Origin: Bacillus weihaiensis
Lineage (GTDB): Bacteria > Bacillota > Bacilli > Bacillales > Bacillaceae
Assembly (NCBI RefSeq): GCF_001889165.1
Contig: NZ_CP016020.1
Span: 3,979,001 to 4,043,000 of the forward strand
DNA length: 64,000 nt
Reading direction: 5' to 3'
The translations under genes and the position numbers were made by a program. The first letter of the stretch is position 1, and the number at the start of each line of letters is the position of its first letter. The notes under the pieces were generated by a model, which worked only from the letters and a program-made list of their open reading frames with translations, was not told the DNA's origin and ran no database searches. Shown one piece after another: positions 1-64,000 of the stretch.

Positions 1-183
1 AGCTAAAGTAGAAGTAGTAGGAGTAAGGGTACCTAATACAAACTGTAATTTCTCTGCCTCTGCGTTTAAGATGTGCGCTAAAGCTAACTCTTCCAGAGCG
101 ATCGATGATAACAATAAAGGTACTGTATCGCCTACAGTAATACCAATACTTGGCGTAATATTTGGGATATTTGCTTGCGACAT
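1..183 (-). CDS. Surface-type protein, N-terminal part (cut by window edge)
   Basis: Only the first 61 codons are inside the window, and the frame is open to base 1. The start is the ATG at 183 behind an AGAGGTG ribosome site. The visible part (begins [18 protein letters not shown], then [20 protein letters not shown]) closely matches the N-terminus of the next gene, so the two are tandem paralogues. This N-terminal module is known from Bacillus and Paenibacillus spore-surface and collagen-like proteins. What follows the module in this copy cannot be seen. Function is not established. Confidence 0.75.
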
Positions 184-276
184 ATTTTCACCTCTTTCAT
201 TCTGTTTACAATACAATATGCAGGTGTTTTTTTTAAGACACTCTTTTTCTACCAGACAACAAACCTATTTTTCATA

Positions 277-1011
277 TTATATTGGGACGATAACCTGCGT
301 TTGTTCAATGTCTACTAGAGGATTTAATTCTGAAGAAGATGCTATAGCTGTATTAGTCAAGGTTCCGCTAATTAGAGAAGTCACTGTGCCTGAAAAACTA
401 AGTACTATTGTTTCATTCGGTAAGATCGTTCCTATATTACATGTTATGATCCCACCAACAGTAGGACCAATAAGAGAACATTCTGGTGGTAAAGAACCAA
501 CGTCTAATGTGAAAGTAGGACCCAACACAGTTCCTGGGGGCAGTACATCATTAATCACCACACCCGTAGCCGGAGATGTTCCAACATTAGATAATGTAAG
601 AGTATATGTTAATGTGTCTGAGATATCTAAATTCAATGGATCCGGATCATCTGTTTTTTCAAAAGTTAAAACAGGTGGAGGAGTTATCTCCTGGCTTTGA
701 ATTTGAATGAGATCTAGAACATTAGTAAACTTATTCCCTAGAAGCATCTCCTTTTTGATAACATGTTGTAATGTTTTTTGAACACTTCGATCAAGGTTTA
801 CCAAGTCAGTAACTGTAACTAATCCAGGTGTTAGTGTCGTAGCTGTTGGTGATAATGTCCCTAACACATATTGGAGTTTTTCCGCTTCGGCATTCATAAT
901 ATGGGCAAGCGCCAATTCTTCAACAGCTATTGATGCTAGTAAAAGTGGTATAGTCTGTCCAACAGTAACTGAAATACTAGGTGTTATAGTAGGAATTGAT
1001 GGTTCTGACAT
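277..1011 (-). CDS. Surface-type protein with N-terminal Bacillus module and DUF11 repeat
   Basis: 244 aa; ATG at 1011 behind AGGAGGTG. Residues 1-105 form the helical module ([30 protein letters not shown]) shared with the truncated neighbour. Residues about 112-240 form one DUF11 repeat (FEKTDDPDPLN, YTLTLSNVGTSPATGV, INDVLPPGT), an Ig-like beta domain of bacterial surface proteins. There is no N-terminal signal peptide, as is usual for spore coat and exosporium proteins assembled from the mother cell. That location is inferred. The neighbouring glycosyltransferase genes suggest a glycosylated surface protein. Exact function is unknown. Confidence 0.75.
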   Translation of the reverse strand: MSEPSIPTITPSISVTVGQTIPLLLASIAVEELALAHIMNAEAEKLQYVLGTLSPTATTLTPGLVTVTDLVNLDRSVQKTLQHVIKKEMLLGNKFTNVLDLIQIQSQEITPPPVLTFEKTDDPDPLNLDISDTLTYTLTLSNVGTSPATGVVINDVLPPGTVLGPTFTLDVGSLPPECSLIGPTVGGIITCNIGTILPNETIVLSFSGTVTSLISGTLTNTAIASSSELNPLVDIEQTQVIVPI

Positions 1012-1101
1012 CTTTTCACCTCCTATTTTTAAAATAACAAGTACAGTGCATTGTATTCTTATGCCTTTTCTTGGTCTCGGCTAATCACTCTATTAGTGAG
1101 T

Positions 1102-2214
1102 CTATTTTAATCGATCTAATGCACCTGCTGCCTCCTTATGTGTAGGGCATAGATTTAGTGCTTGTTCATAACAGACTATTGCCTTCTCGATCTCTTTCTT
1201 CTCTTCATAGCATAGCCCTTTATAATACCAAGCTTGGAAACTTCCAAGTCCTTTTTGTGTTAAATATTTTACTTGATTATCCCCAATTTTCAAACATTCG
1301 TTAAATGTCTCTATCGACTCTTCTACTTTACCTAATTTAAGTAAAACTATACCTTTATAAAACAGGAGATCTACGTAATCTGGATACAAGGAAATTGCCT
1401 TTTCAATTGCTGGATACGCACCTTCAAAGCTGCCTATACTTAACAAAATTGAGTATTTTAATTTATAGAGTAAAGAAGGAGGTGTCATTTGATTCATCAC
1501 AAATAATACGATCGAACGGTTAATATGCTGAAATGACTTCGTAAAATCCTTTAAACGATAATACTCGGAAGCCAAATGATAGTAGAGCCAAGGATCTTCT
1601 TCATTACGACTTAATGCCTCTAATAGTAGCGTAATATTCCTTTCTGACTTGCCTTTATCATTTACATACTTATCTAAATACCCGTAGTGCCATATACAAA
1701 CAGGCGCTTCTCCCAATCGTTTTTCTTTATTGGTTTTCAATAATATTTCTTCTATATTTAATGTCTCATGAATACTATTGATAAAGCGAAAACCGATACC
1801 ATTTCTAAACAACCTAGGGTGTAAAATACGGATTACACAATTGTAATCGACCTTTTCTCCATAAAAATTATTGAGCTCAAAACTATATAAATCATAATCT
1901 TCAGTTTTAGCTAATTCTCTTAGTGTTTTCCGCTCTGTTTCTTGATGAATTTCTTCATCTGCATCTAGCCATAAAATCCAATCGCCACTAGCTAGAGATA
2001 AACTATAATTTCTCGCCTTTGCAAAATCATGATCCCAACGATAGGAATAAACTTTTGCTCCTAATTCTCGACAAATTTCAATCGTCTTATCAGTTGATCC
2101 CGTATCGACAATAATCATTTCATCAACTAGATCTTTCACACTCTTAATACATCTTTCTATACACTCTTCTTCATTTTTCACTATCATACATAATGAAATT
2201 AATGGACCTTCCAA
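1102..2214 (-). CDS. Family 2 glycosyltransferase with C-terminal TPR repeats
   Basis: About 370 aa. An N-terminal GT-A domain (residues 1-200) carries SLCMIVKNEEE at the start, DTGSTDKT for nucleotide binding and WLDADEE, the DxD-type metal site. The C-terminal 170 residues are helical repeats of TPR type (AWYYKGLCYEEKKEIEKAI). This matches the SunS-like GT2/TPR family that modifies proteins or peptides. The open frame reaches a GTG at 2223, but that codon touches the AAGGAG ribosome site. TTG at 2214 sits 8 nt behind it and is preferred. It is divergent from the large glycosyltransferase gene. The acceptor is unknown; the adjacent surface proteins are the obvious candidates. Confidence 0.8.
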   Translation of the reverse strand: MEGPLISLCMIVKNEEECIERCIKSVKDLVDEMIIVDTGSTDKTIEICRELGAKVYSYRWDHDFAKARNYSLSLASGDWILWLDADEEIHQETERKTLRELAKTEDYDLYSFELNNFYGEKVDYNCVIRILHPRLFRNGIGFRFINSIHETLNIEEILLKTNKEKRLGEAPVCIWHYGYLDKYVNDKGKSERNITLLLEALSRNEEDPWLYYHLASEYYRLKDFTKSFQHINRSIVLFVMNQMTPPSLLYKLKYSILLSIGSFEGAYPAIEKAISLYPDYVDLLFYKGIVLLKLGKVEESIETFNECLKIGDNQVKYLTQKGLGSFQAWYYKGLCYEEKKEIEKAIVCYEQALNLCPTHKEAAGALDRLK

Positions 2215-2326
2215 TCCAATCACTCCTTAACATCTTGAATACAATTAAGATATGTTCTTATTACCAACCTGTGAGGCTATAAAATTTACAGTTGTTAATG
2301 CGATGAAAAGGAAAGGATGAAAAAGA

Positions 2327-5300
2327 ATGAAAAATAGGATTAAATTAACCTTGGAAGGGTTAGTCAGCGAGGAGAATAGCCTTGCTATTGTCAACAAGAA
2401 CATCATGTCAAGATTAGAAAAGAATAATCAATTTAAATTTGCTATGCAAGATGGTTCACAACTGCCACCCAGCTCCTCTGATGTATCGAATACCATTCAT
2501 CAAGATTTTTTCATTTCACATCATTGGCCACCTAGATTAAGCAAACCATCTAACACCAATTATTGGATCTCCTTTATACCTTGGGAATTTGGAGCCATTC
2601 CTACTTCCTGGTATATACCTATGAAATATGAAGTAGACGAGATATGGGTATACAGCCACTATAATAAGGAATGTTATAGTAAATCCGGGATACCTGAGGA
2701 GAAAATTAACGTTATCCCATTAGGCGTTGATGAGTCTGTATATCATCCAAACGTAGAGCCTGCATATTTTGAGGAGGATGATCGATTTCGATTTCTTTAT
2801 GTTGGTGGAACAATTTCAAGGAAAGGATTTGACCTTCTTTTAGAGGCATATACCGAGGAGTTCACTAGTGACGATGCAGTCTGTTTGGTTATTAAAGATA
2901 ATGGGACTGAAACACACTATAAAGGAATTACATTAGAACAAAGGGTCGATGAAATTACATCACGACCTAACGCACCTGCAATTGTCTACATGAATGAGCA
3001 TTTATCTACAAACCAATTAGCCTCATTATATACATCTTGTCATTGCTCTGTTTTCCCTTATAGAGGAGAAGGATTTTGTCTACCCATTGCTGAATCTATG
3101 GCATGTGCAACACCTGTAATTGCTCCAAATCTAGGTCCTGCAGTTGAAATCTTAGGGGAAGAATATCCTCTTTTTATAGAATCAACAACCAAAACTCATG
3201 AAATAAGAAAAGTAAGTCATTTAGAAACCATTGATTTTCCCTGGTGGATTGAACCTAATAGGCAAGATCTGAAAAAAAAGATGCGATACGCATACGAAAA
3301 CAAAAAAGAATTAGTGAAAATTGGAGAAAAATACAGCGTAAAAGTAACTTCAACATATAATTGGAATAAGACAATAGACACCATCTCAGAGCACTTACTA
3401 ACTAAATATAAACAGTTAGAACATCCCACCAATCATTCCTTTTCCGCTACCGATGTTATTTCGACGGAATTAACGCTAATTAACGGCGATATAAATAATA
3501 ATCAATATGAACATGCACTTGGGAAACTAAAAGCATTATTATCTAGATTCCCCAACAATAACACTATTCGTTTATTAACGGCTCAGATATTTATAATGGT
3601 GGAAAATTACTTAGATGCTATTAACCTACTCGTCCCTTTAACAAAAGAAATAGAAAGTGGCGAAACGTTTCAATATGCGCAAATATGGAACTTATTAGCG
3701 ATTTGCTATAGTAACATTCAGTCTTGGTCTCTAGCCATTGATGCATTTAATAAAGCCACTAAGCTTAATAAAGAGATGAATATTTATAAAATTTCTTACC
3801 TTAATTCTGCCATACACTCCTTATCTCTTTTACTCGGTCATATACACAATGAAATTGGTGACGCATATTATGACTTAAATAATGATACTTCTGCTAAAAA
3901 AATGTATCTATTAGCTCGTGAATATGAACATAATACCCCATCGCTTACTAATCGAATCGAAGAAATACAAAAGAAGAAAGAACTAACTAAACAAAAATTA
4001 AAACCTTTACTAGAAACTAGTGTTGATAAGCAGACTCAAGAAACAAATACGATCTGTTGGGACCATTCCAATAGTGAAGTGAAGTATCTTAAAGAATCTT
4101 CCTCAGCTTTTAAACAATTGAAAACACTATTTCTTCCCGGTCAAAAAATAAAAATAGTAGCACCGGCCATTGACCGAATAACGACCTCCAGTAAAAACTG
4201 GGATGGTGCTCTTATCTATATTGATTCAAACTTAGAAACCAATCATATTATAAATTTGAAGAAATGGTGTACGAAACAGATTAACCTAGGCTGTAAAGTG
4301 ATTATTTTCACTAATAACCCTAAGAATGAAACCTATCGAAAGTGCTGCTCTTTATTTAGTTACGGAGAATGGTGTGAACTAAATAAAATAGATTTTTTAA
4401 TAGATGATCCAGACATTATTGGAGAATATACCGTTTTCCAAAGAGGTGGATATAAAATTCTCTGGAATTCTCCTTACTACAATCATTCTGGTTATGCGAC
4501 CGAACAAAAACATTTTTTACAGAGCTTGTCACCCTATCCTTTACTTATTGGATTAGATGCTATCGATGCACCTACAGAATCAAAAAGAAGCTCTTTAGAT
4601 GTTAAGCTAAGTACTTGGTTCCATACAAAAGAAGAGAATCCCATCATACATTATCAAGCAGCTCCCGCTCATTTATTCACACTACCTCGTGCTCCAATAT
4701 CCATAGGACGTACCATGTTTGAAACAGATCGTATTCCTCAAGAATGGGTAAAAAAATTGAATGAACTCTCTGAGATTTGGGTACCATCAAAATTCAATAT
4801 CGAGACATTCCACCATTCAGGTGTCGATAGGAATAAGCTGCAAATTATGCCTGGCGCAATCGATGAAGCTAAATTTAATCGTCATCATGTCAAACCCTAC
4901 TCCATTCCAACTAGTCGGACCTTTACATTTTTATCCGTTTTTGATTGGAGTATAAGAAAAGGGTGGGATATTTTACTAAAATCATATATAGAGAGCTTTA
5001 CAGATGAAGACGATGTTACGTTGGTCATTAAATTAAGTAGAATAAATGAACCTACAGCTAAAGTTGAACAATTAATTAACGAAATCAAGCAGGAAAGTAA
5101 TTGTAAGAATCCCCCTCACATCCTATTAATTGATAAAGAGATGACAGAAGATGAAATCATCCAACTCTATTGTGCCTGTGACGTATTTGTTTTGCCAACA
5201 CGTGGTGAAGGATGGGGACGCCCTTTTATGGAAGCAATGGCATTAGAAATACCAGTAATCGCCACTAATTGGAGTGGGCATCTCGAATTTATGAACGAAA

Positions 5301-5560
5301 CAAATAGTTACTTAATTGAAGTTGAAAAACTGATCCCTGTCCCTAGTAGTATGCCACCTCATTTTCTCAATCATTTATGGGCACAACCGAGTCTAGAACA
5401 TCTTAAGGTCCTTATGAAAAAAGTGGTTAAAGATCCAATTGCTGCAAAGCAAACAGCCAAAAAAGCAAGATCTGACCTTTTCCCACGCTATTCCATTGAA
5501 GAAGTAGGAAAAAAGATTTATCGACGTTTTGATTATCTTGTTAAAAATTACTTTCAATAA
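2327..5560 (+). CDS. Large protein with two GT-B glycosyltransferase domains joined by a TPR region
   Basis: 1077 aa; ATG behind AAAGGATG. Residues 1-350 are a GT-B (GT4-like) domain with INVIPLGVDE, FLYVGGTISRKG and the E-x7-E stretch GEGFCLPIAESMA. Residues about 370-570 are TPR-like helices (LWNLLAICYSNIQSW region). Residues about 690-1070 are a second GT-B domain with SVFDWSIRKGWD and RGEGWGRPFMEAMA. Both nucleotide-sugar sites look intact, so the protein could add two sugars in sequence. Sugar and acceptor are not predictable. It lies 10 bp ahead of the FkbM gene, so the two probably form one transcript. Confidence 0.85.
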   Translation: MKNRIKLTLEGLVSEENSLAIVNKNIMSRLEKNNQFKFAMQDGSQLPPSSSDVSNTIHQDFFISHHWPPRLSKPSNTNYWISFIPWEFGAIPTSWYIPMKYEVDEIWVYSHYNKECYSKSGIPEEKINVIPLGVDESVYHPNVEPAYFEEDDRFRFLYVGGTISRKGFDLLLEAYTEEFTSDDAVCLVIKDNGTETHYKGITLEQRVDEITSRPNAPAIVYMNEHLSTNQLASLYTSCHCSVFPYRGEGFCLPIAESMACATPVIAPNLGPAVEILGEEYPLFIESTTKTHEIRKVSHLETIDFPWWIEPNRQDLKKKMRYAYENKKELVKIGEKYSVKVTSTYNWNKTIDTISEHLLTKYKQLEHPTNHSFSATDVISTELTLINGDINNNQYEHALGKLKALLSRFPNNNTIRLLTAQIFIMVENYLDAINLLVPLTKEIESGETFQYAQIWNLLAICYSNIQSWSLAIDAFNKATKLNKEMNIYKISYLNSAIHSLSLLLGHIHNEIGDAYYDLNNDTSAKKMYLLAREYEHNTPSLTNRIEEIQKKKELTKQKLKPLLETSVDKQTQETNTICWDHSNSEVKYLKESSSAFKQLKTLFLPGQKIKIVAPAIDRITTSSKNWDGALIYIDSNLETNHIINLKKWCTKQINLGCKVIIFTNNPKNETYRKCCSLFSYGEWCELNKIDFLIDDPDIIGEYTVFQRGGYKILWNSPYYNHSGYATEQKHFLQSLSPYPLLIGLDAIDAPTESKRSSLDVKLSTWFHTKEENPIIHYQAAPAHLFTLPRAPISIGRTMFETDRIPQEWVKKLNELSEIWVPSKFNIETFHHSGVDRNKLQIMPGAIDEAKFNRHHVKPYSIPTSRTFTFLSVFDWSIRKGWDILLKSYIESFTDEDDVTLVIKLSRINEPTAKVEQLINEIKQESNCKNPPHILLIDKEMTEDEIIQLYCACDVFVLPTRGEGWGRPFMEAMALEIPVIATNWSGHLEFMNETNSYLIEVEKLIPVPSSMPPHFLNHLWAQPSLEHLKVLMKKVVKDPIAAKQTAKKARSDLFPRYSIEEVGKKIYRRFDYLVKNYFQ

Positions 5561-5570
5561 GAGGTGACTT

Positions 5571-6365
5571 ATGAATAGAGTAAGTGCATATTTAGGTGAT
5601 TATACGTATTTATCTCAACTAGCTCACGGACCTAAAATCTTTCTAGATACTCGAGAATTGAGTATGACTGCGCACATTATTTCTGATGGATTTTGGGAAA
5701 GTTGGATTACAGACGTATTTCTTCAAAGCATCCATAAAGGCATGAGTGTATTAGATATAGGAGCAAATTGTGGTTACTATTCATTACTAGCAGCGAGTGT
5801 TGTTGGACCTACGGGTCAAGTACATGCTTTTGAACCCAATCCCTTTCACCATATTAATCTGAATAAGAGTAAAATGATCAATGGATTTTATCACTTAGAT
5901 ATCCATCCTCATGCTCTGAGTAATGAAAATGGAGAAATGGATCTATTTGTTCCTAAAAACTTAACGGCATCTGCTAGTTTATTTGGAAATTTAATAAAGC
6001 CTATTGAAAAAATTGATACGATTGAAGCAGTCCCTGTTACAACTGTTAAACTAAGTGAATATCTACCTAATGTAAAAGCAAATGTGATAAAAATGGATAT
6101 TGAAGGAGCAGAACCTTTAATTTTAGATGACGTACTTGATATTATGGACAGAACTGGTGATTCCACATTAATTATGGAATATAACCAGAAGGCATGGGAG
6201 ATGCAAGATTTTGATTATGAGAAGATCATGAATAATGTTGATAAGCGTGGGTTTAACATTCATATTATTCAACATGATAGAACACTGCAACCTGTGTCAC
6301 CAAAAGAACTTATAAAAGCAGTAGGCCCTCATACACACTTTGATTTATTCATAACAAGAAAATAG
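5571..6365 (+). CDS. FkbM-family S-adenosylmethionine-dependent methyltransferase
   Basis: 264 aa; ATG behind AGAGGTGA. The class I methyltransferase fold is seen in motif I (VLDIGANCGYYSLLA), the acidic strand-2 residue (HAFEPNPFHH) and the FkbM signature VIKMDIEGAE near residue 170. FkbM enzymes O-methylate sugars or polyketides. Genes of this family often sit in exosporium and flagellin glycosylation loci, where they cap the terminal sugar. It follows the double glycosyltransferase by 10 bp, so a role in finishing a surface glycan is likely but inferred. Confidence 0.82.
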   Translation: MNRVSAYLGDYTYLSQLAHGPKIFLDTRELSMTAHIISDGFWESWITDVFLQSIHKGMSVLDIGANCGYYSLLAASVVGPTGQVHAFEPNPFHHINLNKSKMINGFYHLDIHPHALSNENGEMDLFVPKNLTASASLFGNLIKPIEKIDTIEAVPVTTVKLSEYLPNVKANVIKMDIEGAEPLILDDVLDIMDRTGDSTLIMEYNQKAWEMQDFDYEKIMNNVDKRGFNIHIIQHDRTLQPVSPKELIKAVGPHTHFDLFITRK

Positions 6366-6409
6366 AATGCACCATCTTATTCCTTAAAGGGTACCTAACC
6401 TATCTTAAC

Positions 6410-6466
6410 AAAATAAAAACTACTCCCCAAAGCCAAGCGTGTAAGGTGAACTTAGGGGAGTAGTTA
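6410..6466 (-). terminator. Terminator of glpK
   Basis: Inverted repeat CTACTCCCC / GGGGAGTAG (arms about 6419-6428 and 6455-6464) with a long loop. On the minus strand the second arm runs into TTTTTATTTT. It lies 15 bp past the glpK stop. Confidence 0.65.
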
Positions 6467-6480
6467 CTTGCATTTTTACT

Positions 6481-8004
<1,524 letters not shown>

Positions 8005-8102
8005 CTATTACACATTTATTACCCGATGATGTTGGATGAACATTATTCCATATAATAAACTTAGACATTGGTAAAATCATCACATATCTTTAAGTCTAGC
8101 AG

Positions 8103-8169
8103 AATAAAAAAAGAGACAGCTGTAGCATTATATTGGAATATCTCCACCCTAACGCATAGCTGTCTCTTG
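8103..8169 (-). promoter_or_regulatory. glpK leader terminator, candidate GlpP antitermination target
   Basis: An 11-bp stem AAGAGACAGCT / AGCTGTCTCTT (8158-8168 and 8111-8121) is followed on the minus strand by seven T. It lies between the glpK promoter and the gene, about 110 nt before the ATG. In B. subtilis, GlpP with glycerol-3-P reads through a leader terminator of this kind in the glp operons. The structure is seen; control by GlpP is inferred. Confidence 0.6.
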
Positions 8170-8201
8170 GTTTCTCGTCAGCAAATAATTAACTTACACC
8201 T

Positions 8202-8239
8202 ATTATAAAAAGAAGATCCACCTTTGTAAACGTTTTAGA
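8202..8239 (-). promoter_or_regulatory. glpK sigma-A promoter with overlapping cre-like site
   Basis: On the minus strand: -35 TTTACA (8225-8230), 17-nt spacer, -10 TATAAT (8202-8207). The 14-mer at 8226-8239 (minus CTAAAACGTTTACA) fits the CcpA cre consensus at 12 of 14 positions and overlaps the -35 element. That position would allow direct catabolite repression. Confidence 0.65.
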
Positions 8240-8347
8240 CGAATTTCTTCCATGAACACATTATCTTTTGCTAAATCTTATTAAGAAAGCTAGACTAGCA
8301 TAGTTATATAATAATAGGATATAAGAACTATAAAGGGGATTCAGCTA

Positions 8348-8911
8348 ATGAGTGTACACCAATTTACAGCAGTAGGAATGAATGGACAAGTAAGAAAGCT
8401 AGAGGATTATAAAGGAAAAGTTTTGCTCATTGTTAATACAGCAGGCCGATGCGGCTTTACCTATCAATACGAAGATTTACAAAAGCTTTATGACCGCTAC
8501 AAAGAAAAAGACTTTGTGATTTTAGGCTTTCCTTGTAATCAATTTGATCATCAGGAGCCAGATGCTAACGAGCAAATTCAAGCAAACTGCTTATTAAACT
8601 ATGGTGTGAACTTTCCACTTTACCAAAAAACAGACGTTCGTGGTGAAAGTGCTCATCCACTATTTGACTATTTATCACATAAAATCCCGTTTCAAGGGTT
8701 TAATACATCCCACCCAGTTGCAAAGATCCTACTTCCTCTCATCAATGAGAAGCATCCTGAATATTTAACCGATGACTACTCCATTAAGTGGAATTTCACA
8801 AAGTTTTTGATTGACCACAATGGTGATGTAGTGAAACGCTTTGAGTGTACAACGGATCCAATTGATATGGAGAATGATATTGAGGCATTGTTAAAAGAAG
8901 TAGCTGTTTAA
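8348..8911 (+). CDS. bsaA: Glutathione peroxidase-family thiol peroxidase
   Basis: 187 aa. It reduces peroxides through a cysteine, normally using thioredoxin in bacilli. Visible are the peroxidatic Cys at about 35 in NTAGRCGFT, the FPCNQF motif with Gln 65, and WNFTKFL with Trp 148 and Asn 149, so the catalytic tetrad is complete. It is slightly longer than B. subtilis BsaA (160 aa) because of an insertion around residues 105-142. ATG at 8348 follows AAAGGGGA. It is a single-gene unit between glpK and its own hairpin terminator. Confidence 0.9.
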   Translation: MSVHQFTAVGMNGQVRKLEDYKGKVLLIVNTAGRCGFTYQYEDLQKLYDRYKEKDFVILGFPCNQFDHQEPDANEQIQANCLLNYGVNFPLYQKTDVRGESAHPLFDYLSHKIPFQGFNTSHPVAKILLPLINEKHPEYLTDDYSIKWNFTKFLIDHNGDVVKRFECTTDPIDMENDIEALLKEVAV

Positions 8912-8992
8912 GATACCAGAGGAACGCTCCATTGGAATAGCCCTGATTGTAAAGTGACGATAAAGTGATTTATTTTTAGAACCTAAAAACAA

Positions 8993-9026
8993 TCATAATC
9001 CCGTACTTACATAGGACGGGATTATG
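8993..9026 (+). terminator. Hairpin downstream of the peroxidase gene
   Basis: Perfect 12-bp inverted repeat (8993-9004 / 9015-9026, TCATAATCCCGT) with a 10-nt loop. The T tract is weak (TGTAATTGCTTCT). It is the likely end of the peroxidase transcript. Confidence 0.55.
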
Positions 9027-9325
9027 ATGTAATTGCTTCTATTGTTGAAGTTTGCTATTTAATAGGAGTCACCTGTTAATTAGATAAGAACCAGTAATCT
9101 ATTATATCCTAATTCTCAGAACTCTTTTTTAAAATTAAAGGGTCTTAGTAGAAACCTTTTTGCTTTCTTTCCTTGTAAGGACTAAACCAACTAATCCTTG
9201 TCTTCTTTATGTAATTCTTCTATAACATTGTTTCCTTTGGTTCTTTTATAAAGAAAATATCCCACCTGTGTATCTTCTAGACCATTTAGCTACTGTATAT
9301 GATTATTTTTACTTTATATCATTCA
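9027..9325. other. Intergenic, no intact gene
   Basis: An AT-rich gap of about 300 bp. A start-less minus-strand frame at about 9192-9290 reads like the tail of a small membrane protein (GYFLYKRTKGNNVIEELHKE). It has no start codon, so it may be a gene remnant. Nothing else is recognisable. Confidence 0.4.
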
Positions 9326-10642
9326 TTAAAGTTCTATTTCCTTACCATCAATATTGATTGATTTAATATTTAGAACATCTAAAGGCAAAGTAGGTATGAA
9401 TTTAACTTTAACCTTTTCTTCTTCACTAAAACTAGTAAAAGCATCCAAAGTTTGAACACTGCCATCGGTCATTTTAGCACTAACATCAATTTCGGTTAAA
9501 TCGTTGAATTTACCGTTCCCGTATAAAGTTACACCCAATGGTGAAATAGAAACACTTTCCGAATTCCATGTTCCAAAATTCTTATTCAAGTCCCTATTTA
9601 TTTCACCTTCAACAGATTGTATTTTAAAGGTAGTATTCCAGTTCCCTGTTGTATAATTTCCGTTTGAAACAAAATATCCCAATAATTCTTGTTCTTCAAA
9701 ATCCACACTTTCCATATCAAAAATATATTCAGTATATTCATCACCATAGTTGGTATGACCTGCTTCATCTGTTCCAAAACTGACACTTGTAGGATATGTT
9801 TCATTACCTAAATCATCAACAAAATAAAAATAACCATGATTATCAGTATTTTCTTTATACCATCTTGTTTGAATATGAAGGCGATTATCAATAATACCTA
9901 TATTTGAAATATGCATAAACTCTATTTCTTTAAGAGGAATTTCATTTTCATTTGGTTTTAAAACCTGTACTACCCCTTGATCTTCTAGTTTTTGATACAA
10001 ATTTCCTCCTCCGCCGGAAGTGTTATTCATATCAAGTCGAACCGTTTTAGGTGGTTTACTTGTTATTTTTGAAAGATTAACATCAACTGCGTTGTCAAAT
10101 GTTTGTTTATCGCTAAGAAAGGAAGTAATACGAAAATTCATTTTGCTATTGTTAAGGATCTCCCCACCATTTCCTTGGATTCGCATTGTAGCAGTATTGG
10201 TTTTTTCATCATAATCTACAATTCGACTATTAAACATGTGAGCACCAGTTAAAGAATAATCGTAAAGGTCAAGAGTTTCATCAATCATATTACCCGTTAA
10301 GTCTTGTAACGTAACATAAATAACTGCCATTTCATTATCATTCATCGCAGCAACCACTTCCATTTTAATTCCATCACTTTCGCTGCTAATTTCAATAGGT
10401 TGAAGCATTAATGCTATTTCAGGACTGACAGTAGCTACTAAATGATTAAAGCTTGGTAAACGAGCTGCTCCTACTCCAGCCGAAAATACTACAAATGCAG
10501 AAGCAACCAAAGGAATCATTATTTTTTTTGTTTTCCTTTTTGGTTTTTCTGACTCCGCCATCATTACACCAAATTTTGATCTCGTATGTAATTCTTTTGG
10601 AATTTCAATTTTTTCTAAAACTTGCTTTAATTTATTACTCAC
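9326..10642 (-). CDS. Anti-sigma factor, DUF4179 membrane protein
   Basis: 438 aa. A short basic cytoplasmic head (1-38, ending KPKRKTKK) is followed by one transmembrane helix (about 41-60, IPLVASAFVVFSAGV) and a long extracytoplasmic DUF4179-type part. The start is a GTG at 10642 with GGAGG about 9 nt upstream, lying inside the end of the sigma gene (8-nt overlap). Such proteins hold their partner ECF sigma factor at the membrane until an envelope signal arrives. The signal here is unknown. Confidence 0.82.
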   Translation of the reverse strand: MSNKLKQVLEKIEIPKELHTRSKFGVMMAESEKPKRKTKKIMIPLVASAFVVFSAGVGAARLPSFNHLVATVSPEIALMLQPIEISSESDGIKMEVVAAMNDNEMAVIYVTLQDLTGNMIDETLDLYDYSLTGAHMFNSRIVDYDEKTNTATMRIQGNGGEILNNSKMNFRITSFLSDKQTFDNAVDVNLSKITSKPPKTVRLDMNNTSGGGGNLYQKLEDQGVVQVLKPNENEIPLKEIEFMHISNIGIIDNRLHIQTRWYKENTDNHGYFYFVDDLGNETYPTSVSFGTDEAGHTNYGDEYTEYIFDMESVDFEEQELLGYFVSNGNYTTGNWNTTFKIQSVEGEINRDLNKNFGTWNSESVSISPLGVTLYGNGKFNDLTEIDVSAKMTDGSVQTLDAFTSFSEEEKVKVKFIPTLPLDVLNIKSINIDGKEIEL

Positions 10643-11141
10643 AAATATCAGCCTCCTTAAACTCTTTACGAAGTTTATCTAATGCTCGATATACTAGCGA
10701 TTTAGCCGTGCCAATTGGGATCCCTAATACCTCTGATATTTCTTTAAATGTAAAATTTTGATAAAACCTTAAAAGAACAACGCTCTTTTCATTCTCTTGT
10801 AACGTGTCAATCAAATCTTGTAATGTTAAAGAAAGGGGAATGTCTTCATCATCTAAACCAACGAATCCTTCAAACTCTGGTATTAATTGAATCACTTTCA
10901 TATTATTTTTAACGATGTTAACTGCACAATTTATCGTAATTTTCATCAACCACGTTTTGAAATACTCTGGTTTCTTCAACGTATGTATCTTTTTAAATGA
11001 TTGGTATGCTACTTCTTGAACAACATCTAATGCATCTTCTTGATTTTTTACATATAAAAAGGCCATTCGATAAATATCTTCCTCATATTGTTGAAAAATC
11101 TTTAAAAAGGCTGTTGCATCCCCTTTTCTAGCTTTTTTCAC
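10635..11141 (-). CDS. ECF-type RNA polymerase sigma factor
   Basis: 168 aa as listed. Region 2 is at about 10-75 (EEDIYRMAFLYVKNQEDALDVVQE, core and -10 binding). Region 4 is at about 110-160 (LLRFYQNFTFKEISEVLGIP, HTH for the -35). It is cotranscribed with the overlapping DUF4179 anti-sigma gene. The listed GTG at 11141 has its GAGAGGG ribosome site 21 nt away, which is too far. An in-frame ATT at 11153 has ideal 9-nt spacing and would add IKRL, giving the typical ECF N-terminus, so the true protein is probably 172 aa from a rare AUU start. Confidence 0.88.
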   Translation of the reverse strand: MKKARKGDATAFLKIFQQYEEDIYRMAFLYVKNQEDALDVVQEVAYQSFKKIHTLKKPEYFKTWLMKITINCAVNIVKNNMKVIQLIPEFEGFVGLDDEDIPLSLTLQDLIDTLQENEKSVVLLRFYQNFTFKEISEVLGIPIGTAKSLVYRALDKLRKEFKEADICE

Positions 11142-11239
11142 TAAACGTTTAATCGTAATTCACCCTCTCTTTTTCTACCTACACCTATTAGACAATTAAA
11201 TGTTCAATTTGGCTTAAAGTTTGTAAAAGTTTTTTCTAT

Positions 11240-11269
11240 AAAAATAAAAAATCGCCTAAAAAGACGATT
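11240..11269 (-). terminator. Orphan rho-independent terminator upstream of the ECF sigma gene
   Basis: Stem AATCGTC / GGCGATT (11263-11269 and 11250-11256) with a T-rich tail on the minus strand. No minus-strand gene lies upstream of it. It may end a small RNA, act as a leader attenuator of the sigma operon, or be left from a lost gene. Confidence 0.55.
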
Positions 11270-11399
11270 ATATGAGATCACTTTATTTATTTCTGTATGT
11301 TCTTCTTACAATAACCCACGTATATTATTTTGAATACAAACTTTCACAACTTTAAGCTTTAACACATATGCTTTATTTCTCTGAAGATTTTATTCAAGA

Positions 11400-11539
11400 G
11401 TCTGGCCCTATTTGTTGAATAAAAGGATTATCATTTTTTAAACACCTTTACTAATTTTTTGTCTACTATATTATGATTTATAAAAACTTTATTTTCACGA
11501 ACCACTTTTCCAAAAATAAAAAGCTCCAGTACACGATGT
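11400..11539. repeat. Direct repeat copy A (degenerate copy of the glmS 3' flank)
   Basis: This stretch matches 16537-16659 across almost its whole length, including GGATTATCATTTTTTAAACA and AAAAGCTCCAGTACACGATG, with about 16 extra bases in the middle. Copy A keeps only one arm of the terminator that copy B carries, so A looks like the derived copy. The two copies bracket a 5-kb accessory block. The rest of 11270-11844 shows no gene. Confidence 0.8.
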
Positions 11540-11844
11540 TACGTAACAATAAAGTTGTTTAATTCTTCATGTAGCTTTGAAATTTTAAAAGTTTAATCAA
11601 AAATAAAGCACAAGCCTGCATTTTACGGAAAACTTTATCGATCAAAATGGATTCTATAGTTTTGAATACAGATGGAATTTTCATGAAAATGTTTGATCAT
11701 TCTAGGGTATGTTTTGTTTAACATTAGCCTCCGTTTGTTTTATTACTTTAAAAATTTTTAAAAAATAAAATGTATATATTTTTAAAGCATGCTACATTCG
11801 AAATGTAACAAACAAATATAAATGAAGAAAGGAAGAGAGAATCT

Positions 11845-12294
11845 ATGAAGTTTAAAGTCGAAATTCTCCCAAACTATCGAATCGCTTATGTAAGAAGAAT
11901 TGGACCTTATAATAATGCAAATTTTGAAGTAATGGAAAAGTTAAAAAAATGGGCTAAGGAGAGAAATCTTCTTAAATCGGCAATTCTATTTGCAATTCCA
12001 CAAGATAACCCTGAGACAACACTGCCTGAAAATTGTAGATTTGATGCTTGTATTGTAATTTCAAAGGATTATCAAATGGATGATTCAATTTATGTAGGTG
12101 AACTCTCCGGCGGAAAATACCTTATTTACGAAGTCAAACATACGGTAGAAGATATTCAAAAAGCATATGCTGATATTTTTCCATCTATACAAAGTAATGG
12201 ATATCAAATTGATAATAAACCTATTTTGGAAAAATACAGTGGTGATATGATTAACAATCCTTATTGTGAAATTTGCGTGCCCATAAAATCATGA
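11845..12294 (+). CDS. GyrI-like small-molecule-binding domain protein
   Basis: 149 aa; ATG behind GAAAGGAAGAGAG. The whole protein is one GyrI-like / AraC effector-binding (SbmC) domain: VEILPNYRIAYVRRIGPYNN at the start, the FAIPQDNPETT loop, and VYVGEL-type and GGKYLIYEV strands. No DNA-binding domain is present, so it is the stand-alone form. Relatives bind hydrophobic drugs, inhibit gyrase or hydrolyse small molecules. The ligand here cannot be told. It lies in the accessory block between the two direct repeats. Confidence 0.75.
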   Translation: MKFKVEILPNYRIAYVRRIGPYNNANFEVMEKLKKWAKERNLLKSAILFAIPQDNPETTLPENCRFDACIVISKDYQMDDSIYVGELSGGKYLIYEVKHTVEDIQKAYADIFPSIQSNGYQIDNKPILEKYSGDMINNPYCEICVPIKS

Positions 12295-12348
12295 CTTATC
12301 GGCTGTTGCTGTAGAACATCAAAAAATTATTAACTGCGAACAAGCTTA

Positions 12349-12392
12349 AAGAGCATGTTTTAAAGAAGTTTATTAAAAACATGCTCTTATTC
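12349..12392 (+). terminator. Hairpin after the GyrI-like gene
   Basis: Perfect 13-bp stem AAGAGCATGTTTT / AAAACATGCTCTT (12349-12361, 12376-12388), followed by ATTCTATT on the plus strand. It may serve both convergent genes. Confidence 0.6.
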
Positions 12393-12444
12393 TATTAATG
12401 TTGAATTTTCCTTCATTTCTTATTGAACTAAGCCCCCCGCTCCA

Positions 12445-13353
12445 TCAAGAAGAAAATAGGCCAGATCCATTAATTATCTCATCACTAGAAAGTAACGTTG
12501 TTTCATATATTGTTTTATTAGTCTTTCTCATAAAAGCTTGAACAACCTCATAACCTACTGCATATCCAGCACCAAAAGAAAGACCTACTGGTTGATATCC
12601 TTCTTGTTTGGCAATTTCATCACCAAACATATAACTACTTACCTCAGCAAATCCTTTTATGTTTAGAGCCTCACCAATAACATAGATTGAATACTCTAAT
12701 TCATCCCTATCGATACTAGTCACCCAAGGCCCCAACTGGTCTGTTCCATACAGTTCTTTTGCAAACGAATCTGCTAATCCTTCTATGACAATATAATCTC
12801 CCACTGTTACATTTCCATGGTCCCAATCAAAATAAGAAAAACGAATATTGTGATGAAACTCATGAGCAATAACAGCAGGTATTTTAGGTAAATTATAATC
12901 ATTTGGATAAATAATTACTGTAATATATCCCGGAATACCACCAAATCCCGTATATCCTTTTTGGAGTTTTAACTTATCAGGATTTGCGACATACATACCA
13001 AATTTTATTTCATCGGCGTTTACTTTCAAACCTGCCTTATTAGCTTTATCTATACAGGTTTTAATAGTATTTTCTGCTACCATATAGGCGTTATTATCTT
13101 TTAGGATGGATAGCCCCCTTTGAATTTGTTTATCGTTAGAAATATTAGCAAAACCTAACATATTCGTTGCCATTAATACATCATAACCATTTTCTTGTTT
13201 TGCTTTTATAGGAACATTTAATAAATTCCACATATTCGTAAACGGAGACATCATCATATAACGAAAATAATCTTGTCTTTCTTCTAAACCCGATATTGAA
13301 AGTAATTCCTCATACTGTTCGAATGTATGAATAAATTTATATGTATTGCACAT
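12445..13353 (-). CDS. DUF2268 putative zinc-dependent protease
   Basis: 302 aa. The zincin motif HEFHH at about residues 165-169 (in IAHEFHHNIRF) and a downstream EGLAD glutamate are what the DUF2268 family uses as metal ligands and catalytic Glu. The C-terminal half ends with the family's GYAVGY stretch. Similar to B. subtilis YjaZ. ATG at 13353 with GGAGG 10 nt upstream. No signal peptide or membrane segment, so probably cytoplasmic. The substrate is unknown. Confidence 0.8.
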   Translation of the reverse strand: MCNTYKFIHTFEQYEELLSISGLEERQDYFRYMMMSPFTNMWNLLNVPIKAKQENGYDVLMATNMLGFANISNDKQIQRGLSILKDNNAYMVAENTIKTCIDKANKAGLKVNADEIKFGMYVANPDKLKLQKGYTGFGGIPGYITVIIYPNDYNLPKIPAVIAHEFHHNIRFSYFDWDHGNVTVGDYIVIEGLADSFAKELYGTDQLGPWVTSIDRDELEYSIYVIGEALNIKGFAEVSSYMFGDEIAKQEGYQPVGLSFGAGYAVGYEVVQAFMRKTNKTIYETTLLSSDEIINGSGLFSS

Positions 13354-13454
13354 TCAACATACACCTCCATATTACAAGGCTAAAGTATTACGCCACGTTA
13401 ATGTCAAATAAATCTTGAACGTGTTGCAAAAAACCACAACTTCTTTTAACTAGA

Positions 13455-13576
13455 AGAGGCTGGGACAGAAGTGCCTGGCACCTTATCGTAACGACTATAT
13501 GTACGCACTGATTTATCTAGTGCACACAATAGATTGTATCGGAGGGTGCCTGGCTCTTTGTTTTGTCCCAGCCTCT
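13455..13576. repeat. Intergenic inverted-repeat element (GAGGCTGGGACA type)
   Basis: Long imperfect hairpin: outer arms AGAGGCTGGGACA / TGTCCCAGCCTCT and inner arms GTGCCTGGCACC / GGGTGCCTGGC. The outer arm is a common intergenic repeat in Bacillus and relatives. It could end transcription from either side. It is non-coding. Confidence 0.65.
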
Positions 13577-13635
13577 ATTTGTTGAAGATTATAAGCTTAA
13601 TCATTTTAAAGTACTATCACCTAACTTCACATTAC

Positions 13636-13676
13636 CTAATAAAGAAGCACCCCTTCCCAATCGAGCAAAGGCGCTT
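13636..13676 (-). terminator. Possible terminator of the tyrosyl-tRNA synthetase locus
   Basis: Stem AAGCGCC / GGTGCTT (13670-13676, 13645-13651) with an 18-nt loop, followed on the minus strand by CTTTATT. It is a weak structure about 100 bp past the tyrS stop. Confidence 0.35.
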
Positions 13677-13775
13677 TTATTAGCCGAGAGCTTGCATGTG
13701 TCGAACAATTGTTAGTACAGTTTAAAAAAGGAGTTAAATTAAAATATCGGATTATCACTCCAAAAAACTTCAAGA

Positions 13776-15380
<1,605 letters not shown>

Positions 15381-15386
15381 TTATTG

Positions 15387-15415
15387 ATTCTATCTATGTT
15401 ATTTAACCTTGTCAA
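15387..15415 (-). promoter_or_regulatory. Promoter of the T-box/tyrS transcript
   Basis: Minus strand: -35 TTGACA (15410-15415), 17-nt spacer, -10 TAGAAT (15387-15392). This is near-perfect sigma-A spacing and sits just ahead of the T-box leader. Confidence 0.8.
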
Positions 15416-15554
15416 TATAATATATTTCTATTCCAGAAAATGGCCTAAGCATACAAAGGAGGGACTTACCTTTATGCAAGATAAGCGCTTTGATTGTGGA
15501 AAATCACACCTAATAGAATTGGCATAGGTTGTATAAATACAGGCAACCTTTTGC

Positions 15555-16115
15555 TTAAATATTCATTGTAGATACTATTGTATTGAGCTTATTTAGAGTT
15601 CTCCAGTTACGAATTGTTACAGGTGTACCCAATTTCTGAAGTTGATTCGCCAACTTGGAATTACGAATACTATTATAAAACAAAAGGTAAACTTCGCGAT
15701 TTTCGTTCTTGTAAGTTTCGTATTCATTTTTATATTTGTTTAGACGTTCAATTGTTTCCTGCGGTGGTGATTTAAGCAATAAAGCTACGTATAAGCTTTC
15801 TCCCACCGCTAAAGCTTCCGCTTCTGACATTTCCTTCTCCGAGAATGGACAATTCTGAACAATCTTTTCCAATTCCAAGGCTGTTCTCAAAATAACACTG
15901 ACCGAAAAGTTAAATTCTTCTTCTATTTTCTTTTCTATTTGTATTTGTAACGACTCTTCATTATCATTTGATTCGAAAACAATATTACCGCTTTGAATAT
16001 ATGTTCGTACCCGTTTTAATCCCATTGATTCAAGAAGATCCCTTAATTCAGCCATCTTGATCTTATTTTTTCCGCCTACGTTAACACCTCGCAACAGTGC
16101 GACATAAATCATCAT
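15555..16115 (-). CDS. DUF1697 family protein
   Basis: 186 aa, full length for the family. The start YVALLRGVNVGGKNKIKM and the middle motif TYIQSGNIVF are the DUF1697 signatures, and the C-terminus ends with VTIRNWRTLNKL. Two adjacent ATG codons follow AAGGAGG and either could be used. The family has a ferredoxin-like fold. Its biochemical role is not known. It lies 30 bp from the ABM gene on the same strand, so the two may be cotranscribed. Confidence 0.85.
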   Translation of the reverse strand: MMIYVALLRGVNVGGKNKIKMAELRDLLESMGLKRVRTYIQSGNIVFESNDNEESLQIQIEKKIEEEFNFSVSVILRTALELEKIVQNCPFSEKEMSEAEALAVGESLYVALLLKSPPQETIERLNKYKNEYETYKNENREVYLLFYNSIRNSKLANQLQKLGTPVTIRNWRTLNKLNTIVSTMNI

Positions 16116-16145
16116 TGGTCCCTCCTTACTATCAGGTAATTACCT

Positions 16146-16475
16146 CTAATCTCGCAAAAAAGTGGAAATACCTTTTCCACCTAAGGGTGATAATGTACTA
16201 ACCCTATCCATTCCCGCAATGAACGGTTTAGCCTTTTGGATCAGTGACTGGAATACTTCTTGCGACAAAGAAGCCTGATGTGCATTCTCATCAACCCATA
16301 CCTCATAGACATAAATGGTATCAGAACTTTCATTACCTAAACTAACGACATACAACTCACAGTCATCTAATTCCTCCATAGATTTCGATGCCTGTAATAA
16401 TATTTCTGCTAACTCATCGCGTTTCCCCTCACAGGCAGTTAATTTGTTAAACAATCCAAATTTTTTCAAAGTCAT
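16146..16475 (-). CDS. Antibiotic-biosynthesis-monooxygenase (ABM) domain protein
   Basis: 109 aa. A single small dimeric ABM alpha/beta-barrel domain: FGLFNKLTACEGKRDELAEI at the start, CELYVVSLG and IYVYEVWVDENAH in the middle, and a helix ending in AKPFIAG. Members include monooxygenases for quinones and haem-degrading enzymes. Many have no known substrate, and none can be chosen here. ATG at 16475 follows an AGGAGG site. It is upstream of and close to the DUF1697 gene. Confidence 0.8.
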   Translation of the reverse strand: MTLKKFGLFNKLTACEGKRDELAEILLQASKSMEELDDCELYVVSLGNESSDTIYVYEVWVDENAHQASLSQEVFQSLIQKAKPFIAGMDRVSTLSPLGGKGISTFLRD

Positions 16476-16536
16476 TCCTCCTATCTAAAATGTTTGATAT
16501 AGCTGTAATTCTATATTACTTTTCATTTTTCCACAA

Positions 16537-16659
16537 TTTGGACCTAAGTGTTGAAAAGCAGGATTATCATTTTTTAAACACCTTTACTAATTTTTTGTCT
16601 ACCATACTTTATTTTCTCGAACCACTTTGCCTAAAATAAAAAGCTCCAGTACACGATGT
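16537..16659. repeat. Direct repeat copy B (glmS 3' flank)
   Basis: Partner of the repeat at 11400-11539. This copy contains the complete glmS terminator and sits in the expected place after glmS, so it is probably the ancestral copy. Confidence 0.75.
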
Positions 16660-16667
16660 ACTGGAGC
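16636..16667 (-). terminator. Terminator of glmS
   Basis: Ten-bp stem GCTCCAGTAC / GTACTGGAGC (16643-16652, 16658-16667) with a 5-nt loop, then TTTTTATTTT on the minus strand. Confidence 0.9.
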
Positions 16668-16676
16668 TCAATCTAT

Positions 16677-18482
16677 TTATTCTACTGTTACACTCTTCGC
16701 TAGGTTACGTGGTTTATCTACGTCACAATCACGGTGTAACGCTGCATAATAAGAAATTAATTGTAATGGGATAACAGCTGCTAATGGTGAAAGCTGCTCA
16801 TGAACAGTTGGAAGAACAAAACGATCGTCTTCTTCTTCTAATCCCTTCATTGAAATGATACATGGATTTGCACCACGTGCAACAACCTCTTTAACATTTC
16901 CACGGATGCTTAAGTTTACATGCTCTTGTGTCGCTAGTGCAATAACAGGTGTTCCTTGTTCGATTAGAGCAATTGTACCATGCTTAAGCTCTCCTCCAGC
17001 GAAGCCTTCCGCTTGAATATAAGAGATTTCTTTAAGCTTTAATGCACCCTCTAATCCTACATAATAGTCAACAGAACGACCGATGAAGAATGCATTGCGT
17101 GTTGTTGGGAAGTATTCTTTTGCAATAGCTTCCATTTCCTCTTTTTGATCACAAAGAACTTCCATTGCATTTGCAACGATACCTAGCTCTTTTGTTAAAT
17201 CGAATTCCAGCGTACGACCTTTTCCTTGTGCTGCTACAGCTGCCAGGATTGAAAGTACCGCTAACTGAGCTGTGTATGCTTTTGTTGATGCTACCGCAAT
17301 TTCTGGACCTGCATGTAAAAGCAATGTGTAATCAGCTTCACGAGAAAGCGTAGAACCTTGAACATTTGTTACAGTTAATGATTTATGACCTAGTTCTTTA
17401 ATCTGAACTAGAACAGCACGGCTATCCGCTGTTTCTCCACTTTGTGAGATAAAGACAAATAGAGGGTTAGCCGATAGTAATGGCATATTATAAGAGAATT
17501 CACTTGCAATATGAACTTCTACAGGGATTTTAGCCCAGCTTTCAATGAATTGCTTTCCAATTAAACCTGCATGATAGCTAGTTCCCGCTGCAATGATGTA
17601 AATACGATCAGAAGCATTTACCGCATCTATAATCTCATGATCAACTGTAATTTCGCCGTTTTCATTACGGTATTTTTCGATAATTCTTCTTGTAACAAGT
17701 GGTTGCTCGTCAATTTCTTTCAACATGTAGTGAGGGTATGTGCCCTTTTCAATGTCGCTAGCATCAAGCTCAGCTTTGTAAGGTGCACGTTCAATTACAT
17801 TACCCTGTAAATCTTTTATTATAACCGTTTCGCGTTCAACGAAAACCATTTCTTTATCCATGATTTCAACATATTGATCCGTTACTTGTAGCATAGCCAT
17901 TGCATCTGATGCAATAACATTGAAGCTACCATCACCTAAACCAATTAAAAGTGGACTTTTGTTTTTCGCAACATAAATCACATCAGGATTTTGCTCATCT
18001 AATAAACCAATTGCATAGGAACCTTTTAAGATTGATAACGTTTGACGGAACGCTTCCTCAACCTCTAATCCTTTTGCGATGAATTTCTCAATAACTTGAA
18101 CAACAACTTCTGTATCTGTATCACTTTTAAGTTCTACATCTTGTAAGAACTCTCTTTTTAATTGAACATAGTTTTCGATTACACCATTATGAACAATTGT
18201 AAAACGAGTAGATACACTTTGATGTGGGTGTGCATTTAATTGACTTGGCTCACCATGAGTTGCCCAGCGAGTATGTCCAATTCCTGTTGTAGCTTCTACG
18301 TTACCATCTACGATTTCACGTAATTCAGCAATACGACCTTTTTCTTTAAAAATATGCACTCCATCTTGATTCATTGTTGCAATTCCTGCTGAGTCATATC
18401 CACGATACTCTAGTTTTTCTAATCCTTTTAAAAGAATTTCCTTAGAGTCTTGATTTCCAATATATCCTACAATTCCGCACAT
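16677..18482 (-). CDS. glmS: Glutamine-fructose-6-phosphate aminotransferase
   Basis: 601 aa. It makes glucosamine-6-phosphate from fructose-6-P and glutamine, the first step to UDP-GlcNAc for peptidoglycan. The N-terminal glutaminase starts MCGIVGYIG, with Cys 2 exposed after Met removal as the nucleophile. Two SIS isomerase domains follow ([16 protein letters not shown]), ending in the family's KSVTVE. The frame extends to an ATG at 18488, but the ATG at 18482 is right: it puts Cys second and has GGAGG 9 nt upstream. Expression is controlled by the glmS ribozyme in the leader. Confidence 0.97.
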
Positions 18483-18511
18483 ATTCATTTTCCTCCCATA
18501 GAGTGTTTCTA

Positions 18512-18553
18512 GGGACAGAAAGGCCAGTTTCTTTTCGGAGACATTTCTGTCCC
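18512..18553 (-). other. Extra hairpin between glmS ribozyme and start codon
   Basis: Perfect 10-bp inverted repeat GGGACAGAAA / TTTCTGTCCC (18512-18521, 18544-18553) with no T run. It lies in the message after ribozyme cleavage and before the ribosome site. It might stabilise the cleaved mRNA; no role is known. Confidence 0.6.
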
Positions 18554-18587
18554 CTCACACATGTTTTTGTATTTTCTTTGGAAGGCT

Positions 18588-18740
18588 ATACTTCTCTCTT
18601 TGTTCAAAAAGTTACCTCTTTGGTTTGAAGAGAAGCTTTCGGTTGTAACCTATTCAACCGGGAGGCATCCGCCGAAAATTCGATAACCTCCATCCTCGTC
18701 AACTAAGTCTTTTTTCCAGCACTTAGTCCAGGCGCTTTAT
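18588..18740 (-). ncRNA. glmS ribozyme/riboswitch
   Basis: The minus strand contains the conserved core GACGAGGATGGAGGTTATCG, then AATTTTCGGCGGATGCCTCC, the defining sequence of the glucosamine-6-P-activated self-cleaving ribozyme. The cleavage site is A/GCGCC, between 18736 and 18735. The 3' part (CTTCTCTTCAAACC ... AAAGAGAGAAG) pairs as the peripheral helices. GlcN6P acts as cofactor for cleavage. The 5'-OH product is degraded, shutting down glmS. Confidence 0.97.
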
Positions 18741-18803
18741 ATACTTTGTCTATAAGTGTTGTGTTCCCTCTTCCTCCTTTTCCATTATTTAAAGACAAAG
18801 ATA

Positions 18804-18833
18804 ATCATACAATATCTGATGAGAATTCGTCAA
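18804..18833 (-). promoter_or_regulatory. Promoter of glmS
   Basis: Minus strand -35 TTGACG (18828-18833), 18-nt spacer, -10 TATGAT (18804-18809). Transcription would start at about 18797, some 60 nt ahead of the ribozyme cleavage site. Confidence 0.65.
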
Positions 18834-18974
18834 TTCATTTTCTAGTTTCTAACAATCATGTATATGAGATTGTATGCTTTTAGTATATGCCGGGAATAAA
18901 AAATATGTTAAAAATGACCCCAGTTTTTATTGCCATGTATAACAAAAAATCCCCCTTACCCAATTACAGAGCCA

Positions 18975-19003
18975 ATCAAAAAAAGACAGGTTGCCCTGCC
19001 TTT
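18975..19003 (-). terminator. Terminator of the cdaA-cdaR-glmM operon
   Basis: Stem GGCAGG / CCTGTC around a GCAA tetraloop, followed by seven T on the minus strand, just past the glmM stop. Confidence 0.85.
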
Positions 19004-19012
19004 CATATTCGT

Positions 19013-20359
19013 TTATTCAAGTCCCATTTCTTGCTTGACTACCGTTACAATTCGTTCTACATAATCACGGCATAGCTCTTCAGTTGGTGCCTCTGCCATA
19101 ACACGTACTAAAGGCTCTGTTCCTGATGGACGTACTAAAATTCGGCCATTACCGTTCATTTCTGTCTCTACGGCTGAAATGATTTCGCTCACTTTTTCAT
19201 TTTCTGTCACTCGATACTTATCAGTTACTCGAACGTTCAGTAATAGTTGTGGGAATTTTTTCATTTCTGAAGCAAGCTCTGATAATTTTTTACCTGTAAG
19301 CTTCATAATATTTACTAACTGTAATCCACTTAATAGTCCGTCACCTGTTGTATTATAATCAAGGAAGATGATATGACCCGATTGCTCTCCTCCAAGGTTA
19401 TACTCATTCTTTTTCATTTCTTCGACAACATAGCGATCACCAACAGCTGTTGCTACACTTTGGATGTCATTTTGATCCAATGCTTTATAGAAACCTAGGT
19501 TGCTCATGACAGTCGATACAACCGTATTCTTCTTTAATCGATTTTCACTATTTAGGTGTTTAGCGCAAATGTACATGATTTGGTCACCGTCAACAATGTC
19601 ACCATTTTCGTCTACTGCGATAAGACGGTCACCGTCACCATCGAATGCCAAGCCAATATCAGCTTTTTTCTCTTTTAAAAATTCAGCTAATGCTTCAGGG
19701 TGTGTAGATCCAACACCATCATTAATGTTTAACCCATTCGGAGAAGTCCCCATTGTTGAAACATCCGCATCTAAGTCTGCAAAAAGATGTGTTGCTAATG
19801 AAGATGTAGCACCATGAGCACAATCTAAGGCAACGTGAATTCCTGTAAAGTCTTCATCAACTGTTTGCTTAAGGAATTGTAGATACTTTTGACCACCTTC
19901 AAAGTAATCATTAACTTGTCCTAAATTCTTTCCTACAGGACGTGGAAGTGTATCTTCTTCTTTATCCATTAACTCTTCAATCTCTAGCTCTTGTTCATCA
20001 GAAAGCTTAAATCCATCTGGACCAAAGTATTTGATCCCATTATCTTCTACAGGATTATGCGACGCTGAAATCATCACTCCAGCTTGTGCTCCAAGCGCCT
20101 TCGTTAAGTAAGCTACACCTGGAGTGGAAATAACACCGAGTCTCATGACTTCAGCACCTATAGATAGAAGTCCTGCAACTAAAGCACCTTCTAACATATG
20201 GCCTGAAATACGTGTGTCTCTTCCAATAAGTACTTTAGGACGTTCTGTATTCTTTGTAAGAACATATCCACCAAAACGACCAATCTTAAATGCTAATTCA
20301 GGTGTTAATTCACTATTTGCGACTCCTCGCACTCCATCTGTACCAAAATACTTTCCCAT
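19013..20359 (-). CDS. glmM: Phosphoglucosamine mutase
   Basis: 448 aa, the usual length. It converts glucosamine-6-P to glucosamine-1-P, the step after GlmS. The phosphorylated Ser 100 sits in MISASHNP, the metal-binding loop is DGDGDR (about 240-245), the sugar loop is GGEQSGH, and the phosphate-binding loop is [11 protein letters not shown] near the C-terminus. It is the last gene of the cdaA-cdaR-glmM operon, 28 bp after cdaR. In B. subtilis and Listeria, GlmM binds CdaA and lowers c-di-AMP synthesis, which fits this arrangement. Confidence 0.97.
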
Positions 20360-20387
20360 TGGTTTCGCTCCTTTTTATCTAACTGCC

Positions 20388-21635
20388 TTAAGAGGCTGAA
20401 GATATTTTGACTTTTACTTGTTTTTTCTCCAATGTCCACGTTATATTCTGTGGTCCATTCACTTGTACGTCTACTTCATGCTCTCCATCATTTAAATCTG
20501 ATAAATTCACATACAATTCAATATCGTCTTCATTTATATCTTGAATGATTGATGGGGCTCCATAGATCGTCACGTCTAACGCTCCAGAATCAGGATCAAT
20601 GAAATCAAATTGTTTTCCTTCTGAAAGTCCTACCTCATTAATAACTTTGGCTGAGAACTCCTTTTCTTCTTGTTCTTCCACATCCACTTTTATGTTGATT
20701 TTTTCTGGAACGACTTTGTTTACTCCATCAGGTTTAGGCACGTCAATTTCAATAATTGAATCTTCCTTGATCTTAGAAAGATCTACTTTTACTCCATCAA
20801 TTACCTCTAACTGCTCTAAAACACTAAGGGGACCGTAAACGGTAATTTCATTAGGATCTGGCTCTAAGCTCAATATACTTAATCCTGCTCCAAGCTCACC
20901 TTCTCGTGTGATCTTAAAAGGTAGTGCTTTACTTGGACTCTTTATTGGTACGGTTACATCTACTACAGATGGCTCCACTTCAACTGGAAGTGCATTCCCA
21001 TCTTTATCATATACGGTAATACGTGCATCTTGAGTCACCGTTTCTTTGGCATCTTCAAGATTAATAGTTGATTTCACAGAGTCAATCCGATCAATGATTT
21101 CTTTCGAAGCTGTAATATTTATACTATTAGGATTCACGATTGGCTGATCTGGTGTATATCCTTCTTCTAATTTATCTTCATTAAGAAAATCAACATCCAC
21201 TGTAAAGGACTTCGTGATTTTCTCTTCAAGCGTCACAGTAATGACTTTCGGATTAACGGAAGCTGTTAAATCATTCGCAAGATTTTTTGTTTTTAAGCGT
21301 ACATTATGTGTACCCAAAGAAAGGTTAGTTAAATCTGCATATACTTCAAAATCTTTTAATTTACTCGCCTTTGTAATGGCAGAAGTTGAACCTTCCAATG
21401 TGACACTTACTGTTTCAGGTATCCCTGTCACAACTAAATTGTCTTGATCAAAATATGTAACAACCGGGATGTCTGTGACGATTGTTTCATCTGATGTAGG
21501 CGAATCACCAAAAAATCCTAGCGGCTGGCTAGTTGAAGACGTTGTTTGGTCTATATTAACAGATACATACAACATCAATGCTAAGAATAAAGCAATACTT
21601 CTCATGACCCAAGGGTTATCAATTAGTTTATCCAT
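20388..21635 (-). CDS. cdaR: CdaA regulatory protein CdaR (YbbR)
   Basis: 415 aa from the ATG at 21635, which has GGAGGGGG upstream. The longer frame to 21689 lies inside cdaA and is not used. An N-terminal membrane anchor (WVMRSIALFLALMLYVSV) is followed by four extracytoplasmic YbbR repeats. CdaR binds the membrane cyclase CdaA and modulates its activity. The start overlaps the end of cdaA by 8 nt, so the two are translationally coupled. Confidence 0.93.
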   Translation of the reverse strand: MDKLIDNPWVMRSIALFLALMLYVSVNIDQTTSSTSQPLGFFGDSPTSDETIVTDIPVVTYFDQDNLVVTGIPETVSVTLEGSTSAITKASKLKDFEVYADLTNLSLGTHNVRLKTKNLANDLTASVNPKVITVTLEEKITKSFTVDVDFLNEDKLEEGYTPDQPIVNPNSINITASKEIIDRIDSVKSTINLEDAKETVTQDARITVYDKDGNALPVEVEPSVVDVTVPIKSPSKALPFKITREGELGAGLSILSLEPDPNEITVYGPLSVLEQLEVIDGVKVDLSKIKEDSIIEIDVPKPDGVNKVVPEKINIKVDVEEQEEKEFSAKVINEVGLSEGKQFDFIDPDSGALDVTIYGAPSIIQDINEDDIELYVNLSDLNDGEHEVDVQVNGPQNITWTLEKKQVKVKISSAS

Positions 21636-22449
21636 TCTTTTTCCCCCTCCATTGCCAGCGGGTTGAGGAAGTGGTCTTAGTAGGAGCATTTAATTCCTTT
21701 TGTAGGATCTTTCGTAACTCGTCCTGAGATAGGTTACGTTGTAGCTCACTATTTCTAGCAGCAGAAACACTTCCAGTTTCTTCTGAAACGATAATAGTTA
21801 AACTATCTGTTACTTCACTTATGCCTAATGCAGCTCTATGCCTTGTGCCTAACTCTTTTGATATAAATGGACTTTCTGATAATGGTAAGTAACAAGCCGC
21901 TGCTGCAATTTGATTCTTTTGAAGAATCACTGCGCCATCATGTAGCGGGGTATTTGGAATAAAAATATTAATTAATAGTTCTGAGGATAGTCTTGAATGA
22001 AGTGGTATCCCCGTTTCTATGTAATCACTCATTCCAGTTTCTTTCTCAATCGTAATAAGAGCTCCAATCCTACGTTTCGCCATATAATCAGTTGCTTTAA
22101 TAATTGATTCAATGGTTAATTCAGGATCTTCTTCTCCAGGTATATTGCCTCTAGAAAATAAACGACCTCTTCCTAACTGTTCTAATGCCCTCCGTAGCTC
22201 TGGTTGGAAAATGATAATGATTGCCAAGAATCCCCACGTCAGCGCTTGATCCATTAGCCATTGCAATGTACTTAGACCTAAGTATTGACTAAGCATGCGG
22301 ACAATAATGATCACTGTAATGCCTTTTAAGAGCTGTACCGCCTTTGTTCCCCTTATTACCATAATCAGTTTATAAATTACATACCAAACAAGGAGTATGT
22401 CAACAGCTATACCGAGGTAATGCAATACTGGTATATCCTCATATCCCAT
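21628..22449 (-). CDS. cdaA: Diadenylate cyclase CdaA (DacA/YbbP)
   Basis: 273 aa. It makes the essential second messenger c-di-AMP from two ATP. Three transmembrane helices lie in residues 8-85, followed by the cytosolic DAC domain with both signature motifs: DGA at 171-173 (LHDGAVIL) and RHR at 203-205 (GTRHRAALG). First gene of an operon with cdaR and glmM, with its own promoter. c-di-AMP controls potassium and osmolyte uptake, and the operon ties it to cell-wall precursor supply. Confidence 0.97.
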   Translation of the reverse strand: MGYEDIPVLHYLGIAVDILLVWYVIYKLIMVIRGTKAVQLLKGITVIIIVRMLSQYLGLSTLQWLMDQALTWGFLAIIIIFQPELRRALEQLGRGRLFSRGNIPGEEDPELTIESIIKATDYMAKRRIGALITIEKETGMSDYIETGIPLHSRLSSELLINIFIPNTPLHDGAVILQKNQIAAAACYLPLSESPFISKELGTRHRAALGISEVTDSLTIIVSEETGSVSAARNSELQRNLSQDELRKILQKELNAPTKTTSSTRWQWRGKKNG

Positions 22450-22526
22450 TCACTCGTCCTCCATGAGTTTACTGACTTTTAAATGTCTATATTTATTTAT
22501 CATGTTCTACATTTAAAACTCTTACT

Positions 22527-22556
22527 ATTATATCACTAAATAAAATCCTATGTAAA
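22527..22556 (-). promoter_or_regulatory. Promoter of cdaA-cdaR-glmM
   Basis: Minus strand -35 TTTACA (22551-22556), 18-nt spacer, -10 TATAAT (22527-22532), about 80 nt before cdaA. The -35 overlaps the T run of the rsiW terminator. Confidence 0.65.
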
Positions 22557-22577
22557 AAGGTCACCTTTATGATGACC
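22554..22577 (-). terminator. Terminator of sigW-rsiW
   Basis: Short stem GGTCA / TGACC (22573-22577, 22559-22563) then five T on the minus strand, directly past the rsiW stop. Read-through into cdaA is possible. Confidence 0.55.
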
Positions 22578-22583
22578 CTGTAG

Positions 22584-23195
22584 TTAATCTAGTACGGTAA
22601 CAACATCTTTTGATATAGATTTTATATGGTACCAAAGCCATTCAAACATTTGGTCTACTTCTTCAATATCTCCTGTTACCTGTCCAGCAGAAGCAACATA
22701 CTTTTCACCATTTATGACCGTTACATCTCCATCAATTGTTCCATTGATTGTTAAGGTTCCATTTTTTACAGTAACATCACCTTTTACGATTTCACCCTCC
22801 GGTACTGTTACTTTACTATTCTCGACCACTAAATTGGAGTGCTTCGACACACTAAAATTCTGATCACCAGACCATGCGGAAAATAAGCTTCCTGTCATTA
22901 ATAGAATGAATAACGATGCCGCTGATAATAACGGATGACCCTTCATCCACCTGTTCCAAGATACGGTTCTTTTTTCTTTAGGTAACTTATCCATAATGGA
23001 TTGAGTAAAATCAGATGGAGCCTCAATGTGAGACGTACTTTGTACTAATGCGACTGCTTTTTCAAGCTGATGAAAATGATCAGAACAATCCTGACAAGAT
23101 TGCAAATGTTCTTTTACCTCTTTTTCCTCCACATCCGTTAACTCGTAATCCATATATTTATGCAATAGCTGAACAAATTCATTAGAACAGCCCAT
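22584..23195 (-). CDS. rsiW: Anti-sigma-W factor
   Basis: 203 aa. The cytoplasmic zinc anti-sigma domain shows H30-x3-C34-x2-C37 (HLQSCQDC) with Cys 3. One transmembrane helix lies at about 90-110 (LLSAASLFILLMTG). The extracytoplasmic part contains tandem beta segments (TLTINGTIDGDVTV). As in B. subtilis, it should be cut by PrsW and RasP during envelope stress to release SigW. It lies 13 bp after sigW in the same operon. Confidence 0.95.
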   Translation of the reverse strand: MGCSNEFVQLLHKYMDYELTDVEEKEVKEHLQSCQDCSDHFHQLEKAVALVQSTSHIEAPSDFTQSIMDKLPKEKRTVSWNRWMKGHPLLSAASLFILLMTGSLFSAWSGDQNFSVSKHSNLVVENSKVTVPEGEIVKGDVTVKNGTLTINGTIDGDVTVINGEKYVASAGQVTGDIEEVDQMFEWLWYHIKSISKDVVTVLD

Positions 23196-23208
23196 CTCTT
23201 CTCACCTC

Positions 23209-23772
23209 TTATAAGTGCCTTAATTGCTTCCTTAACGCTTCTCTGCCTCTATGAATACGGGTTTTTACTGTACCAATCGGGATCTCCAGAATTTCACTAA
23301 TTTCAATTAACGAAAGCTCATCGATGTATTTCAATACAATAACCGATCTATACTTATCCGGAAGCTTAAGGATCTCTTTTTGAATCAATTGCTGCAGTTC
23401 CATTGTTTCGAGCTCGTCTTCTGGCAGAGCATCATTTGCAGCAATTTGAGAATACATTGTTAATCCTTCTGTACCTGCAATTTCAGCGTCAAGATAATAA
23501 TCTGGTTTCTTCTTCCGTATACGGTCGATAGAAAGGTTTGTTGCAATTCGGTATAACCAAGTAGAGAATTTTTTATTCATATCAAAGGTATGAATATTTA
23601 CATATGCTCTTATAAAGGCCTCCTGAGCGATATCTTCAGCCTCATGGGCATTACCAAGCATTCGATAGCATAATTGATAGATCTTATCCTTGTATAAGTC
23701 TACAATTTCCGCATATGCATTTTGATCCCCTTTTTTCACTTGTTTTATTCGTTTCTTTATAATAGTTTCCAT
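23209..23772 (-). CDS. sigW: ECF sigma factor SigW
   Basis: 187 aa, matching B. subtilis SigW along its whole length. Region 2 is YQLCYRMLGNAHEAEDIAQE, with the recognition stretch FSTWLYRIATNLSIDRIR. Region 4 is LKYIDELSLIEISEILEIP and GTVKTRIHRGREALRKQL. It directs the response to membrane-active antibiotics, lantibiotics, alkaline shock and phage. It is autoregulated from the promoter just upstream and is cotranscribed with rsiW. Confidence 0.97.
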   Translation of the reverse strand: METIIKKRIKQVKKGDQNAYAEIVDLYKDKIYQLCYRMLGNAHEAEDIAQEAFIRAYVNIHTFDMNKKFSTWLYRIATNLSIDRIRKKKPDYYLDAEIAGTEGLTMYSQIAANDALPEDELETMELQQLIQKEILKLPDKYRSVIVLKYIDELSLIEISEILEIPIGTVKTRIHRGREALRKQLRHL

Positions 23773-23806
23773 TTATTTATACCTCCGCACTCCGCGGGTT
23801 TATTAT

Positions 23807-23835
23807 TATACGTATAAGGTATCGAAAAGGTTTCA
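23807..23835 (-). promoter_or_regulatory. SigW-dependent autoregulatory promoter
   Basis: Minus strand -35 TGAAAC (23830-23835), 17-nt spacer, -10 CGTATA (23807-23812). These are the exact SigW consensus elements, 35 nt before the sigW start. Confidence 0.92.
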
Positions 23836-23932
23836 ATAAATCACACAAAATTATTTTAACAAATTTTGGTGCCTTATGGAGAAACTTTATAAAAGAATAG
23901 TCATTTAATTAAATTGTTTTATTTTTACTCAT

Positions 23933-23962
23933 AAAAAAAGCGATAAACATTGTTTATCGCTT
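23933..23962 (-). terminator. Terminator of the rrn-tRNA operon
   Basis: Twelve-bp stem AAGCGATAAACA / TGTTTATCGCTT (23938-23949, 23951-23962) with a run of seven T on the minus strand. It ends the long 16S-to-tRNA transcript. Confidence 0.9.
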
Positions 23963-23986
23963 GGAATATGTAATATAAAGTAATCT

Positions 23987-24062
23987 TGGTGGAGCCTAGC
24001 GGGATCGAACCGCTGACCTCCTGCGTGCAAAGCAGGCGCTCTCCCAGCTGAGCTAAGGCCCC
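23987..24062 (-). tRNA. tRNA-Ala (TGC)
   Basis: 76 nt with encoded CCA. The 7-bp acceptor is GGGGCCT / AGGCTCC, and the T arm has GGTTCGATCC. Anticodon TGC lies in the loop of CCTGCTTTGCACGCAGG. It is the last tRNA of the cluster. Confidence 0.95.
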
Positions 24063-24067
24063 TATAT

Positions 24068-24142
24068 TGGAGCGGAAGACGGGATTCGAACCCGCGACCC
24101 CCACCTTGGCAAGGTGGTGTTCTACCACTGAACTACTTCCGC
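24068..24142 (-). tRNA. tRNA-Gly (GCC)
   Basis: 75 nt with encoded CCA. Starts GCGGAAGTAGTTCAGTGG; anticodon GCC in CCACCTTGCCAAGGTGG; T arm GGGTTCGAATCCC. Confidence 0.95.
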
Positions 24143-24145
24143 ATA

Positions 24146-24218
24146 TGAGCCATGAAGGACTCGAACCTTCGACCCTCTGATTAAAAGTCAGATGCTCTAC
24201 CAACTGAGCTAATGGCTC
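24146..24218 (-). tRNA. tRNA-Lys (TTT)
   Basis: 73 nt, CCA not encoded. Starts GAGCCATTAGCTCAGTTGG; anticodon TTT in CTGACTTTTAATCAG. Its first 26 nt and the upstream flank are duplicated 130 bp away at 24323-24356. Confidence 0.95.
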
Positions 24219-24322
24219 TAGTAAAAAAACACTCTTTGTTAAGACGACCAAATCTCAGGAAGTAATTACAAGAAGCTGCTCGATTTGTTCGCTGAAGCAT
24301 TGCTTCGTCGTAATTTCGAACG

Positions 24323-24356
24323 TGCTCTACCAACTGAGCTAATGGCTCTAGTAAAA
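24323..24356 (-). pseudogene. Truncated tRNA-Lys (5' half only) within a 130-bp duplication
   Basis: A 34-nt stretch identical to 24193-24226: the first 26 nt of tRNA-Lys (acceptor and D arm) plus its upstream flank. Past position 26 the sequence switches to unrelated DNA (24227-24322) with a small GAAGC-ATT-GCTTC hairpin. No anticodon or T arm follows, so it cannot make a tRNA. Confidence 0.85.
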
Positions 24357-24362
24357 TAAAAA

Positions 24363-24437
24363 TGGCTGGGCTAGCTGGATTCGAACCAACGCATGTCGCA
24401 GTCAAAGTGCGATGCCTTACCGCTTGGCTATAGCCCA
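24363..24437 (-). tRNA. tRNA-Gln (TTG)
   Basis: 75 nt with encoded CCA. Starts TGGGCTATAGCCAAGCGG; anticodon loop CTTTGAC gives TTG; T arm GGTTCGAATCC. Confidence 0.95.
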
Positions 24438-24553
24438 TTAATAATAAGGTTCTCTCCTATTTTACGTGAATCTAATCAAAATATACATTTTTAGGACAAA
24501 ATAAAAACAACTACGAATTTAGCTTAGAAGCCAAACTCAATCATTGTTTTAAA

Positions 24554-24637
24554 TGGTGGAGGGGGGCAGATTCGAACTGCCGAACCCTAAGGAGCGGATT
24601 TACAGTCCGCCGCGTTTAGCCACTTCGCTACCCCTCC
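24554..24637 (-). tRNA. tRNA-Tyr (GTA)
   Basis: 84 nt with a long variable arm and encoded CCA. Starts GGAGGGGTAGCGAAGTGG; anticodon GTA in CGGACTGTAAATCCG. It is the presumed ligand of the T-box at 15.2 kb. Confidence 0.95.
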
Positions 24638-24652
24638 GTATTTGTAAGAGAG

Positions 24653-24725
<73 letters not shown>

Positions 24726-24799
24726 AATATACTACTTGGATTAATAAAATACTATTCTACTTTATTAAAGTAAGTTTCTTTCGTTTATCGAAAAAGTAA

Positions 24800-24875
24800 T
24801 GGTGGAGGATGACGGGATCGAACCGCCGACCCCCTGCTTGTAAGGCAGGTGCTCTCCCAGCTGAGCTAATCCTCC
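24800..24875 (-). tRNA. tRNA-Val (TAC)
   Basis: 76 nt with encoded CCA. Starts GGAGGATTAGCTCAGCTGG; anticodon TAC in CCTGCCTTACAAGCAGG; T arm GGTTCGATCC. Confidence 0.95.
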
Positions 24876-24906
24876 GAATGAGTTGAATACTTTTCTATAC
24901 AAAAAA

Positions 24907-24981
24907 TGGTGACCCATACGGGATTCGAACCCGTGTTACCGCCGTGAAAGGGCGGTGTCTTAACCGCTTGACCAATGGGCC
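24907..24981 (-). tRNA. tRNA-Glu (TTC)
   Basis: 75 nt with encoded CCA. Starts GGCCCATTGGTCAAGCGG; anticodon TTC in CGCCCTTTCACGGCG; T arm GGGTTCGAATCCC. Confidence 0.95.
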
Positions 24982-24996
24982 TAAATTATTAGTTTA

Positions 24997-25069
24997 AGCT
25001 CCCAACCGGGCTCGAACCGGTGACCTCTTCCTTACCATGGAAGTGCTCTACCAACTGAGCTATGGAAGC
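24997..25069 (-). tRNA. tRNA-Thr (GGT)
   Basis: 73 nt, CCA not encoded. Starts GCTTCCATAGCTCAGTTGG; anticodon GGT in CTTCCATGGTAAGGAAG. It is the second threonine isoacceptor of the cluster. Confidence 0.93.
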
Positions 25070-25072
25070 AAA

Positions 25073-25147
25073 TGGCTCCGCAGGCAGGACTCGAACCTGC
25101 GACCGATCGGTTAACAGCCGATAGCTCTACCACTGAGCTACTGCGGA
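25073..25147 (-). tRNA. tRNA-Asn (GTT)
   Basis: 75 nt with encoded CCA. Starts TCCGCAGTAGCTCAGTGG; anticodon GTT in CGGCTGTTAACCG. It is the first tRNA after 5S, as in many Bacillus rrn operons. Confidence 0.95.
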
Positions 25148-25159
25148 ACAATATAAAAG

Positions 25160-25274
<115 letters not shown>

Positions 25275-25520
25275 CAATTATGACAAATATTATTATACTA
25301 TTTTAATTGAATATTTCAAGTGTTTTTTCAACTTTTATATTCCTTCAAAACTAGATAACGAATCACAATTCATTCACTGAGCTTACGCTTTTAATTTGTC
25401 TAGCTCTAGAAGCCAAATCCTACGGTAATTTCACTCTCTCGTTCGAAGTCAAAGAACGACTTCTTCTCGATCGCTCCAATTCCCTATGGATTTAAACGGG
25501 CTTCTTACGCTTTTCTATTA
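25275..25520 (-). other. 23S-5S spacer
   Basis: About 245 bp without a gene. It holds a hairpin GAAGTC / GACTTC at about 25445 and two copies of TTACGCTTTT (25384, 25506). It is probably part of the processing stems of the precursor. No tRNA is present. Confidence 0.6.
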
Positions 25521-30364
<4,844 letters not shown>

Positions 30365-30499
30365 TAAAGTAGTTTGACTTGCTCATATTTTTTGTACTAT
30401 ATAGTACGTTTTGTTGATTTAAAATCAACGTTTGATACGCTTGGTTTTGTTTAGTTTTCAAAGATCATGATGTCAACTTCGTTCAGAAGCGACTTTCTT

Positions 30500-30528
30500 A
30501 ATATAACATCTTATCAAATCTAAGTCAA
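30500..30528 (-). promoter_or_regulatory. rrn promoter P2
   Basis: Minus strand TTGACT (30523-30528), 17-nt spacer, TATATT (30500-30505), about 135 bp before 16S. Confidence 0.88.
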
Positions 30529-30582
30529 CTTTTTTCGAAAAAGTTTTTTTAGATTTCGTCACATCTCTTAGCGACGAATACT

Positions 30583-30611
30583 AATATATCATGTATGTTT
30601 TCTTTCGTCAA
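30583..30611 (-). promoter_or_regulatory. rrn promoter P1
   Basis: Minus strand TTGACG (30606-30611), 17-nt spacer, TATATT (30583-30588), 83 bp upstream of P2. Tandem promoters of this kind drive rRNA operons in bacilli. Confidence 0.85.
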
Positions 30612-30625
30612 CAATATTTAGAAAT

Positions 30626-30805
30626 TTATTTTGATATCTTTCTACTTATCTTATCAAGGATATCCCTTCTTTCTTTTAAAGCTCTATCTATAATATGATT
30701 TTCTCTTTCTTTTTCAACAAGAAGCTTATCTACAAGCATCTGCTCTTTAGTTAATATGCTTTCTAGCTCCAATCGTTCTCCTTCCTCAAATAAATAATAG
30801 ATCAT
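30626..30805 (-). CDS. Small charged coiled-coil protein, unknown
   Basis: 59 aa (MIYYLFEEGERLELESILTK at the start, ISRKISK at the end). ATG at 30805 has GAGGAGA 8 nt upstream. It is almost wholly helical, rich in Glu, Lys and Arg with leucine spacing typical of a coiled coil. It lies between the rrn promoters and the divergent pdaB gene and reads toward the rrn operon. The good ribosome site and unbroken frame support a real gene. Function is unknown. Confidence 0.6.
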   Translation of the reverse strand: MIYYLFEEGERLELESILTKEQMLVDKLLVEKERENHIIDRALKERRDILDKISRKISK

Positions 30806-30948
30806 TTAACATTCTCCTCTACATGAGATTTTGATTAATTCTTCCTCACAACGTCTTATATTATTCCTATAACCGTACTTTTCTAATCATTTTCAGAAAG
30901 GACAAAGCATAGACTTGTCTCAAAGAGTCTATTAGAGGAGGGTCAAAT

Positions 30949-31713
30949 ATGAATAGGTTCCACGTAATCCATATTAAAAAAATTAAGCAAGTTGCTCTTA
31001 TCATGATAGCTGCATTCTTCACAGCAGGCATTCTATACGTAGAAAATGTGTTGAATTATCCTGTGTTCTCAACATCAGAAGGACCGAAAGCAATCTACAA
31101 AGGAGATTCTACAAAAAAAGAGATAGCCTTAACATTTGATATTAGCTGGGGAGATGTAAAAGCTGAGGAGATATTAGCCACACTAGAAAAAGAGAAAGTA
31201 AATAATGCAACGTTTTTCCTTTCAGCATCATGGGCAGAAAGCCACCCCGATGTCGTAAAGCAAATTTTAGATAGCGGGCATCAAATTGGTAGCATGGGAT
31301 ACAACTATAAAAACTATAGAGATTTAGAACCAAATGAAATTAGAAAGGATCTCTCATTAGCGCAAGAAACGTTCACTAAACTAGGCATAAAGGATATTCA
31401 CTTACTCAGACCCCCTAGTGGAGTATTCGATAAAGAGGTTTTAAAGATTGCACAGCAATTAGGTTACACAATTGTTCACTACAGTATTGATTCGGAAGAT
31501 TGGACAAATCCAGGGGTACAAAAAATCGTCGATAACACGACAAAAGGATTGAAAGGCGGAGATATCATTTTACTTCACGCTTCAGATTCCGCTAAACAAA
31601 CAAACGAAGCATTACCTCTCATCCTTAACAACATGAAAAAAGCAGGACTTAAAAATATAAATGTCGAAGATCTTATCGCAAATGCTGAAACCAAATCTTC
31701 TGAGGTGAAATAA
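30949..31713 (+). CDS. pdaB: Polysaccharide deacetylase PdaB (spore cortex)
   Basis: 254 aa; ATG behind GAGGAGGG. An N-terminal signal anchor (about 14-34, [14 protein letters not shown]) is followed by an NodB-type domain: LTFDISWGD replaces the usual TFDDGP, as in known PdaB proteins, with LLRPPSG and IILLHASD further on. In B. subtilis PdaB is needed to keep spores dormant late in sporulation. It has the same position, next to rrn and convergent to kbaA, as in B. subtilis. Confidence 0.93.
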
Positions 31714-31784
31714 GATTCTATCCTTTAAAAAATGAATAACTACAAGAACTACATATAAAACAGAAGATTTCACTTTATAATATG

Positions 31785-31816
31785 CAAAAAAAGAGCTAGT
31801 ACGATTAGCTCTTTTT
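31785..31816. terminator. Bidirectional terminator between pdaB and kbaA
   Basis: Eleven-bp stem AAAAAGAGCTA / TAGCTCTTTTT (31788-31798, 31806-31816) with A and T tracts on both sides. The kbaA stop codon lies in the stem. Confidence 0.85.
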
Positions 31817-32404
31817 ATTTTGCAGAAATCTCGGAAGCATTAATAGCTGATATGCATTACAAATTTGTATTGGAATTAGCATAAAAAACAGCCAGCTTTC
31901 TTCATTAACTCTTAATGCCGGAAACCATTCTATTGTAGTAACCACAATCATAAAAAACACAGCAGGAATGAATGCTTCTTTATTTGTATCCCTTCTTTTT
32001 ACCATTGCAACAATTAGGGCAAAAATGAATACATACCCTGCTACTAAAAGATATGACGTTACTGCTTCTTCCGCTTCTGCAAAAAATTGATAACGGAAGT
32101 ACACTAAATCAAATAAAACAAAAATAATGAGAATTACTTGAACCAAGCCCCAGTAAGACCTGAAGATTCCTAGGCCAAACCGATGTATGGTTAAATAAGC
32201 AAAGAATCCCATCTGGCTAATTACACTAAATATAAGTCCTACCCCAAATAACCATGTGAGTATAGAAAGGATTTCTATCACATCGAAATGGATAAACAGT
32301 TCCTTATACTCTCCCCACCTAAGAATAAATCCAATAATACCTGAGGTAATTCCGCCTACAAGTAATGTACTTAAAAATAAACGAACCCAATTACGACTTT
32401 TCAA
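31805..32404 (-). CDS. kbaA: KinB-signalling pathway protein KbaA
   Basis: 199 aa from a TTG at 32404, with GGAGG 9 nt upstream. This gives LKSRNWVRLFLSTLLVGG at the start and the normal length (B. subtilis KbaA is 198 aa). The longer frame to 32593 would run into the divergent gerD leader and is not used. Six hydrophobic segments span the protein, consistent with an integral membrane protein. KbaA activates the sporulation kinase KinB in B. subtilis. Confidence 0.9.
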   Translation of the reverse strand: MKSRNWVRLFLSTLLVGGITSGIIGFILRWGEYKELFIHFDVIEILSILTWLFGVGLIFSVISQMGFFAYLTIHRFGLGIFRSYWGLVQVILIIFVLFDLVYFRYQFFAEAEEAVTSYLLVAGYVFIFALIVAMVKRRDTNKEAFIPAVFFMIVVTTIEWFPALRVNEESWLFFMLIPIQICNAYQLLMLPRFLQNKKS

Positions 32405-32552
32405 GTGACCTATCCTCCATCTTATTGCTTGTCTTGATTTTACCAATCCTTTCTTAAAAAAGCCATATGAGATGTATTTTCCTTGTATAAATTCTTTCAT
32501 GACAATAGAAAATATAAGTAGCAAAAAGGTATTAGAAAGGAGCTCGACTAAC

Positions 32553-33206
32553 ATGAAGAGATACTTGCTCCTCATGACTTTTACTCTCACCATATTTGGG
32601 GTTTTCTCTACAGGATGTGCCCCTAGAGAAGAATCTAGTGGTCAAATGGATTATGAAGAAACGAAGAAAATGGTAGTTGATATATTAAAGACAGATGATG
32701 GAAAGAAAGCTTTACAAGAAGTAATGAAAGACGAAGAAATGATGCAAACCCTTATCATGGATCAAAACGTTGTGAAGCAAACAATTGAAGAAACCCTCAC
32801 AAGTGAAAAAGGAACAGAATTTTGGAAAAAGGTTTTTGAAGATCCTAAATTTGTGGAAAGCTTCGCCACGAGTATTAAGGATGAACATGAAAAAGTGATT
32901 AAAGAATTAATGAAAGATCCTGACTATCAGAAGATGCTGATGGAAATTTTTCAAGATCCTGAAATGGAAAAATCAATGGTGACTGCTGTAAAGAGCCAGG
33001 ATTTTAGGAAGCACCTACAGGACGTTATCATGGAAACTCTGTCTAGTCCTCTATATAAAGCAAAAATTCAAGACACCCTTCTAAAAGCAGCAGAAGAAAT
33101 GGGACAACAAGGCGGTAGTGGACAACAAGAAAGCGAACAAGGCGGAGACAGTAGTGGTGGCGGAGAATCTGATAGTAGCCAAGAAGAAGGTAATGGCGGT
33201 AACTAA
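32553..33206 (+). CDS. gerD: Spore germination lipoprotein GerD
   Basis: 217 aa from the ATG at 32553 (AAAGGAG upstream); the longer frame from 32472 lacks a ribosome site. A lipoprotein signal (MKRYLLLMTFTLTIFG) ends in the lipobox FSTGC, with Cys 22 as lipid anchor. The body is an acidic/basic helical domain (about 30-180), followed by a Gly/Ser/Gln-rich tail with GGSGQQ-type repeats. GerD clusters nutrient germinant receptors in the spore inner membrane. It is somewhat longer than B. subtilis GerD because of the tail. Confidence 0.93.
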   Translation: MKRYLLLMTFTLTIFGVFSTGCAPREESSGQMDYEETKKMVVDILKTDDGKKALQEVMKDEEMMQTLIMDQNVVKQTIEETLTSEKGTEFWKKVFEDPKFVESFATSIKDEHEKVIKELMKDPDYQKMLMEIFQDPEMEKSMVTAVKSQDFRKHLQDVIMETLSSPLYKAKIQDTLLKAAEEMGQQGGSGQQESEQGGDSSGGGESDSSQEEGNGGN

Positions 33207-33217
33207 AATGTTACTAC

Positions 33218-33249
33218 ACAAAAAGAGCCGACAAAACGGCTCTTTTTCT
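33218..33249. terminator. Bidirectional terminator between gerD and salA
   Basis: Eleven-bp stem AAAAAGAGCCG / CGGCTCTTTTT (33220-33230, 33237-33247) with A/T tracts on both sides. Confidence 0.85.
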
Positions 33250-33257
33250 TTATTAGA

Positions 33258-34319
33258 TTATGCCTTAGCTGGAATTAAGCCTATTACTCGCTCACCTATA
33301 TTTTTATAGATCTGTCCTATTGGATGCTCGGTAGCATATACAGAAGGGGCAAAATCCTCTTCATCCCAATCAGGCTGTTGAAGCGGGATTTTTCCCAATA
33401 AAGGTACTCTAAGTTCTTCCGCTAATTTCTCTCCACCACCACGTCCGAACACATATTCCTTCTCACCAGTAAGCGCACTTTCAAAGTACGCCATGTTCTC
33501 TACAACCCCTATTACTTCATGATCGGTCTGTAAAGCCATAGCACCCGCTCTTGCTGCAACAAAAGCTGCAGTAGGATGTGGCGTTGAAACAATGATTTCT
33601 TTACAAGAAGGCAGCATAGAATGAACATCTAATGCTACATCCCCAGTGCCTGGTGGTAGATCTAATAGAAGATAATCTAGATCTCCCCATTCCACTTCAT
33701 TAAAGAAATTATTTAACATTTTCCCAAGCATTGGCCCTCTCCAAATAACAGGAGCATTATCCTCTACAAAAAATCCCATAGAGATAACCTGAACACCAAA
33801 TCTTTCGACCGGAATGATCTTCTCTCCACGAACGACAGGTCTTTTTGTAATCCCCATCATATCTGGTACACTAAAGCCGTATATATCAGCGTCAATTAAG
33901 CCAACCTTTTTCCCTAAGCGTGCTAAAGCTACAGCCAAATTAACGGATACGGTCGACTTCCCTACTCCACCCTTTCCACTAGCGATCGCGATAAATGTAG
34001 TCTTAGAAGCAGGAGACAACAAAGAGCCTGCTCCCTGAGGTGTCTCATCTTGGTATGCTGCTATTGTTTCCTGTGGTAACTCGTGAAAACGAAGTCCTAC
34101 CGTTTGTGCCCCTGCCTCTTTAACAAGTGCTACAATATCTTGTTGCAATTGCAACTGTTCAGGTGTATTCATTTTGGAGATACCGATTTTTATACTTACA
34201 TGTGATTTTTCACTTTTTATTTTTATTTCATCAATTGCATTTAATTCTTCCAAAGGTTTATGTAAAAAAGGATCTTGAAGTTGTCCGATAATGTTTCGTA
34301 ATTCTTCTTCTCTTAGCAT
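33258..34319 (-). CDS. salA: Mrp/ApbC-type P-loop ATPase SalA
   Basis: 353 aa from the ATG at 34319 (AGGGTGG upstream); the GTG at 34328 lies within the ribosome site. An N-terminal MIP18-like domain (1-95) precedes the ParA/MinD-type ATPase with deviant Walker A SGKGGVGKST and GLIDADIYG. The CPxC iron-sulfur motif of classical Mrp proteins is not evident. B. subtilis SalA regulates scoC and exoprotease genes. The place between gerD and cwlD is conserved. Confidence 0.92.
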   Translation of the reverse strand: MLREEELRNIIGQLQDPFLHKPLEELNAIDEIKIKSEKSHVSIKIGISKMNTPEQLQLQQDIVALVKEAGAQTVGLRFHELPQETIAAYQDETPQGAGSLLSPASKTTFIAIASGKGGVGKSTVSVNLAVALARLGKKVGLIDADIYGFSVPDMMGITKRPVVRGEKIIPVERFGVQVISMGFFVEDNAPVIWRGPMLGKMLNNFFNEVEWGDLDYLLLDLPPGTGDVALDVHSMLPSCKEIIVSTPHPTAAFVAARAGAMALQTDHEVIGVVENMAYFESALTGEKEYVFGRGGGEKLAEELRVPLLGKIPLQQPDWDEEDFAPSVYATEHPIGQIYKNIGERVIGLIPAKA

Positions 34320-34404
34320 GCTTACCACCCTTTTTGAATTCGTTTACAACAGTATAACATAAATTCAGGATCTAGAAAGAATGAGAAGCATTCCATTTCT
34401 CCAT

Positions 34405-35118
34405 TTATTCCGGAGGATTTTTTTCATTTGAAAAGTACCTTAGGACCCCGTTGTAAATGGAAGCAGATACTTTTTGTTGATACTCTTCGGTTGCTAATAA
34501 CCTCTCCTCATTTGGATTAGATAAGAAACCAACCTCCACTAAAGCACCTGGTTTTTCCATGTTTTTCATGAGATAAACACCATCAATTGGTCTCGCCACA
34601 CGTGAAGTATTCTCTAAGTTACGCCTTAATTCATCTTGAATGTACTTGGCAATATGCTCATTCTCTACAAATCGTCCATCATAGAATGTCTGTGCCCCGC
34701 TCCATTTAGCAGACGGGATGGCATTCAAATGAATCGATAAAAATAAGTCCGCATTTGATTCATTTATCATTTTTACACGATTTCTCAAATCTTCGGCTTT
34801 ACGTTTACTATAGCCTTTCGTATTTTCATCCGCTAAATCAATATCTTCCTCACGGGTTAACATAACCAATGCTCCCTGTTCTTGTAAGTAATCCCTTAGA
34901 AGTAATGATATGCTTAAAGAAATATCCTTCTCTAATGTATCATCCCCTACTGCCCCTCCATCTGGACCACCATGACCAGGGTCAATATAAATAACCTTAC
35001 CACTTAAGGGCAAATTCCAAGAATCCCAAGAATCATCATCTGTAAATTGCCATTGAAAGAGAATAAGTAGTACGATAAAGCCAGCGGTAAAACCAATCCA
35101 TTTTAATTTATTTTTCAT
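34405..35118 (-). CDS. cwlD: N-acetylmuramoyl-L-alanine amidase CwlD (spore cortex)
   Basis: 237 aa from the ATG at 35118 (AGGAGG 8 nt upstream); an ATG at 35124 is too close to that site. The membrane anchor spans about 6-24. The Amidase_3 zinc site shows DPGHGG, then Glu in DTLEKDI, SIHLNA, and the catalytic LVEVGFLSN. CwlD with GerD-independent partner GerS or PdaA makes muramic-delta-lactam in spore cortex, needed for cortex lysis at germination. Confidence 0.94.
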   Translation of the reverse strand: MKNKLKWIGFTAGFIVLLILFQWQFTDDDSWDSWNLPLSGKVIYIDPGHGGPDGGAVGDDTLEKDISLSISLLLRDYLQEQGALVMLTREEDIDLADENTKGYSKRKAEDLRNRVKMINESNADLFLSIHLNAIPSAKWSGAQTFYDGRFVENEHIAKYIQDELRRNLENTSRVARPIDGVYLMKNMEKPGALVEVGFLSNPNEERLLATEEYQQKVSASIYNGVLRYFSNEKNPPE

Positions 35119-35200
35119 CTCCATTCCCTCCTGCTCGTCCTGTAATCAATATATGGGACAAAGAGGAGGATTATGTTAAAGATGTAATGACTTACCCCAA

Positions 35201-35638
35201 TTAATGCAATCTTAGCTTATATCTCTTTTCACCTTTCATATATCCTTGCTTCCACCAAGAATGAATATAATGCTCACATGCAAGATGTACTTCTTCTAAG
35301 GATGAATCACTTCCACGATATTTTCCCCAGTTTATATAATAATCATATAGTTCATCTGTTAGTTGCTTCTCCTCATGATAACAACGGGAGTTCGCAGCCT
35401 CCATTGTTTCACCTAAGTATCCGAATCGACTATACTTTGCACCTAGCATAAAGGCTTCGATTGCGAAATCTACACATCCGTCCTCAATGACATTTTTCTT
35501 TACCGAACTAGAGAAACCACTAAAGCATTCATCAATTTTGGCTTTAATTTCTGCTAATGTTAACTCTCGCAACATTTTCTTCTCATACTTTAATTCCTTT
35601 TGATGTCTCTTTTGCTTCAACGAAATGATTTCACTCAT
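35201..35638 (-). CDS. ybaK: DUF2521 protein YbaK
   Basis: 145 aa (B. subtilis YbaK has 147). A basic N-terminal helix (LKQKRHQKELKYEKK) is followed by a helical DUF2521 domain with AIEAFMLGAKYSRFGYLGE and HSWWKQGYMKGEKRY. Its place beside cwlD is conserved in Bacillus. There is no signal or membrane segment. Function is not known. Confidence 0.9.
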   Translation of the reverse strand: MSEIISLKQKRHQKELKYEKKMLRELTLAEIKAKIDECFSGFSSSVKKNVIEDGCVDFAIEAFMLGAKYSRFGYLGETMEAANSRCYHEEKQLTDELYDYYINWGKYRGSDSSLEEVHLACEHYIHSWWKQGYMKGEKRYKLRLH

Positions 35639-35753
35639 GTAGATGCCTCCTTATCATTATTGTTTATCCGCAGACATATATCATTCGTAAAATCACTACC
35701 AATTTCATGTAAGTCAAAAGATCAAAACATTTCCCAAGAAATGAAGCACTAAT

Positions 35754-35787
35754 AAAAAAACCAACAACATCTTAGTTGTCGGTTTTT
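35754..35787 (-). terminator. Terminator of the BCCT transporter gene
   Basis: Stem CCGACAAC / GTTGTTGG (35775-35782, 35761-35768) then seven T on the minus strand. Confidence 0.8.
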
Positions 35788-35802
35788 ATCTCTTATCAAT
35801 AT

Positions 35803-37326
35803 TTAGACTTTAGGAGCCTTCTTTTTTGGTGTTGGCTTAAAATAGAGTCCCAGCTCTTTCTTTTCCTTTGTTAACGATAGATAGAGAGAGATCATCATCA
35901 GTGCTATTATAAAGGAGAATGGAAAGGCAGCAATAATTAAGGCATTTTGTAATGCTTGCAATCCTCCACTATAAAGCAAGATAAGCGCAACTGTAGACTG
36001 AGCAATACCCCACGTTAATTTCACTGAATTAGAAGGGGTGAGAGAACCATATGTCGTCTGCATCCCTAATACGAACGTTGCAGAATCGGCAGATGTAATG
36101 AAAAATGTACTAATAAGCGTGATTGCAACAATCGAGAGGATTGTAGAACCTGGTAATTGATTAAAGATAGCAAATAAAACCTCTTCAGTAGCAAATTGTG
36201 TTAAATCCACAATTCCCGCTTTCTGAATCTCAATTGCTGATGTACCAAATGTTGCAAACCATAAAAAGCTAACAACTGCAGGCAATAATAAAACACCAAT
36301 TAAAAATTCACGTATCGTACGTCCCCTTGATACACGAGCAATAAAGATCCCGACAAATGGTGACCAAGAAATCCACCAAGCCCAATAGAAAATCGTCCAG
36401 CCATTAATCCAACCACGATGTTCTTCATTGAGTGGCGCTATTCGGAAACTCATCTGAGCGATGTTTTGAATATATCCACCAACTGTATCTGTAAACATGT
36501 TTAAAATAAGAATGGTTGGTCCAATGAAAAACATTAAAATAAATAGACCAATTGCAAGAAACATATTTGTATTACTTAAGTATTTTATTCCTTTACCTAA
36601 TCCAGACCAGGCAGAAATCATAAATAAAACAGTGACAACAGCAATGATAATAAATTGAACCGTAAAATTATTTGGAATCCCTAGTAAATAGGTCAATCCC
36701 CCATTAATTTGTGCAGCCCCAAATCCTAATGTAGTAGCAACACCAATCACTGTTGCAAAGACAGCTAAAACATCAATCAGCGTTCCTAGAGGACCATTCA
36801 TTCTGTTCCCTAATACCGGCTTTAATGTAGCAGAGATCAGTCCAGGCTCGTCTTTACGGAATTTATAATACGCTAGGCCTAAGGCAACAATTGCATAAAT
36901 TCCCCAAGCATGAATCCCCCAATGGAAAAACGTATATCTCATAGATTCTTTATAAGCAGCAGATGTACCGCCTTCAGCAAGAGGTGGGCTCATAAAGTGC
37001 GAAAGTGGTTCTGCAGCACCCCAGAATACTAGTCCTATTCCCATACCAGCACTGAATAGCATAGCAAACCATGTACCCTTTGAATACTCTGGCTTTTCAT
37101 CCGGCTTTCCTAATTTTATTGCTCCAATCGGACTAAAGATAAGAAAGATACAGAAAATGACGACAATTGTTACGAGCGTCAAATAATACCATCCAAAAGC
37201 CGATGTGATAAATTCTTGTATATTGGCTGTTACCTCTTCAAAAGTAATTGGCTTAGAAACACCAAAGATAACCGCACCTAGCACTAAAGCTAGCGTGATC
37301 CAAAAAACATTTGATATTTTCTTCAT
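35803..37326 (-). CDS. BCCT-family transporter (glycine betaine/choline type)
   Basis: 507 aa with twelve hydrophobic segments. The BCCT signature is the aromatic box on TM8 ([20 protein letters not shown]). Also visible are GWYYL near TM2 and the GIHAWGIYA stretch. It imports betaine-type osmoprotectants with sodium or protons; the exact substrate cannot be assigned (OpuD-like in size). It is not found here in B. subtilis, where rpsI and ybaJ adjoin ybaK. ATG at 37326 behind a GAGAGGAG site. Single-gene unit. Confidence 0.9.
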
Positions 37327-37566
37327 TAGTTTCTCCTCTCATTTCTCCTTCAAACTTAATTTAAAAACACACAATTATTAATTATACTAAACTTTCCCAA
37401 GAAAGTAATGTTTGGAGTCATTTGGAGTATTTAAATGTCAGAAATGCAATCTTTACCTACACCTTTTACTAATATGTATAGTAACGTGCTATTTTATGAA
37501 AACATCATGAAACTTTTTGTTTACTTTATTCCTAATAGCTCAGCACACGTTATTTAAAAGTAGGTA

Positions 37567-37596
37567 AGAGTAGAAAGAAGAAGATATTTCTACTCT
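37567..37596. other. Unassigned hairpin near the island left end
   Basis: Perfect 10-bp stem AGAGTAGAAA / TTTCTACTCT (37567-37576, 37587-37596) in the 380-bp gap between the transporter and the att site. No T run, no gene. Confidence 0.5.
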
Positions 37597-37657
37597 CACT
37601 AATAGACGTAAAGCTTGTCTTTATCATATTCAAAGATTTTTAAAGTTCCATAAATAA

Positions 37658-37691
37658 TAAAAAGACCCCCAACCAATAAAGTTTGGGAGCC
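37658..37691 (-). terminator. Ancestral rpsI terminator, displaced by the island
   Basis: Stem GGCTCCCAAAC / GTTGGGGGTC (37681-37691, 37664-37673), then five T on the minus strand. It sits just beyond the left att copy, as the native terminator after rpsI would. It is now 12 kb from that gene. Confidence 0.7.
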
Positions 37692-37704
37692 TTTCAAACG
37701 TATT

Positions 37705-37768
37705 ATTAACGTTTTGAGAACTGAGGTGCACGACGAGCGCCTTTAAGACCGTATTTCTTACGTTCTTT
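37705..37768. other. attL: 64-bp copy of rpsI 3' end
   Basis: Identical over 64 bp to 49688-49751 (from ATTAACGTTTTGAGAACTGA through TTACGTTCTTT). It is a non-coding relic of the original rpsI tail. Confidence 0.95.
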
Positions 37769-37885
37769 TATTTATCCATATAATTTGGAGAAATATGAAA
37801 TAAGACAAACCTTGGTCCATCACTACTTTGCTGCATTTCTAATACCTAAAATTAAAATGAATATTATACCGTTATATATGATTAG

Positions 37886-37903
37886 TGGTCAAAATGTGGT
37901 CAG
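37886..37903. repeat. Candidate integrase arm-type sites, left end
   Basis: Two GTGGTCA repeats (37886-37892, 37897-37903), 11 bp apart, about 120 bp inside attL. The same pair with the same spacing occurs near attR. Confidence 0.6.
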
Positions 37904-37979
37904 GAAATAAACTCTATCGTTTAAGTATCCTGGATTAATTATGTTAAAATTAAAAATAAAAAGGTGGTTTTGATCCACA

Positions 37980-38171
37980 ATGAACAAATTTACTACAGCA
38001 CTTGATGAAGTAATTAAGTCTTTTGAAAAACTTAGCTTGGAATGGGAGAAAATTGAAGATACTCATTCTGATGTTTTATCTGAGAAATACCCCTTTAATG
38101 AGGATTTTCGAGAAGTAGTTTCTTCATTAAAGGAATGGAAGGAATCAATTAATTCTAAGGAACTTAAATAG
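37980..38171 (+). CDS. Small acidic protein, unknown (island)
   Basis: 63 aa (starts MNKFTTALDEVIKSFEKLSL). It is helical, rich in Glu and Lys, with no recognised motif. ATG follows AAGGTGG at 12 nt, a slightly long spacing. It precedes the zinc-ribbon gene by 60 bp in the left end of the island and may share its transcript. Function is unknown. Confidence 0.55.
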   Translation: MNKFTTALDEVIKSFEKLSLEWEKIEDTHSDVLSEKYPFNEDFREVVSSLKEWKESINSKELK

Positions 38172-38232
38172 CTTAAAAGATAAAGATTCTATAGAGTTTG
38201 TTGAGTTTCAAAATTGAGAGGAAGATAAACCT

Positions 38233-38454
38233 ATGTTAAAACTTGAAAAAAGACACTGCCCTTATTGCAAAAATATTGAAGCGCATAATCAATTCCACGA
38301 ATTCTTTTTTGTCAAGACAGAACAAGCTCATTCAGGTACAGTATTTGTTTTTAATTGTTGTGGATGTAAATCTTACTATGAAAGAATCGAAGAAAAGTTG
38401 ATGAAGAAAAGTTTTGATCAAGGAGATGCTACATTTCCAAGAGTATACAAATGA
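38233..38454 (+). CDS. Small zinc-ribbon protein (island)
   Basis: 73 aa. Two cysteine pairs, HCPYC at about 8-12 and CCGC at about 42-45, form a probable four-cysteine zinc ribbon, with strands FFFVKTE and VFVFNC between them. ATG behind GAGGAAGA. Such small ribbons bind nucleic acid or proteins; no specific role can be assigned. A terminator follows at 38575. Confidence 0.6.
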   Translation: MLKLEKRHCPYCKNIEAHNQFHEFFFVKTEQAHSGTVFVFNCCGCKSYYERIEEKLMKKSFDQGDATFPRVYK

Positions 38455-38574
38455 TCTTTAATTAATAGTAAATCATTAAAAGTAAGAAAAATTGCAATGA
38501 TTAGTACTATTATATCGATTTCAAAATGTATTAGTATTGAAATAAGATCAACAATATTCTTAAGAGTTGACCTT

Positions 38575-38608
38575 AATAGGAGTCATTCTTGACTCCTATT
38601 TAAGTTTT
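38575..38608 (+). terminator. Terminator of the small island genes
   Basis: Perfect 11-bp stem AATAGGAGTCA / TGACTCCTATT (38575-38585, 38590-38600) with a 4-nt loop and TTTTTT shortly after. Confidence 0.85.
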
Positions 38609-38715
38609 TTAAAGCTTCATACGCAAAACTACTAATGGTTCCTATTAAAGGATAATATTAATTTTTTAAAGCCCTTCTCGATAGAGAAAGGCTTAATTGA
38701 TAATTTCAAATTATT

Positions 38716-38976
38716 TCATTTATTAATATTATTTTTTTCATCAATAAATTCTTTATATAACTTAATCGCACGTTTTATTTGAGGCTTAACATATGTACTA
38801 AACTTATTAAACTCCTCATTGTTGTCCAAACTTTCAACAATGGTTTCGTAAGATTCTTTAAGATCAGAATCAATTATTTTATCCACCCTACGGACTCTTG
38901 AAACCACATCTCTAGCTGACCTTTCTTTTAATCCCCTATTACTTTCTAGCCATTGTTTAAATAAGTCAAGTTCCAT
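38716..38976 (-). CDS. Small protein downstream of the restriction gene, core-binding-like fold
   Basis: 86 aa from the ATG at 38976 (AAGGAGG 6 nt upstream); an ATG 3 nt earlier is also possible. Pattern LFKQWLESNRGLKERSARDV then VSRVRRVDKIID resembles the helical N-terminal DNA-binding domain of tyrosine recombinases, but no catalytic domain follows. It is the last gene of the leftward restriction-modification unit, 39 bp after the endonuclease. It may bind DNA as a regulator or specificity helper; this is inferred. Confidence 0.6.
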   Translation of the reverse strand: MELDLFKQWLESNRGLKERSARDVVSRVRRVDKIIDSDLKESYETIVESLDNNEEFNKFSTYVKPQIKRAIKLYKEFIDEKNNINK

Positions 38977-39014
38977 CATGAACCTCCTTTCCTGTTTCAT
39001 AAACAAGTACTGAA

Positions 39015-40466
39015 CTAGTTTTCTTGCACCGAGAACATATTAATAGTAAGATCCGATACTAAATTACTAACATCATTACCTAAGTTATTGGATATTATTT
39101 CATTAAAATCTGAATAACCTACCTCTCTAACATCGTTATTTATACAATTATACAAGAATTCCGAGAAAGTCCTAGCAAGTATAATTACTGTTGGTGTATT
39201 TCTTATGTCATTCCGGACAGCAGGAACATATCTTGATGTAACTACAATTGTATATTCTCCACCTATTTTTTCCCTATGAAGTGCTAACCTACCTGCATTT
39301 AAACTAGATAATTTGTTCTTAGTAGATTTAGCATCAACCGCAAACTTCATATTCCCATCTATATAAAGGCATTCAATATCGGTATTTCCTGCTCCACCTA
39401 TTTTTTCTGCCTGAACATTATGGAACATATTGAAACCGTCTACTAAAACATCTTCAAAAAGGTATGCTTCAGCACCATCATTGTTATTAGAGTATTGTTC
39501 GATTAGTTTCGGTAATTCGAGCAATTTAAGTTCTAGCTCATTATCTAATTCTCCAATTTCTCTTAATAAGGTTTTTGGATAAAAACTATGTATCTCCTTT
39601 ATGATATCTTTTTTTAACCTTTCTGGGTCATTTAATTTTAGAGGTTGCTCATCAAAAGGGAATTCCTCTAACAATTTCAAACAATAGTCATATATATGGT
39701 CAGAAATACTAACTGAATTTCTTGTTACCTTTCGAAATGTGTTTGTATTTCCTTGCTGAATTCTGCATATTTGATCTCCGAGTTCTACATTAAAAAGACC
39801 AATTTGTTCAAATAATCGTCTATAATAGTAGTCCCATTCATAAACAGCATTAACCAATACATGCCTCTTATTATTAAATAATATCTCAATCTCCGCATTT
39901 GATAATGCTCTAAGGTTAATAATATCATTTACTAATTCTTCATATTTTTCATCATTAATACTCTGAGTAAAAGCAACTAGGTAAGCGTACTCAAATGCAT
40001 ATAATTTATATTCAAGGCGCTCGTCAGTTAACAACTTAAAAATCAGCCTAAATGGAAACACCTCGAAGACTCTATCAGTCCCCCCATAAGTGTGTGGGAA
40101 CTGTAAAGCCCAGAGCATTGTTAAAAATATTTTTCTGATTTTTTCTTTGTTTCCTATATTGTTTAGAAATAAATTTCCTAATGGACTAAATAAAAACCTT
40201 TTTTGCCCATCAACTTTATCTTTATATCCAAACATAAAGAATTCCAACGTATTAATCCTGTGATTAATAGAATCAAGAGGCATTCCGGGATTTCTTCCAG
40301 TATAAAAATTCATTTCCCTTAGCCTCTGTAAAAGGTTTAATTTTTTATCTTCGGAAATAAGAGTTCGGTTAAAACTCTTTAATTCAATAGCAACAGTACT
40401 AATAATATTAAAATCACTAGTATGCCGGTACAGTATCCATTTCTTTTCTTCTATCCTGTATGTCAT
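39015..40466 (-). CDS. Probable type II restriction endonuclease (PD-(D/E)xK-like)
   Basis: 483 aa from the ATG at 40466, which overlaps the upstream methyltransferase by 50 nt; the frame is open to 40505. The N-terminal 340 residues are helical without a known motif. The C-terminal part has GNTDIE (about 360-365) and VDAK (about 377-380), fitting an Asp ... Asp/Glu-x-Lys nuclease centre, then a helix and [11 protein letters not shown]. That layout, with cleavage at the C-terminus, recalls type IIS enzymes such as the AlwI and FokI groups. Together with two methyltransferases it completes a restriction-modification operon. Target site unknown. Confidence 0.72.
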
Positions 40467-41553
40467 TATTATTCTTGTCCCCCTCAAGCTCAGGACCAAT
40501 ATCACTCAATATTTTCATTAACATTAAAGGAGGTATAGATTCGCCTATAACAGTCCTTATGAAGTTGTCGGAAACCCAAGACGGGAACTTTATATCTTGA
40601 GGTATAGAAGAAACAATAAAAGTTTCTAATAATGTTAGAACTCTTGCATCTGAGTATGTCCCATCTGAATTTAATCTACCTGGATGTACATTATTGTGTG
40701 AACTCATACTACCGCAGTAAGTTGTTCTAGCATGAGCAGGTTGGTCCCAGACCATTCTTTTAAAAGTATTATGAAAGCCTACAATTCTATCCCCATTTTC
40801 CTTTTTAGGATAATAAACTTCATTCTTTAGAGCACTCTGACCAGTTGGAGTATGCTTTAATGCTAAAACAGCTCTATCATTTTCTACTTTCGCATAATGC
40901 CAAGGAATACCAGAATCTTCTCCACTCTCTAGAGAAGGAAGATGATCAATAGCCTCTCTAAGAGTTATTTCTTGCTCTTGATCTGGCCAGCCCCATTTTA
41001 ATCCCTTTTTATACATCTTAATAATTGCTCTTGGGCGTGTTTGAGCTATTCCAAAGTCTTTTGCGTTCAATATAGCCGCTTCGATAACGTAGTCCTCAGA
41101 ATATTTATTATTTAGAATTTGTTCAAGATGAAGATATTCTCCATTATAAGGAAAATACATTTTTAAAAATTTCGGTACATTTTCTATTAATATATATTCA
41201 AAATTTCCACTATCTATTATATCAAAAATATCAAAAATCAGGTAATTTCTCTCATCATCTTCAAAATGACTTTGTTTTTTGTTTTTCCCAAGTGAACTTA
41301 GCCCCTGACATGGAGGTGTTGCTAATAACAGTTTTACATCATCAGATACATATGATTTAATTTTTTCCTTTACCTCTTCTTGAGTAATATCACCATTAAT
41401 CATAACTGTGTTTGGATTAAAATGTTTATAGCATTCCGCACGTTTAGGTAACAACTCATTTGCAGCAATTATGTTTATACCAATCTTATTAAGTAATAGT
41501 TCTCCAATTCCCGCACTGGAGAATAATGATATTGCATTTAAATTTAAATTCAT
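40417..41553 (-). CDS. DNA (cytosine-5-)-methyltransferase, second copy
   Basis: 378 aa. C5-methyltransferase motifs: [13 protein letters not shown] with catalytic Cys in [31 protein letters not shown], and X GESIPPLM. The target-recognition region between VIII and IX (about 190-290) differs from the first enzyme; [12 protein letters not shown] stands where the other has PTITIRNDA. Its ATG overlaps the first gene's stop (ATGA). The pair is about 45% similar by eye and was probably formed by duplication. It should protect one strand of an asymmetric site. Confidence 0.92.
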
Positions 41554-42620
41554 TGTTCTATCTCCCCTACTAGTTTTTTTAGCATTAGCGGTGGAATGGA
41601 TTCACCAATACACTGTCTAATTAACAATTCTGGTGTATCGTCAGGTATCCCCCAGTCAATGGGGAGTGAATTTAATAACATTAATTCAAGCGGAGTTAAT
41701 ACCCTAGCATCGGAATATGTTCCATCTTCTAATCTTCTCCCGGGGTGAACATTTCTTTGAGAGCTTATAGCATCGTTTCGAATAGTAATTGTAGGAGCCG
41801 GTTCATCCCATAAGATTCTTCGATATGTTGTGTTATATCCTTTTACTCTACTACCATCTAATTTTTTAGGAAAATAGATTTCATTCTCAAATGCAGACAT
41901 ACCTGTTGGAGTATGCTTCATCCATAAAACATGTCTTTCATCGTGTTTTCTGGCAAAATGCCATTTGATATCTGAGAATTCTCCAGATTCAAGACTAGGC
42001 AAATGACTTATAGATTCTCTAACTGTAATTTTTTTCTCAGATGCTGGCCACGGCCATTTTCTGTCTTTTTTATAAAGCTTAATAATAGCTCTTTTTCTTG
42101 TTTGGGGTACTCCCAAATCAGCAGCATCTATAATGCATGTCTCAATATTATATAAATCATTAAACTCATTAATAAGAATATCTTCAACTGTTTTTAGACT
42201 ACCATTATAGGATAACAATAACTTTAAAAGTGAAGGAACATTTTCTATAAGAACATAAGTCGGATCTTTTATGTTAATTACTTCAATCACCTTATAAATT
42301 AAATAATTTCTTTCATCTTTCGACATACTATCAACATTTCTATTTTTACCCGCTACACTCAAACCTTGACAAGGTGGAGAAGCTAATAGAAAATCAATTT
42401 TTTCTGGGGATGAATTTATGAAATTCAAAAAAACATCTTTATCAAGAATATTTCCCTGAATCATGTTAGTTTCAGAATGAACATTCCTATATAAATTAGC
42501 TCTTCTCTCTACTAACTCATTAGCGGTTACTATATCTATCCCTATATCTTTAAAAAAGGTCTCTCCTATTCCAGCACTTGAAAACATTGATAAACCTATA
42601 ATATTTCCCATATTTCTCAC
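41550..42620 (-). CDS. DNA (cytosine-5-)-methyltransferase, first copy
   Basis: 356 aa from a GTG at 42620 (AAGGA 6 nt upstream); an ATG at 42611 is possible. Motif [11 protein letters not shown], motif [13 protein letters not shown] with catalytic Cys, [22 protein letters not shown] region [18 protein letters not shown]. First gene of the unit M-M-R-small gene. The stop overlaps the next start by 4 nt. Two C5 enzymes in tandem are the usual sign of a non-palindromic recognition sequence. Confidence 0.93.
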
Positions 42621-42673
42621 AATCCATCCTTAGTTTTATATCATCTAAATAACGAACACTAGTTCCTAGAATG

Positions 42674-42704
42674 ATTATAACATCACAATGTAACTTTGCG
42701 TCAA
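42674..42704 (-). promoter_or_regulatory. Promoter of the restriction-modification unit
   Basis: Minus strand extended -10 TGTTATAAT (hexamer 42674-42679) with TTGACG (42699-42704) at a long 19-nt spacing. The rest of the 300-bp gap to murA holds no confident murA promoter. Confidence 0.5.
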
Positions 42705-42924
42705 TTAATGTGATATAAGGTGAATATACAAACTAGTTTATAACAAACTACAATTTTACAATATTAAGGACAATATATATACGACAAATTTTTGGAACAT
42801 ACAAAAAATCTATATTTGATTAATAACAACTTTAAATGCCTAATGTACCGTATCCTCTACACAAACACCTATTAAAGCCCGAATGCATATTATTACTGTA
42901 TAAATTATTGCCGGAGGGATAATC

Positions 42925-44232
42925 ATGGAAAAAATTATAGTCCGTGGAGGAGAGGAATTAAAAGGTACTGTTCATGTTGAAGGAGCTAAAAATGCAGCCT
43001 TACCCATACTTATAGCAACTTTATTGGCAAGTGAAGGAAAAAATACAATTTATAATGTACCCTCCCTCACTGATGTAAAAACTACTATTGAGATATTAAA
43101 ATACTTAGGTTCAGAGGTTATTTACTCTAATAAAGAAGTCAATATAATTACTGGAAAACACTTAAAAGTAACTGCCCCTTTCGAATTTGTAAGAAAATTA
43201 CGTGCATCCGTACTATTTATGGGGCCACTTTTAGCAATAAATGGGAAAGCAAAAATTGCCCTTCCTGGAGGTTGTGCTATAGGCACACGCCCCATAGATC
43301 AGCATATTAAGGGATTTAAAGCTATGGGTGTAGATATTAATATCGGTAACGGTTACATTGATGCTGTAGTTAATAAACCACTTCAGGGTGCAGAAATTTA
43401 TCTAGATTCTCCTAGTGTAGGTGCTACTGAAAATATTATGATGGCTGCAACACTTGCTGAAGGAACAACATTAATCAAAAATTGTGCCAAGGAGCCCGAA
43501 ATATCCGATTTAGCAATTTTTTTAAATAAAATGGGAGCAAGGATAAGTGGCGCTGGTACAGATACAATAAAAATAGAAGGTGTAAAAAAACTAACTGGTA
43601 GTTCCCACAGTGTCATGCCAGATAGAATTGAAGCAGGAACTTTTATGGTAGCTACTGCAATAACAAAAGGTAACGTCTTGGTTAAGGGTGCTAAACTAGA
43701 ACATTTAGCCTCACTTGTAGCAAAACTAAAAGACATGGGAATAAAAATCCTTGAGGAAGAAAATGGACTAAGGGTTATTGGTTCTAAGGAATTAAAGGCT
43801 GTAGATATAAAAACGTTGCCGTACCCAGGTTTTCCAACAGACATGCAGCCCCAAATGATGGCATTGTTACTACAGGCTGAAGGAACAAGTATTATTACAG
43901 AAACAGTTTTTGAAAATCGTTTTATGCATGTAAATGAATTTCAGCGTATGAATACAAATATAAAAGTTGATGGGCGTTCAGCCATTATTAATGGTCCATC
44001 AAATCCTAGTGGAGCCGTAGTTTCAGCAACAGATTTACGTGCAGCAGCAGCTTTGATATTACTAGGTTTAGCATCTAAAGATGAAACAACTGTAACAAAT
44101 TTAATTCATTTAGATCGTGGTTACGTAAATTTCGCTCATAAATTATCTAGTCTTGGAGCAAATATTACCCGCTTTTCACAAATTAATGATACCGAAAAAA
44201 GTGAAAAAAAGATATCTTTCAATAACCATTAA
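42925..44232 (+). CDS. murA: UDP-N-acetylglucosamine 1-carboxyvinyltransferase (MurA), island-borne
   Basis: 435 aa. It catalyses the first committed step of peptidoglycan synthesis, adding enolpyruvate from PEP to UDP-GlcNAc. Key residues are all present: Lys 22 and Asn 23 (EGAKNAALP), the fosfomycin-binding Cys 117 in GGCAIGTRP, Asp 306 in FPTDMQ, and DLR at 370-372. A C-terminal tail of about 17 residues beyond the usual end is Lys/Asn rich. Start ATG has GGAGG upstream. Bacilli keep murAA and murAB elsewhere, so this is probably an extra copy carried by the island. Retained Cys means it is not an intrinsically fosfomycin-proof form. Confidence 0.93.
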
Positions 44233-44270
44233 ATTTCAACCCTTCAATATCATCAAATTAATAGACACTG

Positions 44271-44319
44271 AAAAAAAGCTGTAGTTATAAAATCATAAAT
44301 TGATCTTATAACTACAGCC
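44271..44319. terminator. Bidirectional terminator between murA and SRP RNA
   Basis: Long stem CTGTAGTTATAA / TTATAACTACAG (arms about 44279-44290 and 44306-44317) with seven T on the minus strand and TTATTTT on the plus strand. It ends both convergent units. Confidence 0.88.
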
Positions 44320-44335
44320 TTATTTTATTATAGAG

Positions 44336-44605
44336 AATACCGTGCACCTTCAGTCGATTAGCCACCATAGGCGTTACTCAAACAGTTAGCTCGGCTCAGG
44401 CAACCCTACGGCACATGAGAGCTTCCACTTAATGCTGCTTCCTTCCGGACCTGACATGGTTCATGGATTCCCATTGCGTAGGACCCAAACGTCAACACCA
44501 CTTACTTGAGACAGCCCTACAGTGTTCTACCCTCTAGAAGGAATTCGGCCTCGCTAGAGCGGATTGCGAGTATAGGGCACCGCTACCTCCCCGCTTAGCA
44601 CGGTA
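44336..44605 (-). ncRNA. scr: Signal recognition particle RNA (large Bacillus type), island-borne
   Basis: About 270 nt. The minus strand follows the B. subtilis scr RNA through its whole length: GTGCTAAGCGGGGAGGTAGC near the 5' end, the Ffh-binding helix 8 with ATGTCAGGTCCGGAAGGAAG and GCAGC, GGGTTGCCTGAGCCGAGCTA, and GAAGGTGCACGGTA at the 3' end. The ends pair (TACCGTGC / GCACGGTA). The Alu domain is present, so it is the full Gram-positive form. The normal chromosomal place is near dnaX/recR; here it sits between island genes with its own promoter and terminator. Confidence 0.95.
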
Positions 44606-44611
44606 AAGCTA

Positions 44612-44640
44612 ATTATAACTTCAATGGTGGAAGATTGCAA
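44612..44640 (-). promoter_or_regulatory. Promoter of the island SRP RNA
   Basis: Minus strand TTGCAA (44635-44640), 17-nt spacer, TATAAT (44612-44617). The predicted start falls at about 44605, exactly the expected RNA 5' end. Confidence 0.82.
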
Positions 44641-44792
44641 AAAACACTTTGGGCAATGGTGATAATTAAATGAATACCCTATTTCTTTTGTCAAAAATTT
44701 TTTTTACAATCTAAAAATCAACTTTCTACTTCTTTTGCTAAATGAGCAACTTTAATAATGGTTAAATATCGGTAAACTTTTGGTTTTGCCAA

Positions 44793-45218
44793 CTATAGTT
44801 TCCATTCAACTATGGTTGAATCAAGACTGTCCAGTAAAGAATCTCCTATACTCTTTTTTTCCTTTAAGCTGAGAGTCGTTTCTTCTTGTTTCAATAATGA
44901 TATTGTTTTCATTCGCAACTCAATTATTTTTTCGGTTGGGATTTCAGATAAGTCCCGCTTTTTCAATTCTGCATTTAACTGATTCATTTGCTCTCCGAAA
45001 AATTCAATTCGCTTTTTTTTGGAAACATAATACTTTTCATGTAGCAATTCCAGTTCCAATGATTTACGGTTACTTACCTCAAATTCTAATTCCTTGCCCC
45101 ATTTTATTAATGTAGGTTTACTTACACCTAATTCCTTTGATATGTGCTCATAAGGTACTTCTTTAGCTCTCATTTCAATAAATTGTTCTTTTTGATCCAT
45201 TTTCGTCACTTTAGCCAC
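44793..45218 (-). CDS. HTH/coiled-coil protein, TerS-like candidate (island)
   Basis: 141 aa. An N-terminal helix-turn-helix (about 18-42, YEHISKELGVSKPTLIKW) is followed by a long charged coiled coil (50-125). This layout is that of phage terminase small subunits (DNA-binding HTH plus oligomerising helices) and of HTH_23-like proteins. Its place downstream of the replication gene, on the same strand, is where phage satellites keep terS. A plain regulator is the alternative. ATG behind GGGAGAG. Confidence 0.6.
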   Translation of the reverse strand: MAKVTKMDQKEQFIEMRAKEVPYEHISKELGVSKPTLIKWGKELEFEVSNRKSLELELLHEKYYVSKKKRIEFFGEQMNQLNAELKKRDLSEIPTEKIIELRMKTISLLKQEETTLSLKEKKSIGDSLLDSLDSTIVEWKL

Positions 45219-45270
45219 TCTCCCTTAATTGTTTTAAAAGTCGAAAATAAGTCAACCTTACATAAAGTAG

Positions 45271-45500
45271 TAGAACCCGTAGAACCATTTTTAAAAGTGA
45301 TCTACAACCTAGATCCTTGAAATTATTGGATTTTCGCTTGTGATAGAACGCTAGAACTTTTCAATACTTTTTTGCAATAAAAAAGTATTGATTTATTTTT
45401 GCATGCCTTTGTGTTCACTTGTTCGATATCCAATATAATCCCTTAAATCACAAATTGTTTGAAGTAGGGGTACTGTTCTACTACTTGTCTACATGTTCTA
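45271..45500. repeat. Iteron-like TAGAAC repeats, candidate island replication origin
   Basis: Six TAGAAC copies in 230 bp: direct at 45271, 45280, 45344 and 45352; inverted (GTTCTA) at 45475 and 45495. They lie in a 310-bp AT-rich gap just downstream of the DUF3987 gene. The gap also has a hairpin CAATACTTTTTT / AAAAAAGTATTG-like at 45361-45390. Phage satellites have such iterons next to pri-rep genes. Confidence 0.5.
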
Positions 45501-45528
45501 TTACTTAAGAAAAATTAAAATTTTATAT

Positions 45529-47100
45529 TTATCCTTGAAGTGCATTAGAATATAACAAAAATTGTTTTACAAGTTGATTTTTATATCTAAAATGTTGTAC
45601 CTCTCCTAAGCCCTGGGATTCAATTAGCTCAATTGTTTCTTCTATGAGTTTGATATTTGTATATCGACCAAATACTTTACCTTGATTCAATGCATTTATT
45701 CTAATACTAAAACCTTTTTCAAGCTTTTCTCCTTTCCTACGTACATAATCCATTAATTTAAGTGCGTTCTTATCTTCAAAATTGGATTGAGTATACTGAA
45801 AAACTTTTTTTGCTTGAGTTTTAAAATATTCCATAATGTAGTTTGTATAATAAACTATTTCCCTATCGATAAGATCAATTTTCACTTGATTAGGATTACT
45901 AGCCCATTTAAGCATATGAATTATGAGCATAATCCTTGGGTGTAAGCCTTTTAACTTCTTCCATACGCCTTTTAACATTTCAGGAAAATCTGAAACATTC
46001 GTTTCGTCTTCTGTTACGTCATACCATATAGAAAATGCTTTTTTTGCTTCTGAGCTTAAATAAACTTTTTTAGGCCTTTCTTCATTAAATGAATTATACA
46101 ATTTATAGATAACATCACAGTACCTCTCTATCACCTCTTCACTCACGTCTTCATCTGTCCATTTAGAAGGAACAGGGTCAGGATAACAAAATAAAAACCG
46201 ATCAATAAAACCATCATCCCCTGATCCTTCACGCTCAGTTTTAATTAATTCCTCAATCATGTCTGGTTGAATGCCACCTATAATACTTACAAAGGGCTTA
46301 GGGATCCGGATTGGCTCTTTACCTTTTCGGTTAATAAAAATTTCTTCATTAGACCAAATTGAAAGCCAATATTGCCGGTCTGCACCTGCCCTATATTGAT
46401 TCATCCCTTTAACAAAACCAAGAAGTTCATCATGTAGCTTTATAATACCTCTTTTGTTATATAAAAGAATTTCATGTAAGGCCTCCATTGTAGAATCCAT
46501 AGTAATTATTTGCTTTACATTTGGAATTATTGGTTCTATAGGTTTTTCCTCTAAATTATCTTTCTGACTGGCCTTTCTAAGATGCCTTTTCCATTTTTCC
46601 AATTCAATTTCATAATTGTCTTTTTCCAACTCATATTGTATTTTTTTTGATTCATATTCTTTAAAAATATATTCTTGTAAGTTAAAAAGCGGCTGCAATG
46701 CTTTGTTAATCGCTGGTGTTTTAGCACTTCCAGGATCAGCAACTATACCACAATAGAGCGTAACACCTGATCTCCAACTTTTCTTAAGTTCTAATGTTGC
46801 TCCATTTCCAATAGCAACACTTGTGCAAACTAATACACCCATAGCAATAAAATCAAGTGGACAAGAAAGGGCTCTGCCAGTATCATGTATAAATCTTTCT
46901 ATAGGTTCCGGAAACAAGGTATAAGGAAATGATGGTGTTTCTTGTAAAGTTAAAGTCTGAGCTTCCTTTAAAAGTTTTTCTTCAAATAAGTCATAAGAGC
47001 TCGGAATGTTTTCTGATTTATGTGATATAATATTCTTAGCTAGATTTTCTTTTTGGGGTTGTTCTGTCGGAGGAACAACCTCTTTATTTATTTCATTCAT
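45529..47100 (-). CDS. DUF3987 primase/helicase-associated protein (island replication)
   Basis: 523 aa. DUF3987 proteins are P-loop proteins of phages, plasmids and islands linked to replication. A Walker A-like VADPGSAKTPA (about 121-131), a following helical insert (150-190) and a probable Walker B IIKLHDELLG (about 215) are visible, then SIIGGIQPDMI. The N-terminal 50 residues are polar. Third gene of the leftward series after the two HTH genes. A role in island replication is inferred. ATG lies within the end of the preceding gene. Confidence 0.78.
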   Translation of the reverse strand: MNEINKEVVPPTEQPQKENLAKNIISHKSENIPSSYDLFEEKLLKEAQTLTLQETPSFPYTLFPEPIERFIHDTGRALSCPLDFIAMGVLVCTSVAIGNGATLELKKSWRSGVTLYCGIVADPGSAKTPAINKALQPLFNLQEYIFKEYESKKIQYELEKDNYEIELEKWKRHLRKASQKDNLEEKPIEPIIPNVKQIITMDSTMEALHEILLYNKRGIIKLHDELLGFVKGMNQYRAGADRQYWLSIWSNEEIFINRKGKEPIRIPKPFVSIIGGIQPDMIEELIKTEREGSGDDGFIDRFLFCYPDPVPSKWTDEDVSEEVIERYCDVIYKLYNSFNEERPKKVYLSSEAKKAFSIWYDVTEDETNVSDFPEMLKGVWKKLKGLHPRIMLIIHMLKWASNPNQVKIDLIDREIVYYTNYIMEYFKTQAKKVFQYTQSNFEDKNALKLMDYVRRKGEKLEKGFSIRINALNQGKVFGRYTNIKLIEETIELIESQGLGEVQHFRYKNQLVKQFLLYSNALQG

Positions 47101-47410
47101 CTAAATCATCACCTGAATCTTCAAATGATTTCCTACCATTTATTGAATTACTCCCCATCCACTTTTGAACATCCCTCCGTTTTAACCTTATAACTTGTCC
47201 CCTTTGAAAAAATGGTATTTCTTTATTGGTAATTAACGTGCGAACAGTTGGAATACTTACTTTTAAGTACTCTGCAACTTCTTTGATGGTTAATACCTCT
47301 TCCTTTCCCCATTCCTCTTGTACTTCCATTAAAATTTCTTGTAACGCTACTTTTAACTCACAACGATTTATTAATATAGTTCCTTCAGGTAATTCCAACT
47401 TAAAGTTCAT
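47093..47410 (-). CDS. Excisionase-type HTH (MerR-like) protein
   Basis: 105 aa. The central domain LTIKEVAEYLKVSIPTVRTL then RGQVIRLKRRDVQKWM is the winged HTH_17 (Xis/MerR) fold. In islands such proteins act as excisionase or replication co-factor. The end overlaps the DUF3987 gene by 8 nt, showing translational coupling. ATG behind AAGGGTGG. Confidence 0.8.
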   Translation of the reverse strand: MNFKLELPEGTILINRCELKVALQEILMEVQEEWGKEEVLTIKEVAEYLKVSIPTVRTLITNKEIPFFQRGQVIRLKRRDVQKWMGSNSINGRKSFEDSGDDLDE

Positions 47411-47425
47411 TCTCTTCCACCCTTT

Positions 47426-47674
47426 CTATCCTTTTTCAATTTGAGTACAAAAGTATTCAACTTCCTTATCTAGCGTAATTGCAATTTGGTGTATTGTAGA
47501 ATGACGTATTCTTCTTTTATTTCCATTCTCAATTTCTCCAATGGTTTTCCTTGTTACCCCTGACATATTGGCTAGATCGCTTATTGTCCAACCTTTTTCA
47601 GTTCTAGCTATCTTTATTTTTGTACCGTCAATTTTATAATTTTCTTTCTTTTTTATTTGTAGTATACATTCCAT
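47426..47674 (-). CDS. XRE-family regulator (leftward)
   Basis: 82 aa from the ATG at 47674 (GGAGG upstream); the frame extends to 47692. The Cro/C1-type HTH covers about 15-70 (IKIARTEKGWTISDLANMSG, VTRKTIGEIENG). It is the first gene of the leftward island series and is divergent from the larger repressor gene, in the position of Str/Cro in satellites. It lies 15 bp ahead of the Xis-like gene. Confidence 0.8.
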   Translation of the reverse strand: MECILQIKKKENYKIDGTKIKIARTEKGWTISDLANMSGVTRKTIGEIENGNKRRIRHSTIHQIAITLDKEVEYFCTQIEKG

Positions 47675-47693
47675 ATCACCACACCTCCACATT

Positions 47694-47736
47694 ACTCATA
47701 TTGGGTACATTTTTATAGTAACAACTCATATTGAGT
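47694..47736. promoter_or_regulatory. Two palindromic operators in the divergent switch
   Basis: ACTCA-TAT-TGAGT (47724-47736, perfect) and ACTCA-TAT-TGGGT (47694-47706, one mismatch), 30 bp apart. A half-site ACTCA lies at 47786-47790, by the repressor's own ribosome site. The first palindrome lies between the -35 and -10 of the leftward promoter. Confidence 0.75.
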
Positions 47737-47743
47737 AATTCAA
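47715..47743 (-). promoter_or_regulatory. Leftward promoter of the island replication genes
   Basis: Minus strand TTGAAT (47738-47743), 17-nt spacer, TACTAT (47715-47720). The spacer is filled by an operator palindrome. Confidence 0.68.
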
Positions 47744-47744
47744 G

Positions 47745-47773
47745 TTGATTGTTGTATTCATTTTGTGTAATAT
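47745..47773 (+). promoter_or_regulatory. Rightward promoter of repressor and integrase
   Basis: TTGATT (47745-47750), 17-nt spacer, TAATAT (47768-47773), about 35 nt before the repressor start. It is back to back with the leftward promoter. Confidence 0.62.
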
Positions 47774-47806
47774 TTAATTGTAATTACTCAAAAGGAGGAA
47801 TATAAG

Positions 47807-48364
47807 ATGATTGGACAACGTGTTAGAGAATTAAGAAAAAGAAAGAACATGACCTTAAGAGAGTTAGCAGCTGAGTTAGAAATTCCTTTTACAACTTTAG
47901 GAAACTATGAACGTGGGGATAGAAGTCCTGACTTTGGTTTCGTCCTTGATGTAGCCAAATACTTTAATGTTTCAATAGACTTCCTTACAAAAGGAGATGA
48001 CCATATTAATTATGATGAGTATCTAGTTTCTCGATACACTAAAGACATCAATACAATGCTTAATAAAGCTAACCCAGAAGTAAGAGAAAAAATATTGGAT
48101 ATACATGATCAAATATTTTTTATTACTTGTGAACATGCCGTTAGTGGTGCAAGTAAACCCAATAATAAGGAATTAGAATTGGTACAACAGATAGTAAATT
48201 TTCTCCTTAGAATGAAAAATAATTTTGGAATGGGGATAAAAGAAGATGGATTCACCCCTTCAACAAAATTCGAATTAGCAAAATTGTACCTAAAAGAAAA
48301 ACAAGACATTGATAAATCATTTAATGAACTTTTTGAACTTCATATAGAACGAAGTATTAAATAA
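47807..48364 (+). CDS. XRE-family repressor, likely island master regulator
   Basis: 185 aa; ATG behind AAAGGAGG. The N-terminal HTH (1-62) has VRELRKRKNMTLRELAAELE and TTLGNYERGDRSPDF, the phage CI/ImmR type. The C-terminal 120 residues are helical (dimerisation or anti-repressor binding). There is no LexA-type Ser/Lys protease motif and no HExxH partner gene, so release by a helper-phage protein, as for satellite Stl repressors, is more likely than by RecA. Cotranscribed with int. Confidence 0.8.
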   Translation: MIGQRVRELRKRKNMTLRELAAELEIPFTTLGNYERGDRSPDFGFVLDVAKYFNVSIDFLTKGDDHINYDEYLVSRYTKDINTMLNKANPEVREKILDIHDQIFFITCEHAVSGASKPNNKELELVQQIVNFLLRMKNNFGMGIKEDGFTPSTKFELAKLYLKEKQDIDKSFNELFELHIERSIK

Positions 48365-48421
48365 TACGATGATAGAACATCATATCTAAATTCAGGAACA
48401 TTTGAAAAAGAGGTGAAAAGG

Positions 48422-49573
48422 TTGGCTTCATTTCAGAAGTACAATACAAAAAAAGGACAATTATGGTTGTTCAAAATAGACCTAGGGAAAGATCCAGAAT
48501 CAGGCGGAAGACTAACAACCACACGCAGGGGATTTAAAACAAAAAAAGAAGCACAGCAAGCAGCATTAAAGCTTACACAAGAAATATCAAATGGTCTTTC
48601 ACTAAACAGTAATGACCTTACCTATAAAGAAGTATTTGATCAGTGGTTTTCTAATCATTCTAAAACTATTAAGGCTAGTACTAAGAAAAGTATTGAATCA
48701 AAATTTAATAAGCACATTTTACCACGTTTCGGTCAACTGAAGATTCGCGAAATTACCAAGCCCTATTGTCAAAAAATGATTAATGAAATTGCTGAGTTAA
48801 TTACCTCTGTAAATGATATAAAAATTCAGGCGAATCAAGTTTTTAAATATGCTCTAAAAATGGATATTATTTCAATGAACCCGTTAGAACATGTAAGTAT
48901 ACCTAGACAGCAAAAGGAATTAATCAATAACGAAAATGAAGTGGATAAGCGAAATTACTGGAAAAAGGATGAGATAAAACAATTCCTAAAAATAGCCAAA
49001 CAAGAGTTATCATTTCGTGATCACACACTTTTTCACCTTTTAATTTATACAGGTGCACGAAAAGGTGAAATATTAGCTCTTACGTGGGATGATATAGATT
49101 TTGAGGCTGGCTCCATCCGCTTTACAAAAACACTTTTTCATAACAAGGGTAATTTCATCTTTCAAACGTCTAAAACAAAGGAATCAAGGCGTTTAATTAG
49201 TTTAGACACTAAGACCATATCCTTATTAAAAAAATGGCGCATACGGCAAATAGAGACGGATTTAGCTAATGTGAATAAAGATGATGAAAATAAGATGATT
49301 TTTACCCGGGATGACGGTACTCCGCTTCGCTTAGCTTATCCAAATGAAAAGCTCGAAATTGTAATTAAAAAACACAACCTTTACAGAATTACTATTCATG
49401 GTTTACGTCACACGCATGCTTCCTTGTTATTTGAAGCAGGAGCAAGTATTAAAGAAGTTCAGGAGCGGCTAGGTCACTCTGATATACAAATGACAATGAA
49501 CATCTACACACACGTAACAGATACACTTAAAGAGCAAACCGCACAAAAATTTCAAAGGTACATTGAATTATAA
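48422..49573 (+). CDS. int: Tyrosine-type site-specific integrase
   Basis: 383 aa from the TTG at 48422 (GAGGTG 6 nt upstream); the frame also offers GTG at 48413. Order: AP2-like arm-binding N-terminus (1-60), core-binding SAM-like domain (70-165), catalytic domain with Arg in TGARKGEIL (about 213), Lys near SKTKESRR, HGLRHTH (His 326, Arg 329), LGHSD (His 352) and nucleophile Tyr about 362 in MNIYTHV. It lies 115 bp from attR and catalyses integration into rpsI. Confidence 0.95.
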   Translation: MASFQKYNTKKGQLWLFKIDLGKDPESGGRLTTTRRGFKTKKEAQQAALKLTQEISNGLSLNSNDLTYKEVFDQWFSNHSKTIKASTKKSIESKFNKHILPRFGQLKIREITKPYCQKMINEIAELITSVNDIKIQANQVFKYALKMDIISMNPLEHVSIPRQQKELINNENEVDKRNYWKKDEIKQFLKIAKQELSFRDHTLFHLLIYTGARKGEILALTWDDIDFEAGSIRFTKTLFHNKGNFIFQTSKTKESRRLISLDTKTISLLKKWRIRQIETDLANVNKDDENKMIFTRDDGTPLRLAYPNEKLEIVIKKHNLYRITIHGLRHTHASLLFEAGASIKEVQERLGHSDIQMTMNIYTHVTDTLKEQTAQKFQRYIEL

Positions 49574-49586
49574 AATGTGGATAGAT

Positions 49587-49621
49587 GTGGTCATAAAATT
49601 TCCGTGGTCAAAATGTGGTCA
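49587..49621. repeat. Candidate integrase arm-type sites, right end
   Basis: Three GTGGTCA repeats (49587-49593, 49604-49610, 49615-49621). The last two repeat the left-end pair exactly, including the 11-bp spacing (GTGGTCAAAATGTGGTCA). Confidence 0.62.
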
Positions 49622-49639
49622 AAAGCACTTTTTAGTCAT

Positions 49640-49672
49640 AAAAAGACCCTTTCCACAAAAGTGAAAAGAGCC
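49640..49672 (-). terminator. Island-supplied terminator for rpsI
   Basis: Twelve-bp stem with G-T pairs, GGCTCTTTTCAC / GTGGAAAGGGTC (49661-49672, 49645-49656), then five T on the minus strand. It replaces the ancestral terminator, now at 37658. Confidence 0.8.
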
Positions 49673-49687
49673 TTTGAAACGTTGATA

Positions 49688-49751
49688 ATTAACGTTTTGA
49701 GAACTGAGGTGCACGACGAGCGCCTTTAAGACCGTATTTCTTACGTTCTTT
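49688..49751. other. attR: 64-bp repeat within the functional rpsI 3' end
   Basis: It carries the last 20 codons and stop of rpsI, brought in or restored by the island so the host gene stays intact. Identical to 37705-37768. Confidence 0.95.
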
Positions 49752-50081
49752 CATACGAGCGTCACGAGTTAACATGCCAGCACGCTTAAGTGAAGCACGG
49801 TATTCTGGATCTGCTTCTAATAGAGCACGAGAAATACCATGACGGATAGCTCCTGCTTGACCTGCATATCCACCACCTGAAACGTTAACAAGTACATCAT
49901 AGCTACCTGTAGTTTCAGTGATATTTAATGGTTGTTTAATATCTTCGATTAGAGCCGCTGATGGGATGTAATCTTTGATTTCGCGATTATTTACAACAAT
50001 ACGACCTTCACCTGGAACTAGACGCACACGCGCTACTGAGCTCTTACGACGGCCTGTACCGTAATATTGAACCTGTGCCAA
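49689..50081 (-). CDS. rpsI: 30S ribosomal protein S9
   Basis: 130 aa, full length. [15 protein letters not shown] at the start and the basic C-terminal tail ([17 protein letters not shown]), whose last Lys-Arg reaches the P site of the ribosome. Its 3' end is the island's integration target and is duplicated at 37705. The coding sequence is unbroken. Cotranscribed with rplM, 20 bp upstream. Confidence 0.98.
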
Positions 50082-50101
50082 AATAATAACCTCCTTTTTA
50101 A

Positions 50102-50640
<539 letters not shown>

Positions 50641-50646
50641 TTAGAT

Positions 50647-50675
50647 ATAATATACTCTTTACAATATAATGTCAA
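50647..50675 (-). promoter_or_regulatory. Promoter of rplM-rpsI
   Basis: Minus strand TTGACA (50670-50675), 17-nt spacer, TATTAT (50647-50652); start at about 50640, just before the leader. Confidence 0.82.
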
Positions 50676-50693
50676 GGGGATGTTACACCTGGT

Positions 50694-51434
50694 TTAGTTG
50701 TCATAGTAAACTTTCCATAAATATAATCCATGGCCAGGTACTGTTTTTCCACTAAGCTTTCGATCCTTCCCCTCTAAGATGCCTGGTATCTCAAGTATCT
50801 CCCTCTTACCTTGTCCAATTTCTAGTAATGTCCCGACTAAAATTCTAACCATATTATATAAAAAACCATTTCCTATGAAGCTAAAAATAATCTGTTGGTT
50901 TTCTTCATTTATATCTATAGAATAAATCGTTCTAATCTTATCCTCTACTTCTGTTTTTGCAACGCAAAAACTAGTAAAGTCATGGGTTCCAACCAAAAGG
51001 TCTGCTGCACGCTTCATCGCATCCACATTTAACTCAAAGGGATAATGATACTCATAATTTCTCATGAAAACATCCACCATCATATTTCGATTTATCATAT
51101 AGCGGTATTCTTTTCTCTCCACATCAAATCTTGCATGAAAGTCGTCTTGAACATAGGCAGCAGAGATTATGACAATATCATCAGGTAATAAGCTATTGAG
51201 TGCGTAAGGCCACCTACCGTCAGGAATAGTTAATGGAGTGTCAAAGTGAAAAACCTGACCTTTGGCATGGACGCCTGCATCGGTTCTACCAGACGCATAA
51301 ATCTTCACTTCATTCCCCTTATGAAGCTTTGTTAATGCTTCTTCAATCTCGCGTTGGACAGTTCGCTTATTCGGTTGTACTTGATACCCATTAAATTGTG
51401 AGCCATCATATGATACGATACACTTTACTCTCAT
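50694..51434 (-). CDS. truA: tRNA pseudouridine synthase A
   Basis: 246 aa. It makes pseudouridine at positions 38-40 of the tRNA anticodon stem. Catalytic Asp 52 lies in ASGRTDAGVHA. Also YDGSQFNGYQ at the start and FLYNMVRILVGTL near 195-210. It lies 8 bp after ecfT, so it is probably in that operon, as in B. subtilis. Confidence 0.96.
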   Translation of the reverse strand: MRVKCIVSYDGSQFNGYQVQPNKRTVQREIEEALTKLHKGNEVKIYASGRTDAGVHAKGQVFHFDTPLTIPDGRWPYALNSLLPDDIVIISAAYVQDDFHARFDVERKEYRYMINRNMMVDVFMRNYEYHYPFELNVDAMKRAADLLVGTHDFTSFCVAKTEVEDKIRTIYSIDINEENQQIIFSFIGNGFLYNMVRILVGTLLEIGQGKREILEIPGILEGKDRKLSGKTVPGHGLYLWKVYYDN

Positions 51435-51442
51435 GTTTTCAC

Positions 51443-52240
51443 CTATGCTCGTAAATATAGTAAAACTAACGCTAAAAGGAACGTGATGAAAAGCATTCCT
51501 GTATCAAGGTATTTCCATTCTAGCTGCCTAAGCTTCGAACGACCTTCCCCACCTCGATAACCACGTGCCTCCATCGCCGTCGCTAGCTCCTCAGCGCGTT
51601 TAAATGCACTTATGAACAATGGGACTAATAATGGGACAACCGCCTTAAAACGATCCTTAACAGGTCCACTTGTGAAATCGACACCCCTCGCCATCTGAGC
51701 CTTTAAAATCTTATCCGTTTCTTCCATAAGAGTCGGAATAAAACGAAGAGATATCGACATCATCAATGCTAATTCATGTACCGGTAACCCAAGCCTCTTA
51801 AACGGGTGGAGGAGAGTTTCCATTCCATCTGTAATTTCAATAGGGGTCGTTGTTAAGGTTAAAATCGTTGTCATTAAAATTAAATAAAAGAACCGTAAAG
51901 AAATAAATATCCCTTGCCTTAATCCTTCCTCGTGAATTTTCAAAAAGCCCAAGTCCACTAAAACAGGCCCTTCCTTCGTGACAAGGATGTGTAAAATAAA
52001 CGTAAATAGGATAATCCATATGACCGGTCTGAGACCTCTTAGTAAAAATCTAAACGGTAGCTTTGTTAATGACACAATAATACTTGTGAAAATCCCTAAC
52101 AATAAGTATGTGAAACCATTATTTGCAAAAAATACAATAAAGACAAAGGCAAAGATTAATAATAGCTTTGAGCGGGGATCCATTCTATGAATAAGAGAAT
52201 GACCAGGGACATATTTGCCAATTATGATACTGTTCATCAC
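51443..52240 (-). CDS. ecfT: ECF transporter transmembrane subunit EcfT
   Basis: 265 aa. The shared membrane coupling subunit of energy-coupling-factor vitamin transporters. Several hydrophobic segments, and the two Ala-Arg-Gly coupling motifs in MARGVDF and MEARGYRGG that touch the ATPases. It starts GTG-ATG; the GTG at 52240 has AAGGGGGG 8 nt upstream and abuts the ecfA2 stop. Confidence 0.95.
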
Positions 52241-53104
52241 TTAGGAATCCCCCCTTTTCAAAGCAGTAACAATTTGCTCAACCGTTTCATCTATACTTAG
52301 CGGCATGGAGGGAATACGAATTCCTTTTTCTTCAAGCTTCATCTGGAATTTCACCGTCTCTGGTAAGTCGAGACCTATATCAGCAAGTTTACTAGCTTGC
52401 GAAAAGATCTCCCTAGGTGTGCCCCTCATCTCTACGGAACCTTTATGCATAACAATGACCTCATCTGAATACTTTGCAGCATCCTCCATACTATGAGTCA
52501 CTAGGATAATTGTAAGGTTATGTTCTTTCCTTAGGCGCGAAAATAAATTCATCATTTCTTTTCTACCTCTAGGATCCAGACCAGCAGTAGGTTCATCAAG
52601 TACGAGTACTTCTGGTCCCATGGCCAACACACCAGCAATTGCAACTCGACGCATCTGCCCACCACTTAAATCAAAAGGTGACTTTTGCAAAACTTCTTCT
52701 GGTAAACCGACTATAGAAAGGGATTCTTTGGCTTTTTTGACCGCCTCTTCTTCAGAGACACCAAAGTTCATTGGTCCAAATGCGATATCTTTTTCTACTG
52801 TTTCTTCAAACAATTGATGCTCGGGAAATTGAAAAACGATTCCCACGAGTCTTCGGACAGCTTTTAAGTTCTTTTGCTTCTTCCCAGCTTCAATGAGATA
52901 GTCACCAATTGAGACTGAACCATTTGTAGGTTTTAAAAGTCCATTTAGATGTTGAAGAATTGTCGACTTACCTGACCCTGTATGCCCAATAATTGACACA
53001 TAGGATCCGGATTTAATATCAAAATTCACGTCAAAGAGAGCAAGCTTCTCAAAGGGTGTACGAGCCTGGTAGCGATGTTCTACATCTTTGAATACAATGT
53101 CCAT
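52241..53104 (-). CDS. ecfA2: ECF transporter ATP-binding subunit EcfA2
   Basis: 287 aa. Walker A GHTGSGKST (about 40-48), Q-loop VFQFPEHQLFEET, signature LSGGQMRRVAIAG, Walker B VLVLDEPTAGLD, and switch His in VTHSMEDA. Pairs with EcfA1 and EcfT to drive vitamin uptake through various S subunits, none of which lies here. Its start overlaps the ecfA1 end by 25 nt. Confidence 0.95.
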   Translation of the reverse strand: MDIVFKDVEHRYQARTPFEKLALFDVNFDIKSGSYVSIIGHTGSGKSTILQHLNGLLKPTNGSVSIGDYLIEAGKKQKNLKAVRRLVGIVFQFPEHQLFEETVEKDIAFGPMNFGVSEEEAVKKAKESLSIVGLPEEVLQKSPFDLSGGQMRRVAIAGVLAMGPEVLVLDEPTAGLDPRGRKEMMNLFSRLRKEHNLTIILVTHSMEDAAKYSDEVIVMHKGSVEMRGTPREIFSQASKLADIGLDLPETVKFQMKLEEKGIRIPSMPLSIDETVEQIVTALKRGDS

Positions 53105-53919
53105 AGCTCATTCACCAACCCTTCCTCAGATAGATGCTCTTCCTTAAGGGAGATTCCAGCATCCTTTAATTTTTGACTTAATAAAACCGAGAAAGGCAAA
53201 TCGAGTCCAATTTCAACTAACTTATCCCCTAACTTAAAAACTTCCTCAGGTGTGCCCTCCATATATTTCTTTCCACCATTCATGACAATGATTCGATCAG
53301 CCTTTGAAGCTTCCTCCAGATCATGAGTAATCGAAATAACAGTCAAGGCTGATTGCTGATTTAATTCCTTTACGGTTTGAATGACCTCACTTCTCCCCAT
53401 TGGGTCAAGCATGGAGGTGGCTTCATCAAGAATAATTACATCAGGCTGTACCGCCATTACCCCTGCGATGGCTACACGTTGTTTTTGCCCACCAGATAAA
53501 TGGTGTGGCTCATGGTCTAAATAAGCTTCCATTTTCACCTTATTCGTAGCCCATTCAATCCTACGAATCATCTCTTCTCGAGGAATACCATTGTTCTCCA
53601 AACCAAAAGCAACATCATCACGAACAGTTGTCCCAACAAACTGATTATCTGGATTTTGAAAAACCATCCCAACATGCTTGCGAATATCCCACACTTTATC
53701 AGGGGTTAGATTCTTGCCGCAAACTGTTACTTTCCCTTCGTCAGGAATAAATAGCCCATTTATGATACGTGCCATTGTCGATTTACCTGAACCATTATGG
53801 CCGACTATAGCTAACCATTCACCTTTATTTACTTCAAAGGAAACATGATCAATTGCAGGCTTAGCGTCCTCTTGGTATCGAAAGGTTATATTTTCTACGT
53901 TTATAATTGCTTGACTCAC
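53080..53919 (-). CDS. ecfA1: ECF transporter ATP-binding subunit EcfA1
   Basis: 279 aa. Walker A GHNGSGKST, Q-loop VFQNPDNQFVGTT, signature LSGGQKQRVAIAG, Walker B VIILDEATSMLDP, switch His SITHDLEEA. Heterodimer partner of EcfA2. First gene of ecfA1-ecfA2-ecfT-truA. A promoter is expected in the long gap upstream. Confidence 0.95.
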   Translation of the reverse strand: MSQAIINVENITFRYQEDAKPAIDHVSFEVNKGEWLAIVGHNGSGKSTMARIINGLFIPDEGKVTVCGKNLTPDKVWDIRKHVGMVFQNPDNQFVGTTVRDDVAFGLENNGIPREEMIRRIEWATNKVKMEAYLDHEPHHLSGGQKQRVAIAGVMAVQPDVIILDEATSMLDPMGRSEVIQTVKELNQQSALTVISITHDLEEASKADRIIVMNGGKKYMEGTPEEVFKLGDKLVEIGLDLPFSVLLSQKLKDAGISLKEEHLSEEGLVNELWTLYSKM

Positions 53920-54390
53920 AGCTCAACTCTCCTCATCTCACAGGAAGATCACTTATTTCTTTTAAAAAGCTATTTTTGTTGAAAGTTATTCATTATTATA
54001 GAAGTCTCGTTTTGAGGCTTAATCGAGTAGTGTTGAATGCGAGGTTCTAGAATAGTCCCCCGATTATTGTTTCTAGCTATCACACTTGCTAAAACAACGT
54101 AACTTACGGAAAAAGCCTAATCTAATATAAATCTACTCCACTATTCTAGAGGTACTACCATATCGTTCATTATTAATCTAACCGAGAAAGAGTACATGCT
54201 CCTTTTACGAACTCTGTGCAGCCATAAGAGCCGCAGGATAGAAGACAAACCATACGTACTCCCATTCCTAGGTCACTTATGAGCCCTAGAAAGGCTAGTA
54301 GGAAATTGTTTTATCCTACTAGGTACCGGGCGAATTAAGAACAAAAGACTATAAAGCTCTTGTCCTATTTCTATCGTGACTTTCTGATAT
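53920..54390. other. Intergenic region between rplQ and ecfA1
   Basis: About 470 bp without a credible gene. It holds two inverted repeats: CTAGTAGGA / TCCTACTAG (54295-54303, 54314-54322), and TCTAGAATAG / CTATTCTAGA about 90 bp apart (54046, 54142). A minus-strand TATAAT lies at about 53995-54000 without a good -35. It is probably the leader of ecfA1. Confidence 0.45.
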
Positions 54391-54432
54391 AAAAAAAGGG
54401 CATTGATCCAGTTCTAAAACTGTCACGCCCTT
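54391..54432 (-). terminator. Terminator of the ribosomal protein operon (after rplQ)
   Basis: Stem GGGCGTGACAGTT / AACTGGATCAATGCCC (imperfect) followed by seven T on the minus strand. Confidence 0.82.
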
Positions 54433-54445
54433 GTGAGTATATATA

Positions 54446-54841
54446 TTAAACTAATTCGATGATAACCATTGGTGCACCGTCGCCGCGACGAGGTCCAAGT
54501 TTCATGATACGAGTATAACCACCTTGGCGTTCCTCGTAACGTGGAGCGATATCACTGAAAAGCTTTTCTAAAGCATATTTCGGCTTATCTTTATCCTTAC
54601 CTTCTGCATTTGTAACTGTAACTACTTCAGCTACTTCATTACGAACGTAAGCTGCTGCTTGACGACGAGCATGAAGATCTCCGCGTTTACCTAGAGTAAT
54701 CATCTTTTCAACAGTTGAACGTAGTTCTTTCGCACGAGCTTCTGTTGTTTCGATGCGCTCACTGATGATTAGATCAGTTGTTAAATCACGAAGCATTGCT
54801 TTACGTTGAGCACTTGTACGGCCTAATTTTCTGTATGACAT
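54446..54841 (-). CDS. rplQ: 50S ribosomal protein L17
   Basis: 131 aa. [18 protein letters not shown] at the start, [10 protein letters not shown] in the middle and [18 protein letters not shown] at the end. It is about 10 residues longer than B. subtilis L17 because of a charged insert (EGKDKDKPK, about 82-90). Last gene of the large ribosomal operon. Confidence 0.97.
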
Positions 54842-54959
54842 GAGATGTCCCCTCCTTCGTTGTATATTGTATGTTTTTTAATTCGCGCATTGAAAAACAT
54901 ATCTATCAACTATAATCTATTGAAACATACGAAAACGCTAGTTACTATTTAACTAGTCG

Positions 54960-55904
54960 TCAGTCGTCTTTTCGAAGACCTAAACCTAGTTCTTCTAATT
55001 TTGCCTTAACTTCTTCTAGAGATTTACGACCTAAGTTACGAACCTTCATCATATCTTCTTCTGTTTTATGAGCAAGCTCTTGTACTGTGTTAATGCCAGC
55101 ACGTTTTAAACAGTTATAAGAACGCACTGAAAGATCTAACTCTTCAATCGTCATCTCAAGAACTTTTTCCTTTTGATCCTCTTCTTTTTCCACCATAATT
55201 TCTGCATTTTGAGCTTCATCAGTCAAACCTACAAAAATATTTAAGTGTTCAGTAAGAATCTTAGAACCAAGAGCAATTGCTTCTTTTGGTCCAGTGCTTC
55301 CATCAGTCCAAACATCTAACGTAAGTTTATCATAGTTAGCTACTTGACCGACACGTGTTTTCTCAACTTGGTAAGAAACACGAGAAACCGGAGTGTAGAT
55401 TGAATCAATTGGAATGACACCAATTGGTTGATCTTCACGTTTGTTTGAATCAGCTGGAGTGTAACCACGACCACGCTTAGCTGTTAGTCTCATTCTAAAG
55501 CTAGCATCTGATGCAAGAGTAGCAATATGAAGATCTGGATTCAGAATTTCTACATCACTATCATGAGTAATATCCGATGCAGTTACACTACCTTCGCCTT
55601 GAACATCAATTTCAAGCGTCTTCTCTTCATCTGAATAGATTTTAAGAGCAAGCTTTTTAATGTTTAAGATAATCGAAGTAACATCTTCAACAACACCTTC
55701 GATCGTTGAAAACTCATGAAGTACGCCATCTATTTGGATCGATGTTACAGCGGCACCAGGGAGTGAAGATAAAAGGATACGACGTAAGGAGTTACCCAAA
55801 GTTGTACCATATCCACGCTCAAGTGGCTCGACGACGAATTTACCATATTTGGCATCATCGCTGATTTCAACCGTTTCGATTTTTGGTTTTTCAATTTCTA
55901 TCAT
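54960..55904 (-). CDS. rpoA: RNA polymerase alpha subunit
   Basis: 314 aa, full length. The N-terminal dimerisation domain (1-228) starts [20 protein letters not shown] and carries [19 protein letters not shown]. The C-terminal DNA/activator domain (245-314) has [19 protein letters not shown] and [10 protein letters not shown]. Lies between rpsK and rplQ. Confidence 0.98.
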
Positions 55905-56083
55905 CTATAAACCCTCCTTCAAAACGTCGAAACCCCGGCTAGACATAATGTTTAGTAAGAGTCTAACCGAAATTCCCCATTCAAAAGTTCCCGAATGTGC
56001 ACAACAACAAAGTGATTCTGCTAGAACTTATATACTGTATCATAACCCATTATTGACAGGGATACAAAATCTATACAGAAAAT

Positions 56084-56479
<396 letters not shown>

Positions 56480-56495
56480 TTAACCTCCTTTTACC

Positions 56496-56876
<381 letters not shown>

Positions 56877-56883
56877 CTATAAA

Positions 56884-57012
<129 letters not shown>

Positions 57013-57032
57013 TTAGTAGTACGGAGTGCTAA

Positions 57033-57251
57033 TTATTTAAAACGGTACGTAATTCTGCCACGAGTTAAATCATATGGAGATAATTCTACCGTAACTTTGT
57101 CTCCAGGTAAAATACGAATGAAATGCATGCGAATCTTTCCAGATACATGCGCCAAAACCGTATGACCGTTCTCTAGTTCAACTTTGAACATTGCATTAGG
57201 CAATGTTTCTATAACAGTTCCTTCAACTTCAATTACATCGTCTTTCGCCAT
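57033..57251 (-). CDS. infA: Translation initiation factor IF-1
   Basis: 72 aa, exact family length. One S1/OB fold: [72 protein letters not shown]. It occupies the A site during initiation. Confidence 0.98.
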
Positions 57252-57297
57252 CGAACTGTTCTCCCTTCTTCAAATCAGTAACTTGCTCATCGACAAA

Positions 57298-57536
57298 CTA
57301 CAAATTCCTATTTGTCACACGACCTGCTTCCATTATACTGTCTGAACTTATTGGAGATACGCTATAAAAGAATTCTTGATGATGAACATCTTTCTATTGG
57401 AGATCTTTATCTACATCTCCAAAAGCTATAAACGAATTCCCCTCGGCGTATGCTTCTTAGCTAATTCAATACTATGCTAGACAAGCTGTAACACACCTGG
57501 AATCGAAATTCGGTTCATTTAAGCAATGTCACCTTC
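57298..57536 (-). pseudogene. Decayed KOW-domain RNA-binding protein gene
   Basis: Bacilli usually have a short KOW-domain (L14e-like) gene between map and infA. Here no open frame exists, but fragments of it remain: FQVCYSLSSIVLN, then FIAFGDVDKDLQ, a TAG stop, KDVHHQEFFYSVSP and DSIMEAGRVTNRNL before the end. The last fragment resembles the family's C-terminus (SIxETGRVTNGKL). Several stops and at least one frameshift separate the pieces. Confidence 0.6.
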
Positions 57537-57539
57537 AGT

Positions 57540-58960
<1,421 letters not shown>

Positions 58961-58995
58961 TTAGAGGGAATGGGAATTGCGTTCCCATATCCTCA

Positions 58996-60288
58996 TTATT
59001 TTATAAAGCCTTTATAATGACGTTTCACTAGCTGACTTTCAAGCTGTTTCATTGTTTCAAGGGCTACCCCAACAACAATTAGTAGACTTGTTCCACCAAT
59101 CTGTGCAGATTGAGGAAGATCAGCGAACTTAATAAAGAAAACAGGAAGAACAGCTATAACTGCTAAGAAAAGAGAGCCAACAAAAGTTAAACGATATAAT
59201 ACCTTTGTAACATAATCCTGCGTGCTCTTTCCTGGACGAATACCAGGAATATAGCCACCTTGTTTCTTCAAGTTTTCAGCCATTTGTTCAGGATTAACTT
59301 GAACAAACGTATAGAAATATGTGAAAGCAATAATTAACGCAATGTAGATAATCATTCCTACAGGCTGCGTGTAATCGAACGTTTTCGAAATCCATTCCGT
59401 TACATCGTTAGAACCGAAGAATGCTGCAATTGTCGGAGGAGTAATAATAAATGAAACCGCAAAGATAACAGGAATTACACCTGCTGGATTCACTTTTAAC
59501 GGAAGGTGTGTATTATGTCCACCACCCATACTGTTTCCACCAGAACCTTTTGCATATTGAATCGGAATCTTACGAAGTGCCTGTTGAATAAAAATAACGC
59601 CAACTACTACTGCTAAAATTGCCAATATAAGGATTACAACTGTAACAATATTTAAGAACAGTTGATCACCTGCATCTTGAAATTGTTGTGCATAGATTTG
59701 GTTAACAGTTGAGGGAATTCCTGCAACAATCCCAGCAAAGATGATAATAGAAATACCATTTCCTACACCTTTAGCAGTGATTTGTTCACCTATCCATAAA
59801 AGAAAAGCAGTTCCGGCTGTTAATACAATCGCAATTAACAAGTATGTCCCGATACCAGGATTCTGAATTAACAATCCACCAGATTGTGTATTGAATCCAT
59901 AAGACATACCTAACGCCTGGATAAAACCTAATATTATCGTAAAGTATCGAGTAAATTGAGCAAGCTTACGTCGCCCAACATCACCTTGTTTAGACCATTC
60001 AGTGAACTTCGGTACGACATCCATCTGTAACAGCTGAATGATGATTGAAGCTGTGATATAAGGCATAATCCCCATCGCTAAGATTGAGAAATTATATAGT
60101 GCCCCACCACCGAATGTGTTTAGAATTCCGAATACGTTTAATTCATCCTGAGCCTTTAATACATCAGCATTAACATTAGGCACAGGAATGAATGTACCAA
60201 TACGAAATACTACTAACATTAAAAGGGTGAATATGATCTTACTTCTAATATCACCCACGCGCATAAAATTGGAGATTGTTTTTAACAT
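58996..60288 (-). CDS. secY: Preprotein translocase subunit SecY
   Basis: 430 aa with ten transmembrane helices. The channel of the Sec system. Visible are the plug/TM2 region (YNFSILAMGIMPYITASIII), the cytosolic loop YAKGSGGNSMGG, and IPGIRPGKSTQDYV before TM9. Start overlaps the rplO stop by one base. The island SRP RNA elsewhere in the window belongs to the targeting pathway that feeds SecY. Confidence 0.98.
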   Translation of the reverse strand: MLKTISNFMRVGDIRSKIIFTLLMLVVFRIGTFIPVPNVNADVLKAQDELNVFGILNTFGGGALYNFSILAMGIMPYITASIIIQLLQMDVVPKFTEWSKQGDVGRRKLAQFTRYFTIILGFIQALGMSYGFNTQSGGLLIQNPGIGTYLLIAIVLTAGTAFLLWIGEQITAKGVGNGISIIIFAGIVAGIPSTVNQIYAQQFQDAGDQLFLNIVTVVILILAILAVVVGVIFIQQALRKIPIQYAKGSGGNSMGGGHNTHLPLKVNPAGVIPVIFAVSFIITPPTIAAFFGSNDVTEWISKTFDYTQPVGMIIYIALIIAFTYFYTFVQVNPEQMAENLKKQGGYIPGIRPGKSTQDYVTKVLYRLTFVGSLFLAVIAVLPVFFIKFADLPQSAQIGGTSLLIVVGVALETMKQLESQLVKRHYKGFIK

Positions 60289-60728
60289 TAGATCACCTCA
60301 GCTGTACCGCCAGCAGATTCAATTGCTTCTTTAGCAGAAGCAGAGAACTTGTTAGCTTTTACAGTAAGTTTTTTCTCTAACTGACCATTACCAAGAATCT
60401 TAACACCAGATTTTACGTTGCTTACAATACCTGTCTCAAGTAAAAGTTCTGGAGTTACTTCAGTACCGTCTTCAAAGCGGTTAAGAGTGTCAAGGTTAAC
60501 AATTGCAAAGTCCTTGCGGTTTATGTTTGTAAAACCACGTTTAGGCAAGCGTTGGAATAAAGGAGTTTGACCACCTTCAAATCCAGGACGAACTCCACCA
60601 CCAGAACGAGCATTTTGTCCTTTGTGACCCTTACCAGCTGTTTTACCATTACCAGAACCGATACCACGACCAACACGGTTACGCGTTTTACGAGATCCTT
60701 CTGCAGGTTTCAACTCATGAAGTTTCAT
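60288..60728 (-). CDS. rplO: 50S ribosomal protein L15
   Basis: 146 aa. [53 protein letters not shown], and C-terminal [16 protein letters not shown]. Immediately ahead of secY. Confidence 0.98.
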
Positions 60729-60759
60729 CGGGACACCTCCTTATAGATTTATGTTTCTA

Positions 60760-60942
60760 TTATTGTTCTTTAACTGTAACTAAGTGAGCAACTTTATTAA
60801 TCATACCGCGAATCGCAGGATTATCTTCTTGAACAACAGTTTGGTGTAACTTTTTTAGTCCAAGTGTTTTAACAGTAACTCGTTGGTCTTCAGGACGACC
60901 AATTACACTGCGAGTGAGGGTAATTTGTAACTTATTCGCCAT
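60760..60942 (-). CDS. rpmD: 50S ribosomal protein L30
   Basis: 60 aa, full length for bacteria. [56 protein letters not shown]. Between rpsE and rplO. Confidence 0.98.
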
Positions 60943-60954
60943 TTTGTTCCCTCC

Positions 60955-61455
<501 letters not shown>

Positions 61456-61476
61456 TTATGTCCCTCCTTTTTGCGA

Positions 61477-61839
61477 TTAAAATTCTAGGCCAGCCTCACG
61501 AGCAGCTTCAGCTAGAGCCTTAATACGACCATGATATAAGTACCCACCGCGGTCAAACACGACAGATTTAACACCTTTTTCGATAGCACGTTTAGCTACT
61601 AATTCACCAACTTGTTTAGCTGCTTCAACGTTACCTTTAGAATCAAGAGAGAAATCTTTATCTAAAGTAGAAGCACTCGCTAATGTTACTGAGTTAGTAT
61701 CATCAATTACTTGTGCATAAATGTGTGTGTTAGAACGATAAACGTTCAGACGTGGACGAGTTGTAGTACCAGTTAACTTAGCACGAACACGAGCATGTCT
61801 CTTTTTACGTACAACATTTTTATCAGCCTTTGTAATCAT
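61477..61839 (-). CDS. rplR: 50S ribosomal protein L18
   Basis: 120 aa. Basic start [20 protein letters not shown], then [20 protein letters not shown] and C-terminal [19 protein letters not shown]. Binds 5S rRNA with L5. Confidence 0.98.
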
Positions 61840-61872
61840 CTAGGTCACTCCTTTCTTATCATCTAAGCGATA

Positions 61873-62412
61873 TTACTTCGCAGTTTTACCTTCTTTACGA
61901 CGAACAAATTCGCCTTCGTAACGAATACCTTTACCTTTATAAGGCTCTGGTGGACGAACGTCACGGATATTAGCTGCAATTGCACCTACGCGCTCTTTAT
62001 CAGTACCTTTTACAACAACTTTTGTTTGTGTAGGTACGTCAATTTCGATACCAGATTCAGGTGTGATCTCAACTGGGTGAGAGTAACCAACGTTAAGAAC
62101 TAATTTATTACCAGATTTAGAAGCACGGTAACCGACACCGATAAGCTCTAATCCTCTTTCAAAACCTTTTGATACACCTTCTACCATGTTTCCAAGAAGG
62201 CTACGAGTTGTACCGTGAAGTGCACGGTGCTCTTTCGCGTCAGATGGACGAGAAACAGTTAAAATATTCTCTTCGATTGAGATTTTAATATCAGGATTGA
62301 ATGTACGAGTTAATTCCCCTTTAGGACCTTTAACAGTAACTGTATTGTCTTCTGCGATGTTAATCGTAACACCAGTAGGAATTTCTAGTAATTTCTTACC
62401 AATACGAGACAT
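61873..62412 (-). CDS. rplF: 50S ribosomal protein L6
   Basis: 179 aa. [52 protein letters not shown], and the C-terminal signature [20 protein letters not shown]. Two tandem alpha/beta domains; near the elongation-factor site. Confidence 0.98.
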
Positions 62413-62441
62413 TCATTACACCTCCATTCTTTTTGAACTAA

Positions 62442-63075
<634 letters not shown>

Positions 63076-63082
63076 TTAGCGA

Positions 63083-63622
63083 TTATTTTTGGAACGGCAT
63101 ACCGAACTGTGTTAATAGTTCGCGTGCTTCTTCATCAGTATTCGCAGTTGTTACGATAACGATATCCATACCACGAACTTTGTTTACTTTATCATAATCA
63201 ATCTCAGGGAAGATTAATTGCTCTTTAACACCTAATGTGTAGTTACCGCGACCGTCAAATGATTTCTTTGATACTCCACGGAAGTCACGTACACGAGGTA
63301 GTGAAACAGCGATTAACTTATCTAAGAATTGGTACATACGCTCACCACGAAGTGTAACTTTTGCACCGATTGGCATACCTTCACGAAGACGGAAGCCTGC
63401 AATTGATTTTTTTGCTTTTGTTACAACTGGTTTTTGACCAGTGATTTGAGTTAACTCTTCAACAGCAACATCAAGTGCTTTAGAGTTTGAAACTGCATCA
63501 CCAACACCCATGTTGATAACGATTTTTTCTAATTTAGGAGCTTGCATTACTGATTCATAGTTGAATTTAGTCATTAATGCAGGCGTGATTTCTTTTTGAT
63601 ACTTTTCTTTAAGGCGGTTCAC
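63083..63622 (-). CDS. rplE: 50S ribosomal protein L5
   Basis: 179 aa. [60 protein letters not shown], and C-terminal [19 protein letters not shown]. Binds 5S rRNA and contacts the P-site tRNA. Confidence 0.98.
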
Positions 63623-63646
63623 TGAAATACCTCCCTTCCTGATTTA

Positions 63647-63958
63647 CTATTTATCTAAAGTTTCACCAGATTTTTTTGCTACACGTACCTTTTTACCGTC
63701 AACCACTTTAAAACCAACACGAGTTGGCTCACCTGATTTAGGATCAAGTGGCATAACATTTGATACATGGATAGGTGCCTCTTGGTTAAAGATCCCACCT
63801 TGTGGGTTAGCTTGTGAAGGTTTAGCGTGTTTTTTCACGATATTAATACCTTCAACAAGTACACGATCCTTTTTAGGATAAGAAGCAAGAACTACGCCTT
63901 GTTTCCCTTTATCCTTACCAGAGATAACCATAACTTTATCACCTTTTTTTACATGCAT
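63647..63958 (-). CDS. rplX: 50S ribosomal protein L24
   Basis: 103 aa. KOW domain at the start ([40 protein letters not shown]), then [20 protein letters not shown]. Assembly initiator of the large subunit. A strong AAGGAGG site precedes it. The remaining 42 bases at the window edge hold only this leader; rplN would lie beyond. Confidence 0.97.
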
Positions 63959-64000
63959 CCTAGTCGCACCTCCTTAGTAAGGCAATCAGATTTATTATAG

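Follow-up and report, generated by a model that had tools for sequence, protein, structure and literature searches.

The rpsI island and its genes

The window (the whole 64,000-nucleotide stretch of Bacillus weihaiensis DNA analyzed here) contains an integrated element of about 12 kb at the 3' end of rpsI. The element is bounded by 70-bp direct repeats that are 97% identical and lie 11,983 bp apart. One of them (49685..49754) is located at the 3' end of an intact rpsI gene (49689-50081, minus strand), and the other (37702..37771) is the displaced rpsI 3' end. Arm-type sites with the motif GTGGTCA were found just inside both repeats on the plus strand: a pair at the far end (37885..37902, motifs at 37885 and 37896) and, at the integrase end (49587..49621), sites that include a pair at 49604 and 49615. 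Pairs of this motif are also present within both element ends of L079, L209, and L211. A tyrosine integrase (48413..49573, plus strand; PF00589, 1.5e-32) adjoins the rpsI-proximal sites. Relatives of this enzyme (68-74%) lie beside rpsI in five other genomes, and rpsI-side relatives occur in L079 and L209-L215. The repeats, the integrase, and the paired arm sites flank the interval that holds an SRP RNA gene, which bears out the earlier placement of that gene inside an integrated element.

The core genes proceed inward from the integrase. A CI-like repressor (47807..48364, plus strand; HTH_3, 2.5e-14) is followed by an HTH regulator (47426..47692, minus strand; phrog_8, 1.2e-11), an excisionase-like HTH_17 protein (47093..47410, minus strand; PF12728, 2.4e-14; phrog_66, 6.4e-10), and a DUF3987 helicase/primase-like protein (45529..47100, minus strand; PF13148, 4.6e-69; phrog_2373, DNA helicase, 9.9e-50). 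The last core gene before the cargo encodes a conserved HTH-like protein of 141 residues (44793..45218, minus strand). Relatives of this protein (58%) occupy the same place in L078 and L080; its match to a terminase small subunit (phrog_7344) is weak, at 0.003 only, and this is the sole hint of the small terminase or packaging-interference genes that would mark a phage-inducible chromosomal island.

The cargo comprises the SRP RNA gene, a convergent murA, two C5 cytosine methyltransferases, and a type II restriction enzyme. The methyltransferases (41550..42620, PF00145 5.1e-53, PADLOC MTase_II 460.9 bits; and 40417..41553, PF00145 9.2e-43) and the restriction enzyme (39015..40505; PADLOC REase_II PDLC03533, 516.2 bits, with no Pfam or NCBIfam match) are all on the minus strand. 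So is the gene for a 96-aa protein (38716..39006) that had no family match in the Pfam, PADLOC, PHROG, and NCBIfam searches.

The murA gene (42925..44232, plus strand; TIGR01072, 563.8 bits) converges on the SRP RNA gene; with it, the genome has three MurA-type genes. Its product is 64% identical to the host MurA at C1:176400 and 49% identical to that at C1:122278; a fourth PF00275 gene of the host looks like AroA (24%). Four candidates were scored per genome in 397 genomes, and no relative above 69% was found among the matches listed. The protein retains the GGC motif, the Cys of which we take to be the catalytic residue. It also matches phrog_25097, a family of unknown function, with 610 bits.

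Two congeners (G003 and G017) have an empty site with a single copy of the rpsI end. In these genomes, a gene for a 145-aa protein, found at 35201-35638 in the present window, starts ca. 0.23 kb (G003) or 0.63 kb (G017) after rpsI. The site is a hotspot: of the 20 genus genomes that gave a match, 10 (counting the host) have the rpsI end again within about 12 kb. A group I intron was noticed in the rpsI-side region of a different genome (L214, 3067-3327), and the host genome encodes another member of the island integrase's family (36% identity) at G000:C1:3918515-3919645.

Islands at the rpsI 3' end are known in Macrococcus (McRI), and related integrases occur in Bacillus and S. aureus (PMC5341023). 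Such islands share with the present one an integrase of the tyrosine type at the 3' end of rpsI, direct repeats, an int-stl-xis-like order of the HTH genes, and restriction-modification cargo. Compared with McRImecD, the present island has the DUF3987 protein in place of virE, lacks mec, and carries SRP RNA and MurA. Because virE is absent and a DUF3987 gene is found instead, the claim extends to the type of integration and not to membership of the McRI group.

Identity and signals of the island SRP RNA

The SRP RNA gene (44340..44603, minus strand) is of the large bacterial type with Alu and S domains. The Rfam covariance model RF01854 aligned over its full length (positions 1-256 of 256) with 232.2 bits (gathering threshold 60; E = 6.2e-40), so the description of a complete, Alu-containing SRP RNA in the first-pass annotation was upheld. 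The extent given there, 44336..44640, was too generous: an SRP RNA does lie in this interval, but the RNA proper is 44340-44603, and the remainder up to 44640 is promoter. The predicted fold of the RNA plus terminator is more stable than those of its shuffles (z-score -3.84).

A sigma-A-like promoter (44612..44640, minus strand; TTGCAA-17-TATAAT, 10 of 12 consensus matches) ends 8 nt before the RNA. Three promoter-like sites were found in 601 bp around the gene versus 1.4 (sd 1.1) in shuffled sequences; thus, it is position alone that makes this site notable. An intrinsic terminator (44275..44321, minus strand) with a stem of 20 pairs and a T-run starts 18 nt downstream of the RNA and forms a separate hairpin in the predicted fold. 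The terminator search returned two candidates at the locus versus 0.5 (sd 0.7) in shuffles. The gene therefore has a promoter-like site and a terminator of its own, as had been proposed. Divergence in the Ffh-binding S-domain core (helix 8, positions 126-190) was looked for, and the island copy proved identical there to the host's canonical gene.

As a protein-sorting RNA, SRP RNA belongs to the core housekeeping RNAs. The island copy resembles the canonical Bacillus scRNA (RF01854) in being full length and free-standing, with both domains and the conserved core. It differs in that it resides on a mobile element rather than between tadA and dnaX, has another promoter and terminator, and is one of three copies in its genome.

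SRP RNA genes of the host and descent of the island copy

The three RF01854 genes of the host genome are a normal tadA-scr-dnaX copy (neighbors named by eye), the island copy, and a divergent third copy (C1:2089998). The island gene is thus additional to the dnaX-linked one, and the possibility that it might be the only scr copy does not apply. The comparison and phylogeny that had been suggested were carried out. The island and canonical RNAs are identical at 249 of 264 positions (94%, 15 differences); the corresponding figure for the divergent copy is 198 of 278 aligned columns. A PF00448 search found three host genes, putatively one Ffh, one FtsY, and one FlhF, as judged by length and position.

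A tree was built from 98 SRP RNAs. In it, the island copy is nested among the canonical chromosomal scr genes of the genus. It falls within a well-supported set of 38 sequences (100/95) and is sister, with weak support (87/70), to the canonical gene of G003 (L012). Only 9 differences separate it from that gene versus 15 from the canonical gene of its own host, which argues that it is not a fresh duplicate of the latter. Its most likely source is a chromosomal scr of the same genus but another species.

The 80-bp flanks of the island RNA were compared 16 times with canonical flanks. In 14 cases they showed no clear resemblance, with over 50 of the 300 shuffles reaching the score. The two high-scoring exceptions were the downstream flank of L012 (4 of 300 shuffles) and the upstream flank of L035 (2 of 300). 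Canonical flanks compared with one another were alike in six of six controls (0 of 300 shuffles each). Homology thus ends with the RNA body, and it follows that either the body came without its flanks or these were exchanged afterward. RNA-level capture and gene conversion limited to the body are both candidate routes.

Constraint on the island copy

In relative-rate tests with six outgroups, 7-9 changes were assigned to the island copy and 0-1 to its sister (chi-squared 4.5-9.0). Base pairing decreased from 83 to 81 of 98 pairs. When random substitution was simulated 20,000 times, 74% of the runs lost two pairs or fewer, and the observed loss is accordingly not below chance. A double change that keeps the pair is present at 125/196, and at least one such event occurred in 9% of the simulations; compensatory changes were considered as a signal of selection, and the simulations gave no support for this. 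The region 126-190 has no changes at all, as in 8% of the simulations. If L012 represents the ancestral state, seven of the nine differences are C-to-T or G-to-A, as in drift. Judged from these substitution patterns, the island SRP RNA is probably under weak or relaxed constraint, and any benefit that it confers would therefore be small, conditional, or not yet realized.

Surveys for SRP RNA as cargo

Seventeen rpsI regions, two of them the empty sites, gave no SRP match when searched by blastn with the island copy. Rfam scans of 12 of them also revealed no SRP RNA in the stretches covered, which may hold partial elements. The first-pass annotation had proposed such a survey of rpsI-integrated islands. 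Rfam likewise detected no SRP RNA in the stretches scanned around four GTDB relatives of the DUF3987 protein (L078-L081) or in the 4.3-kb stretch around a weak relative from the genus (L072). Because none of these rpsI regions or helicase relatives has one, the SRP RNA cargo is a single case in the material examined, whereas the type of integration is already known.

Scans of viral sequences with the DUF3987 protein and with MurA confirmed no relative. In the titles and abstracts searched, no account was found of SRP RNA in islands or of arrays of noncoding RNAs like those described below; this is weak evidence of absence. In secretion work in B. subtilis, an additional scr was built under an inducible promoter (PMC4482152).

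A divergent second lineage of large SRP RNAs

Four candidates were scored per genome under strict filters in 397 genomes of the order. The premise that SRP RNA is usually single copy needs qualifying: one or more additional full-length large SRP RNAs are present in 24 of these genomes, among them that of the host, and this count is a lower bound because of the number of candidates scored and the strictness of the filters. In the 98-RNA tree, 41 of the 43 extra sequences form one clade (99/95), the exceptions being L124 and L129. RNAs of this divergent type occur in 15 of 21 genus genomes, in other Bacillales, and on Priestia plasmids. Under the strict filters, none was found in 59 genomes of other genera of the family, two of which yielded no SRP RNA of any kind. 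The island copy was considered as a member of this lineage and rejected: it falls outside the 41-member clade, among the canonical genes. Both are extra full-length large SRP RNAs beside a normal one. The divergent lineage has some plasmid-borne copies and mostly occurs in arrays with 6S RNA or tRNA.

The neighborhoods of 28 divergent-lineage places (L003, L027-L034, L038-L040, L112-L115, L118, L119, L122, L123, L125, L128, L130-L133, L154, and L155) were scanned with Rfam; nine further clade members (L134-L142) were left out. Noncoding RNA neighbors (6S, tRNA, 5S, rRNA, tmRNA, or RNase P RNA) were found within about 1.5 kb at 21 of the 28 places, and 6S RNA was near 15. The remaining seven, including the third copy of the host, had no such neighbors. 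The protein neighbors of seven array loci, inspected by eye, look like ordinary chromosomal genes. These arrays look like a second set of housekeeping RNAs. The branching order within the clade departs from the families, with G107 (f29) mixing with seven sequences of f17 and f1, and this hints at transfer within the lineage.

Twenty plasmid and four phage matches to SRP RNA were obtained, and six of the plasmid records (L035-L040) were examined as candidates for mobile carriage. Three of them (L035, L036, and L037) turned out to be pieces of chromosome with tadA-scr-dnaX, although PLSDB holds them as "complete" plasmid sequences. The other three (L038-L040) are Priestia records that carry the divergent lineage; L038 is 9.8 kb in size and consists mostly of an rRNA operon. 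The Priestia plasmids are the only clear carriage of this lineage on a mobile replicon.

Interpretation

On balance, and with moderate confidence, we favor the reading that the island SRP RNA was captured recently, is probably transcribed, and is redundant, with its benefit unproven. An island at the rpsI 3' end would have taken the RNA from the chromosomal scr of a congener, most likely of another species, into a cargo slot that also holds a third MurA gene and the type II restriction-modification genes. The RNA body alone is clearly homologous, and the promoter-like site and terminator around it would be new. The RNA would be transcribed from its own promoter, fold like the host RNA, and join the same particle with the cell's single putative Ffh, thereby adding a redundant SRP RNA to the cell. 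Given the faster rate and the chance-level loss of pairs, we regard the RNA as redundant and probably transcribed but do not claim a selected benefit.

The strongest competing explanation, to which we assign an appreciable but clearly smaller probability, is that the gene arrived by accident as the cargo slot was rearranged, is of no benefit, and owes its intactness solely to recent capture. It would readily account for the rate excess over the sister gene, the chance-like changes in pairing, the drift of substitutions toward AT, and the absence of SRP RNA from the 12 rpsI-site loci scanned with Rfam and from the L078-L081 and L072 stretches. Yet an accident is unlikely to have placed a bare RNA body so that a promoter-like site precedes it and a strong terminator follows, and the core at 126-190 is untouched, although 8% of the simulations leave it so too.

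It is unlikely, in our estimation, that the RNA is selected cargo, i.e. that the SRP RNA and MurA are stand-ins with which the island buffers host copies that are attacked or overloaded by, for example, a phage, drug, or toxin. Two duplicated housekeeping functions do adjoin in the island, in the company of restriction-modification genes, and the related island L078 has a thymidylate-kinase-like ORF (by eye) in the same slot. But the island RNA bears no signal of selection, and the MurA, at its level of identity to the host enzyme and to the best of the matches listed, does not share the RNA's recent origin. We know of no agent that attacks SRP RNA. A broader notion, which we regard as a long shot, is that islands may carry transcribed stand-ins for essential host RNAs or enzymes: in the present case, a bare SRP RNA body would have been fitted with a new promoter and terminator, giving the island rather than the chromosome control of a share of the SRP and the cell a reserve should some agent hit the host copy.

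That the copy reflects a misassembly, or that the host's own gene was duplicated recently, is very improbable, as nothing beyond the 94% identity speaks for it, the RNA is closer to another species' gene than to the host's, and the copy lies within an element with matched ends in a 2-contig assembly with 0.22% contamination. Least probable of all is the earlier suggestion of an attachment-site relic left by an older element that had integrated in scr; phage contigs L073 and L074 do adjoin a small SRP RNA gene and tadA, but the present element's own attachment site is rpsI, its SRP RNA is full length and internal rather than partial at an element end, and no scr flank, tadA, or dnaX is left beside it, so this explanation was rejected.

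Under the favored reading of recent capture and redundancy, a complete, horizontally carried SRP RNA with its own signals would indicate that a core RNA can become cargo. The island copy would offer a natural test of SRP dosage, as 15 bases tell it from the host's canonical copy in RNA-seq. Together with the divergent lineage, it points to the presence of two or more SRP RNAs in a fair number of Bacillales; a model with one SRP RNA per cell leaves multiple copies unconsidered.

Small SRP RNAs

Small, Alu-less SRP RNAs (RF00169) were identified in addition to the existing large one in the genomes G083 (twice), G295, and G140 (L158, 7494-7574; L159, 7494-7574; L157, 7484-7575; L160, 7499-7583). 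Short pieces of the model in these three genomes had been considered as attachment-site relics, a candidacy that was dropped when Rfam identified them as small SRP RNAs. The one in L158 lies about 0.6 kb from an integrase (by eye) that adjoins a tRNA, and the one in L160 directly follows an RNase P RNA.

In the prophage-like contigs L073 (8386-8469) and L074 (9299-9382), about 75 bp separate the end of a tyrosine integrase gene (by eye) from a small SRP RNA gene, which is followed by tadA. An SRP RNA thus neighbors a tyrosine integrase in these contigs, as in the present island; there, the host's small SRP RNA gene seems to be the target of integration, whereas here the RNA is cargo. Small SRP RNAs with nearby tRNA genes are also found on three putative viral contigs of IMG/VR: L241 (8566-8658; contig of 497 kb), L246 (520-612; 372 kb), and L247 (1923-2018; 290 kb). 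This suggests that giant phages carry SRP RNA.
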